Below are positions 1 to 64,000 of a stretch of DNA of 64,000 nucleotides, one piece after another. The notes beneath the pieces were generated by a model that saw nothing but the letters and a program-made list of their open reading frames with translations, was not told the DNA's origin and did not search any database. The stretch lies in contig NZ_JAULRU010000797.1 in assembly GCF_030518155.1 (NCBI RefSeq), positions 62,001 to 126,000 of the forward strand, read 5' to 3'. The stretch comes from Gilvimarinus gilvus. GTDB lineage: Bacteria > Pseudomonadota > Gammaproteobacteria > Pseudomonadales > Cellvibrionaceae. Position numbers and translations under genes: made by a program. Position 1 is the stretch's first letter, and the number at the start of each line of letters is the position of its first letter.

Positions 1-1392
1 TTCTACCCGAATAGATAACCCGCCCAAAGGGGAATCTTCGGCATAAATCCGGCCCTGATGCGCCATGACGATATTGGTACAAATGGCCAGCCCCAAACCA
101 GCCCCACCGGTACTCCGGTTACGTGAATTCTCCAGTCGGTGGAGCCGCTCGAAAATCTTCTCTCGCTGCTCTGGCGGCACTGTGGGCGCGCTGTCGCGAA
201 CCTGAAGCGTTACTGTATCGGCATTCTCAGACAGCTCTACCTCAATTGCACCACCCGTACTGGTATACCGCGTGGCGTTCTCCAGTAAATTGTTGAGCAG
301 CTGCCCTAGCCGCTTAGCATCGCCGTGCATGCGTATCGGGCCACCCGGGGGTAAAAGGTGACTAAGCCTCAAACCGGCATAGCCGGCTTTGGCCTGGAAT
401 TGTTCGACACACGACGCAACCACGCGGTCGAACTCCAACGGTTGTTTTTGGTAACTCAGCGCGCCAATATCCGACAACGCCAGCTCAAACAAATCATCCA
501 CCAGGGCGTTCAAGCCCGAGACCTTTTGCTCTAACAGCGCTAAACCCTCTGTATCGAGCGGTCTCACACCATCCTGCATGGCTTCTATTTGCGCCTTAAG
601 CACCGCAACCGGCGTACGCATTTCATGGGAAATATCGGCAATCCAGTTAGCTCGCGATTTTTCATTGGCTTCCAGTGCTTGCGCCAACCGGTTGAAGTTG
701 TCGCACAGCTGGCCAATTTCATCGCGGCTTTTGACCTCCAGGCGCTGGCGATAATCACCCGAGGCCAACGCTTCGGTGTAGGTCGATAGCGCAACTATCG
801 GGCGACTAATTCGGCGTGTTAAGAAGGTTGCAACACCAATTGAGACAATTAAGATCACGACACTGATCGTACCGAAGAAAGTGAGCTGGTGGGCCATAAA
901 TTTCTGGTCAACTTCTCGCACTACAACATCTGGCTTAACAAAGCCAATAAACCCCAGTGTCACGCCCTGATCAATCAGTGGCACCCAGCTTATGGTTTTT
1001 TCTGGCTTGATAACGCCCATCAAAAGATTTTTTTCACGGCCAAAAAGGCTGATGCTGCTGACAAATTCGCGGTAAAACTTCTGCGATATTTGTTGATGCT
1101 CGGCAGTAGAGCCAACGTCCGGGAACATGCCAGGGCTGTCGGAAAAAATGATAGATTTAACCTGTAGCCAGCGTTCCGGGTCGCGCTGCAAGCCTGCGAA
1201 AGTACCTTCGTTTCGATAAATAGTGACCAATGCACTTTGCAAGATTTCAAGCCGCTGTATCGACTGCGCAGAGGTGTAGTCCAAAAACCCACGTTTCAGG
1301 CTACTGTGCAGCATCACGTACATCGTGAGAACCGTTAACGTCAAGGTACAAAAAAAGGCGAGCCAGAGCTTACCACCGACATTGATGCGCAT
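1..1392 (-). CDS. BaeS-like sensor histidine kinase (3' end cut by window edge)
   Basis: Membrane sensor kinase of a two-component system. The frame is open from ATG at 1392 to the window edge (464 residues seen). In order it has an N-terminal membrane segment (about residues 9-28), a periplasmic region, a second membrane segment (about 170-195), HAMP, a DHp helix with the phospho-acceptor in DISHEMRTP, an N-box (LLNNLLENATRYT) and an ATP-binding G1 box reading DSAP, as in BaeS rather than the more common DTGPG. A G-rich G2 loop (GGAGLGLAI) follows. The start follows a weak GGGACGG. No response regulator lies upstream, so the partner is probably downstream, outside the window. Family call is strong; the stimulus is unknown. 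Confidence 0.9.
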   Translation of the reverse strand, partial: MRINVGGKLWLAFFCTLTLTVLTMYVMLHSSLKRGFLDYTSAQSIQRLEILQSALVTIYRNEGTFAGLQRDPERWLQVKSIIFSDSPGMFPDVGSTAEHQQISQKFYREFVSSISLFGREKNLLMGVIKPEKTISWVPLIDQGVTLGFIGFVKPDVVVREVDQKFMAHQLTFFGTISVVILIVSIGVATFLTRRISRPIVALSTYTEALASGDYRQRLEVKSRDEIGQLCDNFNRLAQALEANEKSRANWIADISHEMRTPVAVLKAQIEAMQDGVRPLDTEGLALLEQKVSGLNALVDDLFELALSDIGALSYQKQPLEFDRVVASCVEQFQAKAGYAGLRLSHLLPPGGPIRMHGDAKRLGQLLNNLLENATRYTSTGGAIEVELSENADTVTLQVRDSAPTVPPEQREKIFERLHRLENSRNRSTGGAGLGLAICTNIVMAHQGRIYAEDSPLGGLSIRVE

Positions 1393-1510
1393 AGTGAACC
1401 GTCCCGAATATATCAGTTGCCGTGTATCTTAGGGATTTAGCCGTCAATTGAACAGCCAAAACACCTTTGGCGATAGCAGTTTCACAGTATTTGCATAATT
1501 GGGACGGAAT

Positions 1511-1566
1511 GGGGAATGGGGAATGGGGAACGGGGAACGGGGAACGGGGAACGGGGAACGGGGAAT
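1511..1566. repeat. 7-bp tandem repeat GGGGAA(C/T), eight units
   Basis: Eight perfect head-to-tail heptamers: GGGGAAT at 1511 and 1518, GGGGAAC at 1525 to 1559, GGGGAAT at 1560. A degenerate unit precedes them at 1501-1510. It lies about 120 bp upstream of the histidine kinase start, in the 385-bp gap 1393-1777 that otherwise holds no gene I can support. Seven is not a multiple of three, and the minus-strand frame across it gives only a Ser-Pro-Phe-Pro repeat peptide, so it is non-coding. Regular G4 runs could form a quadruplex on the plus strand, and the copy number may vary by slippage. Confidence 0.9.
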
Positions 1567-1777
1567 AGCTTGCCAAACCAACACCCATGCAGCAATAGGC
1601 GCGTATATTGATAGTTATGCTTAGCGTCGCAAACTTAAGATCAACCCCAGCGCTACCCTCATAACCACACTCTAGGCGACTACGCACTGGTTTTCTGCGT
1701 TGACCCGTTAACGGCCCACAAAAAGAATGCAATAATCATGAAGAGACCATATGCAATCAACCTAGGAATTACATTCC

Positions 1778-2464
1778 TTAATCAATAATTTCCAGTAGAA
1801 ACCGATCAATTTGCCCTGCGCATTCCTTCGCGGAATGCTGCCCAATGAAATGTCCTCTTTGTAGCTCCACTACCTCCGTACTTGAAAAGGTAGTGGCGAC
1901 TTGCCTGACCGTGTCTAGACTAACAAAACGATCATTTTTCGGACGAATATACAAAGCGGGTACATTTACACTTACATTTAGGTTAGTTAATCGAGAGATA
2001 TTACGTAAACGTTGGCGCATCTTCGGCATACCTGTTTTTTCAACGCTTTGGAAAACTCTCGACAGCTGATCCTGCGTCGCCTTTCGGTCAAAACCCAAGT
2101 AATTGAGGACGACCCGACTGACTGGGCCAGAAGACATCAAACCCAGCGGTATTTTATGAGAATGCTTAGAGTATGGCGAGGGAGGCCCTGTAAAGCTCGC
2201 AATAAAAATAACGGCAGTAACGCAGTTTGGTAATTGTTGGCACAGCTGTAACGCTAACGGCCCAGAATAGGATTCAGCTACTAGTACTTTAGGCTCATTA
2301 TTCCATAATTTTTCAACTAGAAGTCGCACCTGACCATCATACGATTCAGCCGAAAGACTATTTAGCGACACCACCTCGGTGCAATATTTTTGGGGCAGCT
2401 CAGCAAGTAGTGGAGCGAACAAATCACCGGTTCCATCCATGCCCGGCAATAAAACTAATCGCAC
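1778..2464 (-). CDS. alpha/beta-hydrolase family protein
   Basis: Small cytoplasmic hydrolase of 228 residues. It opens with an LLPGMDGTG oxyanion-type loop. A nucleophile elbow AESYSG places Ser at about residue 65. An Asp follows in RPKNDRFV and a late His in RGHFIGQ, giving a complete Ser-Asp-His triad in the expected order. The fold is that of pimeloyl-ester or YqiA-like hydrolases, but the substrate cannot be read from the sequence. No signal peptide. It is followed by the divergent-free VOC gene upstream at 2499, only 34 bp away, so both may be co-transcribed. Confidence 0.85.
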   Translation of the reverse strand: MRLVLLPGMDGTGDLFAPLLAELPQKYCTEVVSLNSLSAESYDGQVRLLVEKLWNNEPKVLVAESYSGPLALQLCQQLPNCVTAVIFIASFTGPPSPYSKHSHKIPLGLMSSGPVSRVVLNYLGFDRKATQDQLSRVFQSVEKTGMPKMRQRLRNISRLTNLNVSVNVPALYIRPKNDRFVSLDTVRQVATTFSSTEVVELQRGHFIGQHSAKECAGQIDRFLLEIID

Positions 2465-2498
2465 ATTCTTGCTCCAATCTTAATGGCTAAAACCACGT

Positions 2499-2930
2499 TC
2501 ACTCCCCCGGCACCGTTACCATCCAGGCAATACCGAACTGATCAGTCACCATGCCATATAGAGATGCCCAAAAGGTCGGGGCGAGCGGCATATCAATTTT
2601 TCCGCCCTCGGCTAGCGCGCTAAAGTAGCGTTTCGCATCGGTTTCAGAATCTGTGCGTAGCGCCAGCGAGTAGCCGCCCATAGTGGTTTTGTCGTCAATA
2701 CCGTCCGAGGCAAATATGGCGGTGGCGCCTATCTGCAATTCGGCATGCATTATCTTTTGCTCAAATCCTTCTTGCAACACACCAGAGGGCATCGCTTCGG
2801 GGCTTTGATCAAAACGCATTGAAAAGTTGATTGTGGCATCAAGCTTGTCGCAATAAAAAGCCATGGCCTGCTCGCATTGCCCGTTAAAAAATAGATACGT
2901 CAAGACGCGTGTACTTGATGGCTGGTTCAT
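2499..2930 (-). CDS. VOC-fold protein of the PhnB/YjdN type
   Basis: A 143-residue protein of the glyoxalase/bleomycin-resistance (VOC) superfamily, PhnB/YjdN branch. It starts LTYLFFNGQCEQAMAFY, the usual first beta-alpha element. It carries the branch's MHAELQIG strand and ends with the DQFGIAWMV motif. Such proteins bind a metal or small ligand, and the physiological role of the PhnB-like branch is not settled. It is full length and lies 34 bp upstream of the alpha/beta-hydrolase gene on the same strand. Confidence 0.88.
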   Translation of the reverse strand: MNQPSSTRVLTYLFFNGQCEQAMAFYCDKLDATINFSMRFDQSPEAMPSGVLQEGFEQKIMHAELQIGATAIFASDGIDDKTTMGGYSLALRTDSETDAKRYFSALAEGGKIDMPLAPTFWASLYGMVTDQFGIAWMVTVPGE

Positions 2931-2987
2931 GCTATTCCCTGCTGGACGGAGGTTGAGTCATTGTTGGGTTTAACGCTGATTTATGCT

Positions 2988-3497
2988 TTAGCTATTGTTC
3001 AATTGAAAATAGCGTTGCCTTGCCAGGCGATAGTGCTTAAAGACGCTTCCATCATAGTCTACATCCCCAAGCAACTCAAAACCAAACCGTTGCAGCGCGC
3101 CTACCCGAGTACGCGATGGCGGCAGCAGTACGCACACCGAGGACAACTTAAGCGCGGTAAATGCACGATCCAGCAGCTGTCTGGCCACTGCAAGACCGAT
3201 GCCCCAATGTTTGGGCGTAAGCACTATGGCAAGCGCAGCCTCCCCCAACTCCGGTTGCAACCCGGCCCAGCCCGCGAATTCACCGTCAACAATAACAGCC
3301 TGAGGAGCATAGCCTGCGCTTACCCACAGTTGCTCTTTCGCGGCCAGCCACCTCTGACAGGCGAGTTCGTCGAATCCTCCAGGAGCCAAAGGCAGGTGCC
3401 GCAATACCTGTGGATTGCCATGCAGCTCTATATAAAACGACAAGGGAATACTTGACAGTGGCTGATACCGAATAGCTTTGGTCATAAAGAGCGTCAT
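2988..3497 (-). CDS. GNAT-family N-acetyltransferase
   Basis: Full-length GNAT of 169 residues (an internal Met at residue 5 is an equally possible start). It shows the RimJ/RimL-like order: N-terminal contact strand, AVIVDGEFAGWAGL core strands, acetyl-CoA loop region KHWGIGLAVARQLLDRAF, and the C-terminal RVGALQRFGFELLGDV element that corresponds to the usual N-A-LeKxGF motif. The substrate is unknown. It lies between the large Pat-type acetyltransferase gene and the VOC gene, all on the minus strand. Confidence 0.85.
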   Translation of the reverse strand: MTLFMTKAIRYQPLSSIPLSFYIELHGNPQVLRHLPLAPGGFDELACQRWLAAKEQLWVSAGYAPQAVIVDGEFAGWAGLQPELGEAALAIVLTPKHWGIGLAVARQLLDRAFTALKLSSVCVLLPPSRTRVGALQRFGFELLGDVDYDGSVFKHYRLARQRYFQLNNS

Positions 3498-3578
3498 TTA
3501 TTAAAAGGTTATACTCTCAGACGAAGGACAAGCTGAATTGTTACATTTAACTTCGCCAGGCGAATATAAATGCATGGC

Positions 3579-6263
3579 TCAATCGGGGAAATCGTACCGC
3601 ATAAAGATAATCCCTTCTTCCATATCGCGTTTGACGCTGAAACCAAGAGCGCGCGCCAGCGCCGCCATACCATTATTCTGCAACATGGTTTCACCGGTTA
3701 TACGATCAATGCCACAGTCTGCGCAGTATCGAATCATTTTCTGCAACAAAATTTTACCTAAGCCTTGCCCTTTTATATCAGAGCGCACAATGACGGCAAA
3801 TTCGCCTTCGGTATTGTCAGGGTCCATTAGCACTCGCACCACACCCAAGGTTTCAAACTGACCCTTTTCATTCTGTGCGCTGGCGATAAACGCCATTTCC
3901 CGGTCGTAGTCGATTTGCGTTTGGCGTGCTAATTGTTCATGCCCCAGACTGGGCAATTCGGCAAAATAGCGGTTGTAGCGGTCACTGGCCGAAAGTTTGC
4001 TATCAAACTCTTTGTGAGTGGTTTCATCCTCGGGGCGAATCGGTCGCAACACAGCCCTGCGCCCCGATTTTAAAGTAATGATTTCTTCCAGCTCTTTCGG
4101 ATACGGCCGAATGGCCAGCCGACGTTCATTGGGATCGCCCAAACGTACACTGATATCCACCACCGTAAGCTCGTTCCCCGAGGCCAATACCGGGTTGATA
4201 TCCAACTCGTGAATTTCCGGGTGGTCAATAATAATTTGATTAACCTGAGTCAGTAAAACGCTCAGCGCATGTCGATCGAGCGGCTGTTGTAAGTTGGTGT
4301 CCCGCACTTTACCTTCCGCCAGCGCCTGAATCACCAAATAGCGTGACAATGCCATATTTAAAGGCGGCAGAGCCACCACACTGTGGCGCTCGGTATCCAG
4401 CTCGGCACCGCCTTCGCCCAGTAAAATAACCGGGCCAAAAACCGGGTCATTTTTTACCGCAATACGCAACTCATGAGCCCCGGCCCGACGCGCCATATGC
4501 TGCAACGTAAACCCCTCGACATGTGCATGGGGAATGGTTGCGAAAACACGCTCCAGCATGTTGCTGGCGGTAAGCTCGACCTCTTCACCCGAGTGCAGGT
4601 TGAGCACCACACCGCCCACATCAGACTTGTGCAAAATATCTGGCGAGATGATTTTAAGCGCAACGGGAAAGCCCAAGATTTCTGCCTGTGCGGCCAGGCC
4701 ATCAACGTGATGCGCCGTTGAAGTGGGCACCGTTTGAATGCCGTAGGCGTCGAGTAAGGCAACGGACTGCTCCGCGCTTAACTGATTGAAACCCTCATGA
4801 TAGGCACTTTGAATAAGCGTGCGCGCGGTATCAATATCGTGCTGCACATCGGCGGGGATAGATTCCGGAGCTTCCATCAACAGCTTTTGGTTGCGCCGGT
4901 ACTGCACCATATGCATAAACGCCCCCACAGCCCCTTCCGGTGTTCTAAAGGACGCTATGCCCGCGCGCGAAAACCGCTCTCGCGCTACCACAGCGGCGCT
5001 TTCCCCCATCCAAGCCACCAACACATTGGGGACTTTACGGGTCTTTCGCTTGATGGTTTGAATCACTTTAGCTGCATAGGTTTCACCGCTCACCAACGCC
5101 GATGGGCAGTGCAATACCAAGATGTTTTCCACCTCCGGCGCCTCTAATAAAACATCCAACACGTCTTGGTAAAGTTCCGGCGGCGCATCACCCAGTAAAT
5201 TAACAGGGTTACCGCAGTGTCCCCCCAATGGCACCACCTGGCGCAAGCGTTCAAGCGTGGATTCGTTTAAGGTTTCCAACCGCCCGCCGTCACTGAGCAA
5301 CGTATCCACTGCCATGAGTGCCGGACCCACGCCGTTGGTTAATACGGTTAAGCGCTCACCGCGAATGGGTTTGCCATGAGCGAGAGTTTCCACGGCGGCG
5401 AAAAGCTCGCGCAACTCCCCCACCCGCAGCATACCGGCTCGTTTAAACGCCGCGTCGTATACGCCATCGGCGCCGATTTGATCGCGAGTTAAATCGGCGG
5501 TGGACTCTAAACTTTCCAGCGAATGACCGGTTTTAATGACGAGAATAGGTTTATTGGTTGAGGCCGCCCGAGCCGCGGACATAAACAAACGACCACGACG
5601 AATGTTTTCTACGTACAACAATATGGCCGACGTTTTTGCGTCGCGACCCAGATAATCAAGAAGTTCGGCGTAATCTACATCGCAGGCGTCCCCTAGTGCG
5701 ACAAAGTGGGAAAAACCAATTTTTCTTCGCTGCGCCCAATCGAGAATCGTGGTACAAACGGCGGAAGATTGACTGACAAAGGCAATCTTGCCCGCCGCAG
5801 CTGCGGTGTGCGCGTAGCTGGCGTTTAGACCAATGCCGGGCACCATAACACCCAAACTGTTAGGGCCTAAAATACGCATTAGCCAGTGACGGGCGCGCTC
5901 CAGCATTAGCGCTTGTACACTTTGTTGGGTGCCATCTGCTCTGAGCACACTGAGCCCTGCGGCAATCACAATGGCGTTGCGGCATCCTAGCTGACCTAGC
6001 TCATCAATAATGTCCGGCACTCTGTCAGCGCGGGTACAAATAATCGCCAGATCCGGCACTACGGGTAATTGGCCAATGGTGGCGTAAGCCAGTACGCCGT
6101 TAATGGCTTTGTACTTTGGGTTTACCGGCATAATCGGCCCGGCAAACGAAGCCTGCAGTAAATTGCGCATGACCGCATTACCGGGTCGATTGGCGCGATT
6201 GGAAGCGCCTATCACAGCCACAGAGGCGGGTCGTAACAGTTTGTCGATAGCGTTTATACTCAT
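3579..6263 (-). CDS. patZ: Pat-type protein lysine acetyltransferase (NDP-forming acyl-CoA synthetase-like + GNAT)
   Basis: An 894-residue protein, close to E. coli PatZ/YfiQ (886). It has an N-terminal CoA-binding Rossmann domain (SVAVIGASNRANRPGNAV), succinyl-CoA-ligase-like domains, an ATP-grasp domain (about 480-700, ending in HELDINPVLAS) and a C-terminal GNAT domain (about 735-894) with the acetyl-CoA loop GQGLGKILL. Enzymes of this family acetylate lysines, classically inactivating acetyl-CoA synthetase. The catalytic His of true ADP-forming synthetases is not obvious, which fits a regulatory acetyltransferase rather than an energy-yielding ligase. Symbol assigned by architecture. Confidence 0.9.
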   Translation of the reverse strand: MSINAIDKLLRPASVAVIGASNRANRPGNAVMRNLLQASFAGPIMPVNPKYKAINGVLAYATIGQLPVVPDLAIICTRADRVPDIIDELGQLGCRNAIVIAAGLSVLRADGTQQSVQALMLERARHWLMRILGPNSLGVMVPGIGLNASYAHTAAAAGKIAFVSQSSAVCTTILDWAQRRKIGFSHFVALGDACDVDYAELLDYLGRDAKTSAILLYVENIRRGRLFMSAARAASTNKPILVIKTGHSLESLESTADLTRDQIGADGVYDAAFKRAGMLRVGELRELFAAVETLAHGKPIRGERLTVLTNGVGPALMAVDTLLSDGGRLETLNESTLERLRQVVPLGGHCGNPVNLLGDAPPELYQDVLDVLLEAPEVENILVLHCPSALVSGETYAAKVIQTIKRKTRKVPNVLVAWMGESAAVVARERFSRAGIASFRTPEGAVGAFMHMVQYRRNQKLLMEAPESIPADVQHDIDTARTLIQSAYHEGFNQLSAEQSVALLDAYGIQTVPTSTAHHVDGLAAQAEILGFPVALKIISPDILHKSDVGGVVLNLHSGEEVELTASNMLERVFATIPHAHVEGFTLQHMARRAGAHELRIAVKNDPVFGPVILLGEGGAELDTERHSVVALPPLNMALSRYLVIQALAEGKVRDTNLQQPLDRHALSVLLTQVNQIIIDHPEIHELDINPVLASGNELTVVDISVRLGDPNERRLAIRPYPKELEEIITLKSGRRAVLRPIRPEDETTHKEFDSKLSASDRYNRYFAELPSLGHEQLARQTQIDYDREMAFIASAQNEKGQFETLGVVRVLMDPDNTEGEFAVIVRSDIKGQGLGKILLQKMIRYCADCGIDRITGETMLQNNGMAALARALGFSVKRDMEEGIIFMRYDFPD

Positions 6264-6396
6264 GCTTGTATTATATGACGTTTTAACGCGTTCAACGAAA
6301 AGCCCGCCTTATTTTGGCCAAGGTTTGTTGGGCAAATACAATGTTTGATATAGTCACCCAGACAACCTGAACAACAATAAACGAAGGGACCTTACA

Positions 6397-7626
6397 ATGC
6401 GTAGTAACCTAGTGTGGAATCAACGATTGCGCCGTTTATTAGTCTCAGCCGCAGGTCTTTGTGCCATCAGCTTACCCACCTTGACTCATGCCGCCCCCTC
6501 CTGCGATAACTTTCGAGCCAAAAGTTTCGATCAGCTGAGCACTACCGAAGCACTGCCTAACCCTTTCGTTTTCGCGGACGGCGGCGCAGTCATACGTTCA
6601 TCTGATTGGTATTGCCGACGTCAAGAAACAGCCCAACAAATACAACGCTGGATTTACGGTGAAAAAGAGCCCGCTCCCAAGCAGATCACCGGTGAGGTGA
6701 ATGCCCAGTCGGTCACCGTAAAAATTATCGATAACGGCAAGCGCATTGCATTTACCGCAGAAATTACATTACCCAATACGGGCGACCCCCCTTACCCCGC
6801 AATGATTGGCATTGGCCGCTCCTTTCTCGACAACCAAGCGCTGCTTGATCGCGGAATAGCCCTTATCAATTTCCCCAATAATGAGTTGGGCCAACAAGAT
6901 GGTGGCCATAGCCGGGGCAAGGGCAAGTTCTACGCTCTGTACGGTGAAAATCACTCGGCTGCGTCGACGATGGCATGGGCTTGGGGCGTTAGCCGTTTAA
7001 TCGATGCGCTGGAGCTTACACAGGGCCACAGAATAGATACCCAACACCTCGGCGTTACGGGCTGCTCGCGCAATGGTAAAGGCGCGTTAGTAACCGGGGC
7101 ATTCGATGAGCGCATAGCACTGAGTATTATTCAGGAAAGCGGCTCGGGTGGATCAGCGGCCTGGCGGGTATCGGACGCTCAACTTGCGTCGGGGCAAAAC
7201 GTACAAACAGCGCGACAAATTGTGACGGAAAACACCTGGCTGCGCGAAGACTTTACACAATTCTCAGAGAGCGTCAGCAAACTGCCGGTAGACAACCACC
7301 AATTGATGGGGCTGGTAGCACCGCGCGGGTTACTGCTATTGGAAAACACCGGTATGGAATGGCTGGGCAATGAAAGCGCCTACACCTCGGCACTGGCAGC
7401 CCGGGAAATCTACTTTGCACTGGGCGCAGAAGAAAATATGGGCATCACACAAGTCGGTGGCCACCAACACTGTCAGGTGCCGGACTCGCAAAAGCCGGCC
7501 ATCAATGCCTTTGTTGATCGCTTTTTACTGGATAAAGACGTGGACACTAACCTGACGACAACAGATGGCGAATTTAGCGTTGACCGGGAACGCTGGATGC
7601 CCTGGCCAACCCCTAAACTGCGCTAA
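6397..7626 (+). CDS. CE15 glucuronoyl methylesterase, secreted
   Basis: Carbohydrate esterase family 15, which hydrolyses ester bonds between lignin alcohols and 4-O-methyl-glucuronic acid on xylan. The 409-residue protein starts after a clear GAAGGGA site, with a signal peptide ending near THAA (about residue 33). The family signature GCSRNGKGA places the nucleophile Ser at 224, Glu follows in QESGSGG (247) and the catalytic His is in GGHQHC (356/358). This makes a complete triad and a full-length enzyme without a binding module. It faces a convergent secreted gene (7647-8483). Points to plant cell-wall degradation. Confidence 0.93.
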   Translation: MRSNLVWNQRLRRLLVSAAGLCAISLPTLTHAAPSCDNFRAKSFDQLSTTEALPNPFVFADGGAVIRSSDWYCRRQETAQQIQRWIYGEKEPAPKQITGEVNAQSVTVKIIDNGKRIAFTAEITLPNTGDPPYPAMIGIGRSFLDNQALLDRGIALINFPNNELGQQDGGHSRGKGKFYALYGENHSAASTMAWAWGVSRLIDALELTQGHRIDTQHLGVTGCSRNGKGALVTGAFDERIALSIIQESGSGGSAAWRVSDAQLASGQNVQTARQIVTENTWLREDFTQFSESVSKLPVDNHQLMGLVAPRGLLLLENTGMEWLGNESAYTSALAAREIYFALGAEENMGITQVGGHQHCQVPDSQKPAINAFVDRFLLDKDVDTNLTTTDGEFSVDRERWMPWPTPKLR

Positions 7627-7646
7627 GTCGTGTTGAGAGCACACGG

Positions 7647-8483
7647 CTATTGAGGCGCAAGGAAGCGCCCGAAGAAATTATCAACCGTGTCAACGTTTTC
7701 AATGCCCAGTATCCATACCGCCTCGACAGTATCGGAAAAGTCAAAACCGCCATTGCCAACGGAGGTGTTGTCGTAGCCGGTTTTGCCGTTGTATTCATCA
7801 GCCAACCGTTTGGCTTCGCGCCACACGGCACCAACCTTCGGATTGCCCAATACAGTTTCCCACAGCTGGCCATCGTCTACACGGTAATTTGGTGTACCAT
7901 TGCCCGCGCCATTACCGTCGGCAATTTTTACATAATCCGAGTAATTGCGAGCGTAAGTGAGCTTATCCGGGTGAGTGACCGACTCATTCCACACACTGTG
8001 CTGCACAATATGCACTCTGCGCTTGGTGTTGAGCTCTGGCATACGCGCACGAAGCGCACGAAGTAAATCGGCGCTAAAATCGGCTTGCCCTGCATCTTGC
8101 AGCCAAAGGTCGCCACCGCCAGCTAGCACCTTGTGTGCGAGCGTCGCGGCTTTATCCAAAGCCTTATCGCGCTCGTTATGAGCGTCAACCCAGTTCTTCC
8201 CGAACGCCAAATTAAACAGCTTGGGCGACTCGATATACACGCCGTCTTGCTGCCCATAGGCGCCGGCAACAGCCAGGTACGTCATGGAAGCATACGGTTC
8301 CTGGCTTAGAATTGTCGAGAGCGCTGCAATGGAGTGCAGGTCATCGACATCGGGCTTGCTATCAAAGTTTGAAATCAGGGCGTCGGTTTGCAGGTTCATA
8401 GTCGCCTTGATATCACCGGCGAGCACCGGCACTGACAACATGCTCACCGCCAATAGCAAACCGTACACAAATGTCTGTTTCAT
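7647..8483 (-). CDS. secreted nucleoside-hydrolase-like protein
   Basis: A 278-residue exported protein with a signal peptide (residues 1-22, ending VLAG). Just after it comes ISNFDSKPDVDDLHS, resembling the Asp-rich metal site at the N-terminus of the inosine-uridine nucleoside hydrolase fold. Later segments (GGGDLWLQDAGQADFSADLL, HIVQHSVWNESVT) fit an alpha/beta core. I do not recognise a characterised family, and activity on nucleosides is not implied, since related folds occur in carbohydrate-utilisation loci. It ends 20 bp from the CE15 stop, convergent, so a shared terminator region is likely. Confidence 0.82.
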   Translation of the reverse strand: MKQTFVYGLLLAVSMLSVPVLAGDIKATMNLQTDALISNFDSKPDVDDLHSIAALSTILSQEPYASMTYLAVAGAYGQQDGVYIESPKLFNLAFGKNWVDAHNERDKALDKAATLAHKVLAGGGDLWLQDAGQADFSADLLRALRARMPELNTKRRVHIVQHSVWNESVTHPDKLTYARNYSDYVKIADGNGAGNGTPNYRVDDGQLWETVLGNPKVGAVWREAKRLADEYNGKTGYDNTSVGNGGFDFSDTVEAVWILGIENVDTVDNFFGRFLAPQ

Positions 8484-8576
8484 AGCACTACTCGCTTTAT
8501 GGGTTATTTAGGTCACTATAGAACCCGCCAATCAAGACAGCAATATGACTTTACCCATGTCTAACACTTCTTAATT

Positions 8577-8610
8577 AAAAAAGCGGCTTACGGATAACAC
8601 CATAAGCCGC
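8577..8610 (-). terminator. intrinsic terminator of the GntR-ABC-acyltransferase operon
   Basis: Perfect 8-bp stem GCGGCTTA (8583-8590) with TAAGCCGC (8603-8610), followed on the minus strand by six T. It lies about 30 bp past the stop of the membrane protein gene at 8640, so it closes the minus-strand operon that starts at 12618. Confidence 0.85.
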
Positions 8611-8639
8611 AACCGACTTGCCTTACGCGCTAATAAGCA

Positions 8640-9293
8640 CTAAGCAAGTCGCGCTATGACCCTTCTTTTGGCAATATAGCGGTAGACCAACCAAAGTGTA
8701 ATCACCGTGCCGATTACGCTTGGCATAACCTGACTCCACGGCTGAAAATCTCGCAGAATATTCCCCGACGCGGCAGAGGCAGCGGCAAAATAGGCACCGA
8801 CCATTTTTACGCCATGATCAATGGGCCAAACCGACTTCACCCATTTTTTGCGCCACAGCACGCGCGACACGTCATACAACGCATACGTAGAAACAATAGA
8901 AATCGTGCTGTAACCCATTGCCGGCGGCCAGGATGAGCTGCCCCCGCTGTGCAATACCGTCATAAAATACCCGCACAACGCCAAAGCAATGAGCGCAAAC
9001 GATTGATCCAGTGCGCCGGGGCCATAATGTTTCATACGTAAACTACGGTACCCGCTCACAAAACCGTAGGTAGCCGCCAAAGTGACGGCGGCCAAAGCAG
9101 GCGGCGAGCGGAAAAACATAACGCCAATAATGGCTGAGAATAAAACAACAGAGTAACCCCACAAGAAGTAACGGCCAAACCACTTGTGTCTGCTGCTGCC
9201 CTTCTCGGTTAAAAGCGAACCCACACCTAACAGAAGAATTAGACTCCCCGCGAAAATATGCGTGGATACATTGAGTAGTTGCCAGATTCCCAT
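8640..9293 (-). CDS. DUF2306-like integral membrane protein
   Basis: A 217-residue polytopic membrane protein with about six hydrophobic segments. The N-terminal part (STHIFAGSLILLLGVGSLL then SSRHKWFGRYFLWG) has the His-Gly spacing seen in DUF2306-type predicted membrane proteins; the function is unknown. It follows the acyltransferase gene by 59 bp on the same strand and is closed by a strong terminator, so it is probably the last gene of the GntR-ABC operon. Confidence 0.75.
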   Translation of the reverse strand: MGIWQLLNVSTHIFAGSLILLLGVGSLLTEKGSSRHKWFGRYFLWGYSVVLFSAIIGVMFFRSPPALAAVTLAATYGFVSGYRSLRMKHYGPGALDQSFALIALALCGYFMTVLHSGGSSSWPPAMGYSTISIVSTYALYDVSRVLWRKKWVKSVWPIDHGVKMVGAYFAAASAASGNILRDFQPWSQVMPSVIGTVITLWLVYRYIAKRRVIARLA

Positions 9294-9352
9294 AGTTATA
9301 CCTGCGGTTTCAGTCGACGAATGACAACGGCAGTGCGATTACTGCGACGCTG

Positions 9353-10603
9353 CTACTGGACCGATTTTTTCTTGCGCCCGTTCAACAACCAACCGATGGG
9401 GGTATGACGCACCAAAATGGCGTAGCTCAAATAGCCGATCCCGAGCGTGGCTACCGACTCCAACACAAACTCCAGGAAAATAGGCATGTCATTGGTTTGC
9501 AGTAAGAACTGCAAGTGGAAAACAATCGGCAGATGGACGATATACACCCAATAGGAGCCGTCGGAAACATAACGCAGAACCCGGCTTTGCTTATTGAAAA
9601 ACCGATAAGCCAATAGTAGAAAAAGAAAAGTGAAGTACCAGGCCATTAAAGAAGTAGTCACCACCTGTACAACCTGTGACACACTCAACGGCTGAGCACC
9701 TGTCATTTGCATTACGTCGGCCAAGCTGATGGGTTCAGGCAAATAAAGCGTAAAAACAATACTCGATATCGTTGCTACCGTTAACAGGTGAGGCCAGAAC
9801 TTAGCAATGGTGTCTATGAGTATTCTGTTCGAGAAAAATACCCAGCCTACCCAAAAGAACAAACCGTAAAATGCAAGCGCCCAGGGTTGTGGCACGAAAC
9901 TCTCTGGCGCCGGGTGAGGCATACCGATTCTAATCAGCACAATACCGGTTAATACTGGCAGCCCAATAAACAACATACGCCCGTCCATCAGCGCGGCGAA
10001 TAGCCGCTCTCGCTTGCCGACCAACTTCACAATTGCGGCGCTACCCAAGCAAAACATAGCCAGATAATAAATAAACCAAAGATGGGTAGTGGACAGCGGT
10101 TGCTCCTGCCCCTGCGCCGCCTCTGGATTTTCAAAGGAAGCTTTAATCATCTGAATAATGGGTGACGGCGAGTCCAGCACTGTGGCTGCATAGTAAAAGC
10201 TGGCAATAATAGCCGCCATGGTCAGCGGCCAAAACACCGCAAAGGGCGCCGCTATACGCACCAGTCGGTTTTTCACGAAGCCACCAATACCGCGCTTGGC
10301 CACCAAATAGCAGGCAAAAAAACCGGCAATCAAAAAGAACAATGGCATGCGAAAGGTATGCATCCACCACGTCCAAACATCAAAGGCAAAAGACGTTTCC
10401 GAGTTGGCACTGGGCCAAAGCTCAGCCATGATATCCGAATATCCAACACCGACATGAAAAATAACCCCGGCCAGTAGCGCAATTGCGCGCAAGTTATCCA
10501 GATAATGGTAGCGAACGTCAGTGAGCGGCGCCGCATCTACACTTGAAAGCTCACTAGGGGCCGCCGCTCTACCATCCTCAATATTTACACTGCTTGTTGT
10601 CAT
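9353..10603 (-). CDS. acyltransferase 3 family membrane protein (OpgC-like)
   Basis: A 416-residue integral membrane O-acyltransferase with about ten membrane segments. It starts YHYLDNLRAIALLAGVIFHV, carrying the R-x-x-A-x-x-x-x-V-x-x-H family motif, followed by FRMPLFFLIAGFF. It probably transfers an acyl or succinyl group to a cell-surface glycan, as OpgC does to osmoregulated glucans. An upstream in-frame GTG at 10624 exists, but AAGGAG six bases before the ATG at 10603 decides the start. It sits 23 bp after the ABC permease, in the same operon. Confidence 0.88.
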   Translation of the reverse strand: MTTSSVNIEDGRAAAPSELSSVDAAPLTDVRYHYLDNLRAIALLAGVIFHVGVGYSDIMAELWPSANSETSFAFDVWTWWMHTFRMPLFFLIAGFFACYLVAKRGIGGFVKNRLVRIAAPFAVFWPLTMAAIIASFYYAATVLDSPSPIIQMIKASFENPEAAQGQEQPLSTTHLWFIYYLAMFCLGSAAIVKLVGKRERLFAALMDGRMLFIGLPVLTGIVLIRIGMPHPAPESFVPQPWALAFYGLFFWVGWVFFSNRILIDTIAKFWPHLLTVATISSIVFTLYLPEPISLADVMQMTGAQPLSVSQVVQVVTTSLMAWYFTFLFLLLAYRFFNKQSRVLRYVSDGSYWVYIVHLPIVFHLQFLLQTNDMPIFLEFVLESVATLGIGYLSYAILVRHTPIGWLLNGRKKKSVQ

Positions 10604-10626
10604 CACTGTCTCCTTGCCAGCCACCG

Positions 10627-11313
10627 CTAGCGGGTAATATTTTTCTGCCGCACAGCAGCCACGAAGGCAATGGCAATTAGAATTGCAAATAAAATCAGTT
10701 CAACCGCGATCACCACATTCGCGGTTTCAGGCCACACTACGCCGATTTCTCCAACGATGCCGGCACTGAAAGCCTTTTGCATATAGTCAGAGCTAGGAAC
10801 AATATTTAAGAACACCACAACGATCAGATTAGAAAGTACCCACGCCGAGATAGTCCACCCCTCGGAGCGGCTGACAATTGCAACCGATAGCGCCAGGGCA
10901 AAGGCCGTCAAATAGAGCGCAAAGCCCTGCACTTGAAAAACCAGCGTACCGCTCGACCAGTAGTCGCAAATAACATTCAGTACAAAAAGGGACGCAAAGG
11001 CTGGCAACCAGACAATGAGATAAGCCAGCAGCGAAGAAATGATTTTGACCAACGACAGCTGCGCAGCGGTAACCGGCAGTGTCATTAGAAACAAATGATT
11101 ATTTTCCTTCGCCTCAAGCACCACATTTTTAAACACCAGATGGCAGTAAAACGCCACCATGGAAAATACACAAACAATGCCTCCCAACAATGCTATTTGC
11201 TCCTGCGGATAGCCCAGCAGTATCAAACCAAACAATGTGATACCGCCGTAGCAAAGCATCTGCAACTTGAGCTTGGCTATATCGCGCTTAATCAACAACC
11301 ATTCAATGCTCAT
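10627..11313 (-). CDS. ABC transporter permease (ABC-2 type)
   Basis: A 228-residue membrane protein with six predicted helices, the partner of the ATPase gene upstream. Its ATG at 11313 overlaps the ATPase stop by four bases (ATGA), so the two are translationally coupled. The N-terminus (EWLLIKRDIAKLKLQ) is a cytoplasmic amphipathic lead-in typical of ABC-2 permeases linked to YtrA-type regulators. Substrate unknown; such systems often export peptides or respond to cell-envelope stress. Confidence 0.85.
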   Translation of the reverse strand: MSIEWLLIKRDIAKLKLQMLCYGGITLFGLILLGYPQEQIALLGGIVCVFSMVAFYCHLVFKNVVLEAKENNHLFLMTLPVTAAQLSLVKIISSLLAYLIVWLPAFASLFVLNVICDYWSSGTLVFQVQGFALYLTAFALALSVAIVSRSEGWTISAWVLSNLIVVVFLNIVPSSDYMQKAFSAGIVGEIGVVWPETANVVIAVELILFAILIAIAFVAAVRQKNITR

Positions 11314-12218
11314 CGCTGCACTCCCCGCGCTTGACGACGCATCAGCACCTGCTGAATAAATATTTCTTCCAACGTCAGTGGTTGCGTTTGCACGACCTCA
11401 AACCCGGCCTCACTCAGTTGTGCTGTTCGCTTTGCGCTAAACGCATGGTCAATAGCCGTTACACGACCGCCAGCGCTGGCCGTCACATAAAGATCTCCGG
11501 GTAGCTGAGCACGATCTCCACCCGTTAATTGAATGCGGCGCCACTGATCCAGATAGGTTTCTTTGTCTAAACAACTGATCATTTCACCGTTATCGATAAA
11601 CGCTATGTTGTCGGAGAGTCGCTCAACATCCTGTGTAAACTGAGACGAGAAAATCACACCGTTGTCTTCATTGAGCATTAATTCGAATAGCTCCGAGGTC
11701 AGCTCGTGGCGCGCCACGGGATCAAGTCCCGTGGAGGGCTCATCCAACACCAACAACTTAGGACGACGCGCCATGGCAAGCAGCAAGGTAGCCTTTACCC
11801 GCTGGCCTAGGGATAAGTGCCCTATTTTTTGTTCCGGGTTTAGCTCAAATTTGTGCAGAATGTGTTTGGCGTAACTGGCATCCCAGGTGGAGGTAAAACA
11901 CTGCGCGACCAACTCCATATGCCAGCGAATGGAATAATCAGCAAACAAGCGCATATCCTCCGACACGTAAGCGGCATAATGCTTAAGTACCACCTCCTGC
12001 TCCGGTACCTTATAACCCAGTACAGCAATCTCACCGGCATCGGCACTGACCAGGCCCATCATCATCTTCAACAACGTCGATTTACCCGCGCCATTGGGCC
12101 CGACCATGCCCAGCACCTGCCCGCGCGGTAGGGTGAGATTAAAATTGTCCATGGTGAACAGTGGGTAGTGCTTACACACCCCACGCATACTCACCAACAC
12201 ATCGGAATCAGCCACCAT
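11310..12218 (-). CDS. ABC transporter ATP-binding protein
   Basis: A 302-residue ATPase. Walker A is GPNGAGKST, the Q-loop follows, the signature is LSLGQ (a variant of LSGGQ), and Walker B with D-loop is LLVLDEPSTGLDP. The C-terminal ~90 residues are an extension after the nucleotide-binding domain. The start lies four bases after the GntR gene stop, and the stop overlaps the permease start. Order regulator, ATPase, permease matches ytr-type operons. Confidence 0.92.
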   Translation of the reverse strand: MVADSDVLVSMRGVCKHYPLFTMDNFNLTLPRGQVLGMVGPNGAGKSTLLKMMMGLVSADAGEIAVLGYKVPEQEVVLKHYAAYVSEDMRLFADYSIRWHMELVAQCFTSTWDASYAKHILHKFELNPEQKIGHLSLGQRVKATLLLAMARRPKLLVLDEPSTGLDPVARHELTSELFELMLNEDNGVIFSSQFTQDVERLSDNIAFIDNGEMISCLDKETYLDQWRRIQLTGGDRAQLPGDLYVTASAGGRVTAIDHAFSAKRTAQLSEAGFEVVQTQPLTLEEIFIQQVLMRRQARGVQR

Positions 12219-12222
12219 ACAA

Positions 12223-12618
12223 TTAGCCTTCCCCTGTAGATTTGTTATTCAAAACCGCCGTCAGGCGCTCAATGAGCTCACTATCACTCAGCTTTAACAA
12301 ACGCGCCGTTGCGGCCGCTTGTTGCAAGGTGTCATCCAGTTCGCGCAGTTTGAATTCACTGACCGCCCCTGTCTGCTCGGCAACAAACGAGCCCATACCC
12401 TGACGGGTATAGATAATGCCCGCGCCTTCTAACTCTTGATAAGCGCGCTTTACCGTGATTACGCTCACCTGTACTGACACCGCCAATTCACGGATAGACG
12501 GCAGGCCGTGCCCCGCAGGCCAGGTGCCTTCAATTACCAACTGCTTGATGTGATCCATAATCTGGACGTACATCGGACGACTGTCGGCCTGGGATAACTG
12601 GAATGTGTCTAGAGCCAT
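12223..12618 (-). CDS. GntR-family transcriptional regulator, YtrA subfamily
   Basis: A 131-residue repressor. It has a winged helix-turn-helix (MYVQIMDHIKQLVIEGTWPA, PSIRELAVSVQVSVITVKRAYQ, IIYTRQGMGSFVA) and a short C-terminal helical tail (about 45 residues), which defines the YtrA type. The open frame extends to 12723, but family alignment and an AGGTG site select the ATG at 12618. A long palindrome (12620-12670) directly abuts the start, suggesting autoregulation of the whole ABC-acyltransferase operon. Confidence 0.9.
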   Translation of the reverse strand: MALDTFQLSQADSRPMYVQIMDHIKQLVIEGTWPAGHGLPSIRELAVSVQVSVITVKRAYQELEGAGIIYTRQGMGSFVAEQTGAVSEFKLRELDDTLQQAAATARLLKLSDSELIERLTAVLNNKSTGEG

Positions 12619-12619
12619 A

Positions 12620-12670
12620 ACACCTATGTATACTGTATATATTCTATATGCACAGTATATACACAGGTGT
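12620..12670 (-). promoter_or_regulatory. palindromic operator of the GntR(YtrA) operon
   Basis: A 51-bp inverted repeat immediately upstream of the GntR start. The half-site on each side reads ACACCT(A/G)TGTATA then CTGT, with two extra bases (TA) in the right half. The outer CACC/GGTG arms resemble the GGTG...CACC sites known for YtrA-type GntR regulators. The left arm overlaps the ribosome-binding region and the centre is AT-rich like a -10 region, so repressor binding would block initiation. Confidence 0.75.
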
Positions 12671-12859
12671 GAATTGGTGTAAAGGGGATTTTTGAAAGGG
12701 GTGGTGGACAGTGGACGCTGCACGGCGCCCCCAAATATGCAAGCTTTGTTTACTTTGTTGTTTCTTTCCCGTTTACCTCGCCGTAAACCGTTGCCCGCCT
12801 TTTTGTACTATCTTTTCGTTCTGCGTTCTGCGACATCTTCCCTCATAGGTAATTAGAGT

Positions 12860-13050
12860 CAGTCTGCCGAGAGCCAAATGCTCAACTGATCTTCCATGCG
12901 TTTGGAGAGCGAAACGATGTAGGCGACCATCAGGGCTGTTATCGATTAAACAGACAACCCAACGGCTGGCTGTTCAGAATAGCTCCGCTGTCGAGATAAT
13001 CACGCAGGGCTAAAAGCATGATTTCTGCGTATAAAAACAATGTCTTATTG
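12860..13050 (-). pseudogene. decayed GPP34-like gene fragment
   Basis: Plus-strand 13001-13040 matches 18511-18550, inside the intact GPP34 gene, at 36 of 40 bases. On the minus strand it encodes LFLYAEIMLLALRD, against LFLYEEIMLLALRD in the intact copy. After that the frame diverges and stops (near 12943). Further on, 12860-12935 is open again (ALMVAYIVSLSKRMEDQL... then stop), weakly like the GPP34 C-terminus. No start codon is present, so it reads as a remnant with an internal deletion. The rest of 12724-13243 holds nothing else I can support. Confidence 0.6.
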
Positions 13051-13243
13051 TTTATTATTACGCATTACGATTTTTTCACTACTGGCAGGCCACTTACAAA
13101 ACCATAACACAGGCTATATTTTTCTCTTTATTCACCTCGCAACTGGGTGTTCCCAATTACACACAGTAGTAGCAGTAGTCTATATCTTCTTTTTCATTAG
13201 CCACTAGCCAAAAGAATCACAATTCAAGATTCGCATACCGAAA

Positions 13244-13435
13244 CTATTTAATTTTGAACACACCCAATACAATACAAATAGCACCACCCACCATTCCTCC
13301 CCAAGCCTCAAGGGGAGTGTAACCACTGAATGCTCTACCGATTTGCGAGCCTGCGGAATCATAAATGTTATAACCCCAGACAGCCAAGGCAACGCCGATG
13401 ATAACAAGCACAACGCCAATTATTTTCTTGTTCAT
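13244..13435 (-). CDS. small two-helix membrane protein (DUF3185-like)
   Basis: A 63-residue protein with two hydrophobic helices (IIGVVLVIIGVALAVWGY and MVGGAICIVLGVFKI) joined by a short polar loop with a conserved-looking SQIGRAF segment. It starts after GAGGAATTGCC, a good ribosome-binding site. The pattern matches the small DUF3185 inner-membrane family, whose function is unknown. Confidence 0.8.
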   Translation of the reverse strand: MNKKIIGVVLVIIGVALAVWGYNIYDSAGSQIGRAFSGYTPLEAWGGMVGGAICIVLGVFKIK

Positions 13436-13604
13436 GGCAATTCCTCAACAATAGATGATTTTAGTAATGTAGGTGATACTCTCAGAGTCAGGAGCACTTT
13501 GGATTCAACAGAGAACAGAGTGTCGCTCCGGCAGGCTAGATTAGCAAGCCAAAGCTAGAGTTTTTCACTGTTCTCGATACCTAGGTTGTTGATCTTAGAA
13601 GTGC

Positions 13605-13961
13605 CTAAAATTTTAAGCAGTAAGTTTCGGCAGAATCTAAGGCTGGATAAAGTATACTCGATACTGTTTTAGACCTGAACATCCAGTAGTTTATGCGATT
13701 GAAAACTCCGGATCGGCTACCAATCAAAGCCAATGCATGTATCGCATCGGAACCATAGTAAAGCTTCCCCCGCATTTTTAGCACCATCCCCTGATCTATA
13801 TTCAGGCCTTGTGAAGTTATTTCGTTCAATACCTCACTGCTTTCCCGCGCGTCCACAATACGTAAATCACCGACAGTTTCGCGTATTCGAACTATCTGGC
13901 AATAGGCGTTACACGTCGGACACTCGCGACCATAAACAAGTAGCACTTCCTCATGACTCAT
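13605..13961 (-). CDS. DCC-type (DUF393/YuxK-like) thiol-disulfide protein
   Basis: A 118-residue thioredoxin-fold-like protein of the DCC family. The N-terminal LVYGRECPTCNAYC carries the CPxC motif (family consensus DGxCPLC; the first Asp is replaced here). Later comes YYGSDAIHALALIGSRSG, matching the G-x-x-A conserved second half. Start after GAAGGAGCAGCTGA. Predicted redox role only. It is slightly shorter than typical members and has an extra Cys near each end of the motif region. Confidence 0.75.
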   Translation of the reverse strand: MSHEEVLLVYGRECPTCNAYCQIVRIRETVGDLRIVDARESSEVLNEITSQGLNIDQGMVLKMRGKLYYGSDAIHALALIGSRSGVFNRINYWMFRSKTVSSILYPALDSAETYCLKF

Positions 13962-14079
13962 TCAGCTGCTCCTTCGCGATGGGCCGTGTAAGGCTAAATA
14001 ATTGAAATGTGGCCATGTGACACCCGCCGACTAGTCCGCCTGCCAAGTCAGGGGCAATTGACCAAAATCCGCCCTGAAT

Positions 14080-14382
14080 TCACTCTCCATATTTTACTTC
14101 TATGTCAGAGTTTTGAAATACTCTGACTTCAAACCAACCACCTTTGACTGCCGGAATTCTTTCCCACCTTATACGCCAATATGTCAATTCATACTCATTG
14201 TACATATTGATAAATTCAACTTTCACGATTGTATAGTCTTCGTTCGCTTGAATTGACTCCCGCCTCACATAGTTTTTGGCCATTTCGATAGCCAACTCAA
14301 TTCCAACCTGAGGGGGATCAACTTTTTTCGCGTCCGCCAGATGAAAAATGGATAACAATAAAAGTGTAAGTATGGTTTTCAT
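14080..14382 (-). CDS. small secreted protein of unknown function
   Basis: I do not recognise this family. From ATG at 14382 it encodes 100 residues with a signal peptide (MKTILTLLLLSIFHLADA) and a mature domain with alternating strands (TYWRIRWERIPAV, GWFEVRVFQNSDIEVKYG). An upstream in-frame ATG (14448) would bury the signal peptide and is unlikely. An inverted repeat TCAGGG...CCCTGA (14048-14078) just downstream may be its terminator, though it lacks a T-run. Confidence 0.65.
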   Translation of the reverse strand: MKTILTLLLLSIFHLADAKKVDPPQVGIELAIEMAKNYVRRESIQANEDYTIVKVEFINMYNEYELTYWRIRWERIPAVKGGWFEVRVFQNSDIEVKYGE

Positions 14383-14604
14383 AATACTTTTATATTGGAC
14401 TTGCCGTAATGGTGAGTACGGTTTTATGCTTGATAACAATCTGCCCAAGTGAAAACGCTATGAGCAGGTAATTCGATAATGAATTTTGCGCCGAAACGGT
14501 TAAATTGGTCATCGATAGATGGTTATTCTGTTAATGATGTATCGATTCGTATTGGAGTATAGCCCACAGCATGTGGGCCAACTAGAGCGCCAGCAGCACC
14601 TTGA

Positions 14605-16575
14605 TCAAATATGTTGGTTAATAAATTTAACGGTCTCTTTTAGGGCCTTTAATCGCATCTCCCCGTTTGAAAGCCAGTGATCATCACCTTCCAACTCCAC
14701 AAAAGTGACATTTTTATCAGCCTTCGTCAAAGCTTTCCTCATGTCTTTGGATTGGCTAATATCTACTATCTCATCGTCCTCGGCATGAATCAGTAAAACG
14801 GGCGCCAGGAAATTTTTCGCATGGCGAGCAGGTGAACGAGCTTCTGCGATTTCATCCGTATATTCCTCTCCCCCAATCTGAGTTTCCCAATAAGCGACGG
14901 ATGCACTAGATCTACCACCTCGCTTGCGAGTCCAATTTCTAAAATCCTTTAAATCACCAATACCATTAATGGACACTACACACTTGTATAGATCAGGAGA
15001 AAAGGCACCGCCCGCAAGGGCAGAATAACCCCCATAACTGGCACCCACAATGCAAACTCGTTCGGGATCCACCATACCCTTGTCCAACGCAAACTTCAGA
15101 GCATCAGTGACGTCGTCCTGCATTTTCCCGCCCCACTCCCCGTGCCCCGCCAGCTCGTGCTCTAACCCAAAACCTGAAGAGCCTCGGAATTGCGGCATAA
15201 TGACCATATAACCTTGTGAGGCCAACGCCTGAGCCCAGTAATTGAAGCCAATGTTGTCGTAGGAGGCAGGACCACCATGGGGCATCACGACCGCTGGTAG
15301 ATTGGTCATGTCCGATATGCGGTCCCGAGGAATGGTAATGAGGGTCGGTATCGGTAAGCCGTCGCGAGCCTTGAAGGTGACTTTCGCGATGGGATTAACA
15401 CTCTCTGGCTCAATATTGGGGCGACGGGTAGTAATAAACTGAGCCTGCTCGCCCTCTGAGAATAAATAGTAATCACCCGGCGATTGCGACCCTTCGACCA
15501 GCACAAGAATATTCTTCCAATCGGGAGAGTGGCTAGCAATAGACACACTGTGCTCAGGAAAATTCCCCTGTATAACTTTAACTCGCTGATCCAGTTTCTC
15601 GTTGAAGAATTTATATGTCGGCGTGAAACCGGAATAAACCACTCCTTGAACGACGCGCTGGATATTACTTACCACGCCCATAATATTTGCACCCTCGCGC
15701 GAATGCATAGGGCCGATGATTTCCCCATTGGCCAAGGAAACCAAATAGTAGGAAGAGCGTCCTGTATCACTATCTTCGTTCACCATAACAATATGTCGCT
15801 CGTCAGCCGTCAAGCCAACGAAGCTATGGGTGATATATTGGGTGCTGTTCTGAAATATGATTTTATCTCCATCTTCGGAGAAGGCGGTTAGTGTATGCAA
15901 GTCCTTTTCATCATCGAACTCCTCAAGAACGAGCAGCTCCCCCGCCTGACTAACGAAAAAATCAATAGCGTTTTTTGATCCATTGCGATGAAGTCTGGCG
16001 CGCGGGAGACCATCCAAGGTAACACGCAGCAGACTAAATGATGGGTCCAAATCCCCACCATTAAATTTTTGAGCTTTGCCAAAGTAAGCCGGCATATAGA
16101 CATGCTGGCTATCAGGGGAAACACCAACAACCCGGCCAAGCCCGGTTTGACCGGGATAGACAACGCCATCCCCCGGCTTCAGCAATTGATGGATTTTATC
16201 TTCCTTGATATTCAGAACATAGCCAGTGCTTATTTCGTGCTTCCCCCGAAAACCAGAAATACGCCTGTGATCAGAGGCGAGAATAAACAGGCTTTCATTA
16301 TTAAGAAAATATATATCTCTGGGCTTCACCCGGGAAACGTCTATGCCCGATATGTACTTATTGTCTTCTATAGCAATAACATATACAGCATCCGTGCCAT
16401 CAAGAGTCCTCCTGAACGCAATACGCTCGCCATCAGGCGAAACAGCAACGTGATCAATGGCCGGTAGATTGCCGTAGTCCTCAAGGGAAGGTGCGGCAAA
16501 GGACCTGGCAGATATGACCATCAAGAATACGTAGAATAATGCGCGCAAGTGTACAGGTGGGTTGAGCGTTGCCAT
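14605..16575 (-). CDS. S9 family prolyl-oligopeptidase-like serine peptidase, exported
   Basis: A 656-residue exopeptidase of the dipeptidyl/acylaminoacyl peptidase type. It has a signal peptide (residues 1-27, ending SFAAP), an N-terminal beta-propeller of about 370 residues (opening PAIDHVAVSPDGERIAF), and a C-terminal alpha/beta-hydrolase domain. The triad is visible: Ser in GASYGGYSA, Asp in HAEDDEIVD, His in GDDHWLS. Probably periplasmic and used for peptide scavenging. It has AAAGGA 13 bases before the start, a rather long spacing. Much larger than its neighbours in this accessory stretch. Confidence 0.9.
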   Translation of the reverse strand: MATLNPPVHLRALFYVFLMVISARSFAAPSLEDYGNLPAIDHVAVSPDGERIAFRRTLDGTDAVYVIAIEDNKYISGIDVSRVKPRDIYFLNNESLFILASDHRRISGFRGKHEISTGYVLNIKEDKIHQLLKPGDGVVYPGQTGLGRVVGVSPDSQHVYMPAYFGKAQKFNGGDLDPSFSLLRVTLDGLPRARLHRNGSKNAIDFFVSQAGELLVLEEFDDEKDLHTLTAFSEDGDKIIFQNSTQYITHSFVGLTADERHIVMVNEDSDTGRSSYYLVSLANGEIIGPMHSREGANIMGVVSNIQRVVQGVVYSGFTPTYKFFNEKLDQRVKVIQGNFPEHSVSIASHSPDWKNILVLVEGSQSPGDYYLFSEGEQAQFITTRRPNIEPESVNPIAKVTFKARDGLPIPTLITIPRDRISDMTNLPAVVMPHGGPASYDNIGFNYWAQALASQGYMVIMPQFRGSSGFGLEHELAGHGEWGGKMQDDVTDALKFALDKGMVDPERVCIVGASYGGYSALAGGAFSPDLYKCVVSINGIGDLKDFRNWTRKRGGRSSASVAYWETQIGGEEYTDEIAEARSPARHAKNFLAPVLLIHAEDDEIVDISQSKDMRKALTKADKNVTFVELEGDDHWLSNGEMRLKALKETVKFINQHI

Positions 16576-16691
16576 TGGTATTATTAGTTCCTTTAATTGC
16601 CTGATTTCGTCCTGCTCGCTGAGGCCAGCAGATTTATCTGATAAAGCACTCGTGAGACTACTTGAAAAATTTCCCTAAGTCACCCCGCCTA

Positions 16692-16853
16692 CTATCTGGC
16701 CACCTTCCGGTTTGTAGTGGTTCTTTTTATATTCTCGAAACATATATACATTGCTGTTATTGCCTGTTCAGACCTTAGAGAGGGAAATCCAGCAACTGCC
16801 TCCAGACAGATGAATATGACAACTATTGCGACCACCCCATAAATATATTCCAT
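16692..16853 (-). CDS. 53-residue single-helix membrane protein
   Basis: A short frame starting with ATG at 16853, with AGGGAG nine bases upstream. It encodes a hydrophobic helix (IYGVVAIVVIFICLEAVAGF) and a basic C-terminal tail (NIKRTTTNRKVAR), giving a plausible N-out/C-in small membrane protein. No family recognised. It lies on the same strand, just downstream of the interrupted GNAT gene. Confidence 0.5.
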   Translation of the reverse strand: MEYIYGVVAIVVIFICLEAVAGFPSLRSEQAITAMYICFENIKRTTTNRKVAR

Positions 16854-16946
16854 TACAAATTACTCCCTTGAGATGACTTTCCACATCGCGAATGCATTTT
16901 GGGCAGATAAAAGTCGGAAAAAATGCCATGCCCGCACTGAATATAG

Positions 16947-17441
16947 TTACAAGTATTTTGCGTAAATGTGCTCATCGTGAAACTTTCCCCGAAGATGGAC
17001 ATTCTCTTTGAACACTCCCTCACATACAAATCCAGTTTTTCGAAGGACGCTGATTGACCCGGTATTGCTCTGAACAACGGGAGCGAATATTCACTTTGTA
17101 CTAAACTCGTCAAAAACATGTGAAACGAACTCGTTAACCGTTTTTGTCATTATGCCCTTTCCCCAATAGGGTTCGCCAAGCCAAAACCCGAGTTTAGCCG
17201 TGTGCTTATATACTCCTTCAAGGAAAGTGACACCAATTGACCCTGCGCACTCGCCGTCAATAATTATAGCTTGATTGAAGACATCACCAAGTTGATACCC
17301 CTCTGCAACCCACCATTGCGCGGCCTCGACAGGATATGGCGAAGGGAATACATCAGGGAGAAATTGCGCAACGCGCGAATTGTTCGCGTTCTTCGCCAGA
17401 TCCCTCGCATCTTCTTTTCGAAAGCTTCGAAGCTCGACCAT
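16947..17441 (-). pseudogene. GNAT acetyltransferase interrupted by one in-frame TGA
   Basis: From ATG at 17441 (MVELRSFRKEDARDL) the frame runs through the GNAT core (GSIGVTFLEG, GFWLGEPYWGKGIMT) to TGA at 17091-17093. In the same frame translation resumes IFAPVVQSNTGSISVLRKTGF, the expected C-terminal half of the fold, and ends at TAA (16947-16949). In relatives the stop position usually holds a basic residue before the IFAPV strand, so CGA to TGA is the simplest origin. No frameshift is needed. Either a recent nonsense mutation or a sequencing error. Substrate unknown. Confidence 0.85.
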
Positions 17442-17500
17442 AGAATAACTCGTAATACGTTTGCAGGTGTAACAAAGTACCGGTTGAATTCGGGTAAGCA

Positions 17501-17531
17501 AGCGCTGCGGTTGAATAATTTACGCAGCGCA
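17501..17531. repeat. intergenic hairpin
   Basis: Eight-bp perfect stem GCGCTGCG (17502-17509) and CGCAGCGC (17523-17530) with a 13-base AT-rich loop, between the small membrane protein at 17569 and the interrupted GNAT. No T-run on either side, so it is a doubtful terminator. Confidence 0.6.
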
Positions 17532-17568
17532 CTACTTTTGAATAAAAATCAGCCGACACGCCACAAAG

Positions 17569-17781
17569 CTATTGGACCGATTTTTCACCATCGCCAGAGC
17601 CGACGATAGACCTTGTACTTAGCCAGGCGGCCAGCAGCACACAAACGGAAATAGTGGTCATAATTATAATGGAAAAGCCACCGGTCCAATTGAAGTCGAA
17701 TATGCCGAATGCAAATATAATGGCGATTGAAATCCATACAGAGGAAATACTAATCGCCTTAGCAATATCATTTTTCATCAT
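17569..17781 (-). CDS. small two-helix membrane protein
   Basis: Seventy residues with two strongly hydrophobic helices (ISISSVWISIAIIFAFGIF and FSIIIMTTISVCVLLAAWL) and a charged C-terminus. AGGGAG precedes two adjacent ATGs (17781 and 17778); the second has the better spacing. Family not recognised. Same strand as all neighbours in this block. Confidence 0.65.
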   Translation of the reverse strand: MMKNDIAKAISISSVWISIAIIFAFGIFDFNWTGGFSIIIMTTISVCVLLAAWLSTRSIVGSGDGEKSVQ

Positions 17782-17878
17782 TTACTCCCTATTTTATTAT
17801 TTATCCAAGATGATAACTAATTTTGGCACTTCACTTTAACCCTAACAACAACGCCGAAATGCGGAATACCATCCCGGT

Positions 17879-18565
17879 TTAGGAGACAACCGTCGTGGAA
17901 ACAATGGCAGGCATAATGGCGGCCACCATCACTGCGGTTTGGCACGCGGTGATGACGTCTTTGGTTGCTTTACCGGTGAGTTCGCCGTTGGCAATTTGCT
18001 TGATGCGCTCCTGCCGCCCCTTCAACTCTTTACGCCCAAAGGTCTGATTGAGCAGATCCGAACCGTCGGCCAGGGAAATCAATACCACGGTACGCGGGTC
18101 AAGCTCTGCAGTATCAGAAAAGATAGCGGCTCGCAGTCGCTCGATAATAGCTTTCTCGGGCACTGAATTTATCTCAGGGTAAATGCGGCGCTTAAAGAGA
18201 AACAACACCTTATCCTGATCGGCTCGCAAAATGCCCCGCTCACACAGTTGCTGAGCAACCCGATGCCTAAGGTCTTTTAAGCCCGCCAACTGCGTTACCC
18301 ACGCCTGCAAAGAAGCCGGCTTCTTGCTCGCTGATATCTTATCCAAGCACTCATCGACAATCGGATCCCCGGCATGCGTTGCATCATGGATATCCACCAA
18401 CTGCTTTTTCGAACCCCCTACTGAAATACGCCCACCCAACAACAACTCCGCCAACACAGCCCCGGCAATCACCTGCTCAACAAAGCTCGCCGCAATAGTG
18501 CCTTCCTCGTCACGCAAGGCTAACAGCATGATTTCTTCGTATAAAAATAAGTTAATATCGTTCAT
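17879..18565 (-). CDS. GPP34 (GOLPH3-like) domain protein
   Basis: Member of the Golgi phosphoprotein 3 family, whose eukaryotic forms bind phosphatidylinositol-4-phosphate; bacterial roles are mostly unknown. It has the family opening LFLYEEIMLLALRDEEGTI, then VIAGAVLAELLLGGRI, a middle RHRVAQQLCERGILR helix pair and a C-terminal AAIMPAIV tail. Full length at 228 residues from the ATG at 18565; ATG at 18571 also possible, the frame being open to 18619. A decayed relative lies at 12860-13050, so the gene was once duplicated here. Confidence 0.88.
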   Translation of the reverse strand: MNDINLFLYEEIMLLALRDEEGTIAASFVEQVIAGAVLAELLLGGRISVGGSKKQLVDIHDATHAGDPIVDECLDKISASKKPASLQAWVTQLAGLKDLRHRVAQQLCERGILRADQDKVLFLFKRRIYPEINSVPEKAIIERLRAAIFSDTAELDPRTVVLISLADGSDLLNQTFGRKELKGRQERIKQIANGELTGKATKDVITACQTAVMVAAIMPAIVSTTVVS

Positions 18566-18629
18566 GGCCATGTACCTAATTGTCTGTCCTTTTATTACGT
18601 ATCCTTCCCCGTCATTCACAGTTCACGGG

Positions 18630-19373
18630 TCAAAAGGATTCTGTGAATGTACTCTTGTAAGCACAACCAAACGGAATTCGATAGTATTCTTCCGGTTCCA
18701 GAGCTATATGGTAACTAACGTTGTAATCACTAAACTGGCTGGCATGTTCACGATGAAATGTACTTTTTCTATATCGAAATTCTTCACCATCACTGACGAT
18801 TATCACGGAGTTATCAGAGACTCTCCAGGTCGCGCGTGCAAGCGTTGATTTTCCCGCAGGGAGATTAAAGTCGCTGAGCAGTGCACGATCCCCCTCAAGC
18901 AACTCATATACATATTCGACATTACAGTTTGAACTGATAAATTCCGCATCGGTTTCGTCTATTGGAAACTCGCTGCGTACACGACTCGTCTTACCACTGG
19001 ATCGTTTTACTTCTTCTGGCAACAAATACAGCCCTACATTCCCCGCCGTGTAAACATGTTTTCCAATCCTATCCTTGTATATCGTAAAACGGTGATTGGC
19101 GGCCAGACCATTTTCATTCAGCACCTCATCTATTGCATCGAGGTCTTCCTCTATGCCCTCATGGGGAAAGTACAATACGGCATTCTCGGTGAAAGGATAC
19201 TCGTTATCACGTAATGCCACCTTGAAGCCTTTAGCTTCCAAATCGGTTTTCACCTTGTCACGAACATCCTTGGACAACTCAGCTGCGTGCATGTGAACTG
19301 TAGTACGCGCACAACCTAACAGCCCTAAAAGCAACAAAACAACACTCATCCTTAAGTAGCACTTCAAAATCAT
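18630..19373 (-). CDS. predicted lipoprotein of unknown function
   Basis: A 247-residue protein from ATG at 19373, chosen for AAAGGA eight bases upstream. It has a type II signal peptide with lipobox LLGC, so it is probably membrane-anchored by lipid. The mature part has an N-terminal alpha/beta region (VKTDLEAKGFKVALRDNEY) and a beta-rich C-terminal half. No family recognised. The stop codon lies inside a 9-bp-stem hairpin (CATTCACAG 18613-18621 with CTGTGAATG 18641-18649). Confidence 0.7.
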   Translation of the reverse strand: MILKCYLRMSVVLLLLGLLGCARTTVHMHAAELSKDVRDKVKTDLEAKGFKVALRDNEYPFTENAVLYFPHEGIEEDLDAIDEVLNENGLAANHRFTIYKDRIGKHVYTAGNVGLYLLPEEVKRSSGKTSRVRSEFPIDETDAEFISSNCNVEYVYELLEGDRALLSDFNLPAGKSTLARATWRVSDNSVIIVSDGEEFRYRKSTFHREHASQFSDYNVSYHIALEPEEYYRIPFGCAYKSTFTESF

Positions 19374-19424
19374 CAATTTAGTCCTTTTTATCAACTTATC
19401 TTTATAATCGATGCAATCAACGGT

Positions 19425-19461
19425 GTCAGAGTAATTAATCACACAATTTCAATGACTCTGA
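19425..19461. repeat. REP-like palindrome A
   Basis: 37-bp element beginning GTCAGAG and ending ACTCTGA; the terminal arms TCAGAGT (19426-19432) and ACTCTGA (19455-19461) pair perfectly around an AT-rich centre. It is 30/37 identical, in direct orientation, to the element at 20247-20283. The two bracket the TMEM175 gene. Confidence 0.75.
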
Positions 19462-19478
19462 ATCTATTTGTCTTATAT

Positions 19479-20219
19479 TTACTCTTCTATATCTTCACAC
19501 AAATTATTGCGTAATTCACTTCTCGTTCGCAGTGAGGCCAAAAGAAAAATCAAAGGCGTCAAGCTATAGACAATTCCGGCTAGGTAGCCTAGAGAGGACC
19601 TGAAGATCAATGCCATTAGCACCACCAAAAATGCCAGTATTGCCTGCCCACCCCACACAAATATTTCTTTATTAATTAATACCTGCTCCAGCTGGTTCAA
19701 GCACAGCTCGTCCGTTTTAGACGCTACCCTAAGGTGAAGCCCCAACTGGATTAACGCTATTAGGAAAAAACCGGCGCTAAATATTGCCACAAGCACCGCG
19801 ACCTGCGCAGTATTGGACACCAGAAAATCGCTGGGAAACAAGCTCTGAGAAAATGCATAGAACATCAAATCCATTATCAACTTGAGCGGATACACATAAA
19901 TAAGAACTACCAATACAAGTAGCAGCGTTAAAAATGTCGAGACACCATCATCTAACCCAAATCGCTGGCTCCAACGTCGATGAGTGACCCAAATTAACAT
20001 CATGACAGCAAAACTCGCTGTAAAAGACGGAACCCTGCGGGTTGCAGCCAATAGCTCTTCGTAATTCTCCGGAATTGTACTCAGTGAAATGACAAGCATT
20101 GTCACTGCAAATGCAAATGCTGCATCTGAAAAAACCTCGATTCGGGTCATGCTTTCACCACGAAGTCGAAATCCGTTCTTGGTAGTCAATGAGAAAAGGG
20201 TATCTTCAGTCCATCGCAT
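19479..20219 (-). CDS. TMEM175-family (DUF1211) potassium channel-like protein
   Basis: A 246-residue integral membrane protein with about six helices. The family signature is present at residues 26-44: R-x-x-x-F-S-D-A-x-x-A-x-A-x-T (RIEVFSDAAFAFAVTMLVI). Bacterial TMEM175 proteins are K+-selective leak channels that lack a TVGYG filter and use hydrophobic residues of helix 1 instead. A GAGG site precedes ATG 20219. It is single-domain, so it would work as a tetramer. Bracketed by two REP-like direct repeats. Confidence 0.88.
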   Translation of the reverse strand: MRWTEDTLFSLTTKNGFRLRGESMTRIEVFSDAAFAFAVTMLVISLSTIPENYEELLAATRRVPSFTASFAVMMLIWVTHRRWSQRFGLDDGVSTFLTLLLVLVVLIYVYPLKLIMDLMFYAFSQSLFPSDFLVSNTAQVAVLVAIFSAGFFLIALIQLGLHLRVASKTDELCLNQLEQVLINKEIFVWGGQAILAFLVVLMALIFRSSLGYLAGIVYSLTPLIFLLASLRTRSELRNNLCEDIEE

Positions 20220-20246
20220 TTTTCGAACCTCTTCAGGAATCCATGA

Positions 20247-20283
20247 GTCAGAGCAGTTGATTATACAATTACAATGACTCCGA
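20247..20283. repeat. REP-like palindrome B
   Basis: Second copy of the 37-bp element, GTCAGAG to ACTCCGA, direct orientation relative to 19425-19461. Its arms still pair with one mismatch. The flanking sequence continues GACCCT, reminiscent of GGGGTCAGAGT...ACTCTGACCCC palindromes linked to REP-type Y1 transposases. Confidence 0.75.
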
Positions 20284-20499
20284 CCCTACTGGTCATTCAG
20301 TGCGTGGGCATTCTCCAATTGCCGCTTGTGTTATCTCGTCGGTCTAAACTTGGGCCGGACGCACTAAGTTGGCGCATTTCTCTCCCTTAAATTTTCGCCT
20401 TTTTGTTATGGCGCCCCGGGCGTGGGGCTTTCGGCCAATGGCACTTTAATTGCTTTGCTTCACTGTCTGACAATCACTCGAATTCGGGAGAGCCGAGCT

Positions 20500-21897
20500 A
20501 TGGGCAGCTTTGGAAGGTCTTGGGGGCGCGATCAGTCTGCGCGAGAGCTACAGAAAATTCTGCAAGGCAGCGATCTGACGCTGCGACTTGAGGCGTCCGA
20601 TCCCACCAGCCGCTTTGCCGATGAGTTTATGGATCGGCTTCAGAAGCGGCTGGGGCATAGTGTTTCCGCAGCGGTCACCATCGCCGGCCAGGCGCCAGTG
20701 TTAGGCCATATGGCGGAAAGCACCGCCACCGCCGGGCGGGATTTGAGCCAGGCCGCTGACACCATCGCCAGTACCAGCGAAGAGGTTTCCACCACACTCG
20801 CTTCCGAGCTGGTTCCGGGGGCCAACGATATGGCCCGGCTATCGCGGGAAGTCGCCGGTTCGGTGCGACAGTGTGAGACCGGCGTCGACCAGGCACTGGG
20901 CCACTTCGGCGCAATCAATCGCAGCGAAAAAGACCTAGAAGGTGCAATCGGTACCCTACAGGCGCAGCTCGAAGAAGTAACCAACGTCATAGGCGTAATC
21001 GCCGAGATATCCAAACAGACAAACCTGCTGTCGCTAAACGCAGCCATTGAAGCCGCCCGCGCCGGGGTTCACGGCGCCGGCTTTGCCGTCGTGGCCGAGG
21101 AGGTTCGCCGCCTCGCGCAACACGCAACCGAATCCACCAACCAGGTATCCGACATCGTTCAGCAGTTTCGCGCTGATATGGCCCAACTGACGGATGCCGG
21201 TAGCCAAATGCAGCAAGCGGTGTCAGCCGGTGAGGCGGGCGTGGAGCAAATGCGCACAGAACTGGGAAAAGCGCGTTCGGCCATGGACGACCTGGATACC
21301 CGTGTCAGCTCCATTGCCTCCGGCACCGAACAAATTGGTGCAGCCGTATCAGCGATGAACAGCGACGTACACACCGTCGCCGACGCGGCCGGTGAACTGT
21401 TAAACAATGCCGAGCAAATGGGTGAAACCAGCGCCGCGATTCACGACCAAAGTAACCACCTTCTGGAGGGGCTTGGCGGCTTTCACCTGGTTTTGCACAA
21501 GCAGGCGCGCGAGGCCGTGGTTCGCCTAGCGCAGCAGCCGGCCTTACGTGCCGGCTCAGATGCGCAGGTGGAGCGCGAGCTAGAGCAAGCCCTGGCTAAG
21601 GACAAACGGTTTGAACTACTCTACCTGGTGGGGCGCGAAGGCAAACAACTAACCGCCAACTGCTTCGCTCAAGACCTAAACCACCTGGACGGCACTCAGG
21701 CGCGCGGCAAAGACTGGCGGCAACGCCACTGGTTTAAAGCCGTGCTGGAAAGCAAACAACCCCACATCACCGACGTCTACCGCTCGGCAGCGACCGAAGC
21801 CTTTTGTTTTACCGTGGCGGTACCCGTTCTCGATGATCGGGGCGAGTTAGTGCGTGTGCTGGGTGCTGATCTTAGGCTTTCGACGCTTACTTCCTGA
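20500..21897 (+). CDS. soluble methyl-accepting chemotaxis protein with C-terminal Cache domain
   Basis: A chemoreceptor of 465 residues that talks to CheA/CheW, apparently cytoplasmic: no membrane segment and no HAMP. Residues 1-120 are an N-terminal helical region. The signalling hairpin tip lies at about 168-205 ([32 protein letters not shown]), followed by the return coiled coil to about 330. The C-terminal 365-465 is a Cache/PDC-like sensor ([36 protein letters not shown]). GGGAG nine bases upstream supports ATG 20500; the open frame from 20422 lacks this. Order signalling-then-sensor is inverted relative to classical receptors. Confidence 0.87.
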
Positions 21898-22044
21898 TTG
21901 GCTGGTCATTGGTGCTGTTGCGAATCAGAGACTTTTCTTGGGATTAACTCACAAGCGCAGGCGATGGCATAGTCGGTAGATGCTTGATACACCTATGAGT
22001 ATTTGGTGTGTGAGAGCCCTTGATTTCCTATAATAGGTCCGTTT

Positions 22045-22235
22045 CGCCGGGCGGGCGAGCTACTTCTTTGGTGAGCAAAGAAGTAGCCAAGAAACTCACC
22101 CCGGAGATCCCGCCCTTCGGGTTCCCTCTCTCCAGCCTGTTTTTGCGGGCCGCATCGACAGGCCATCCTGGCCAGACGATGCTTGTGCGCACGTCCTGTG
22201 CGCGTACCCCCAAAAAGCAGGCCTCCGTTCAGCTG
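22045..22235 (+). repeat. structured interspersed repeat, copy 1
   Basis: About 190 bp shared with copy 2 (24751-24944, opposite strand). It contains four stems: H1 CTACTTCTTTG/CAAAGAAGTAG (22060-22086); H2 22136-22149 with 22207-22221; H3 GCATCG/CGATGC (22152-22182); H4 GCGCAC/GTGCGC around loop GTCCT (22187-22203). Stem sequences differ between copies but pairing is kept. Short frames across it are incidental. The rest of 21898-22511 holds only an 8-bp-stem hairpin GCCTTACA/TGTAAGGC at 22279-22307. Confidence 0.85.
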
Positions 22236-22511
22236 GCTCTACGGGGAAGCTTACGACGGAACTTCGCAGCAGCCTAAAGCCTTACACTTTGATGTGAAAT
22301 GTAAGGCCTGCCCCGCATTCCTCAGGCAAACGGTGACGAAGAGCAAAGCATTATTGATAGTAGAACCGCCCAGGATTTTCCATGTAAGGTGTATTTATGC
22401 CGCATTCAAATACCTTCCACTGATTACACAGCCTTAGTCAAACAAGCGTTGTAATCGACGCCTGTATAAACACTCTAAATCGCCAGCATGCAGCGTCATT
22501 GCCAAATGACA

Positions 22512-22970
22512 TTATTTATTTTTAGATTCGTAGATCGCAAGTATTTGACGGATATACTCCGCATAATACACGTCCTTTCGTTTTGACAAATCGACAAACT
22601 CTTCCCTGCTATCAACATCTGTGGTTTCAATGAACACACCACAATAGTCAACCTTGTTCGATCCGTACAAAAAGATGAGATAACTATAACCCAAAGCAAC
22701 GGGGTCATATGGTGGAGTGCTGTAAGTGGTTAGCTTTACCGGAGTCTTCAAATTTCCTTTCAACACGAGTGTGGGCTCAACAATGAACTCCATATCGCTC
22801 TCATACTTCTTTGATTTGTTGACCCTACCTTCTAAAACCTTGCCAAAGAATATTTCAGTAGCGTATTCATAGTGAGTTTCCAATGAGAATTTATCTCGAT
22901 CATACTTGCCGCACTCCCAAGCGCTTACGGAATGAGAGATAGCACACACAAGAAGAAACACCAAAACCTT
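22512..22970 (-). CDS. small secreted protein with NTR/TIMP-like pattern
   Basis: A 152-residue exported protein from ATG 22970 (signal peptide MKVLVFLLVCAISHSVSAW). The mature part begins ECGKYDR, then ATEIFFGKVLEGRV, FIVEPTLVLKGNLK, and SYLIFLYGSNKVDYCG. This Cys ... vFxGkV ... f.v...KG ... YL.f ... CG order resembles bacterial netrin/TIMP-like (NTR) domains. That assignment is by pattern only. An upstream in-frame ATG at 23003 would displace the signal peptide. Confidence 0.6.
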   Translation of the reverse strand, partial: KVLVFLLVCAISHSVSAWECGKYDRDKFSLETHYEYATEIFFGKVLEGRVNKSKKYESDMEFIVEPTLVLKGNLKTPVKLTTYSTPPYDPVALGYSYLIFLYGSNKVDYCGVFIETTDVDSREEFVDLSKRKDVYYAEYIRQILAIYESKNK

Positions 22971-23050
22971 CATATAACCTAATACTCCGATAAAGAGCAT
23001 CACTCTTAATCCATCACAGGACCCAACCCCTGAACCTCATCATTAACACA

Positions 23051-23089
23051 TCGGAGAATGACACAAGATAATAACTTAAACGACTCTGA
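23051..23089. repeat. degenerate REP-like palindrome C
   Basis: TCGGAG (23051-23056) and CTCTGA (23084-23089) can pair with one G-T wobble around a 27-base AT-rich centre. It resembles the arms of the elements at 19425 and 20247 but is more diverged. It lies between two minus-strand accessory genes. Confidence 0.4.
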
Positions 23090-23103
23090 CTCGAATGATT
23101 TTG

Positions 23104-23586
23104 CTATATCCTAGGCTTTTTAACAGGTACGTATATGTCTAGTACGGATTCAGGATTGGCTGGCCCTTTAAAACGCGAATCATACCTTTCAAAATCATAC
23201 TCTCCAGCAAGCTCGTACCCAGAGTTTGGAAGCCATTGCTTGTAAATGTTCTGAAATAGTTCACCTAGCTCTGGACCAACAACTCCCTTGTACTCGAATA
23301 CGGCATATTGATTTGAAGGAACAGAAATCAACTCCATACCATCTGGTATATTGTCTGTTTTACTCACTTCTAAGCCTGCAGTATATTTCCACTGCCCTTG
23401 CTTCATAAGTTCTTTAGAGTAGGACTGAACTCCATAAGCCACATCCATTCCTACCTTGCTAGGTAATTCCGAGTTACGCTCAAATAGTACAGGCCATGTT
23501 TTTCCGAAGCTTCCATCCGCTGGCGACCCTGCCACTTGAACGCCAACTATATTTAGAGAGTCTAAATTTACAAATTTTGGTTTCAT
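23104..23586 (-). CDS. GyrI-like small-molecule-binding (AraC effector-binding) domain protein
   Basis: A 160-residue stand-alone effector-binding domain. It begins MKPKFVNLDSLNIVGVQVAG, as family members do, then FGKTWPVLFER and GMDVAYGVQSY. The C-terminal half has VPSNQYAVFEYKG, then the helix ELGELFQNIYKQWLPNSGYEL, DFERYDSRF and a closing DIYVPVKK, all landmark GyrI-like elements. Family roles include DNA gyrase inhibition and multidrug sensing; which applies here is unknown. The frame is open to 23628, but the family N-terminus favours 23586. Confidence 0.85.
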   Translation of the reverse strand: MKPKFVNLDSLNIVGVQVAGSPADGSFGKTWPVLFERNSELPSKVGMDVAYGVQSYSKELMKQGQWKYTAGLEVSKTDNIPDGMELISVPSNQYAVFEYKGVVGPELGELFQNIYKQWLPNSGYELAGEYDFERYDSRFKGPANPESVLDIYVPVKKPRI

Positions 23587-23675
23587 TGTGTCGCTCGCTT
23601 GTTCGTATTGAATAGGTAGAAATGCCAATCAAATTCGCACTTAAAAATAGTTTTTATAGTTCAAACCTCGGTGAA

Positions 23676-23756
23676 AGATAACGCCGGTAACACACGGCCG
23701 ATTTTGTGGAGGCGAAGCCGGAACAAGATTGGCTCGGGTGCTTACCTTTGTTAGAG
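23676..23756 (-). other. integron attC recombination site
   Basis: Read on the minus strand: R'' CTCTAAC (23756-23750), 4-base spacer, L'' GTAAGCAC (23745-23738), an imperfect stem region with a GGCTTCGCC tip, L' GTGTTAC (23693-23687), 4-base spacer, R' GTTATCT (23682-23676). L'' and L' pair except for one extra G in L'', the extrahelical base typical of attC bottom strands. The stop codon TAA of the gene at 23751 is part of R''. Confidence 0.9.
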
Positions 23757-24387
23757 CACATATTCGTTCACCCCAAGGACGATCGCGAACAAAGCCAAAA
23801 AATAGGGAGCGATGTAACTGGAAAAACTCGGTTGCTCTATGATGCAAGCAACAACTAACCTCAATGCGACGGACCAACCCTTGAACCCACTAAGGCTAAC
23901 TGTTTCTCTCAACCCTCCATCTACAGGACCTTGACCTTGAATACTCCCCAAATCTTGTCTATTCAAAGCCTTTTCCATCACGAATGCCTTCAAACAACCT
24001 TCATGCCATCGTAACCACTCAATGATCATGCCTGTTTCTTTGGGTTGTTTAACTGCTACTTGTGGAGCTAGAGGGTGGCCTATCGAGTCTTCGATGAAAC
24101 TTCTAAAGAAACGTTTATCTCGCATACGATTGATCTCTTCCCTGAACTCCTTCGAAAAGACTGAGCGATTTACAACCCAGTATCTGTACAAAAACCAAAA
24201 AAATAACAGCCAGGCAATAACAATCAACACTTCAGGGCGACTAAAAGATACAGAAATCACCTGCAGGCGAACTTCATCTGTCGGAGTAGATGCTCCACCA
24301 AGAATGAAAACAATAAAACTCAGGGAAATCAGCAATAGATTCCTTCGTTCCGGACTTGAATCCTGTATCGCCATAGATTCGCTCTAA
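23682..24387 (-). mobile_element. single integron gene cassette (706 bp)
   Basis: One gene plus its attC, bounded by recombination points G|TT at both ends. The 5' end reads G|TTAGAGC (minus strand, crossover between 24388 and 24387), 13 bases before the start codon. The 3' end reads GGCG|TTATCT (between 23682 and 23681). When circularised, the cassette's R' would be GTTAGAGC, the exact reverse complement of its R'' GCTCTAAC, which fixes both borders. No integrase, attI or second attC is seen in the window. Confidence 0.88.
23751..24374 (-). CDS. cassette-encoded membrane protein of unknown function
   Basis: A 207-residue protein not recognised as any family. It has two N-terminal hydrophobic segments (NLLLISLSFIVFILGG; VLIVIAWLLFFWFLYRYWVV), a charged middle (FSKEFREEINRMRDKRFF...), and two C-terminal segments (WSVALRLVVACII; YIAPYFLALFAIVLGV). 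This makes it probably a four-helix inner-membrane protein with a cytoplasmic or periplasmic centre. The start is 13 bases inside the cassette border with only a poor ribosome-binding site, as in many cassettes, which are usually promoterless. Stop codon overlaps the attC. Confidence 0.75.
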   Translation of the reverse strand: MAIQDSSPERRNLLLISLSFIVFILGGASTPTDEVRLQVISVSFSRPEVLIVIAWLLFFWFLYRYWVVNRSVFSKEFREEINRMRDKRFFRSFIEDSIGHPLAPQVAVKQPKETGMIIEWLRWHEGCLKAFVMEKALNRQDLGSIQGQGPVDGGLRETVSLSGFKGWSVALRLVVACIIEQPSFSSYIAPYFLALFAIVLGVNEYVL

Positions 24388-24653
24388 CAGCTGATTAAAA
24401 TGCATGGCCACATATAGACACTGTGCCTACATATAGGCATAAATATCCAAATATAACCACTCAGTGGGTACCCCTACAACTCATTATTCATGTGCCACTT
24501 AGATCTAAAACTTGAGTCAACCAAAGAAAGGGAAGTGCCTACACCACTCCCGATGCGCCTAGATACCTTCCAAATGGTCAAATTTACAGATATTACCGAA
24601 CCCCAAGCGATTCAGCTTATCCTGCAAAACACTTTAGGAGAAGAGTGCCATGG

Positions 24654-24679
24654 GCTAACCCGTTTGGCAACGGGTTAGC
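24654..24679. repeat. perfect 11-bp hairpin
   Basis: GCTAACCCGTT, loop TGGC, AACGGGTTAGC. It lies just before the first of two 30-bp direct repeats flanking structured repeat copy 2. No T-run. Nothing else in 24388-24650 could be supported as a gene; a 62-codon frame at 24490-24678 ends inside this hairpin. Confidence 0.7.
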
Positions 24680-24998
24680 GTCTGATGTCGGACGTCTGAA
24701 GCCTGATGCAAAAGATCAAACCACGCTACGGAGCACCAAACGCCCCATTACAGCTGAGCCGAGCGGAGGTTTATTTTAGCGGGTAAGCAAACAGGACGTT
24801 TGCGCAAGTATCGTCAGGCCAAGGACGGCCTGTCGATACGGCCCGCTAAAATAAACCAGAGCGAGGGAACCCGAAGGGCCAGTTGCGGGTGAGTTTCTTG
24901 GCTACTTCTTTGCTCATCCAAAGAAGTAGCTCGCCCGCCCGGCGATAGAGGGCAAAAGGAAATAAATTGTCTGAAGTCGGACGTCTGAAGCCTGATGC
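24680..24998. repeat. 30-bp direct repeats bracketing structured repeat copy 2
   Basis: 24680-24709 and 24969-24998 are 29/30 identical (GTCTGA(T/A)GTCGGACGTCTG onward to GCCTGATGC). They bracket a ~260-bp interval that contains structured repeat copy 2. This could be a duplication from insertion, or independent low-complexity repeats, since each unit itself contains a repeated GTCTGA(A/T)G motif. Confidence 0.75.
24751..24944 (-). repeat. structured interspersed repeat, copy 2
   Basis: Inverted copy of 22045-22235. Stems (minus-strand reading): H1 CTACTTCTTTG/CAAAGAAGTAG, identical to copy 1 (24902-24929); H2 a perfect 16-bp stem (24768-24783 with 24842-24857, GGTTTATTTTAGCGGG); H3 GTATCG/CGATAC (24808-24839); H4 GCAAAC/GTTTGC around the same loop GTCCT (24787-24803). 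With copy 1 it brackets about 2.5 kb of accessory genes in inverted orientation. Confidence 0.85.
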
Positions 24999-25110
24999 CA
25001 GACAGACAATCTAAAGACCGCACCGCGTAATCCATCCCCCCATGACGCAATCGCCAATCCATCGTACAATCCCCATATTCACTCGAATATGGGGAGGGCT
25101 TTGGCCATTT

Positions 25111-25989
25111 ATGACCGAATCCAATCAGGACGATAACGCCGGCGAGCAGCTGAATCTCAGCGACGAAACTTTAAGGCAGCGACTCAACCGCATTATTTTC
25201 GGCTGGGAGAGCCCGGCCGGCAAACTGTTTGACGTTATTCTCATTTGGGCCATTTGCATCAGTGTGTTGGTACTGATGCTGGAATCTGTCGAGTGGATTG
25301 CCAATGCCTACCTGCCTTGGCTGCGCGGCGCTGAGTGGGTCTTTACCTTGTTTTTTACGGTGGAGTACGCCGCGCGACTGTACTGCGCCGAGCGCCGTAT
25401 GGAATATGCCAAAAGCTTTTACGGCATTGTCGATTTGCTTTCCATACTGCCCTCCTACCTGGCCTTTTTTATTCCGGGGGCCAACAATCTGCTTATTTTC
25501 AGACTGCTGCGAGTTCTGCGCGTATTCCGAATTTTAAAGCTCGCCCGCTATTTAACCGAAGCCAACTTATTGCTGCGCACTATGATGTTGGCCCGGCGAA
25601 AGATTCTGGTGTTCTTTTCATCGGTATTGGTGCTTTCCGTTATATTCGGCTCGCTTATGTATATTGTCGAAGGCCCCGAAAACGGTTTTACCAGCATACC
25701 CATCAGTATTTATTGGACGATTGTTACCATTACCACCGTCGGTTACGGCGATATCGTGCCACAAACACCCATTGGCCAAATCATTTCCGCCATGGCCATG
25801 TTAACGGGTTACTCCATTATTGCCGTACCCACCGGTATTCTCACCGCCGAGTTAACGCAAGAGATGCACCGCGAGCGCTATAGCCGCACTTGCACCGGGT
25901 GCGAGCGCACAGGCCACGAAGCCGATGCGGTTCATTGTCGTTATTGCGGTAGCGCCTTACACAGCCAACAGAAAAAGAGCGACACATGA
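25111..25989 (+). CDS. voltage-gated potassium channel with C-terminal zinc-ribbon
   Basis: A 292-residue six-helix cation channel of the Kv superfamily. The S4 segment RLLRVLRVFRILKLARYL carries regularly spaced arginines, and the pore filter is TTVGYGD. After S6 comes a Cys-rich tail CTGCERTGHE...CRYCG that looks like a zinc ribbon and is uncommon in simple bacterial Kv channels. Start at 25111 is chosen because the earlier ATG (25042) has no ribosome-binding site, while GGGGAGG lies upstream of 25111. The stop overlaps the next start (ATGA). Confidence 0.9.
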   Translation: MTESNQDDNAGEQLNLSDETLRQRLNRIIFGWESPAGKLFDVILIWAICISVLVLMLESVEWIANAYLPWLRGAEWVFTLFFTVEYAARLYCAERRMEYAKSFYGIVDLLSILPSYLAFFIPGANNLLIFRLLRVLRVFRILKLARYLTEANLLLRTMMLARRKILVFFSSVLVLSVIFGSLMYIVEGPENGFTSIPISIYWTIVTITTVGYGDIVPQTPIGQIISAMAMLTGYSIIAVPTGILTAELTQEMHRERYSRTCTGCERTGHEADAVHCRYCGSALHSQQKKSDT

Positions 25990-27506
25990 AAGTATCGACT
26001 TTGGCGGGCAGTATTTTAACGCTTATTCTGCTGGCTGCCATCGCTCTGATAATCTGCTATTTCCTGTATTTATCTCCTAAGGCACGCGCACTCAAACACT
26101 TGAACTTCGTTCATGAGTCCATCGCCGAGATGCACCCGGCGATGCTCCTGTCGGACAGCTTTGTTGAGCTTCGCCGCGACAGTTACCAGCGAGCCCGAAA
26201 AAAATTGGCCTTGATTAACAACAGCCGGGATATGAATGCGCTGCTTAGGTTTTACCTGGCGCAGTTTGAAGACAAGCACCTTGATGGAAACCTGTTCCAA
26301 TCAATTTTCCTCAAGTGGTTTCCACAGCAGACGCGCTGGGCTGGGTGGGTACTCGCCGCCAGCCAGCACGGGTATGAAGTTATTCACCGCTTGGACGAAC
26401 CGCATATACCGCCACTTGGTGCTACGCTGGTATCCTGCAACGGCGTTGAAGCCAATGAGTTTTTGCGCCGGCACTACGCCCCCTTCAGTGATCTACGCTG
26501 GTCGATATTGAATGCCAGAGACAGTGCCGCCAAGCGATTAACCCAATCCACGGACATGTTGCACGTACTTGACCGCCCCGCACTCAACCAGTGTGTTTTT
26601 CAAACCGCCAAGGGCGAGCAGTCCTTCCCTGTCGAATGGCGCCCCCGAACTGAACAAGATGCGCGGGCGATTCACCGGGCCAGTACACCTATATACACAC
26701 GGCCTAAGCTAGAGCCACTAGGCGATAGCGCGTACTGGGTTTACACAACCGATTTTCAGCTCAATTCGCCGGAGTCCGCACGCGGCCACCAGCAACTGTT
26801 AGTCGACTTACGCAACTTAAATTCAGCTGGTTCGGTTGTTTTCGACTTACGTGGCAATGAGGGCGGTAGCTCTTCTTTCGGCAATGAAATTCTGCAGGCC
26901 CTCATCGGCACAGACAATATGCGCTTTATTCACAGCCGATATAATCACACGTCAGGGGGTATGGATGCACGCTTTAGAGCGAGTTGGAAACTGTATTGGT
27001 CCTACGACTGGTTGTTGCAACAGGCGCTTGCCAATCAGGGGGAGGATTCCAGTATGGTGGCTCACCTGCAAAAATTGCAGGTGCGTCTAAAACTGGCACT
27101 GGATAATGGCGAGGACTTTTTCTGGCAATCTGAATGGACAGACATTGACGTGCCTGCAGCAGAGGAAGCAACGCCCCCGCAGTGGCAATACCCGGGTAAC
27201 ATTTATGTCGTAACGGATCGCTACTGCATTAGCGCCTGCCTGGACTTTATGGATTTACTCAAACAAATACCCGGGGTCATCCACGTGGGCGAACCCTCCG
27301 ATGCCGACACGGCTTACACCCAGGTCGCCCCCATGTGGCACGAGTACGCCAAAGAGGCCTACAGTTTTTCCGTGCCTATTAAGCAGTGGAATAAACGGTT
27401 GCGCGACGACAACGAGCCCTACAGCCCGGATAAAGAATACCCCGGCAATATTTTTGACACACAATCACTTCAAGCTTGGTTTTTAGACAATGAATTTTCG
27501 CATTGA
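25986..27506 (+). CDS. S41-type (C-terminal processing) peptidase-like protein, membrane-anchored
   Basis: A 506-residue protein with an N-terminal membrane anchor (ILTLILLAAIALIICYFLYL), then a helical domain and an S41-like catalytic domain. The substrate-binding strand is VVFDLRGNEGGSSSFG, and the segment NIYVVTDRYCISACLDFMDLL holds a likely nucleophile Ser just before ACLDF. A charge-relay Lys is not obvious. No PDZ domain is clear, so it resembles tricorn/TSPc-like periplasmic hydrolases rather than Prc. Translationally coupled to the channel gene. Confidence 0.82.
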   Translation: MKVSTLAGSILTLILLAAIALIICYFLYLSPKARALKHLNFVHESIAEMHPAMLLSDSFVELRRDSYQRARKKLALINNSRDMNALLRFYLAQFEDKHLDGNLFQSIFLKWFPQQTRWAGWVLAASQHGYEVIHRLDEPHIPPLGATLVSCNGVEANEFLRRHYAPFSDLRWSILNARDSAAKRLTQSTDMLHVLDRPALNQCVFQTAKGEQSFPVEWRPRTEQDARAIHRASTPIYTRPKLEPLGDSAYWVYTTDFQLNSPESARGHQQLLVDLRNLNSAGSVVFDLRGNEGGSSSFGNEILQALIGTDNMRFIHSRYNHTSGGMDARFRASWKLYWSYDWLLQQALANQGEDSSMVAHLQKLQVRLKLALDNGEDFFWQSEWTDIDVPAAEEATPPQWQYPGNIYVVTDRYCISACLDFMDLLKQIPGVIHVGEPSDADTAYTQVAPMWHEYAKEAYSFSVPIKQWNKRLRDDNEPYSPDKEYPGNIFDTQSLQAWFLDNEFSH

Positions 27507-27533
27507 GCCCCAAACAACTATCAAGGAAGCCCC

Positions 27534-28469
27534 ATGACACGGTTAATGATTTTACTCACAGCAATATTTACACTTTTAGGTGCCTCTAACTTTGCATTGG
27601 CCGCTGGCGAGATTGCCAGCGGCGGTGAAAAACAATGGCAAGAAAAGGTGGTAAACAATTACCAGGAAGTACTCGCGCTGTTCGAACGCCTAGACTACAC
27701 CGAAACGTTTTGGCGCGATGGCGAGCGAGCGGTTCCGCGTGTATATATTGCCACCATACCCAAAAGGTGGAGCAAAGAGACCAGCAAAGAAATCACGGTT
27801 CAGCTGAAGAAAAAAATATTTTTTCGCACCCTTGGCCCCCTGGTGTTGCGCAGCAACGAGTTGATTTTACAGGATCGCGCCAAGCTGGAGACACTGGCGG
27901 GAAAATCCGGCTCGCTGGACAGTGAGCAACTAAAGTGGCTCGAGGAACTTAGCGGCTATTACCGCGCTAGCTGGGATCCTGCGCAAATCGGTAACGTTAT
28001 TGCCGAGCTACTGGTGAAAGTTGACGCATTGCCTACGTCGCTGATTATTGCCCAAGCGGTCGAGGAAAGCGGCTGGGGAACCTCCCGCTTCGCGTTTAGT
28101 GGTAACGCTTTGTTTGGTCAGTGGACGTGGGGCGATGACGGCATTACACCCGAGCAACAGCGCAGCGGCATGGGCGATTACAAAATTGCCGCTTTCGACA
28201 GTCCGCTGCAGTCAGTTCAGGCCCACGCGCGCAACCTCAATACGCATCCGGCGTATCAAGCTCTACGCGATATGCGTGCCGAAAAGCGCAAAGCCGGACA
28301 GGCCTTTACCGGAATGGATGCAGCGACAACGCTCACTAAGTATTCTGAGCGTGGTGAGGCTTATGTCAAAACCCTGCACAGTATTATCAGTTACAACAAA
28401 CTGCAAACAACCGATGCGGCCTACTTAAAAGAGATGGAGGCCATTGTCTTGGTACCTGAAGCGCATTAG
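27534..28469 (+). CDS. Bax-like glucosaminidase-domain protein, exported
   Basis: A 311-residue exported protein of the Bax/endo-beta-N-acetylglucosaminidase family. It has a signal peptide (to about residue 24, FALAAG), a middle helical region, and a glucosaminidase domain with the catalytic-Glu motif AQAVEESGWGTSRFA, then ALFGQWTW and VQAHARNLNTHPAY. Probably acts on peptidoglycan in the periplasm. AAGGAAG precedes the ATG. Twenty-eight bases after the S41 gene, so channel, peptidase and glucosaminidase may form one transcript, ending at the terminator at 28484. Confidence 0.88.
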   Translation: MTRLMILLTAIFTLLGASNFALAAGEIASGGEKQWQEKVVNNYQEVLALFERLDYTETFWRDGERAVPRVYIATIPKRWSKETSKEITVQLKKKIFFRTLGPLVLRSNELILQDRAKLETLAGKSGSLDSEQLKWLEELSGYYRASWDPAQIGNVIAELLVKVDALPTSLIIAQAVEESGWGTSRFAFSGNALFGQWTWGDDGITPEQQRSGMGDYKIAAFDSPLQSVQAHARNLNTHPAYQALRDMRAEKRKAGQAFTGMDAATTLTKYSERGEAYVKTLHSIISYNKLQTTDAAYLKEMEAIVLVPEAH

Positions 28470-28483
28470 CCATAAAGCAGAAC

Positions 28484-28520
28484 AAAGAAGGCGCCCGAGG
28501 GCGCCTTCTTTGTTTTATTT
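28484..28520. terminator. strong bidirectional intrinsic terminator
   Basis: Twelve-bp perfect stem AAAGAAGGCGCC (28484-28495), loop CGAG, GGCGCCTTCTTT (28500-28511), then GTTTTATTT on the plus strand. Read from the minus strand it also ends in T-rich sequence. It separates the convergent glucosaminidase and katG genes. Confidence 0.92.
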
Positions 28521-28562
28521 CTTACTGTGATACTGAATTGCTACGATTTTAAAGATGCTTTT

Positions 28563-30791
<2,229 letters not shown>

Positions 30792-31124
30792 TCACTGTGA
30801 CTGAAATTGTGGATAAATTCGGCTTTGAACTTATGCAGCTAACTTTAGCTTTGTGAAACTATAGTCTCATTTGATCCATTGGTTAAATTTCAATTCCTTA
30901 CCGGCCTAATAGCCTAAACCTATACCACAGAAATATTACCGCCAATACATACACCATATGTGAAACAAAGGCACCAATATGGGTTTTGCAGGCCGCCTTT
31001 AGCCATGTGTTACGGATGATGAGTATCAGATGTATCTGCGGGATTTGAGGTTAACGTCTAACGCATATCGGCAAGCAAAACGAGACGGTTGAATAGACAA
31101 GCGTAGTTTGCCAATCATATACTG

Positions 31125-31991
31125 CTAGTCCTTCGGGTAAAAAGGCAAATGCGACATTTGCAGATCACCAGGTAACAATGGGTTACTTAGCGTAATAAAG
31201 TGTACATTTTCACTGTGCAGGTAGTTTAGCTCCTGTATGAAATGCCGCTGCAGCAACTGAGCGACCTCACCGCTATCCGTTAAGACCTGCAAACCAAATT
31301 GCAGGCGCTCTGCCAGCCTTGGTTTAGCTTTCGGAACGTAAAACACAACAGGAAAAGGGTAGACAACCACCAAATCAGGTATAGCAACGAGATCGCCTTG
31401 TTCGCTTGCCCGATCTAAAACTGTCTCAAGCCCGACGATGCTTGCCGGAAAAAAATCGAAACGCTTAAGCTCCAACATGTCAATCAAGGTGGCAACGTTC
31501 GCAGAGTCATCAACTTTAATATTATTCGCTCGAAATATATCAACATCCACCCAACCTCGCGCCAACCCGACCGAGAACTGTGTTAAGTCGTCGCGTTTTC
31601 GAATATGTGAGAGCGTGTCAACATTTTCTTTGTGTACTACCAAACGTCGGTAGCCAAGTAGGTTCTGCATTATGGGGACGGTGACAGGTAGGTTCACCTC
31701 CTCTGGGTTCTCAATGTTACTTAGCCGAAGATAAGGACCACTGCGCACATTAATAATGTTACCAGCATTGATTTCCCGACGAACGCGGTTGGTACTTAAC
31801 TCTTTGCGGACTCTTGCAAGTGTATACGGGCCATAGGTTTCAGCACTCGCTTCCAGCGCCATCGTTAGAAGTGCGTACTCATAATTTTCTCGTGCGGGTG
31901 AATTTCCCCAGTCCCAATATTTATAAACATCTGCACCCCAAGCAATTTGGCTCGACAGAGATAACAACAACACTGGTATTATTTTTTGCAT
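31125..31991 (-). CDS. periplasmic solute-binding-protein-like (SBP_bac_3-type) protein
   Basis: A 288-residue exported protein with a signal peptide (MQKIIPVLLLSLSSQIAWGA). The mature part has two-lobe binding-protein features: NAGNIINVRSGPYLR, then a hinge-like SVGLARGWVDVDIF, LIDMLELKRFDFFPASIVGLETV and PFPVVFYVPKAKPRLA. No transporter genes are adjacent. Such orphan proteins often act as sensory or scavenging receptors. Start at 31991; an upstream TTG at 32060 would bury the signal peptide. Confidence 0.78.
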   Translation of the reverse strand: MQKIIPVLLLSLSSQIAWGADVYKYWDWGNSPARENYEYALLTMALEASAETYGPYTLARVRKELSTNRVRREINAGNIINVRSGPYLRLSNIENPEEVNLPVTVPIMQNLLGYRRLVVHKENVDTLSHIRKRDDLTQFSVGLARGWVDVDIFRANNIKVDDSANVATLIDMLELKRFDFFPASIVGLETVLDRASEQGDLVAIPDLVVVYPFPVVFYVPKAKPRLAERLQFGLQVLTDSGEVAQLLQRHFIQELNYLHSENVHFITLSNPLLPGDLQMSHLPFYPKD

Positions 31992-32095
31992 ACGCAATCG
32001 CGCTCTTTGTCGACTCAAAGTTAGGGAGTCTCTGAGGTAAGTTTCTATGAATACGGGCAATCTACTCTTTCAGCTCAAAAGGCTTACCAATAGAA

Positions 32096-32353
32096 TCACA
32101 GAACCCACCAATTTGGTAGCGCACTATATCTTCCGTCATGTCGCTCGGCTACAAGCAGCAAATAGACGACAAAAAAGGCCACCAGAGCACCGGTGGATTC
32201 TACGACAGTGTGCAGAGGTAGGTGCTGCCACTGACCAAAGACCGTCTGGCTTAGCACAAGTGTGGTTGCGTTAATGGTTAAGCTAACCAATAACACCAAT
32301 AAAAGCACGTTACGCAGCGGCTGATGGTTAAAGTGAAATGGCTTTGAGCCCAT
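32096..32353 (-). pseudogene. N-terminal fragment of a membrane-sensor (MASE-like) protein
   Basis: An 85-residue frame from ATG 32353 with two membrane helices (LRNVLLLVLLVSLTINATTLV; STGALVAFFVVYLLLV) separated by WQHLPLHTVVE. The P-L-H-x-x-x-E segment between two helices is seen at the N-terminus of membrane-bound diguanylate cyclases and kinases. It stops shortly after and no catalytic domain follows, so it is probably a 5' remnant. It could instead be a free small membrane protein. Confidence 0.5.
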
Positions 32354-32484
32354 AGGCCTTGCTACCTGCCGAGGAACTTTAGAAAGTCTCAATAAAGATT
32401 AGCAAAACTTTCGCAAATAGCTGCTAAATGCTTAAAAATCACCCAAATCACCAATACGATGCAGAAATTGGCGATCTAATGAGC

Positions 32485-32516
32485 AAAAAAAAACGGACCA
32501 AAGGCCCGTTTTTTTA
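32485..32516 (-). terminator. intrinsic terminator of purL
   Basis: Minus strand: stem CGGGCC/GGTCCG with loop TTT and one mismatch, then a run of nine T. It is 20 bp past the purL stop. Confidence 0.88.
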
Positions 32517-32536
32517 TCTGCGAGATTAAAACACTA

Positions 32537-35500
32537 TCAACCAACAAACACCCGTGCATTGCGGAACAAACGCAACCATGCGCCATCTTCCTGCCAATTA
32601 TCAGGGTGCCAGGAGTTGGTCACGGTACGGAACACCCGCTCCGGGTGCGGCATCATAATCGTTGCGCGCCCATCCTGACTGGTCACACTGGTAATGCCGC
32701 GCGGTGAGCCATTCGGGTTGGACGGGTACTGCTCGGTCGCCGCCAGGTTATTGTCGAGGTAGCGCATCGCCACCATACCGCTGCTGTCGCAGCTGTTAAG
32801 CGCCGCCTCATCAACAAACTCGGCGCGACCTTCGCCGTGAGCGACCGCTACCGGCATATGGGAGCCGGCCATTCCGCTGAACAACACAGAGGGCGATTCC
32901 TGAATTTGCACCAGGGAGTAGCGCGCCTCAAACTGCTCGGATAGGTTGCGCACAAAGCGCGGCCAATGGTCAGCGCCGGGTATCAAATCTTTAAGATTAG
33001 ACATCATCTGACAACCGTTGCACACGCCCAGGCTGAAAGTATCAGCGCGGTTAAAAAATTGCTCAAACTGATCGCGCACCTGAGCGTTAAACAATACCGT
33101 CTTGGCCCAGCCCTCACCGGCACCGAGTACGTCACCGTAGGAAAAGCCGCCACAGGAAACCAGCCCTTTAAAGGTATCGAGGTTAACCCGACCGGTGAGC
33201 AAATCACTCATGTGCACATCCACGGCGTTAAAGCCGGCGCGGTCAAAGGCCGCAGCCATTTCGACATGACCGTTAACACCCTGCTCGCGCAGTACCGCCA
33301 AACGAGGACGTGTGCCTGCACTTATATACGGTGCCGCCACATCATGATTTTGATCGTAGGAAAGTTTAACCGACAGGCCGGGGTCGGCCGCCATTATGCC
33401 TTCAAACTCCTGACGAGCGCAGTCGGGATTGTCGCGCAGTGATTGCATCTGAAAGCTGGTTTCACTCCACAGGCTTTGTAAAATCACGCGCGACTGATCG
33501 AATACCAGCTCGCCGCTCAGCGATACACGCAACCAGTCGTCGTCGTTAACCACCCCCAAGCTGTGGGTACAGTCGGCGAGGCCGGCATCGGCAAACAGCG
33601 CTTTGATGGCGGCTACATGGTTCTTTTTAACTTGCAGTACCGCGCCCAACTCTTCGTTAAACAGGGCTGTCAGTGGGCAGTCGCCCAGTGCGTTGATGTC
33701 CACATCCAGGCCGCAGTGACCGGCAAAAGCCATCTCAGCTAATGTCGCAAACAAGCCACCGTCGGAGCGGTCGTGATAGGCCAGCACCAGGCCGTCCGCC
33801 AATGCTTTTTGCATGACGGTGAAGAAGCCTTTCAGCAAGACGGCGTCATCAACATCGGGCGGGGTTTCACCCAACTGGTTGTAGGTTTGCGCCAAGATTG
33901 AACCGCCCAAACGATTCTGGCCAGCCCCCAGGTCTACCAACAGCAACTCAGTTTCACCGAGGTCGGTGCGCAACTGCGGAGTAACCGCCTGACGTACATC
34001 GCTAACGGGCGAGAAGGCGGTAATAACCAGTGACAAAGGCGCAGTGACGGCCTTGTCGTTGCCGTCCTCTTGCCAGGCGGTGCGCATCGACATGGAGTCC
34101 TTGCCAACCGGAATGGTAATACCCAGCGCCGGGCACAGCTCCATACCCACCGCTTCGACGGTGCGGTAGAGCTTTTCGTCTTCGCCCTTATGACCGGCCG
34201 CACACATCCAGTTAGCCGACAGCTTTATGTCTTTGATGTCGGCAATGGGGGCGCAGGCGATATTGGTAATTGCCTCGCCGATCGCCATACGGCCTGAGGC
34301 CGGGGCATTGAGCAGCGCTGTAGGTGTGCGCTCACCAATGCTCATCGCCTCCCCCATATTGGAGTCGTAACTGACCGTGGTAATAGCGCAATCTGCGACA
34401 GGAATTTGCCAGGGACCGACCATTTGATCGCGCGCCACCTGACCGGTTACCGAGCGATCTCCGATGGTAATCAAAAAATTCTTACTGGCAACGGTTGGGT
34501 GTTTTAAAACACGCTCAGCCGCTTCGTTAATATGAATGTCGGTGGTAGTGAACTCTTCGGTCGCCGGCGTGTAACGCTTCGCTTCGCGGTGCATTTTAGG
34601 CGCTTTACCAAACAGCAAAGACATCGGCAGATCAACAGGTTTCGAATCAAAATGCTTGTCGTTGACCAACAGGTGTTGCTCGCTGGTGCTCTCGCCCACA
34701 ACGGCGTATGGGGCGCGCTCACGGCTGCACATGGCTTCAAAGCGGGCTAAATTCTCTGGTGCAATGGCCAGTACGTAACGCTCTTGCGATTCGTTACACC
34801 AAATAGCCAGCGGGCTCATGCTGGGCTCATCGTTAGGTACATCACGCAATTCAAAGCTACCGCCACAGCCACCGTCTTTTACCAGCTCCGGGAATGCATT
34901 GGATAAACCACCGGCGCCCACATCGTGAATAAAGGCAATTGGGTTGTGCTCGCCCAGCTGCCAGCAGCGGTCGATAACTTCCTGACAGCGACGCTCAATT
35001 TCAGGGTTTTGGCGCTGCACCGAAGCAAAGTCCAGATCTTCCGATGAGCTGCCAGAGTCCATGGAAGATGCCGCTCCGCCCCCCAGGCCAATCAACATCG
35101 CCGGGCCACCGAGTACAACCAACTTACAGCCTGCCTCGAAAGGCGGCTTATCGACATGTTCGGTACGAATATTACCGTAACCACCGGCCAGCATGATCGG
35201 CTTGTGGTAGCCGCGGCGCTCGCCGTCGTAATCTTCTTCAAAGGTCCGGAAGTAACCGCAAATATTGGGGCGACCAAACTCATTATTAAAGGCCGCGCCA
35301 CCGATAGGACCATCGAGCATAATATCCAGGGCGCTGACAATGCGCCCAGGCTTGCCGTAGTCCTGCTCCCATGGCTGTATAAAGGAAGGAATATTCAAGT
35401 TAGAGACGGTAAAGCCGGTCAGCCCAACTTTTGGCTTGGAGCCTCGCCCTACTGCGCCTTCGTCACGGATCTCGCCGCCGGCGCCGGTACCTGCCCCGGC

Positions 35501-36409
35501 AAAAGGAGAAATCGCCGTGGGGTGGTTATGAGTTTCCACCTTCATCAGCAAATTGATGTTCTCTGAGCTGTAGTGGTACTCGCCCGTTTCCGGATCGGGG
35601 TAGAAGCGGCCCGCTTCAGGCCCACTCACAACCGCCGCATTGTCAGCGTAGGCAGACAGGACGTTCTCGCCGTTGCATTCGAAGGTGTTCTTAATCATCT
35701 TAAACAAGCTGCGCGGCTGCTCTTCGCCGTCCAACGTCCAGCTGGCATTAAAGATTTTGTGACGACAGTGCTCCGAGTTGGCCTGGGCAAACATCATCAA
35801 CTCAACATCAACCGGGTTGCGGCCGAGCTTTTGAAAGTTCTCGACCAGGTAATCAACTTCATCATCGGCCAGTGCCAAGCCCAGCTCGCGGTTGGCGCTT
35901 GCCAGAGCGTCGCGACCACCGCCTATCACATCGACGGTGGTTTGGGCGGCAGGTTCGGCGTGCTCAAACAGGCCCGCAGCCTGATCCAAATCGCTGAGTA
36001 CCGTTTCCACCATGCGGTCGTGTAAAAGGGCAACAACGGCGGTGCGCTCTTCGGCCTTTATCTCGCCTTGCACGTGGTAGCTCACACCTCGTTCAATGCG
36101 TTTTACCGCGTTTAAGCCGCAGTTTTGTGCGATATCTGACGCCTTGGACGACCACGGCGATATGGTGCCAAAACGCGGCACCACCAAAAACAACTCGCCA
36201 GAGTGAGAAACCTCATCCATGCGAGGTCCATACGTCAGCAGCTTGGCCAAAACGTGTAACTCCGCCTCACTGAGAGGCGCAGACAGGTCGGCAAAGTGGG
36301 TAAACTCGGCGGCAACTCCGGAAACGCCAGGGGCCACAGCTTGTAGGCTGGCAAGCAGTTTTTGAGTTCGAAATGGTGAAAGTGCGGGTGCACCGGGCAA
36401 TATCTGCAT
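32537..36409 (-). CDS. purL: phosphoribosylformylglycinamidine synthase (FGAM synthase)
   Basis: Fourth step of purine synthesis: FGAR + Gln + ATP to FGAM. Large-type single-chain enzyme of 1290 residues, the usual gammaproteobacterial length. It has an N-terminal PurS-like part, two AIR-synthase-like ATP/FGAR domains ([35 protein letters not shown]), a second half ([10 protein letters not shown] region), and a C-terminal glutaminase with nucleophile Cys in GVCNGCQ and a His/Glu pair in MPHPERVFR. Start at 36409 fits the family N-terminus ([14 protein letters not shown]); the open frame continues to 36562. Confidence 0.97.
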
Positions 36410-36759
36410 AGTGAGTAGCAACCTCAAGCTTGCGGGTGGTGTTGTGTACACGTTGTGCCGCCTCTGATCCATTGTCGGGTCTATTTTGAGGCGGTCTTGA
36501 GAGGGCCGGTATTGTACTTCAATTGGCCTATATTGGCAGCTGCATCCGAACAAATACTGCACTTTTTGCCCAATCTCGAGTCTAGATGGCGCGCCACCAT
36601 AACCAAATTAGGTCAATTGTGAGGCTGCTTACGTCTATTAGGCTTTAGACTCCGTCGTTCAATTCGACTAAAATTCAGGCAGCCCTACTCGAAAAGTGAT
36701 GCAGATTCAAGCTGGCGCATCACACTCAGAGTGTATAGAATCGCGCAAAATTTGCACAC

Positions 36760-36780
36760 AAGTCGCCTTTTGGGCGACTT
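36760..36780. repeat. hairpin in the purL-mltF intergenic region
   Basis: Eight-bp stem AAGTCGCC (36760-36767) with GGCGACTT (36773-36780) and a TTTTG loop. It lies 75 bp before mltF in the divergent 446-bp gap 36410-36855, which otherwise holds only unresolved promoters. Possibly part of the mltF leader. Confidence 0.6.
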
Positions 36781-36855
36781 ATTGAGGCGGCGCCCCGCAT
36801 ATCCGGTCGCCGACGCGTTTTAACTGGGCCGGTGCTAACCGGAAGGCTGTATTGC

Positions 36856-38355
36856 ATGCTGTTAGATGCTGTCAGACGCTATCTTAGCGCCCTACCGGCG
36901 CGGTTTAGACCGCGTCGCCTGGTGTTTAGTACGCTTTTGATCGCAATGGCAGTCTCGCTTGCCGCCAGTCGCACGCCCACTGCGCTGGAGCAAGTGATCG
37001 AGTCTGGCACGCTAAAAGTCCTTTCCCGCAATGGCCCTACCACTTATTACGAGGGCCCGCACGGCAAAACCGGCTTCGAGTACACCCTGCTGAGAGGATT
37101 CGCTGACTACTTAGGCGTCGAGCTGGAGCTTATCGATGAAGCCAGTTTGGCCACCATTATTCAGCGAATTGACGATGAACAGGCCCACCTCGCCGCCGCA
37201 GGCCTGAGTATTACTGCGCAACGGGCACGTAAAGTGGCATTTACTCAACCCTATCTGGAAGTAACGCAGCAGTTAATTTACCGCCGTGGTCAGGACAAGC
37301 CCGCCGACATTACTGAGCTAAACGGCGACCTGCTGGTCATTGCCGACTCCTCCCATGTCGAGCGCCTGCAAGAATTGCAACGCGACTACCCTGCGCTATC
37401 GTGGCGCGAGCAAGACAGCCTGGAAATGATCGATTTGCTGGAGATGGTGCATCGCGGAGAAATTGACTACGCCATAGTCGACTCAAATGCGTACGCCATC
37501 AATGCACAGACCTTCCCTCGCGCTCAGGTTGCTTTTGAACTCGGCGATACCGACCAGCTGGGCTGGGCCTTTCCCAAGCGGGCCGACCGTTCACTTCTAG
37601 ACAAGGCGCAGGCGTTTTTGCAGGAGGCGGAAGAAAATGGCGCGCTCGAGCAATTAGCGCACGAGTTCTTTGATACGTCTGATCGGGTTAGCACGGGCGG
37701 TGCTTTGCTGTTTACTCAGCGCCTCGAGGATCGCTTGCCGCAGTGGCAGGAAACGATGCAAAAAGTCGCCGAGGAGACTGACCTCAGCTGGCAACTGTTA
37801 GCAGCTATGAGTTATCAGGAGTCGCACTGGAATCCGCGGGCACGTTCGCATACCGGTGTTCGAGGGTTGATGATGCTAACCCGAACCACCGCGCGAGAAT
37901 TGGGCATTAAAAATCGGCTGGACCCAGAGCAAAGTATTCGCGGCGGCGCCCGGTATTTTAAATCCTTGTACAACCGCATTCCTGACCGAATTGCCGAGCC
38001 CGACCGGACTTTGCTGGCACTGGCCGCTTACAATGTGGGCATGGGTCATTTAGAAGACGCGCGGCGCCTTACCGAGCACCTGGGAGATAATCCAGACCTA
38101 TGGGAAGACGTACAGCAGCACCTACCAAAACTGGCCAAACGCAAGTACTACAGTGGGCTTAAATACGGCTACGCACGCGGCTGGGAGCCGGTACAGTACG
38201 CCAATAATATATTTAAGTACCGCGACATCATCGCCTGGCACGCGCAGCAAGAGCAGCGGCGTTTGGCCATGGCCAACGGTGGCGAAAATCTAGAGGCCGC
38301 TGAGCTGCCTGACGAAACCGAGGACTCCCCCTTAATGCCCATGTCTATTTTGTAA
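36856..38355 (+). CDS. mltF: membrane-bound lytic murein transglycosylase F
   Basis: Cleaves peptidoglycan glycan strands with formation of 1,6-anhydromuropeptides. 499 residues from ATG 36856, which has GGAAGG nine bases upstream; a GTG at 36832 is less likely. N-terminal anchor segment (RRLVFSTLLIAMAVSLAA) followed by a type-3 solute-binding regulatory domain (about 45-260, GTLKVLSRNGPTTYY). The SLT catalytic domain follows, with the general-acid Glu in AMSYQESHWNPRARS and downstream ALAAYNVGMGHLEDAR. Full length with a slightly extended C-terminus. Confidence 0.95.
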   Translation: MLLDAVRRYLSALPARFRPRRLVFSTLLIAMAVSLAASRTPTALEQVIESGTLKVLSRNGPTTYYEGPHGKTGFEYTLLRGFADYLGVELELIDEASLATIIQRIDDEQAHLAAAGLSITAQRARKVAFTQPYLEVTQQLIYRRGQDKPADITELNGDLLVIADSSHVERLQELQRDYPALSWREQDSLEMIDLLEMVHRGEIDYAIVDSNAYAINAQTFPRAQVAFELGDTDQLGWAFPKRADRSLLDKAQAFLQEAEENGALEQLAHEFFDTSDRVSTGGALLFTQRLEDRLPQWQETMQKVAEETDLSWQLLAAMSYQESHWNPRARSHTGVRGLMMLTRTTARELGIKNRLDPEQSIRGGARYFKSLYNRIPDRIAEPDRTLLALAAYNVGMGHLEDARRLTEHLGDNPDLWEDVQQHLPKLAKRKYYSGLKYGYARGWEPVQYANNIFKYRDIIAWHAQQEQRRLAMANGGENLEAAELPDETEDSPLMPMSIL

Positions 38356-38447
38356 CTCGGGATCTGCACGACACCTAAGCCCTGTCATTTCATTTGACAC
38401 CGGTAAGCGCAAGCGCAACACTGGAGTTTTAACCAAAGGGACTCACA

Positions 38448-38882
38448 ATGATTACGTATCTATATTGGGGCGCGGTGGTGTTTCTTGCCATGATGGTGCT
38501 TATTCTGCTCGGTAAGAACAACTTCTGGCGCAGCGCCATAGTTGGCGCTTTAGTTGTATTCATTGGCGGTGGGGCCGCGTATTACTTTCACTTTGAACAA
38601 GTCTTTGTAAAGCGCTATGGCGGCGTTATGACAATCAAAGTGCCCGAGGGCCAACAGCACCTCGCCACCACCTGGAAAGACGACAACCTATGGGTGGAAA
38701 ACTATGACCCGGAAACTAACATTTGCCACTTTGCAGAATACTCGAAAGGTAATGTATTGCAGGGGCGGGTAACGCTCAAAAACTGCAATCCAGTGGGTAT
38801 TCACTCCGACATTAAAAAAAGTAAGCCGGCAGCAACTGCACTAAAAGATGTTTCCGACATAGAAAATAGCCCTGCGCATTAA
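38448..38882 (+). CDS. two-helix membrane protein of unknown function
   Basis: 144 residues: two adjacent membrane helices (TYLYWGAVVFLAMMVLILL; AIVGALVVFIGGGAAYYF) then a soluble domain of about 85 residues with two Cys (ICHFAEYS, LKNCNPVG) and a polar C-terminus. Good site AAAGGGACTCACA before the ATG. The soluble domain would sit in the periplasm if the N-terminus is outside, which could form a disulfide. Family not recognised. Confidence 0.7.
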   Translation: MITYLYWGAVVFLAMMVLILLGKNNFWRSAIVGALVVFIGGGAAYYFHFEQVFVKRYGGVMTIKVPEGQQHLATTWKDDNLWVENYDPETNICHFAEYSKGNVLQGRVTLKNCNPVGIHSDIKKSKPAATALKDVSDIENSPAH

Positions 38883-38894
38883 GTAGGCCAACGG

Positions 38895-39629
38895 CTAACC
38901 GCGCTTTTTTTCCGCCCGGCGACGTTTAAAAAAGGCCTGCAATTGAGTTTGGCAGGCCTCGCTCTCTACTCCCGGCGTAACCCCCACCTGATGATTAAAA
39001 AACGGCGACTCCAACAACTGCGCCTGGCTGTGAACTACCCCTGACTTGGGCTCGCTCGCACCGAATACCAAGCGTTCAATACGCGAATGAACCATAGCCC
39101 CTACACACATGGTACATGGCTCCAGGGTCACATATAACGTACACCCGCTCAGGCGATAATTCTCAAGATTGCGCGCTGCCTCTCGTACCGCCATTACCTC
39201 AGCGTGAGCGGTGGGATCGCATCCGCCAATAGGTCGATTGTACCCGCGCCCTACGATCTGGCCATCTTTAACGACAACAGCCCCCACCGGCACTTCATCG
39301 TTGTCAGCGGCCCGTTCCGCAAGCTGCATGGCCTCGCGCATCCACTGCACATCTTCCTCACTGGTTTGCGGTGCGCTGCCTTCACCTAAAGCGCGGCGAT
39401 CGGCCTCAGCGATACTCATAGGCGCTACGAAATCAAAACGAGGGATTTCTTCCGAGTCGATCAGCACGGTTTCGATGAACATAGACAGGGGGCGAACCCA
39501 CCAGGAAAAATCACCGTAAAGGCAGCGATAAACCACCAGCGCCTCGCGGGTTTCACTGTGGGTAGCAATGCGATAGACAAAGTACTCGCTACCTTTGTAA
39601 TGGCGATATAAACCAGGGGAGATTTGCAT
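38895..39629 (-). CDS. tadA: tRNA-adenosine deaminase TadA with N-terminal DUF1653 domain
   Basis: Converts A34 to inosine in tRNA-Arg(ACG). 244 residues, about 75 more than ordinary TadA. Residues 1-70 form a complete DUF1653 domain (GLYRHYKGSEYFVYR, VVYRCLYGDFSWWVRPLSMF, IPRF). After a short linker, 92-240 is the deaminase, with the zinc/proton-shuttle HAE (142-144) in TAHAEVMAVREAA and PCTMC (171-175). The frame is continuous. An internal ATG (39419) lacks a ribosome-binding site, though separate initiation there cannot be excluded. Deaminase call is firm; the fusion is the odd point. Confidence 0.93.
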   Translation of the reverse strand: MQISPGLYRHYKGSEYFVYRIATHSETREALVVYRCLYGDFSWWVRPLSMFIETVLIDSEEIPRFDFVAPMSIAEADRRALGEGSAPQTSEEDVQWMREAMQLAERAADNDEVPVGAVVVKDGQIVGRGYNRPIGGCDPTAHAEVMAVREAARNLENYRLSGCTLYVTLEPCTMCVGAMVHSRIERLVFGASEPKSGVVHSQAQLLESPFFNHQVGVTPGVESEACQTQLQAFFKRRRAEKKRG

Positions 39630-39749
39630 AAGAAACTCGAACTAGACAAAAACACATTTTAAGGCGATAGGGCACAAATTGCATCCTCTCCCACGACCTC
39701 AGGCACAACTACTATCAGAGGCACCCCAACTCACCAGCCTGCCTAATAG

Positions 39750-41255
39750 CTAATGAGCCAATTGCCCCAAAAGCTCATTGTGGGGGGTAAAATTCAACCC
39801 GCACCGACGAATAAAGTCGGCAACCTGATCAAGCTCAGCCTGAGAGCTGGCTGAACAACTGGAGGCAATACCAGCCGGGAAGTAACCGTATCCTGCTAAC
39901 ATGCACGCCCAGGATTTAGCAGGAAACACGCCACTTAATTGCTGCCCACTCAAAGTCTGTTCAAAATTATCGCCCTCCGACCAGAGCTGCAGTATCGTTT
40001 TGACACGCTCGGACACCCGGCCGTTTGATGCATTGTCTCGCCAATATTGCGTATCAAGCCTTTGGCTTGCCTTATAGTGGCACACAATATAATCCCGAAC
40101 CCCTGCAAACTTGGCATTCATGGTGTCGTTGAATTCCGCCTCATATTTATTCGAAAAAACCCCACGCTCAAAACAATGCATAAAGTGCACGACCGTTTCA
40201 TAAGTGAGGGCGAGCGCTGTAGCCTCTAAGGGTTCAATAAACCCCTGAGAAAGACCAACGCCGAGACAATTTCGAGTCCAGTGCTTTTTCACACAACCAA
40301 TTTTCATAGAAAGATGCTTGGCAGTGACATTGCTTTCCAGCAATCCGAGATGGGACCTTAATTCAAGCTCGGCCTGATCAGAATCGATATACCGGGAGCT
40401 GTATACATAACCGTTACCAATACGGTTTGACAGCGGAATCTGCCAGGCCCACCCATTCAATAGTGCAGTTGATTGAGTCGCCGGCGGCAACACTTCAGGT
40501 CTTTCACCAGCTATTACAACCGCAGAGTCGTTGAATAGAGTATCTTTATAGCTGTTAAACGGAACTCTTAGCGCTGATTGCAACAACAATGAACGAAAAC
40601 CTGTACAGTCGATAAAGAAGTCGCCCCTAAGTGTACTGTTATCATCTAACCGTAAGGCATTTATCTCACCAGAATCGCTGCACATAACCTCGATAACAGC
40701 GGCATCGAGCACTCTGATATTTTTCTTACTCGCGCGTTCAGCAAGGAAATTTCCCAACAACGCGGAATCAAAATGATAGCCATAAGCGACAGTAAAAGGA
40801 AAACATTCAGCGGCAATTGGCCCTAAATTTTCACGAGTCAGGTACGACCCTAAAAAAAAATGGTCTGGATGCGCATTTACATTACGACCAAGCAGACGAT
40901 TTTTCGCCATACGAAACAACAAAGGGGTTGTGAGGTCATCCACTTGCGCTGGGAACGGATGAAAATACGTGCTAAAACCCGGCCTCGCTGACCATCCTGA
41001 AAAATTGATCCCATTTTTGTATGTAGCATTGCAGCGAGGCATCCACTCACTTTCCGATATCCCGATAGTATCGAAGAAGACCTTAAGGTGCGGCGTAGAC
41101 CCCTCTCCTACGCCAACAGTTCCAATATCTTTAGGTTCGAGTAAAACAATCTCTGCATTTTTCCAACGAGCGTGAATTAAATGCGCCGCCATCCAGCCGG
41201 AGGTTCCGCCTCCGACAACTACAATCTTTTCTGGACAAGCTCCTGATTCTTTCAT
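39750..41255 (-). CDS. tryptophan-halogenase-like flavoprotein 1
   Basis: A 501-residue FAD-dependent protein of the Trp_halogenase family. It has the FAD motif VVVGGGTSGWMAAHLIH at the N-terminus, VGVGEGSTP, a Lys in NATYKNGINFSGW at the place of the catalytic Lys, and the halogenase motif GWAWQIPL. This branch usually sits with TonB receptors and cupin_8 proteins, and its substrate is unknown; it may not halogenate free tryptophan. Start at 41255 after AGGTGCGTAT, overlapping the upstream homologue by a few bases. Confidence 0.92.
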   Translation of the reverse strand: MKESGACPEKIVVVGGGTSGWMAAHLIHARWKNAEIVLLEPKDIGTVGVGEGSTPHLKVFFDTIGISESEWMPRCNATYKNGINFSGWSARPGFSTYFHPFPAQVDDLTTPLLFRMAKNRLLGRNVNAHPDHFFLGSYLTRENLGPIAAECFPFTVAYGYHFDSALLGNFLAERASKKNIRVLDAAVIEVMCSDSGEINALRLDDNSTLRGDFFIDCTGFRSLLLQSALRVPFNSYKDTLFNDSAVVIAGERPEVLPPATQSTALLNGWAWQIPLSNRIGNGYVYSSRYIDSDQAELELRSHLGLLESNVTAKHLSMKIGCVKKHWTRNCLGVGLSQGFIEPLEATALALTYETVVHFMHCFERGVFSNKYEAEFNDTMNAKFAGVRDYIVCHYKASQRLDTQYWRDNASNGRVSERVKTILQLWSEGDNFEQTLSGQQLSGVFPAKSWACMLAGYGYFPAGIASSCSASSQAELDQVADFIRRCGLNFTPHNELLGQLAH

Positions 41256-41263
41256 ATACGCAC

Positions 41264-42811
41264 CTATTTTTGATTGCCGGGGGTGCGCGAGGTAGAATTC
41301 TTTGCGAACACTGTAAACTCTGCCAGCCACTGCTTTTGCGACATCAAGGTCTGCGTCAAGGTCGTTGCCCTGGTTAAGTGATTATCTATCGCGGCTTGCG
41401 ATAATTTCCTCACTTTGTCGGACAGCTGCAGAGGACGGGTGGAATAGTCCATACCATAGAGCACCATCAAATAGCTTTCGACGAGAAAAATTTCATGCGT
41501 GCTGGGAAAATCCGTGCGCTGAGGTATGGCATAGCGCCACAAATTCAACCTTTCATTCAGCAGGTCGGAAACTGGCGCTTGCTCGGTGACATCGTGCCAA
41601 AAATCACTGTCCCGACGATTAGAAATGGCGTAATGCAAGCGAATAAAATCGATGACTCGCCCCCAGACTACTTCAGCCAACTCATTGCAAGACTTGGAAT
41701 ACAAGGTAATATCGTCTTTCACGACGGGAAACCGTTTGGCCAACATAGCACAGAGTGTGTCTGTCACATAGAGTGACGTTGCTTCCAGGGGTTCGACAAA
41801 ACCGCCGGCCAAACCCAATGCCACACAATTCTTCTGCCAAAGTTTCTCGCGGTAACCCGCCTTCATGGCCACCTTTTTTACATCCTGGTTATCCAGATCG
41901 ACGCCATGATAAGAAGAGAAGCTTCGCAGGGCCTCATCTTCTGTCATGTGTGCCGAGGAATACACAAACCCAGTGCCACGTCGCGTACTCAATGGAATAT
42001 CCCAAATCCAACCTGCGGTATGCGCCGTTGCTTTTGTGTAAGGGAATATTTCATCATCAACTCTGGTTTTAACCGGCATCGCGAGCGCAGTATCGGTTGG
42101 AATTTGGTGAGCCAAATCAATAAATTTAACTCCCAACGCTCTATCAAAGATAAGCGAGGAAAAACCACTGCAATCAATATAGAAATCAAACTCTTCCGTA
42201 TCACCTGACTGGTACTGCAGGCCTTTAATGAAACCATCATCATGCAAAAGAACATTATCTACCGTCTCAAACTTGTGCTGAACGCCAAAGCGGGTTTTGG
42301 CGTTTCGGGCCAAGAGAGCCGTAAATTTTGATGCGTCGAAATGATAGGCATAATTTACAACGCCTTGATAAGAGGGAGAATCTTTCCTTTTCGGGCAGAA
42401 GTTACCTTCAGATATACTGTAGGCTTTGGAAAGCTCTGAGTACTTAACGCCCTTATTAGACATCCAATATGGAGTTACGTCAAAACCACCCGGAAACGGC
42501 AGATCAAACGAATGGTAGTAAAAATTGGCTTCAGGTGCAAAGCTAGAGCTCATCCAGCCATAAAACTTGACACCCGTTTTAAACGTAGCGTCAGTCTCCA
42601 ATAGAAGCTCAGCTTCACTAATGCCAAACCTTTGTAAACTATTCCGTATCGCCGGCACCGTGCCTTCACCAACGCCGATTACGGGAATGTCTTTTGACTC
42701 CACAACAGTTATCTGAATTTCGGGGTCACGCATTAGCTCAAGACCCAAATGGTTTGCACTTAACCAGCCCGCTGCCCCGCCCCCGACAATCGCAATTTTC
42801 TTAATTTTCAT
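41264..42811 (-). CDS. tryptophan-halogenase-like flavoprotein 2
   Basis: A 515-residue paralogue of the downstream protein. FAD motif IAIVGGGAAGWLSANHL, VIGVGEGTVP, candidate catalytic Lys in DATFKTGVKFYGW, and signature GWIWDIPL. Both paralogues keep the same landmarks but differ widely, so they are old duplicates rather than recent ones. Encoded between the cupin_8 gene (10 bases upstream) and the first halogenase-like gene (overlapping start), so all three are probably one operon. Confidence 0.93.
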   Translation of the reverse strand: MKIKKIAIVGGGAAGWLSANHLGLELMRDPEIQITVVESKDIPVIGVGEGTVPAIRNSLQRFGISEAELLLETDATFKTGVKFYGWMSSSFAPEANFYYHSFDLPFPGGFDVTPYWMSNKGVKYSELSKAYSISEGNFCPKRKDSPSYQGVVNYAYHFDASKFTALLARNAKTRFGVQHKFETVDNVLLHDDGFIKGLQYQSGDTEEFDFYIDCSGFSSLIFDRALGVKFIDLAHQIPTDTALAMPVKTRVDDEIFPYTKATAHTAGWIWDIPLSTRRGTGFVYSSAHMTEDEALRSFSSYHGVDLDNQDVKKVAMKAGYREKLWQKNCVALGLAGGFVEPLEATSLYVTDTLCAMLAKRFPVVKDDITLYSKSCNELAEVVWGRVIDFIRLHYAISNRRDSDFWHDVTEQAPVSDLLNERLNLWRYAIPQRTDFPSTHEIFLVESYLMVLYGMDYSTRPLQLSDKVRKLSQAAIDNHLTRATTLTQTLMSQKQWLAEFTVFAKNSTSRTPGNQK

Positions 42812-42820
42812 AGGTTATGC

Positions 42821-43837
42821 CTAGGCTTGTAATCGCTGGATAATGTCGTCTTTGAGCTTTCTCTCTGCCTCAGGTGTAATCTTTCCAATCGCATACTGAC
42901 ACTGCTCGGGAATATAGCTATTCGGATCGACGTTCTTTTTGAACAGGTAATGATCAAATACCTCCCGCCAAGCGCTGCGCTGAATGGGCGACAAATCTTG
43001 CATAGAAAGTAACGCCATGTTCAAAGCATCGATAGGTTTCGGGCTTACTGGATTTTTGGCAAAAGCCCCGTTCCACCAGTAGTTCATCAAAGCATTCACT
43101 TTTTCCAGCGCGTCAACGTGATGCCACCACAGCATAGGAATGAAAACAGCATCTCCCGGCTCTAGCTCCACAGCGAAAGCGCTATCCAAGGCGCTCTGAA
43201 AGCGTGGATACCGATCGAAGTCCGGATTATGTAAATCAACCATGCTAACTGGCACGCCCGCCGGAGTGAAATTTAGCGACCCAGGGTATAAATTTCCAGT
43301 TTGATCAGGGGGAAACAAAACAAACCTTCGCCTGCCCGCGATGGCGCAAGCCACGTTGTCCGAGGAATCGAAGTGTGCACTCACAACCGTTTGATTGCCT
43401 ATCCACAAACGCGGCAAGGTTTCCGTAAAAAAATCAGTGACATTCTCCTCAGCTAAACCCGGAAGAATGTTTTCGGGGGATATGCTTTGCACAGATACTG
43501 CAGGATAAACATCTTTTTGCGCCAATTCGAGAAGACGACCAAGGTACAAATCCAGCCTTTCATCACCTTGTATATAGTTTAAATCTGTACAGTCATTATT
43601 ATAAAAAAAGTTCCCATTAATATTGGGATGCCCCAACAATACCGTCGCCTTACTACCATTATAAAAACGGTTGAGGTACTTAACGAAATCTCGCGAGGAT
43701 TTTCTTGCCGCTTCCACAACAGGCCAGGACGCAGCAAATCCTCTCATAACAATAGGCTTTTGCTGCGGCACAATTTCTTCGTGAAACTGTTTTGGTGATA
43801 AATCGCTGTACTCCGGTATCAGCTTAAATTCACTCAT
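42821..43837 (-). CDS. cupin_8/JmjC-like domain protein
   Basis: A 338-residue protein of the cupin_8 (JmjC-like, Fe(II)/2-oxoglutarate-type) fold. N-terminus KPIVMRGFAASWPVV is the family opening. The metal-site motif is SAHFDSSDN (H-x-D) with a later His in PMLWWHHVDAL. The substrate strand FPPDQTGNLYP follows. Partner of the halogenase-like genes in TonB-receptor loci; likely a hydroxylase or demethylase-like enzyme, activity unproven. First gene of the minus-strand trio, after a terminator that separates it from the receptor gene. Confidence 0.9.
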   Translation of the reverse strand: MSEFKLIPEYSDLSPKQFHEEIVPQQKPIVMRGFAASWPVVEAARKSSRDFVKYLNRFYNGSKATVLLGHPNINGNFFYNNDCTDLNYIQGDERLDLYLGRLLELAQKDVYPAVSVQSISPENILPGLAEENVTDFFTETLPRLWIGNQTVVSAHFDSSDNVACAIAGRRRFVLFPPDQTGNLYPGSLNFTPAGVPVSMVDLHNPDFDRYPRFQSALDSAFAVELEPGDAVFIPMLWWHHVDALEKVNALMNYWWNGAFAKNPVSPKPIDALNMALLSMQDLSPIQRSAWREVFDHYLFKKNVDPNSYIPEQCQYAIGKITPEAERKLKDDIIQRLQA

Positions 43838-43931
43838 ACTCTCACCTAAACCATTTAACCACTATGCTATGCACCAATTAATACTATTGCTTATCAAAAT
43901 AATACTAATAAAAAGTAGCATTAAACTAGTT

Positions 43932-43968
43932 AAAAAAAGGGGGGGCAGCATTCCTGCCACACGCCCCC
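43932..43968 (-). terminator. intrinsic terminator after the TonB receptor gene
   Basis: Minus strand: GGGGG and GGCAG pair with CTGCC and CCCCC across a short bulge and loop, followed by seven T. It begins about 30 bp past the receptor stop, so the cupin/halogenase genes need read-through or their own promoter (gap 43838-43931). Confidence 0.85.
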
Positions 43969-43997
43969 ATTCCTAGTGCTTTTGGCTAAGTTTACGG

Positions 43998-46900
43998 TTA
44001 GAACGTCGCACGAATACTGAGTGCGTATCGACGGTCAGTGGTAAAGCTAAGCGCATCAGTTCTATCGCCTTCCTGGTTAAATTGATACTGGGTCTTTGTT
44101 TCAGTATCAAGCAAGTTACTGCCTTCAATACCAATTTTCAGGTTGTCATTTATGGTGTAGTACAAGCTAGCATCCATCATACCCATTGCTTCTGCGTAGG
44201 CTGGAGAGAAGTCTTCAGACTCACGTAAAGTCAACAAGTACTCTGAGCGCCAGGTATAAGCCAAGCGGAACGACACATCCTCGTACTCATACATACCGAT
44301 AATATTGAGGTTTTCATCCGAATACCCCTGTAACGGCAAACCACTAAAAACACGGAATGTATTGCGCTCATCCTGAATTTGCTCACCCGCGGCATTGAAG
44401 CGTGTGCTCGGCGCTACCGCACCATTAGGATCTTCCAACCCATTCTGATCAATGTAGGTGTAGTTAAACTGCAAGCCTAACCCACTCAAGACACCAGGTA
44501 AGAAATCGTAGAACTGAGAGTAAGAAAACTCAACACCCTGAATATCACCCGAGCCGGTATTAGCGGGCCCGTAGGCAGATACCGTTTGGGTTGAGCCATT
44601 ATTTTCTACACTCAGATCAAACTGTCGGTTGCGGATAATATTGTCCAGTTCTTTGCGGAACAAACCCACAGTCAAAGAGCCGGCGGGTGCAAAATACCAC
44701 TCTGCCGTCAGGTCTAAATTAACCGACTCCTCTGGCTCAAGGTATGGGTTACTGGCGGCAGCGGTCAGCTGAACACTATCAATACCAATTACCGGGTTGG
44801 TGTCATTGTCTTGCGGAAGTGATTCGTCCTCGAGCATTGAATCCACATCCATGCTAACGATTACCCGGTTGCGAGTATCGACAAGGCTTGGGTAATACAA
44901 CCCCTTCGATGCACCGAAGCGCACCACCACGTCATCGGTCAAACCAAATGTAACATTAAAGCTCGGCAAAATAGTGTCGTAATCTGTACCCTGTACGGTA
45001 CTTTGCATTGAGCCACCGTCGGCAAATGCGTAGACACTGGGGTACTGTTCCTGCAGGAATGCGGCGGTTTGCTCTCCACCACGACTGGTTTCGGGCGGTG
45101 CTACAACGTAGCCTGTGGACTCCAGCTCGTAATTCACATACCGCACACCGATATTACCTTTGATCGGCACCGGCAAGTCGGCAAAATCGAAATCACCGCG
45201 CAGGTAAAACTCTGTGCGCTCCTCTCCGGCCTTGCTGATGTCATGCGCGGCAAAAGGGCCTTCTACACGATTTGTCATATCTGAGTAAGGTACAGCACAA
45301 CCACCACTGCCATCGGCGGCATTACCAAGTGCATCACCCTCAGTGGACCAGCCCTCTTCACAACCTCGACGCAACGAGTTGGCGTAGTCTTTTACCAAAT
45401 CCAGGCTTGGAAATAGGAACGTATTGACATCACCTCGAATCACATCGCCATTGTAATAGTCGGACATATCAATCTGGTCAAACAAACCAGGACGGTTTAC
45501 GGCGGCCCCCTGAACACGCTGGTCGGCAAGATAGCCTGTAGCAATGGGAGAAAATGCAGCATATTCCGTATCGCGAACAATCAACTCTTTGTCAGAATAA
45601 TAGGCACCGGCGCTGACTCCGGTAATGATGCCATCAAACGCATAAGATGCATCAATTTTAAAGCTGTCAGATTCTGCCGTATTGTGGGCTTCTTGCTGCA
45701 AGCCAGCCCCTAAGAATGCCGCGGGTTGAGAATTCTCCTCATCGATCCAACCATAGAAATCGACATCATCATTGAGAAATTCAAAGGTAGGTCGATCGCC
45801 GCGCAAATCCAGGAAGTAGGGCAACAAATCCTGCACAACGTTACCGCGTGTTCGAGCTTGCATATTGTAGCTGTGAACGAACTGCTCAGATTCTACGCGC
45901 TGATAATCCAACTCAATCGTCAAACGATCGGTCGGCATCAACTCTAAATTAAACGACGCGTCTTCAACGGTATTTTCATCGCGGTACCAACGCGTCATGT
46001 AAATCAGAGGTACTTCGGCGTTATTGTTCAAACCAATACCGGAGGTCAAGAAACCGTTGTCATCAAACGTACGAGGGTAACCATTTTCGTCATCGCCAAT
46101 CCAGTCGTGAGATTCAGCCATAAACGACTTGAATCCCTGTGCGGCTTGCCCGATACGACGTTCGTCCCACTCGAGAGAGGCGTCAGAGTAGATGTACTCG
46201 GCGGTTGCTACTATTGTTTCATCGACATTGGCGTATTGTAAGGACGTCGTAAGGCCTGCGCGCTCGCGGTCATTCTCGGCGGTGCTCATGTGGAACTGAG
46301 CAGGCGTATACAAGAAAGTATCTTCTGCCTGACCTGTTAAGCCAACGCCTTCATAAGGCGAGTAATAAGCGTCTTCCGCGGTAATAATATTAGCAGGGCC
46401 ATCGCAATCTGCCGGAGCCCAACCTCCAGCCAACGCATTCGGTACACAAGGGCTGTCGTAGTCGCCCTCTACCGCGCCCGGGCCTGTTGGAGTGCCCCAT
46501 AGGTCCCAACTTGCTGAAGGCGTGGTATCAACCCCGCGCGAGTGGAAATTACCTAAACCGACGCCGTCACCACGAGTCTTGTATTCGGAGGACGAGCCCG
46601 CAAGCAGGAAGCCAAAGCTACCCGCTTCCGTGTCCCAGCTATCGGAGAAAAGCGCTGAGAACGACGGGGTTACCTCCTCGCGGTAATCACCATAGTTGGC
46701 CTTTGCATTAAATGAAATTAATCGCTCTTCAGAATCAAATGGTTTGCGTGAAATCAGATTAACCGTGCCGGCAATACCACCTGAGATGAGATCAGCTGTC
46801 TGGTTTTTAACCACTTCGACAGCTCCCAACAATTCTGCCGGGAAATCCTCGTAATTTAATCCACCGTAAGGGTTAGCACTGAAGGCATCGCGCCCGTTCA

Positions 46901-47261
46901 CCTCGGAGCGAACTCGATCCAAACCACGTACCAACACGCCAGTCCCCTCGTCAGCGTAGTGCTTAGGATCATCAGAAGATGCAAAGCGCTCAATGGTTAC
47001 ACCCGGAACGCGTTGGAGCGCTTCGGTAACCGATTTGTCAGGTAGCGCGCCGATATCAGACGCTGTGATAACGTCTTTAACCGTGTCTGCGTAACGCTTC
47101 ATGTCCTGCGCGGTTTCAATGCTTACGCGCATGCCTCGTACCACAACTTCCTCAACCAACTCATCAGAATCGGCCAAATCTTCCTGCGCATAGGCAGGCA
47201 GCACTACACCAGAGGCCGCCGCACAAACGGCCAAACTGAGTAATTTCTTGTGAAATTGCAT
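43998..47261 (-). CDS. TonB-dependent outer-membrane receptor (Xanthomonas/Caulobacter type)
   Basis: 1087 residues. Signal peptide (MQFHKKLLSLAVCAAASGVVLPAYA), then a TonB box-like EEVVVRG, a plug domain (TVKDVITASDIGALPDKSVTEALQRVPGVTIER...GVLVRGLDRVRSEVNGR), and a 22-strand barrel ending in an aromatic residue (RRYALSIRATF). The plug start and length match the TonB-Xanth-Caul subfamily, generally used for carbohydrate or other complex-substrate uptake. AAAGGA eight bases before ATG. Expression is controlled by a LacI-type palindrome and a leader terminator upstream (see separate entries). Ligand unknown. Confidence 0.95.
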   Translation of the reverse strand: MQFHKKLLSLAVCAAASGVVLPAYAQEDLADSDELVEEVVVRGMRVSIETAQDMKRYADTVKDVITASDIGALPDKSVTEALQRVPGVTIERFASSDDPKHYADEGTGVLVRGLDRVRSEVNGRDAFSANPYGGLNYEDFPAELLGAVEVVKNQTADLISGGIAGTVNLISRKPFDSEERLISFNAKANYGDYREEVTPSFSALFSDSWDTEAGSFGFLLAGSSSEYKTRGDGVGLGNFHSRGVDTTPSASWDLWGTPTGPGAVEGDYDSPCVPNALAGGWAPADCDGPANIITAEDAYYSPYEGVGLTGQAEDTFLYTPAQFHMSTAENDRERAGLTTSLQYANVDETIVATAEYIYSDASLEWDERRIGQAAQGFKSFMAESHDWIGDDENGYPRTFDDNGFLTSGIGLNNNAEVPLIYMTRWYRDENTVEDASFNLELMPTDRLTIELDYQRVESEQFVHSYNMQARTRGNVVQDLLPYFLDLRGDRPTFEFLNDDVDFYGWIDEENSQPAAFLGAGLQQEAHNTAESDSFKIDASYAFDGIITGVSAGAYYSDKELIVRDTEYAAFSPIATGYLADQRVQGAAVNRPGLFDQIDMSDYYNGDVIRGDVNTFLFPSLDLVKDYANSLRRGCEEGWSTEGDALGNAADGSGGCAVPYSDMTNRVEGPFAAHDISKAGEERTEFYLRGDFDFADLPVPIKGNIGVRYVNYELESTGYVVAPPETSRGGEQTAAFLQEQYPSVYAFADGGSMQSTVQGTDYDTILPSFNVTFGLTDDVVVRFGASKGLYYPSLVDTRNRVIVSMDVDSMLEDESLPQDNDTNPVIGIDSVQLTAAASNPYLEPEESVNLDLTAEWYFAPAGSLTVGLFRKELDNIIRNRQFDLSVENNGSTQTVSAYGPANTGSGDIQGVEFSYSQFYDFLPGVLSGLGLQFNYTYIDQNGLEDPNGAVAPSTRFNAAGEQIQDERNTFRVFSGLPLQGYSDENLNIIGMYEYEDVSFRLAYTWRSEYLLTLRESEDFSPAYAEAMGMMDASLYYTINDNLKIGIEGSNLLDTETKTQYQFNQEGDRTDALSFTTDRRYALSIRATF

Positions 47262-47350
47262 AACCCATATCCTTTATTGAATTCTTCGACTAGTTACTCG
47301 CCCAAAATTCGGACAAATCCTCGCTTGACTGCTTTTCCTCACGCCTGCAG

Positions 47351-47380
47351 AAAAAAACCGGCTCAGAAATCTCCGAGCCG
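47351..47380 (-). terminator. intrinsic terminator in the TonB receptor leader
   Basis: Minus strand: stem CGGCTC (47380-47375) with GAGCCG (47364-47359), then GTTTTTTT. It lies about 65 bases downstream of the probable transcription start and 90 upstream of the receptor ATG. No obvious promoter lies between it and the gene, so receptor transcripts have to pass it. Possible attenuator, or a guard against read-through from the CaiB operon. Confidence 0.8.
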
Positions 47381-47450
47381 AAACCGTGAAGAGACACATG
47401 GTTGAAACATTGTTATTTTCTAACATTTTTAAGATTCAAACATGATACTT

Positions 47451-47481
47451 TATATAACTACCAACCCGACAACGTTGTCAA
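47451..47481 (-). promoter_or_regulatory. TonB receptor promoter with LacI-type operator
   Basis: Minus strand: -35 TTGACA (47481-47476) and a -10-like TTATAT/TATATA (near 47457-47451), spacing 18-19. Overlapping the -35 is the perfect palindrome GACAACGTTGTC (47479-47468; extended TGACAACGTTGTCG), with the central CG typical of LacI-family operators and close to the NagR-type TGACA-CG-TGTCA motif known in marine gammaproteobacteria. No LacI gene is in the window. The rest of 47262-47766 has no gene. Confidence 0.75.
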
Positions 47482-47766
47482 GCCTTGTGCCAAACTTTAC
47501 ACTTGCGCGTGAAAGACGCAGAGGTTCGCGCACTAAAGTAGAATTTTTACGGAAGATGCCGCTCAAACCGCACTAAATCGAGGCACTTGGCGTGACAAAC
47601 GTTGCTCTGAACTAAGGCTATTTAACGAGAAAGTGAATATAGAAGAGCCAAATATATTAGGAATCGGCATTAAAAACAGGAAGGGGGACCGTGCGGAGGT
47701 AGCGACACGGTTAGATAACCAGAAAGCTCGAACCTTGAGGTAACCGGTTGCAGAGTCAATACGAAC

Positions 47767-48969
47767 TCAGTCTATGACTTTAGCTTGGCGCAATTTGTCG
47801 ATTTCAAGATCCGTTAAGGCCAGTACATCACGGAGCACCGACTGAGTATGCTCCCCGACACAAGGGCCAGACCACTCAGTTTTACCCGGCGTGTCCTCAA
47901 GCTTGGGCACCATGGCGGGAATGTCCAGCGGCTTGCCATCAATTTCTACACGCTCAAACATACCGCGTGCTTGATAGTGCTCATCGGTAAACATATCGGC
48001 CACACTGTAGATCGGCCCCGCCGGTACGCGAGCTTGCTCTAGCTGCTGCACAGCGTCAATACTTGGCAAACCTTGGCACCAGGCTTCCAGCACCGCATCA
48101 ATGCGCCCTTCGTTGGCAACGCGACCAGCATTATCAGCCAGCGTTGCGTCTTGGGCTAAATCGGGCCGCCCCACCGCAATCATCAGGCGCTTAAAGATTG
48201 AATCGCCATTGCCGCCAATCACAATGTATTTGCCGTCCTGGCACAGGTAGGTGTTGGTGGGCACAATACCGGTGACGGTGCTACCCGAAGGCTCGCGCAC
48301 AATACCTGCACCTGAGTACTCAGGCACCACGGCTTCCATTAAATTGAAAATGGATTCGTACAGGGCGACATCCACAACCTGACCGTCGCTCACGTTGCGT
48401 TCGCGCCCCAGTAACGCCATTACAATCCCAAATGCCGCGTGCAAGCCGGCAATAGAGTCACCGATACTTAAATTGGGGCGTACCGGCGCCTCACCCGGAT
48501 GACCGTTGACATAACGCAGGCCACTGATACCCTCACACACAGACGCAAAGCCAGGCTTGTTGGCGTAGGGACCGGTCTGGCCATAACCCGATATGCGGGC
48601 GTATACGAGACCAGGGTTCGAACTTTTTAATTCATTGGGCCCCAGCCCCCAAGACTCCATAACGCCCGGGCGAAAATTTTCAATCACCACGTCGGCACCG
48701 AGCGCTAACCGTTTGCCAATGTCAGCGCCCTGCTCGGTACGTAAGTCCAAGGTTACGCTCTTTTTATTGCGACCAATAGAATGCCACCAATAAGAGGTAC
48801 CATTTTCTACCGCTCGCCAGCCGCGAATAGGATCGCCCTTGCCGGGCGGTTCGATTTTTATAACCTCCGCGCCAAAATAAGCCAGCAGCGACCCTGCAAA
48901 CGGGCCAGCGATTAGTTGCCCAAACTCAATGACGCGAATACCGGTTAACGGCTTTTTATTAGACTTCAT
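47767..48969 (-). CDS. CaiB/BaiF-family CoA-transferase (class III)
   Basis: A 400-residue class III CoA-transferase. N-terminus GIRVIEFGQLIAGPFAGSLLA is family-typical. The catalytic Asp is in NLSIGDSIAGLHAAFGIV, and GYGQTGPYANKPGF is the conserved loop. Transfers CoA between acyl-CoA and a carboxylic acid; the substrate is not evident. Start overlaps the upstream quinone-oxidoreductase stop by 11 bases, showing translational coupling in a three-gene operon. Confidence 0.92.
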   Translation of the reverse strand: MKSNKKPLTGIRVIEFGQLIAGPFAGSLLAYFGAEVIKIEPPGKGDPIRGWRAVENGTSYWWHSIGRNKKSVTLDLRTEQGADIGKRLALGADVVIENFRPGVMESWGLGPNELKSSNPGLVYARISGYGQTGPYANKPGFASVCEGISGLRYVNGHPGEAPVRPNLSIGDSIAGLHAAFGIVMALLGRERNVSDGQVVDVALYESIFNLMEAVVPEYSGAGIVREPSGSTVTGIVPTNTYLCQDGKYIVIGGNGDSIFKRLMIAVGRPDLAQDATLADNAGRVANEGRIDAVLEAWCQGLPSIDAVQQLEQARVPAGPIYSVADMFTDEHYQARGMFERVEIDGKPLDIPAMVPKLEDTPGKTEWSGPCVGEHTQSVLRDVLALTDLEIDKLRQAKVID

Positions 48970-49933
48970 TGATCAATACCAACTTGCCCATATGCTCGCC
49001 TGACTCCATGAGTGCATGGGCCTGACTTGCATCTTGCATTAAAAATTCCTGTGTCACCACGGGGCGCACCGCGCCAGTTTCCAACAGCGGCCATATCGCT
49101 TGTTTTAACTCTTGCGCTATTTTGGCCTTAATAGCATCACTTTGCGAGCGCAGTGTTGAGCCGGTGAACTCTAGTCGTTTGAGCATCACCGGTAATAAAT
49201 CAATATTAACTTTACTGCCCTGTAAAAACGCGATGTTAACAATACGAGCTTCGGACGCAGCGGCTTTAAAATTTCGGGCAATGTAATCACCGCCTATAAT
49301 GTCGAGGATGACATTTGCACCGCCCATTCCCCGAACCACACTGACAAAATCTTCCGAGCGATAATTGATAGCACGAGTGGCGCCCAGAGTTTCCAGGAAA
49401 TTACATTTGCGGGCGGACCCTGCTGTTGTTACTACTTCAGCCCCCATGTACGCAGCAAGCTGCACAGCGGTAGTCCCTATGCCACCACTACCTCCGTGAA
49501 TAAGAACGCGCTCGCCTGCCATAAGGTTGGCGCGCTGAAAAAGATTGTGCCACACCGTAAAATAAGTCTCCGGTAAGCTCGCCGCCTGAACGGCTGTCAG
49601 CCCCGCGGGAATTGGCAGAACTTGCCCTGCCTCGGCCACACAATACTGAGCGTAACCGCCGCCATTAACCAAGGCACAGACACGATCACCCAATTGCCAC
49701 TGGCTTACTCCCTTCCCTACAGCCGCTACCGTTCCGGCAACTTCCAGGCCCAATCGAGAATCGGCATTAGCAGGAGGCGGGTAAAACCCCTGGCGCTGGA
49801 GAATATCAGGGCGATTCACACCCGCGGCCATAACCTTGATTAAAAGCTGATTTGCAGCGACGATAGGTTTAGTTGTCTCGACTAGTTTTAAATCTTCAGC
49901 ACGGTGGCCGCTGCACTCAATTGCTTGCATCAT
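48959..49933 (-). CDS. NAD(P)H:quinone oxidoreductase, PIG3-like zinc-free MDR
   Basis: A 324-residue medium-chain dehydrogenase/reductase. GroES-like N-terminal half (AGVNRPDILQRQGFYPPP, GLEVAGTVAAVG) with no catalytic zinc Cys/His set, and a Rossmann half with HGGSGGIGTTAVQLA. This matches the PIG3/quinone-oxidoreductase branch, which reduces quinones with NADPH. Four-base overlap with the upstream desaturase stop, then the CaiB gene. Role with these partners unknown, possibly a hydroxylated lipid or sterol pathway. Confidence 0.9.
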   Translation of the reverse strand: MMQAIECSGHRAEDLKLVETTKPIVAANQLLIKVMAAGVNRPDILQRQGFYPPPANADSRLGLEVAGTVAAVGKGVSQWQLGDRVCALVNGGGYAQYCVAEAGQVLPIPAGLTAVQAASLPETYFTVWHNLFQRANLMAGERVLIHGGSGGIGTTAVQLAAYMGAEVVTTAGSARKCNFLETLGATRAINYRSEDFVSVVRGMGGANVILDIIGGDYIARNFKAAASEARIVNIAFLQGSKVNIDLLPVMLKRLEFTGSTLRSQSDAIKAKIAQELKQAIWPLLETGAVRPVVTQEFLMQDASQAHALMESGEHMGKLVLINEV

Positions 49934-50772
49934 CGTTCGGGAGTTATTTTTGATGTATCTTCGGGTGATAACACTGACCGGTTAATACTTGCACCAGGCC
50001 AGCGAAAAGGTAACAGCAACAAGCGGTCGGTGCGTGAATCCTCAGGCGATCGAAGATACTCAAGACCCAACTCAAAATCCGCTTGCTCTGCAAAATCTCG
50101 CAACCTTATTGTTCTAAAAATATAATCTGGCCAGGATACCGACGACGAATAATTACTATTGGTATAGGTTCGCTCACTGCTGTGATGAGTACGGTGGAAA
50201 TCAGGGGTTACTACAAAACACCTCAGCACACGATCAACCGACAGGGGAAGGTATATATTGCTATGGCTAAATACCGCCATGAAATTTCTAAACAATTGAT
50301 AAACTAGTATTGCGGCCGGTGGCAAACCCAACACCAGCACAATGGGTAGGTGCAGGAATATCGTCAGAAGCACTTCAAAGGGGTGATGTCTGTAGGCGGA
50401 CGAAAAATCCAAGTCGGTATCGCTATGGTGTACCGCGTGAAACCGCCACAGGTAAGAGGATGCGTGAAAAGCTCGATGGAGCCAATAATCCAAAAGCTCA
50501 AAAACCACGAAGGCCAAGAGCAGCCCCCCCCAGAACCCAATTGACCAAGCGCCAACTAATCCAATTTTATGGTCGAAGCTCAGTGACGCCACGCCAGCCA
50601 ACAACAGGGCATAAAACCAGCGCCCCAAAAAAATATTTAACAGCGTTAGCAGACCATTATTGAGCCACCGATAGCTTGTCTGCTTACCAGCTTGACGCCT
50701 GGGCGCAAGCATTTCCCAGGTTATGCACAGTACAATGCCGCACCACAGTGCATACCAGAGGTATGTTTCCAT
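49930..50772 (-). CDS. fatty acid hydroxylase / sterol desaturase superfamily protein
   Basis: 280 residues with about four membrane helices and the di-iron histidine motifs in order: HRAFH, HAVHH, and later HRTHH with an extra His nearby (RYTNSNY region). These define the integral-membrane hydroxylase/desaturase superfamily (ERG3-like). The substrate is a lipid, not determinable here. AAGGTG seven bases upstream of ATG 50772. First gene of the operon continuing to the CaiB gene. Confidence 0.92.
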   Translation of the reverse strand: METYLWYALWCGIVLCITWEMLAPRRQAGKQTSYRWLNNGLLTLLNIFLGRWFYALLLAGVASLSFDHKIGLVGAWSIGFWGGLLLAFVVFELLDYWLHRAFHASSYLWRFHAVHHSDTDLDFSSAYRHHPFEVLLTIFLHLPIVLVLGLPPAAILVYQLFRNFMAVFSHSNIYLPLSVDRVLRCFVVTPDFHRTHHSSERTYTNSNYSSSVSWPDYIFRTIRLRDFAEQADFELGLEYLRSPEDSRTDRLLLLPFRWPGASINRSVLSPEDTSKITPER

Positions 50773-50938
50773 ACGATTTCACCTTGGGGCCCCAGCAAAA
50801 CATTGCTAAATCGGTATAAATCTCAGCACCAACTCTAAACAAGAAGTACAGCTCTGCTCTGTCTTCCAACATCCTAACCGAGTAACCACAACTGAAAGTG
50901 CACAGCGTGACCCGGATAAAAATAGGCTGAACCGACCT

Positions 50939-51121
50939 TTATTTTTTGCGTAACAAACGGTAGCCGATTACAAGAACTGCTGCGGCGAGCGCACCGATAG
51001 CAAAAGGGGAGTCGACCGGCAAAGTCGTGGACGACGTTGGCACCGCCGTACCTGCGATGGCTATTACACTGGCAAACAGTAACGCAACACCAAGTCCGAT
51101 TTTATAAGCAGCTTTAATCAT
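50939..51121 (-). CDS. 60-residue exported protein with a C-terminal sorting-like tail
   Basis: Very short secreted protein: signal peptide MIKAAYKIGLGVALLFASVIAIAGTA, a ~15-residue Thr/Ser-rich stretch, then LPVDSPFAIGALAAAVLVIGYRLLRKK. A short motif, one helix and a basic tail resemble exosortase/rhombosortase-type sorting signals. No family recognised. ATG after GGGG. No gene is visible in the next 300 bp (51122-51420), which holds GC-rich hairpin-like sequence (GCCCCTCGGGGC near 51355, GTGTGGTCACAC near 51405). Confidence 0.5.
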   Translation of the reverse strand: MIKAAYKIGLGVALLFASVIAIAGTAVPTSSTTLPVDSPFAIGALAAAVLVIGYRLLRKK

Positions 51122-51420
51122 CTTAACCCCGAGTCAGTTTTAATTGTTTTACGGGCGCACTGCCCAATGTGAGGAAAAAGTGTACGCGGGCTTTACATAT
51201 CCATCAAGCTTTCTCGAAAACAGGCCCGGCAGGCGGTTGAAAAACCCTTGCATGCTCGGCGTGGCCTCAAGCGTGCAGATACTGTGTTTTGTCTCGCCGC
51301 ACAGGGTGGCTCCCTTTGCTAGAGACGAGGCGCGGCAGATGTGCACTTCACGCACGCCCCTCGGGGCTTCCGGGCTCCCCCGTACGTCGTTGCCACTTTT
51401 CGATGTGTGGTCACACACCG

Positions 51421-52062
51421 CTAGGGAGCAAGCCTGTCCACAACCCAAGCTCTGCCCTGTAAACGATAACGGAAACAATCATGCAACCTGAACTCCCCCC
51501 CCTGCCAAAACTCGATGGCTTCGGGACGGACACGATACCCCCCCCAATTCTCAGGCATAGGGACTTCGGTACCGGCAAACTGCTCTTCCATTCTGTCATA
51601 GGCATCCAGCAAAACTTGACGTGAAGAAATGACATCGCTTTGAGCTGAAGACCAAGCCGCCAACTGACTTTGACGCGGACGGGAAGCGAAATAATCAGTG
51701 GCCATCTGCAGATCCACCAACTCAACCGTACCTGTGACTTTTACTTGCCTGTCCAATGAGTGCCAGGGAAAGAGCAAACTGGCCTTGGGGTTTTCTCGCA
51801 GCTCTCGCCCCTTACGACTTGCAAGGTGGGTATAAAACACAAAGCCCGATTGATCCAGGTGCTTTAGCAATACAATTCGCTGCGAAGGCAGCCCCATAGC
51901 ATCGGCCGTCGCAAGCACCATCGCCGTGGGGTCTGTAACTCCAGCGGCCTCAACCTGATCGTACCAGTTCGCGAATTGGTCAAAAGGATTCTTGGCAAGA
52001 TCTGCTCGCCGCAACCCGCCCTGCGTGTATTCGCGGCGCTTGGCTTCAAACATATGACTCAT
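51421..52062 (-). CDS. pdxH: pyridoxamine 5'-phosphate oxidase
   Basis: FMN enzyme that makes pyridoxal 5'-phosphate from PNP or PMP. 213 residues from ATG 52062, placed after GAGGTAGTT; the frame extends to 52149 but the family N-terminus (MFEAKRREYTQGGLRRADLAKNPFDQF) fits here. Landmarks: RIVLLKHLDQSGFVFYTH and SRKGREL for FMN, FPWHSLDRQVKVTG, then the C-terminal signature FWQGGEFRLHDCFRYR...W...RLAP. Single gene, divergent to mobA across a 356-bp gap (52063-52418) with no gene. Confidence 0.96.
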   Translation of the reverse strand: MSHMFEAKRREYTQGGLRRADLAKNPFDQFANWYDQVEAAGVTDPTAMVLATADAMGLPSQRIVLLKHLDQSGFVFYTHLASRKGRELRENPKASLLFPWHSLDRQVKVTGTVELVDLQMATDYFASRPRQSQLAAWSSAQSDVISSRQVLLDAYDRMEEQFAGTEVPMPENWGGYRVRPEAIEFWQGGEFRLHDCFRYRLQGRAWVVDRLAP

Positions 52063-52418
52063 AACTACCTCAAATCTCTTGTCGATAGCTCCATTATACG
52101 CGACAGAATGCGGACCAGATCCCCGGTTTGTATCAAGCTTTTCACGCAAAGCTGCACTGACTGCTCATCTGAGATGCAAAATAGCGCGTAAAATTATTTG
52201 CGAAGATCGTGGTCTAAGGGTCAACGGGTGTGCTTAAATCGTCCCCTCTTAATTCAATTGGCGAGCGAATAGCCGCAGCCGGTTAGTCATTGGTCTTGTA
52301 AAGACTGCGAATCGCAACAGATATTATTGCGAAGTCAGGCACAAGTTGGCGCAAAAGACTACAATCATGGATAAGAGAGCCGTATAATTGGCACATATAT
52401 CAACAATAGTGAGGTTTT

Positions 52419-53045
52419 ATGAGCCTACAACAGCTCCCGACAGGGGTATTGCTGGCCGGTGGTCGCGCACGGCGTATGGGCGGTGGCGACAAGTGCTTGC
52501 TACCACTGAAGGACAAAACTTTACTCACTCGCAGCATTGATAGAGCCCAGCCTCAAGTCAATGACCTGGTGCTAAGTGCCAATGGCAACGCCTTGCGGTT
52601 TGCCCGAACCAAGCTCACCGTAGTAGCCGACCAATACCAAGACTTCCCCGGCCCTATGGCTGGCATTCATGCCGCACTCAATTGGGCGCAGCAAAACCGC
52701 CCGGAAAACCCATGGGTAGCCAGCTTTGCCTGCGATACGCCGTTTTTTCCCCGGGCAATGGTGGAGCAACTCAGCGCGGCGTTGCAAGATGATGCTCAGA
52801 TTGCCGTTGCCGTCTCCAACGGGCGCATGCAGCCAGTTTTTGCGCTCTGGCACAATTCTTTGCTGCCGGCGATCAGTGCAACTTTGGACGGGACGGACAT
52901 TCCCTGGCTTCAGCACTGGATTGCCGAGCATCCTCACGTTACTGTAGAGTTCGATAACACCCCATTTGACTGTTTTACCAACATCAACACCCCCCAAGAC
53001 CTTTACGCCGCCGAGGAGCTCGTCGCCCAGCACGGCGATCTCTGA
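52419..53045 (+). CDS. mobA: molybdenum cofactor guanylyltransferase
   Basis: Transfers GMP from GTP to molybdopterin to make the MGD cofactor. 208 residues with the nucleotidyltransferase loop LLAGGRARRMGGGDKCLLPL at the N-terminus, the GPMAGIHAALNWA region and the metal-binding DTP in FACDTPFFP. GAGG six bases before ATG. Full length. No other moa/mob gene adjacent. Confidence 0.95.
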   Translation: MSLQQLPTGVLLAGGRARRMGGGDKCLLPLKDKTLLTRSIDRAQPQVNDLVLSANGNALRFARTKLTVVADQYQDFPGPMAGIHAALNWAQQNRPENPWVASFACDTPFFPRAMVEQLSAALQDDAQIAVAVSNGRMQPVFALWHNSLLPAISATLDGTDIPWLQHWIAEHPHVTVEFDNTPFDCFTNINTPQDLYAAEELVAQHGDL

Positions 53046-53173
53046 AATTCACTGCAAACCCGTGTATAATTCAGCGCCTTTTCGGCGAGCTGAAGCGAAC
53101 GCTTTGAGTACCGTTTGACCTAACACGGATCCGCCACATTTTCTAACCCATAACTCCCCGCCCAAGGCGGCAG

Positions 53174-54664
53174 ATGACTATGCAAAAATCTTTGAAAGAA
53201 ACCTGGTTCAGCAATGTTCGCGGCGATGTCCTCTCGGGCACTGTAGTGGCATTAGCTCTGATTCCTGAGGCCATTGCGTTTTCCATCATCGCCGGTGTTG
53301 ACCCGAAGGTAGGCCTTTACGCCTCTTTTTGTATCGCCTTTATTAGCGCCTTTACCGGCGGCCGCCCAGCGATGATCTCAGCGGCTACCGGGGCCATGGC
53401 ACTGGTTATGGTCGATCTGGTCAAAGACCACGGGCTTGAGTATCTTTTGGCAGCCACCTTGCTCACTGGGGTGTTTCAAATTATTGCAGGTCTTCTCAAA
53501 CTGGGCAGCCTGATGCGTTTTGTGTCACGTTCGGTGGTCACGGGCTTTGTTAACGCCTTGGCCATATTAATCTTTTTGGCCCAGTTACCGGAAATTACCG
53601 GAGGCAACTTCACTTTGCCTGTGTATCTGCTGCTCGCAGCTGGTTTAGGCATCATTTATCTGTTCCCTTACATTAGCAAGGCCATTCCCTCGCCGTTAAT
53701 TTGCATTGTTAGCCTGACGTTCGTGACCGTGTACTTCGGCATCGACGTGCGCAAAGTGGGAGACATGGGCGCGTTGCCGGATAGCTTACCTGTATTTTTA
53801 CTGCCGGAAGTACCCTTCAACCTGGAAACATTAAAAATCATCTTCCCGTTTTCCTTAACGCTGGCGGTGGTCGGCCTACTCGAATCGATGATGACAGCGA
53901 CAATTGTCGACGACCTCACCGACACTGACAGTAACAAAAACCGCGAGTGTGTCAGTCAGGGGGTTTCTAATATCGGATCTGGCTTTCTCGGCGGCATGGC
54001 GGGTTGCGCTATGATTGGCCAGTCGGTAATCAATGTGAAATCCGGTGGTCGCACTAGACTGTCCACACTGGTTGCCGGTGTCTTTCTACTGATATTAGTG
54101 GTATTTCTTGGAGATTGGGTTGCCAGGATGCCGATGGCGTCCTTAGTGGCGGTGATGATCATGGTCTCCATTGGTACCTTTAGCTGGTCATCTCTAGCCG
54201 CTCTTAAAACCAACCCCAAAAGCTCGTCAATCGTGATGGTGGCGACCGTAGCCGTAGTAGTGGCGACTCACAATTTAGCCTTAGGTGTGCTCTTGGGCGT
54301 GCTTCTAAGTACTCTGTTTTTCGCCTACAAGGTAGGGCAAATCCTATACGTCGGTTCACAGTTTGACGCAGAGCGCAGCTGTCGAACCTACACCGTAGTG
54401 GGGCAGGTGTTTTTCTCATCCGCCGATCAGTTTATTGACGGATTCGACTTCAAAGAGGCGGTTGAACATGTCAATATTGACTTGTCGCGAGCGCACTTTT
54501 GGGACATTACGGCTATTAGTTCACTGGATAAGGTCGTACTGAAATTTCGTCGCGAAGGCACCGAAGTGAAGCTTATTGGCCTGAATGAAGCCAGTGCCAC
54601 TTTAGTGGACCGTTTTGCTGTGCACGATAAACCTGAAGAAGTTGAAAAATTGATGGGTCATTAG
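53174..54664 (+). CDS. SulP-family anion transporter with STAS domain
   Basis: A 496-residue membrane transporter. The SulP signature [24 protein letters not shown] begins the transmembrane domain (about 11 helices), and a compact STAS domain occupies the C-terminal ~90 residues ([30 protein letters not shown]). Substrate may be sulfate, bicarbonate or a dicarboxylate; family alone does not decide. Followed 147 bp later by a tandem universal-stress protein, a common neighbour of SulP genes, suggesting a regulatory link. Confidence 0.93.
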
Positions 54665-54811
54665 AGCCAACAAACACAATTTTTTGTCGCTCTGGTACTG
54701 CTGGCCACTTAGCCAGCCCAGGCGATCAGCTGGACACTAAATTAGCGGGCGGTTGATACCTACACAACGGGTGTCGACAAGCTCTAAACCACCGATAATA
54801 AGGAAACCGCT

Positions 54812-55666
54812 ATGGCCGCTAACGTTATTGCATGTATCGACGACTCTCAATACGCAGAGTCAGTATGTGACGGTGCGGCTTGGGCAGCGCAGCAGCTGGC
54901 CGCTCCCCTGCACCTATTGCATGTGCTGGACTATGTACACGGTACAGGTGAACGCAACCTCTCGGGCACATTGGGCTTCGGCGCCCAGGAAGCGCTGCTT
55001 GAAGAGCTCGCCTCACTCGACGAAAAGCGAGCCAAGGTTGCTATGGAGCAAGGCAAGCTATTGCTGGCAGCAGCCCAAGACCGAGTAGCGCCTGCGGGAC
55101 TAGAGGATGTGCAAACGCGGCAACGCCATGGTGAATTTACCGATGCGCTAGTTGAGCTCGAAAACGAAACTCGCTTGCTGGTAGTTGGCAAGCGAGGCGC
55201 TGAAAGTGCCAGTGCCCATGGCCATATTGGCAGCCATATCGAGAAAATCATACGCGCTATCCACAAGCCTATCTTAATTGTTCAGCCGGAATTTACCTCC
55301 CCAAAAGCATTAATGATTGCTTATGATGGCAGTGCGACTATTCGTAAAGGTATTGAGATGATAGCCGCCAGCCCACTGCTGCAAGGCTGTCATTGCCATC
55401 TGGTTATGGTGGGTGCCGATCTGGAAGCCAACCGCGAGTCCATGCTGTGGGCTGAAAAACTACTGCAAGGCGCACAGCTATCGGTCGAATCACATATTAT
55501 TTCTGGCGATCCGGAAAACGCTTTGGTTGAATATCAGAGTAAAAACAATATTGAACTGCTGGTGCTTGGGGCTTACGGTCATTCACGTATCAGGCATTTT
55601 ATTGTCGGCAGCACCACTACCGCCATGATATGTCGCTGCAGAACCTCAATGCTGGTTCTGCGTTAG
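54812..55666 (+). CDS. tandem universal stress protein (two Usp domains)
   Basis: 284 residues with two Usp folds in tandem. N-terminal VIACIDDSQYAESVCDGA is the first strand and helix; the ATP-loop of the first domain is GKRGAESASAHGHIGSHIEKIIRA. The second domain opens LMIAYDGSATIRKGIEM and ends with GAYGHSRIRHFIVGSTTTAMI. Both G-x-x-x-x-x-x-x-x-G ATP motifs are recognisable, so an ATP-binding dimer-like protein. AAGGAAACCGCT precedes the ATG. Likely partner of the SulP transporter upstream. Confidence 0.93.
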   Translation: MAANVIACIDDSQYAESVCDGAAWAAQQLAAPLHLLHVLDYVHGTGERNLSGTLGFGAQEALLEELASLDEKRAKVAMEQGKLLLAAAQDRVAPAGLEDVQTRQRHGEFTDALVELENETRLLVVGKRGAESASAHGHIGSHIEKIIRAIHKPILIVQPEFTSPKALMIAYDGSATIRKGIEMIAASPLLQGCHCHLVMVGADLEANRESMLWAEKLLQGAQLSVESHIISGDPENALVEYQSKNNIELLVLGAYGHSRIRHFIVGSTTTAMICRCRTSMLVLR

Positions 55667-55674
55667 TCGAGCCT

Positions 55675-56037
55675 ATGTGGACACTGTGTAAACAAGGCCA
55701 GTTCTGGGCATTGCTGGCCATTTATCTGCTGCTGGGCACGGCGCAACAACCTCAGCAGGTTGTTGGCGATTATAACGATTTGCTGATGCACTTTCTGGGT
55801 TATTTGGTCGCCGGAATATCCATTAGCATTGCCTATCCGAAACAATCCGTTTATGCGCGACTGATGTGGCTCTGGCTGTTCTCAACAGGCGTTGAAATAA
55901 TTCAGTATTTTTTACCCTGGCGCAGCTTCGATCTATGGGACATGCTCGCCAATACGAGCGGCATTGTGCTAGGGCTTGTAATATTTAGCTGCGCCTGCCT
56001 GATTGTGCGCCGAAATAAATCGACGCATATCGTGTGA
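55675..56037 (+). CDS. VanZ-like family membrane protein
   Basis: 120 residues with four hydrophobic segments and the VanZ-like core: YNDLLMHFLGYLVAGIS, then LFSTGVEIIQYFLPWRSFDLWDMLANTSGIVLG. The DKxxHF-like first motif reads D-L-L-M-H-F and the E-x-x-Q / D-x-x-N pair follows. Function unknown. Start at 55675 lies 8 bp past the Usp stop; the frame opens inside Usp at 55630 but has no ribosome-binding site there. Confidence 0.82.
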   Translation: MWTLCKQGQFWALLAIYLLLGTAQQPQQVVGDYNDLLMHFLGYLVAGISISIAYPKQSVYARLMWLWLFSTGVEIIQYFLPWRSFDLWDMLANTSGIVLGLVIFSCACLIVRRNKSTHIV

Positions 56038-56061
56038 TTGTCCTTCACGCTCAGGGCGTAA

Positions 56062-57450
56062 TTATTTCATTACCCTGACACGAAATCGGCGACCTTTTAA
56101 CTTGCCTGTTTCAATTTTTTTCAACGCGCGGCGGTAGACCTGTCGCTCAACCGCAACAAACGCACTAAAATCAAACACATTGATTTTGCCGATTTGCGCG
56201 TTATCTATTCCCCCCTCGCCGGTTAGACACCCGACAATATCGCCAGGGCGAACTTTTTGTTTTTTGCCGCCATCAATTTGCAAAGTAATCATACTTGGTT
56301 CGGGTAGTGAGCGCGTCGGGGCCTCGGGCACCTTTTCCGGAAAGAAGGATTCGCCCATTTCTTCTTCAATTCGGATTAACTTGCCAATTTCCCTGTCGCT
56401 GTAAATTGAACACGCCAATCCTTGTGCCCCGGCACGACCGGTGCGACCAATTCGGTGGACGTGCACCTCGGGGTCACGCGATAAATGATAATTAACAACC
56501 AGATCCAACGCGGAAATATCGAGACCGCGAGCGGCCACATCGGTTGCGACCAACACATTCGCGCTTTTGTTGGCAAAGCGAACCAACGTGTAGTCACGCT
56601 CTCTTTGCTCTAAGTCGCCGTGCAACGCTAAGGCGGCAAATCCCTGCGCAGACAAGGTATCGGCCACCTCCTGGGTCTCGCGTTTGGTGGTGCAGAACAC
56701 AATCATTGATTCTGCGAAGTAGGCGCTTAAAATTTGCCGTAAAGCCTGACTCCGATCACTGTCTTCAATTTTAAAGAAGCGCTGCTCAATCGTAGAGTCC
56801 TGACGTTCGGCCTGTACTTTCACAAATACAGGCTCTGTCATGTAACCTTTTGCCATACGCTCAATCTGCTCGGGGAAGGTCGCGCTGAACAGCAGCGTCT
56901 GACGACGCCCCGGCAGTGCACTCACAATGGTCGTCAAGGTATCCTGAAATCCCATATCCAACATTCTGTCGGCCTCATCGAGCACCAACATCGACATGCT
57001 GCGTGTATTTAAGTGGCCCTTGCGCACATGCTCCTCAATTCGGCCCGGTGTACCCACGACAATATGAGCGCCATGCTTGAGCGAGGCGACTTGCGCCCCA
57101 AAAGGGCCACCACCGCATAAAGTGAGTATTTTAATATTGTGAATGGAGCGGGCCAGGCGTCGCAGCTCACCTGCCACTTGATCAGCCAATTCACGCGTTG
57201 GGCATAGCACCAACCCTTGCGGGGCAAATTTTTGCACATCGAGGGCGTGTAGCAAGCCCAGACCAAAGGCCACGGTCTTGCCTGATCCGGTGCTCGCCTG
57301 ACCGATCACATCGCGACCCTCGAGCACTTGCGGCAAACTCGCCGCCTGGATCGGCGTCATTTTGTTAAAACCAAGCGAATCGAGGTTTTGCAGTAATGCC
57401 TGAGCCAGGGGTAGTGAGGAGAAAGACGAAGCAGAAGTTGTATCAGTCAA
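56062..57450 (-). CDS. dbpA: ATP-dependent RNA helicase DbpA
   Basis: DEAD-box helicase that acts on 23S rRNA hairpin 92 during large-subunit assembly. 462 residues. Q-motif (LGFNKMTPIQAASLP), motif I STGSGKT, Ib TPGR, II DEAD, III SAT, V DVAARGLDI and VI HRIGRTGRAG. The C-terminal RNA-binding domain is the diagnostic part: KKQKVRPGDIVGCLTGEGG, IGKINVFDFSAFVAV, GKLKGRRFRVRVMK. Full length and single gene. Confidence 0.97.
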   Translation of the reverse strand: MTDTTSASSFSSLPLAQALLQNLDSLGFNKMTPIQAASLPQVLEGRDVIGQASTGSGKTVAFGLGLLHALDVQKFAPQGLVLCPTRELADQVAGELRRLARSIHNIKILTLCGGGPFGAQVASLKHGAHIVVGTPGRIEEHVRKGHLNTRSMSMLVLDEADRMLDMGFQDTLTTIVSALPGRRQTLLFSATFPEQIERMAKGYMTEPVFVKVQAERQDSTIEQRFFKIEDSDRSQALRQILSAYFAESMIVFCTTKRETQEVADTLSAQGFAALALHGDLEQRERDYTLVRFANKSANVLVATDVAARGLDISALDLVVNYHLSRDPEVHVHRIGRTGRAGAQGLACSIYSDREIGKLIRIEEEMGESFFPEKVPEAPTRSLPEPSMITLQIDGGKKQKVRPGDIVGCLTGEGGIDNAQIGKINVFDFSAFVAVERQVYRRALKKIETGKLKGRRFRVRVMK

Positions 57451-57606
57451 TGCTGTGTACCTTTTAATCAGCGTTAGGCGTTAGCCGTTGACCCGGCACT
57501 CACTGCCAATGCATCAAATTACGACCTTGAAACGACCATTATACTGTTCAACGGCAAATCCTTCTGCTACATTTTGCCCGCCTATCGAAAACAAAGCGGA
57601 GATCCC

Positions 57607-58143
57607 ATGAGTAGCCTGCAGGACCAACTTCTAAAAGCCGGACTGGTCGATACCAAAAAAGCCAAACAGACCAAAAAAGAGAAAGCCAAGCAGGCCAAGG
57701 TTCAGAAACGATCAAAACAGCCCAGCGTCGACGAAACCAAGCTAGCCGCGCAACAGGCTCGCCAGGAAAAGATCGAGCGCGACCGCAAGCTCAACGCCGA
57801 GCGCAATGCCGCAGCGCAGGAAAAAGCCATTCAGGCTCAGATTAAGCAACTGATCACCCTGAACAGACAAGCCAAACAGGGCGATACCGCGTACAATTTT
57901 ACTGACGGCAGCACCGTAAAGTCGCTTTATGCCTCCGCCCAGCAGGTAGAGCAGCTAAGTCGGGGGCTCTTAGCGGTTGTCCGCCTAGATGAACAGTATG
58001 AATTGGTGCCGGCGATCATTGCCGAAAAAATAGCCGATCGCGATGCGACGGTAGTGGTGTCGCAGGCCAGCAAGTCGGCCGACACCCTAGACGAAGACGA
58101 TCCCTATGCGGACTACGTCATTCCAGATGATTTGATGTGGTAA
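57607..58143 (+). CDS. DUF2058 (YaiL-like) nucleoid/ribosome-linked protein
   Basis: A 178-residue, highly charged protein. N-terminal SSLQDQLLKAGLVDTKKAK then a Lys-rich coiled coil, and a C-terminal domain with YNFTDGSTVKSLYASAQQVEQLSRGLLAVVRLD and a closing DPYADYVIPDDLMW. This is the DUF2058 pattern; family function is poorly known. GGAGATCCC places the start at 57607 rather than the upstream ATG at 57574. Divergent from dbpA. Confidence 0.9.
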   Translation: MSSLQDQLLKAGLVDTKKAKQTKKEKAKQAKVQKRSKQPSVDETKLAAQQARQEKIERDRKLNAERNAAAQEKAIQAQIKQLITLNRQAKQGDTAYNFTDGSTVKSLYASAQQVEQLSRGLLAVVRLDEQYELVPAIIAEKIADRDATVVVSQASKSADTLDEDDPYADYVIPDDLMW

Positions 58144-58265
58144 CCCGCGAAAGGCGCCCATACAACCGATTGCAAAGCGCGACTAGATTGCCAAAGCCAC
58201 AAAGTTACCCAATTTGGCAAGCCTGCCTGCGAGCCAGCGCTCTTTCCCAAGCGCCTGAGCAGCCC

Positions 58266-58508
58266 TCAGTGGCGCAATTGAATGTTGGGTTCAAGGTTGA
58301 CTTGGCCATCGCTTTCTAGCACACCCACCTTGGTACCCTGATCGTCTACGACCACGGCAATCGGGTCTTGAAACAGTGGCCGGCGGATAAACATCAATTG
58401 CCAGCCAAAGCATTCCATATGACTAAGTGCCAACACCTGTAAATCATTCAAAAATACGGCCGCGTTGGCAGGGACGGCGGCCTGCCCACAGCGTTTATCC
58501 CGATCCAT
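58266..58508 (-). CDS. conserved hypothetical protein (80 residues)
   Basis: Small protein beginning MDRDKRCG and holding MECFGWQLMFIRRPLFQDPIAV. The W-x-L-x-F-x-R-R-P-L-F-Q segment is a pattern I associate with a short protein conserved in pseudomonads and allies; no function known. GAAGGTGACGTT before the ATG supports translation. It is convergent with the DUF2058 gene and lies upstream of the dienoyl-CoA reductase gene's end. Confidence 0.7.
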   Translation of the reverse strand: MDRDKRCGQAAVPANAAVFLNDLQVLALSHMECFGWQLMFIRRPLFQDPIAVVVDDQGTKVGVLESDGQVNLEPNIQLRH

Positions 58509-58626
58509 AACGTCACCTTCAATTATTCAATACCTAATAGAAGATTAGCAGCCTGAACCGAGGCGCGTAGATCATTGCGTTATTTGGAACCAGGCGCCAT
58601 ATGCCTTACCACTACATACCCCGGCA

Positions 58627-59442
58627 TCATTGCTGTTGCTGTAGCATTTGGGCGATTCCGGTGCCGATACTCGCCGCCCCACCAAGACTCCAGCCACCGT
58701 CCACTGGCAGTACCGCACCGCTGATATAGCTAGCCAAACTTGAACTTAGAAACACGCTGGCATCGGCGATATCACGACTGCGCCCCAGCCGCCTCAACGG
58801 CACCGTGGTAGCGATTTTGCTGCGCATAGCCTCCCCCGGCGCCAGACGTTCCATACCCTCGGTCCCCTCAATGGGCCCCGGTATAATTGAATTAACCCGA
58901 ATACCTTCCCCCCCCCACTCAATGCACAGGGTTCGGGTTATCATATCGACACCCGCCTTAGCGGCACACACGTGCACCTGACCGGCCATAGCCAATTGAG
59001 CTTGGGGCGCTGATATATTGATGACCGAAGCGCCGGGCTTGCGCAAATACGGGTATACCGCACTCATAACATGAAAGGTGCCCTTGAGGTCGATATCCAC
59101 TACCGCGCCAAAACCATTGTCCGACAGGCCGCTGGCCAAGGCAGGGAAATTCCCGGCGGCTCCCGACACGACAATGTCCAGTGCGCCCCAGCGGGCGTGC
59201 AGCTGCCGTACGGACTCTCTAAGCATATCGCCCTCACGGACATCCACGCTGAAGCCACACGCATCCTGTGCCCCCAGATCCTCCAAGGCGGCAACGGTGC
59301 TATCGATCTTCTCTTGCGATCGCCCCATAACACATACACTGCAGCCAAGCCCCGCAAACCGCTCGGCAATACCGCGACATATACCGCTGGTACCGCCCAC
59401 CACAAGCACCGTTTTACCGGCGAAGTCTCCGTTAAAATTCAT
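58627..59442 (-). CDS. 2,4-dienoyl-CoA-reductase-like SDR
   Basis: 271-residue short-chain dehydrogenase. NADP(H) loop VVGGTSGICRGIAERF. The usual S...Y-x-x-x-K triad is altered: NISAPQAQLAMAGQVHVCAAKAG keeps the Ser and Lys but has no Tyr. The missing Tyr and the QVHV-AAKAG, WG-GIRVNSIIPGPIEGTEGMERL run are features of peroxisomal-type 2,4-dienoyl-CoA reductases. Overlaps the isomerase gene by four bases (ATGA). Pairing implies oxidation of unsaturated fatty acids. Confidence 0.85.
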   Translation of the reverse strand: MNFNGDFAGKTVLVVGGTSGICRGIAERFAGLGCSVCVMGRSQEKIDSTVAALEDLGAQDACGFSVDVREGDMLRESVRQLHARWGALDIVVSGAAGNFPALASGLSDNGFGAVVDIDLKGTFHVMSAVYPYLRKPGASVINISAPQAQLAMAGQVHVCAAKAGVDMITRTLCIEWGGEGIRVNSIIPGPIEGTEGMERLAPGEAMRSKIATTVPLRRLGRSRDIADASVFLSSSLASYISGAVLPVDGGWSLGGAASIGTGIAQMLQQQQ

Positions 59443-60221
59443 GCTTTCCCCTCAGCGATGTTCTTAATAATTCCTTGCGCCTCTGCTCCGGCAAGGCAAC
59501 GGGCAAATACCTCGAGCTCTCGTTCGATGACTTTATCCACCGGCCAGCCAACAACCTCGTCGATAAGAGCCTTACTTTGACGCAGTGCCGCCGGTGGTAA
59601 TGCATTCAACCTCTTGCATACAACGCCGACCTCAGTGTCCAGCCGCTCGCGCGGAAATACACCGTTTAACAAGCCGTAATCCTGCGCCGCCGCTGCATCA
59701 AATCGCTCTCCGAGCAGAAGTAATTCGCGCGCTCTTGCCTCACCAACCCTTCGCACCAGCAAAGTGCTGGATGCAAACTCGGGGCACAGCCCCAACTGAA
59801 TAAACGGCAGCTGAAAATAGGCATCATCGGCGGCGTAAACCATATCGCAGTGCAACAGAAGTGTGGTGCCAATACCAATCGCCAGACCATTAACCTCTGC
59901 TACGATAGGCTGAGGCAGGTGGCGCAGCGCCATCATAAACTGCACTACGGGCAACTCTTTGCTCAACCCTTGATCTGCATCCTCGGTCGAACGCAGGAAG
60001 TCGGCAAGATCGTTGCCTGCGCTAAAACTGTCACCACAACCGGTCAGCCGCACCACACGCACACACTCTTGTTGGGCGGCCCATTGCAGGGAATCCGCCA
60101 AAGACTGGTACATCGCCTGAGACAAGGCATTTTTTTGTGCGGGCCGATTTAACTGTAAAGACAAAATGCCATCAATCAGGTCTACTCTGACCTGAGCGCA
60201 TGGCGTAAAAGGCAAGTTCAT
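59439..60221 (-). CDS. enoyl-CoA hydratase/isomerase (delta3-delta2-enoyl-CoA isomerase-like)
   Basis: 260-residue crotonase-fold enzyme. Oxyanion-hole motifs FSAGNDLADF and GLAIGIGTTLLLHCDMVYA. The active-site region FIQLGLCPEFASS has a single Glu in the PE(F/G) position, as in enoyl-CoA isomerases rather than hydratases that carry two Glu. AGGGAG seven bases upstream of ATG. First gene of a two-gene operon with the SDR, consistent with moving and reducing double bonds during beta-oxidation. Confidence 0.88.
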   Translation of the reverse strand: MNLPFTPCAQVRVDLIDGILSLQLNRPAQKNALSQAMYQSLADSLQWAAQQECVRVVRLTGCGDSFSAGNDLADFLRSTEDADQGLSKELPVVQFMMALRHLPQPIVAEVNGLAIGIGTTLLLHCDMVYAADDAYFQLPFIQLGLCPEFASSTLLVRRVGEARARELLLLGERFDAAAAQDYGLLNGVFPRERLDTEVGVVCKRLNALPPAALRQSKALIDEVVGWPVDKVIERELEVFARCLAGAEAQGIIKNIAEGKA

Positions 60222-60436
60222 TCGTACTCTCCCTACATATTGGTTTCACTGCAAAACCCAAAATACTCAGTTTGTGGTGCACTACGCTTTTGAGTGTAGC
60301 TTAGGTCTTTTACACAACCATAACTCAAACCGGGTAAGCCTATAACTATTCAGCCCCATTCGCGGCATTGAGAAAAGCCGCAAGCGGCGCGGGCGTGATA
60401 CAATCCACGGTTTTCCAATCTAACTGTTAGAGTCGT

Positions 60437-62170
60437 ATGAACATCCGAGAATTACTGAGCGAAAAGGTCAAATCTGCCATGCTGGCCGCCGGCATCCCCG
60501 ACGAGTGCCAGCCCATGGTCGCACCCTCCAAAAAAGCCGGCTTTGGTGATTATCAAGCCAATGGCGCCATGGGGGCAGCGAAAAAGATGGGCAGCAACCC
60601 ACGAGAATTGGCTGCGAAAATTGTCGCTCAGCTGGCGCTCGATGGCATAGCGGAACAGGTTGAAATTGCCGGCCCCGGATTTATTAACATTCATCTCGAT
60701 AGCCAGTGGCTCAGTACACAACTGGGCAACGCGGAGCGCGACGATGCACTGGCCATTAAGCCTGCGACCACACCGCAAACCATTGTAGTGGATTACTCAT
60801 CGCCTAATCTTGCCAAAGAGATGCATGTAGGACATCTGCGCTCTAGTATTATTGGTGATGCGCTGGTGCGCATTCTCAGTCGTCTTGGCCACAATGTCAT
60901 ACGGCAAAATCACGTCGGCGACTGGGGCACACAATTCGGTATGCTAATTGCCGAGCTCGAAGAGCAGCTCAGCGAAAGCGACAGTGCCGGTATGGCATTG
61001 TCCGATCTGGAGGTATTCTATCAACAAGCCAAGGCGCATTTCGACCGCGACAGCGCGTTTGCTGATAAGGCGCGTAACTACGTGGTAAAACTGCAATCGG
61101 GCGATGCCAAAGTGCTGGCGCTGTGGCAGGAGTTCAAACGCGTATCTCTGGAGCACAGCTCAGAAATCTATCGCAAGCTAAACGTGACCTTAACCGATGA
61201 TGACGTTTGCGGCGAAAGTTTTTATAACGACGACTTAGCGCCATTAGTCGGCGAGCTGCAGGCTCAGGGACTGTGTCAGGAAGATCAGGGCGCGCAGGTG
61301 GTCTTTTTGCCAGAGCTGGCCGACAAGGAAGGCAATCCGTCACCGGTGATTATACAAAAACAGGGGGGCGGGTTTCTTTACGCCACGACAGATCTTGCCG
61401 CCATCCGTTACCGCGCTAACAATTTAAAGGCCGAGCGTATATTATATTTTATTGATGCTCGGCAATCACTGCACATGCAGCAGGTATTCACTCTCGCCAG
61501 GAAAGCGGGCTTCGTTGCGGACTCGATCAGTCTAGAGCATCACGCCTTCGGCACCATGATGGGTTCTGACGGCAAACCCTTCAAAACCCGCTCCGGTGGC
61601 ACGGTCAAACTTGCCGCCTTGCTGGATGAAGCGATTGAACGGGCCAATGCAGTGATCACGGCCAAGAACCCTGAACTCGCCGACACCACTGATATTGCAC
61701 GCAAGGTAGGTATTGGGGCGGTCAAGTACGCCGACCTGTGTAAAACCCGTACCAACGATTACGTGTTTAACTGGGACACCATGCTGAGCTTTGAGGGTAA
61801 CACTGCGCCTTACTTGCAATACGCTTATACCCGGGTACAGAGCATTTTCCGCAAGGCCGATATTGACCCGAACACACTCAGTGGGCCGGTTGAGATTGCC
61901 TCCGAGCAAGAAAAATCTCTTGCTATTAAGCTGCTGCAGTTTGGCGAAATTTTGGCGCAAGTTGCCGATGACGCAATGCCGCATATCTTGTGTACTTACC
62001 TGTATGACGTCGCGAGTTTGTATATGCGATTCTATGAAGCTTGCCCAATTCTTAAGTCGGACGTGGAGCCCGGCACCCGAGATAGCCGCCTGCGTATATG
62101 TCACGCCGTTGCACGTACGCTGGAAACGGGATTGGACATGCTGGGTATCGAAGTCTCCGAGCGAATGTAA
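60437..62170 (+). CDS. argS: arginyl-tRNA synthetase
   Basis: Charges tRNA-Arg. 577 residues, the same length as E. coli ArgS. N-terminal Add-1 domain ([14 protein letters not shown]), HIGH-type motif [19 protein letters not shown], the [25 protein letters not shown] segment replacing a canonical KMSKS, and C-terminal anticodon-binding helices ending [13 protein letters not shown]. Full length and single gene. Confidence 0.97.
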
Positions 62171-62265
62171 GCTAAACTGGGTGGGCGCATGTGTGTTCGC
62201 CCGGCACTCTCAACTTGGTAAGCTGAACCAGTACCTTTAAACATCGAATCACTGGCTGGACGTTC

Positions 62266-63483
62266 ATGCCCTACCGCCAACTGCCCCACTACTTTTTACT
62301 CTACCTCGGTGCCCTGGTGGCATTGGGGCCTGTGGCTATGGACGCCTATTTGCCGGCGCTACCGACGATGTCAGAAAAACTCGGGGTGTCTATTGCAACG
62401 CTGAGTACATCGGTCAGTACCTTTTTGGTCGGGTTTGCCCTGGGTCAGCTCTTGGGTGGTCCTATTTCTGATCAGGTAGGCCGCAAGCCAGTATGCCTAT
62501 TCGGTACCGTTTTATTTATCGCCACCAGTGCGGCCATATCGGCTTCAGAATCGGCCTCCGCGATAAACTTGCTGCGCTTTACGCAAGCCTTTGGTGGAGG
62601 CTTCGCCTCAATAACCGCGATGGCGCAAGTGCGTGACGCCTACCCTGCCGAAGAGATTGGCAGCCGTTTCGCGACGGTTATGATGGTCATGATGATCGCT
62701 CCGGTCATTGCCCCGATCATAGGTACCGGTTTGCTCTACTTAGGCTGGCAAGCCATTTTTATTTTCCAAGTAGTTTACGCCGTTAGCTTGCTGGCCGTTA
62801 TGCATCAGGCAATACCTGAAACATTACAGCATCAAAAAACGCCATTATCGCTGCCCAGAATTTTCTACCAATACACAGCTATTGTCATGCACCGCACCCA
62901 CGGACATTACCTGGCTGCGCTGTTTGCGCTCAGCATGGGTAGCACCGCAGGTATTTTGCTGATTTTTGTCACCCATGCATCTTTTACCTACATGACGTAC
63001 TTCGGGGTGGGTGAGGGTGTTTTCTCAATTTTATTTGGTTTAAATGCGATAGGTTTAATCATTGCCAACGGCTTGAGTTCACGCCTACTTAAGTTTTGTA
63101 ACCCGCTGCGAGTATTTCAAAACGTGGTTATTCTTCAGACATTGGCGACTGTTTTAATGGCCGTATTGATTTACACAAATACACTGTCGCTCGCAATGGC
63201 TGTGCCACTAATTGTATTTATTGTCAGTTGCGTGGGCGTATCTAACCCCGCTGGCGCCGCTCGTTTTATGGCCATGTTTGCACCTCAGCAAGGCGGTAGC
63301 GCTGCCGCAATACAACTTGTGGCCATGTTCGTTTTGGGTTCTGTGATGGGCGCTTTGGCCAGCGTATGGCACGATGGCAGCCTCAAGCCCATGGTTAACA
63401 CCATGCTCATTTGCGCTTTCATCAGTACTGCGCTGTTATTGCCGCTGCGTAAACTGCGCGACACCTATAGTGGCAACTCATAA
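62266..63483 (+). CDS. Bcr/CflA-family multidrug efflux MFS transporter
   Basis: 405-residue major-facilitator protein with 12 predicted helices. The N-terminal GPVAMDAYLPALPTM loop is diagnostic of the Bcr/CflA branch, and motif A follows helix 2 (GGPISDQVGRKPVCLFG). Probably drug:H+ antiport across the inner membrane; bicyclomycin resistance is the family prototype. 95 bp after argS. Bounded by a terminator at 63501. Confidence 0.92.
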   Translation: MPYRQLPHYFLLYLGALVALGPVAMDAYLPALPTMSEKLGVSIATLSTSVSTFLVGFALGQLLGGPISDQVGRKPVCLFGTVLFIATSAAISASESASAINLLRFTQAFGGGFASITAMAQVRDAYPAEEIGSRFATVMMVMMIAPVIAPIIGTGLLYLGWQAIFIFQVVYAVSLLAVMHQAIPETLQHQKTPLSLPRIFYQYTAIVMHRTHGHYLAALFALSMGSTAGILLIFVTHASFTYMTYFGVGEGVFSILFGLNAIGLIIANGLSSRLLKFCNPLRVFQNVVILQTLATVLMAVLIYTNTLSLAMAVPLIVFIVSCVGVSNPAGAARFMAMFAPQQGGSAAAIQLVAMFVLGSVMGALASVWHDGSLKPMVNTMLICAFISTALLLPLRKLRDTYSGNS

Positions 63484-63500
63484 AAATAGTAGCAACGCAT

Positions 63501-63530
63501 AAAAAAGGCCGCGACAAATGCGGCCTTATA
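63501..63530. terminator. intrinsic terminator, probably bidirectional
   Basis: Stem AAGGCCGC (63505-63512) and GCGGCCTT (63520-63527). T-run on the minus strand (six T), weaker TTATA on the plus strand. It separates the convergent efflux and DUF3313-like genes. Confidence 0.85.
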
Positions 63531-63550
63531 CTTGCGCAGCGAAGTTCTGT

Positions 63551-64000
63551 TTAATTTCGCGTTTTATCTAAACCCTTACGTAAAGCTTTAGTCCAACTTC
63601 TGATAAAGCGTTTAGCATCCGCCATATTGCTGGCGCGATTGGTCCACTCCAGATACATGTCATCGCGATCTTCCTTGTGGTCGACAACGCGGGCAATGAT
63701 TTCTCCACTGGCTGCATCGTAAGCTTCCAGGAATAATGTCATTTCACCCGAGCTTGTGGTGTAGGTTCGCACCATACCGGTCTCGTTTAAATCCGGTGCC
63801 GTTATATCAAGGTCAATGATTGACGGACGCAGTTCCAACACCGGAGCATCGCCTTGTGCCCCATCTACAAGCGTATAGGGTGGCTCTTCCAGCAGGGACT
63901 GCTGGAAATACTCATCGCAAACTGCAGCGAGACGGTCTTGCAACATTTGCATGTCTTCCTCTGTTACACGCGAACGTCCAAAGTCACGCCCCGTGTTCTG
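63551..64000 (-). CDS. DUF3313-like protein (5' end beyond window)
   Basis: Frame open from the window edge to the stop at 63551: at least 149 residues. The Met codons at 63952 and 63946 are internal, because reading continues upstream (NTGRDFGRSRVTEEDMQML). Features: ELRPSIIDLDITAPDLNET, SSGEMTLFLEAYDAASGEIIARVVDHKED. This resembles the DUF3313 lipoprotein-type family by pattern only. N-terminus (and any signal peptide) not visible. Confidence 0.65.
   Translation of the reverse strand, partial: QNTGRDFGRSRVTEEDMQMLQDRLAAVCDEYFQQSLLEEPPYTLVDGAQGDAPVLELRPSIIDLDITAPDLNETGMVRTYTTSSGEMTLFLEAYDAASGEIIARVVDHKEDRDDMYLEWTNRASNMADAKRFIRSWTKALRKGLDKTRN

Follow-up and report, generated by a model that had tools for sequence, protein, structure and literature searches.

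The TwoAYGGAY motif (Rfam RF01731) is an RNA family described in 2010 from the human gut, gammaproteobacteria and Clostridiales (PMC2864571). Rfam classes it as cis-regulatory, and in 2014 a role with CsrA was predicted for it by motif match (PMC4333381); the accessible portions of the literature found on the family hold no report testing this link. The antagonist RNAs of the Csr/Rsm system, namely CsrB, RsmX, RsmY and RsmZ, carry A(N)GGAX loops of 5-6 nt, and it is reported that RsmE binds such stem-loops of RsmZ (PMC4005645). Several copies of one such RNA can occur in a genome, as with RsmX1-5 in P. syringae and RsmZ1-7 in Azotobacter (PMC7366521).

Another kind of related system is the structured genomic repeat. 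In gammaproteobacteria, the REP/REPIN and other dispersed palindromic repeats lie between genes in large numbers and often form clusters. Similarly, the MRSC-65-2 motif (PMC11109978) is a covarying structured repeat with dozens of copies per genome and is mobile by inference. The element discussed here, from Gilvimarinus gilvus, resembles both, yet it differs from REP/REPIN in being a multi-stem fold of ~230 nt with no RAYT linkage, and it is not the MRSC-65-2 motif, in which a UYCCGG repeat sits on one long stem.

The window analysed is a stretch of 64,000 nucleotides, in which a first-pass annotation had pointed to two inverted ~190-bp copies of an element whose stems change in sequence and still pair. 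The two inverted copies are real, with copy 2 being 82% identical to copy 1, and they lie where they were placed; their true length is nevertheless greater, at ~230 nt, running from CTACGAAG to GGGCA (Table 1). The stems and loops were also read correctly. H1 is unchanged between both copies; H3 keeps its pairing as GCATCG/CGATGC in one and GTATCG/CGATAC in the other; H4 does so as GCGCAC/GTGCGC and GCAAAC/GTTTGC, with the loop GTCCT in both; and H2 of copy 2 is a perfect 16-bp stem. The fold of each copy beats 200/200 of its dinucleotide shuffles (z -6.59 and -3.28).

Table 1. Positions in the window of the two copies and their parts, with the names of the first-pass annotation in brackets
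Feature	Positions	Strand	Basis and remarks
Copy 1, whole element	22036..22269	-	RNA 5' end 22269; R1 match 22041-22251 extended to end motifs
Copy 1, apical hairpin 1, loop AGGAC (H4)	22187..22203	-	stem inspection and fold
Copy 1, apical hairpin 2, AGGAT loop (H3)	22152..22182	-	stem inspection and fold
Copy 1, H1 hairpin	22059..22087	-	stem inspection and fold
Copy 2, whole element	24726..24954	+	RNA 5' end 24726; R1 match 24740-24948 extended to end motifs
Copy 2, Rfam RF01731 TwoAYGGAY match, 49 bits	24761..24864	+	Rfam search
Copy 2, stem P1, 5' side (H2), pairs with 24842-24857	24768..24783	+	fold and covariation
Copy 2, stem P1, 3' side	24842..24857	+	stem inspection and fold
Copy 2, apical hairpin 1, loop AGGAC, GGA 24794-24796	24787..24803	+	fold and loop tally
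Copy 2, apical hairpin 2, loop AAGGAC, GGA 24823-24825	24808..24839	+	fold and loop tally
Copy 2, short CCC/GGG hairpin (P4)	24870..24878	+	stem inspection and fold
Copy 2, H1 hairpin	24901..24930	+	fold; covariation in Gilvimarinus and across genomes

In Gilvimarinus, the element is limited by CTACGAAG at its start and GGGCA at its end. Outside these limits, similar copies at different loci diverge at once, so that the ends are sharp and the flanks unrelated. For example, at one locus (L137), two copies are 97% identical across 237 bases and lose their similarity just outside.

Covariation is not provable from two copies alone, and larger alignments were therefore required. The proposal that the fold is selected, based on compensatory change, was borne out on 16, 115 and 67 aligned elements; as further copies were gathered and a covariance model was built, the covariation grew stronger, not weaker. 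In an unfitted MAFFT alignment of 16 copies from the own genome, 38 of 62 pairs show double-sided change, and 89.3% of the cells pair as against 72.8% in shuffles (0/500 as high); when the alignment is slid out of register, pairing does not exceed 49.3%. One proposed outer helix is weak in this alignment (58.9% paired). Further matches were collected with R1, a covariance model of 214 positions built from 15 own copies. Among 115 distinct Gilvimarinus matches, 45/53 pairs vary on both sides with 94.2% paired, and among 67 elements from 42 genomes (the own genome and Pseudomonas mangrovi included) 52/53 do so with 92.5% paired, although both of these alignments are biased to the structure of the model, being fitted to it. 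H1 covaries as well, in 8 of its 12 pairs over the 115 matches. Compensatory change thus maintains a fold of ~230 nt, consisting of an outer stem with tandem G.A, two apical GGA hairpins, the short CCC/GGG hairpin and H1.

Selection acts on this fold as a single strand, be it RNA or single-stranded DNA. As to which strand, G.U outnumbers A.C by 214:36 in the fitted alignment of Gilvimarinus matches, by 29:7 in the unfitted alignment with the weak outer helix excluded, and by 107:51 in the cross-genome set of 67 elements. This excess indicates that the TwoAYGGAY strand is the selected one. The first-pass annotation had read the opposite strand; both the match to RF01731 and the G.U/A.C asymmetry place the selected strand on its complement.

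The same annotation had likened the sequence to widespread uncharacterised repeats of gammaproteobacteria. A dispersed repeat it is; its core, on the other hand, belongs to the described family RF01731. The complement of copy 2 scores 49 bits against this model (gathering score 43). Each of the ten full own copies searched gives a match to it, always on the one strand, three of them above the gathering score (48, 49 and 50.6) and seven below it (37.7-42.6, with copy 1 at 37.7). The core is the same in both, an outer stem topped by a pair of apical GGA hairpins. The tandem-GA stem reported for the published family (PMC4333381) is also shared, with GA standing opposite GA in the outer stem of 99/115 matches. 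When the loops are compared with AYGGAY, the commonest first loop, AGGAC, is one base short, and the commonest second loop is CATGGACG. In contrast to the cis-regulatory class given by Rfam, the family appears here as the apex of a longer repeat present in tens per genome, and the Rfam model lacks H1 and the end motifs, both of which the present element has. What is new is the placing of the Rfam motif at the apex of an element of ~230 nt that has sharp limits and an additional covarying hairpin, H1, together with the abundance of this element per genome, its bias to gene 3' ends next to terminators, its reach across gammaproteobacterial genomes and, in some of these, a different apex on its scaffold.

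The apical loops are of the kind known from Csr/Rsm antagonists. GGA is present in the loop of apical hairpin 1 in 101 of 103 assessable Gilvimarinus matches (six matches without the hairpin and six with long inserts being dropped) and in that of apical hairpin 2 in 91 of 93 (after removal of 22 with long inserts). The strict form A(N)GGA is found in 90/103 and 79/93, respectively. The first loop is 5 nt long in 68 matches and 6 nt in 34, while the second is mainly of 6 nt (86), and the closing pair of apical hairpin 1 is C-G in 94/107 matches. The loops are therefore of the A(N)GGAX type on a C-G closing pair, as in the Csr/Rsm antagonists. In the cross-genome set, a short GGA loop is found in only 48/67 elements for hairpin 1 and 54/67 for hairpin 2.

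The best single explanation, which we regard as about evenly balanced between right and wrong, is that the element acts as a CsrA sponge. Both copies then belong to a structured element that is dispersed and mobile-like, and in which the TwoAYGGAY strand is the one selected as a single strand. Each RNA, when transcribed, would offer its pair of hairpins, which in copy 2 have their GGA triplets 29 nt apart, to one CsrA/RsmA dimer, and the copies may jointly titrate CsrA in the manner of the RsmX/Y/Z RNAs. The latter differ in carrying several GGA hairpins, whereas the present element has two per unit, is dispersed in 14-43 copies with no conserved promoter seen, and is a putative CsrA ligand.

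The matches to RF01731 on one strand only, the covariation, the G.U/A.C asymmetry and the GGA loops count in favour of the sponge, as do the proposal of 2014 (PMC4333381) and the presence of csrA both in the own genome and in 18/18 RF01731-positive genomes of a class sample, the last with a chance probability of about 6%, which is weakly unlikely. On the other side, no conserved promoter was found upstream of the RNA 5' end in 63 copies, and the incomplete share of short GGA loops across genomes also counts against it. There is, moreover, no association of csrA with R1 matches, since the gene is present in 43/49 R1-positive genomes as against 235/274 in the whole class sample. The R1-positive genomes in which no csrA was found are six. 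Four of them (G038, G099, G164 and G187) have GGA-type elements, which speaks against the sponge, although all four assemblies are incomplete (73-87%). In the fifth (G123, 95% complete), the element carries another apex, and the sixth (G224, complete) has one weak R1 match.

The own genome holds 38 R1 matches at E <=0.01, the weakest of them short; BLAST with copy 1 gives 26, five being only the inverted H1 arm of listed copies. Seven congeners have 14-43 matches per genome. Outside the genus, R1 was found in 2/11 genomes from the remaining genera of the family and in 2/10 others of the order; in Pseudomonas mangrovi, the matches are arranged as three divergent pairs. In the class sample of 274 gammaproteobacterial genomes, RF01731 occurs in 18 and R1 in 49, where copy numbers are lower bounds because just 8-9 candidates per genome were scored. 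No RF01731 match was found in 14 control genomes, which were searched with that model alone. Inspection by eye, mostly of one locus per genome, shows H1 after the core in 11 of the 18 genomes positive for RF01731 and none there in the other seven. Phages, plasmids and viral contigs gave no match to queries from the own clade or to an H1 pattern, and the one named match to the own pattern, a contig of an uncultured Clostridia (L246), has no R1 match.

It was also observed that R1 detects elements that lack the GGA hairpins but share the outer scaffold and H1. Their apex is CTGTTTGAGCG...GCGAGTT or a close variant (e.g., in G123, G112, G153, G057 and G229). Ten such loci have no Rfam match up to E 0.1, while one of four distant GGA-type loci matches RF01731, below the cut-off. 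We tentatively suggest, as a possibility that is rather doubtful, a gammaproteobacterial superfamily of mobile structured elements with one scaffold and an exchangeable apex, in which the GGA apex would plug into Csr/Rsm and the other apex would have a different partner. In Gilvimarinus, this scaffold would comprise the CTACGAAG end, the tandem-G.A stem, the CCC/GGG hairpin, H1 and the GGGCA end.

The neighbours of the 115 matches were assigned by a simple custom gene caller. Both lie on the strand of the first-pass annotation in 62 matches, and both lie on the RNA strand in 17; the neighbours are convergent in 18 and divergent in 6, a called neighbour is missing in 12, and 4 matches overlap a called ORF. 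Of the 110 copies with a called neighbour at the RNA 3' end, 84 have that gene on the first-pass strand. The copies are thus mostly intergenic and biased to gene 3' ends. Read-through from that 3'-side gene would yield the other strand in these 84 copies, which counts against the sponge. A terminator-like structure adjoins the RNA 3' end in 34/104 copies, as against 7, 7, 2 and 14 in sets of 104 control stretches and 7/104 after shuffling; 11 of the 115 are left out for want of the flank or the 3' motif, and the count is not one of independent events because the copies share descent. Both biases fit an element that is co-transcribed with the upstream gene in the first-pass orientation and affects termination or the decay of mRNA, a role that REP elements can play. 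We consider this improbable, as the excess of G.U over A.C and the tandem G.A mismatches point to the other strand and the shared descent weakens the terminator count.

The main rival to the sponge is a DNA element moving by its fold, which is possible, though less probable than the sponge. It would be non-autonomous (MITE- or REP-like), its single-stranded DNA hairpins being read by a trans-acting transposase, with the fold serving movement and the GGA loops serving as recognition marks. Its high copy number, sharp ends and unrelated flanks speak for it, as do the swappable apex on a constant scaffold and H1, the conserved promoter not being seen, and strong clustering, with 69 neighbour pairs closer than 6 kb where ~8 are expected (six genomes, 179 matches). 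A one-strand DNA substrate would likewise give strand asymmetry. Against it, no target duplication is evident in the flanks as read, and the loops closely fit a known RNA-protein site.

The enzymes argue against such movement too. A check for a linked transposase, which the first-pass annotation had suggested, revealed no RAYT linkage in 15 regions around Y1 matches (15 of the 36 listed). Y1 transposase genes are present in 14/15 genomes tested and absent from one (G280) despite its 23 copies. Only one Y1_Tnp region of the 15 (L200) contains R1 matches, both more than 1.5 kb from the gene, and two fully read Gilvimarinus RAYT loci (L196 and L197) are framed by a different inverted repeat, GGGGTCAGG... 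Terminal inverted repeats were found in only 7/115 copies. No clean empty site was seen for copy 1: similarity to G. algae stops at 22014, ~20 bp before the element, and is not resumed in the compared stretch.

The suggested check for a reverse transcriptase gave a divided answer, with RVT_1 matches in 6/15 genomes, among them the own genome with two, and none in nine other element-bearing genomes, including those with 43 (G277) and 23 (G275) copies. Retro-copying by target-primed reverse transcription at a terminator T-run would suit the A-rich RNA 3' end, which abuts T-runs, as well as the own-genome matches. With no RVT_1 match in those nine genomes and no 5' truncation series seen, as R1 matches with few exceptions cover the model from end to end, it is very unlikely.

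Copy 1 and copy 2 enclose three genes, with a Cass2/GyrI-like match among them; no link from the intervening gene to viral contigs was found. This match had raised an integron cassette as a candidate. A simple pattern search of positions 21901-25100 gave no RYYYAAC...GTTRRRY attC pair. The integrase match in the own genome is only partial (84 bits against a cut-off of 265); neither this genome nor G277 has an integrase above the cut-off, while six congeners have one. A composite transposon with the three genes as cargo was likewise set aside, the orientation of neighbour pairs 600-6000 bp apart being near random (16 tandem, 14 divergent and 10 convergent).

The CsrA sponge and a fold-driven movement of DNA could both hold. 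In either case, a little-studied RNA family, TwoAYGGAY, is now tied to an abundant genomic repeat. With the strand, ends and hosts defined, direct tests of TwoAYGGAY become possible in culturable marine bacteria. If the superfamily reading is true, TwoAYGGAY would not be an sRNA on its own but cargo carried by a mobile RNA element; and binding by CsrA, if it occurs, would connect a dispersed repeat to a global post-transcriptional regulator at tens of sites per genome.

The two copies of the folded repeat in the window enclose an AT-rich stretch, the GC content of which is 0.40-0.44 vs 0.51-0.61 nearby. Three small genes, all on the minus strand, lie within it, one of them being GyrI-like/Cass2. 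Degenerate GTCTGA(T)GTC-NGACG arrays also border the repeat in the window, and such arrays adjoin one or both sides of many copies in the G. gilvus genome.

Features with their coordinates
Feature	Sequence	Position	Strand
AT-rich stretch between the copies	window	22500-24500	
GyrI-like/Cass2 gene	window	23104-23628	-
Degenerate array	window	24680-24709	
Degenerate array	window	24969-24999	
Inverted repeats framing a Y1-transposase (RAYT-like) gene	fetched region L196	2223-3167	
Inverted repeats framing a Y1-transposase (RAYT-like) gene	fetched region L197	2494-3414	

In a distant family, the elements (loci L065-L069; genomes G158 and G269) are arranged as divergent inverted pairs, several of which surround a common central stretch of ~95 bases. 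The Y1-transposase genes listed in the table are framed by inverted repeats, GGGGTCAGGCCTTACATTT... and GGGGTCAGGTCTTGAATTGTGAATTC; words related to these repeats are also found upstream of some copies of the element, e.g., at loci L107 and L131.

A second subfamily of the element occurs in the G. gilvus genome (loci L006, L007, L016, L017, L019 and L021), in which a hairpin 1 of the CATGGACG type adjoins a different hairpin 2 with a GGAAAA...TTTTCC stem and a GGGA loop. At six other loci (L261, L262, L272, L286, L287 and L290), the GGA hairpins are replaced by an apex of the form CTGTTTGAGCG...GCGAGTT, on the same scaffold and with the same H1 hairpin; an Rfam search with these elements returned no match. 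Further, the apical loop of some elements (loci L013, L014, L018, L020 and others) holds an insert of ~40-100 bases, of the type AAGGTGAATG...AGAGAGGG...CAGCCTGGGCTG, and hairpin 2 carries a long insert in 22 of the 115 Gilvimarinus matches to the covariance model of the element. These apical-loop inserts look like a second small repeat.
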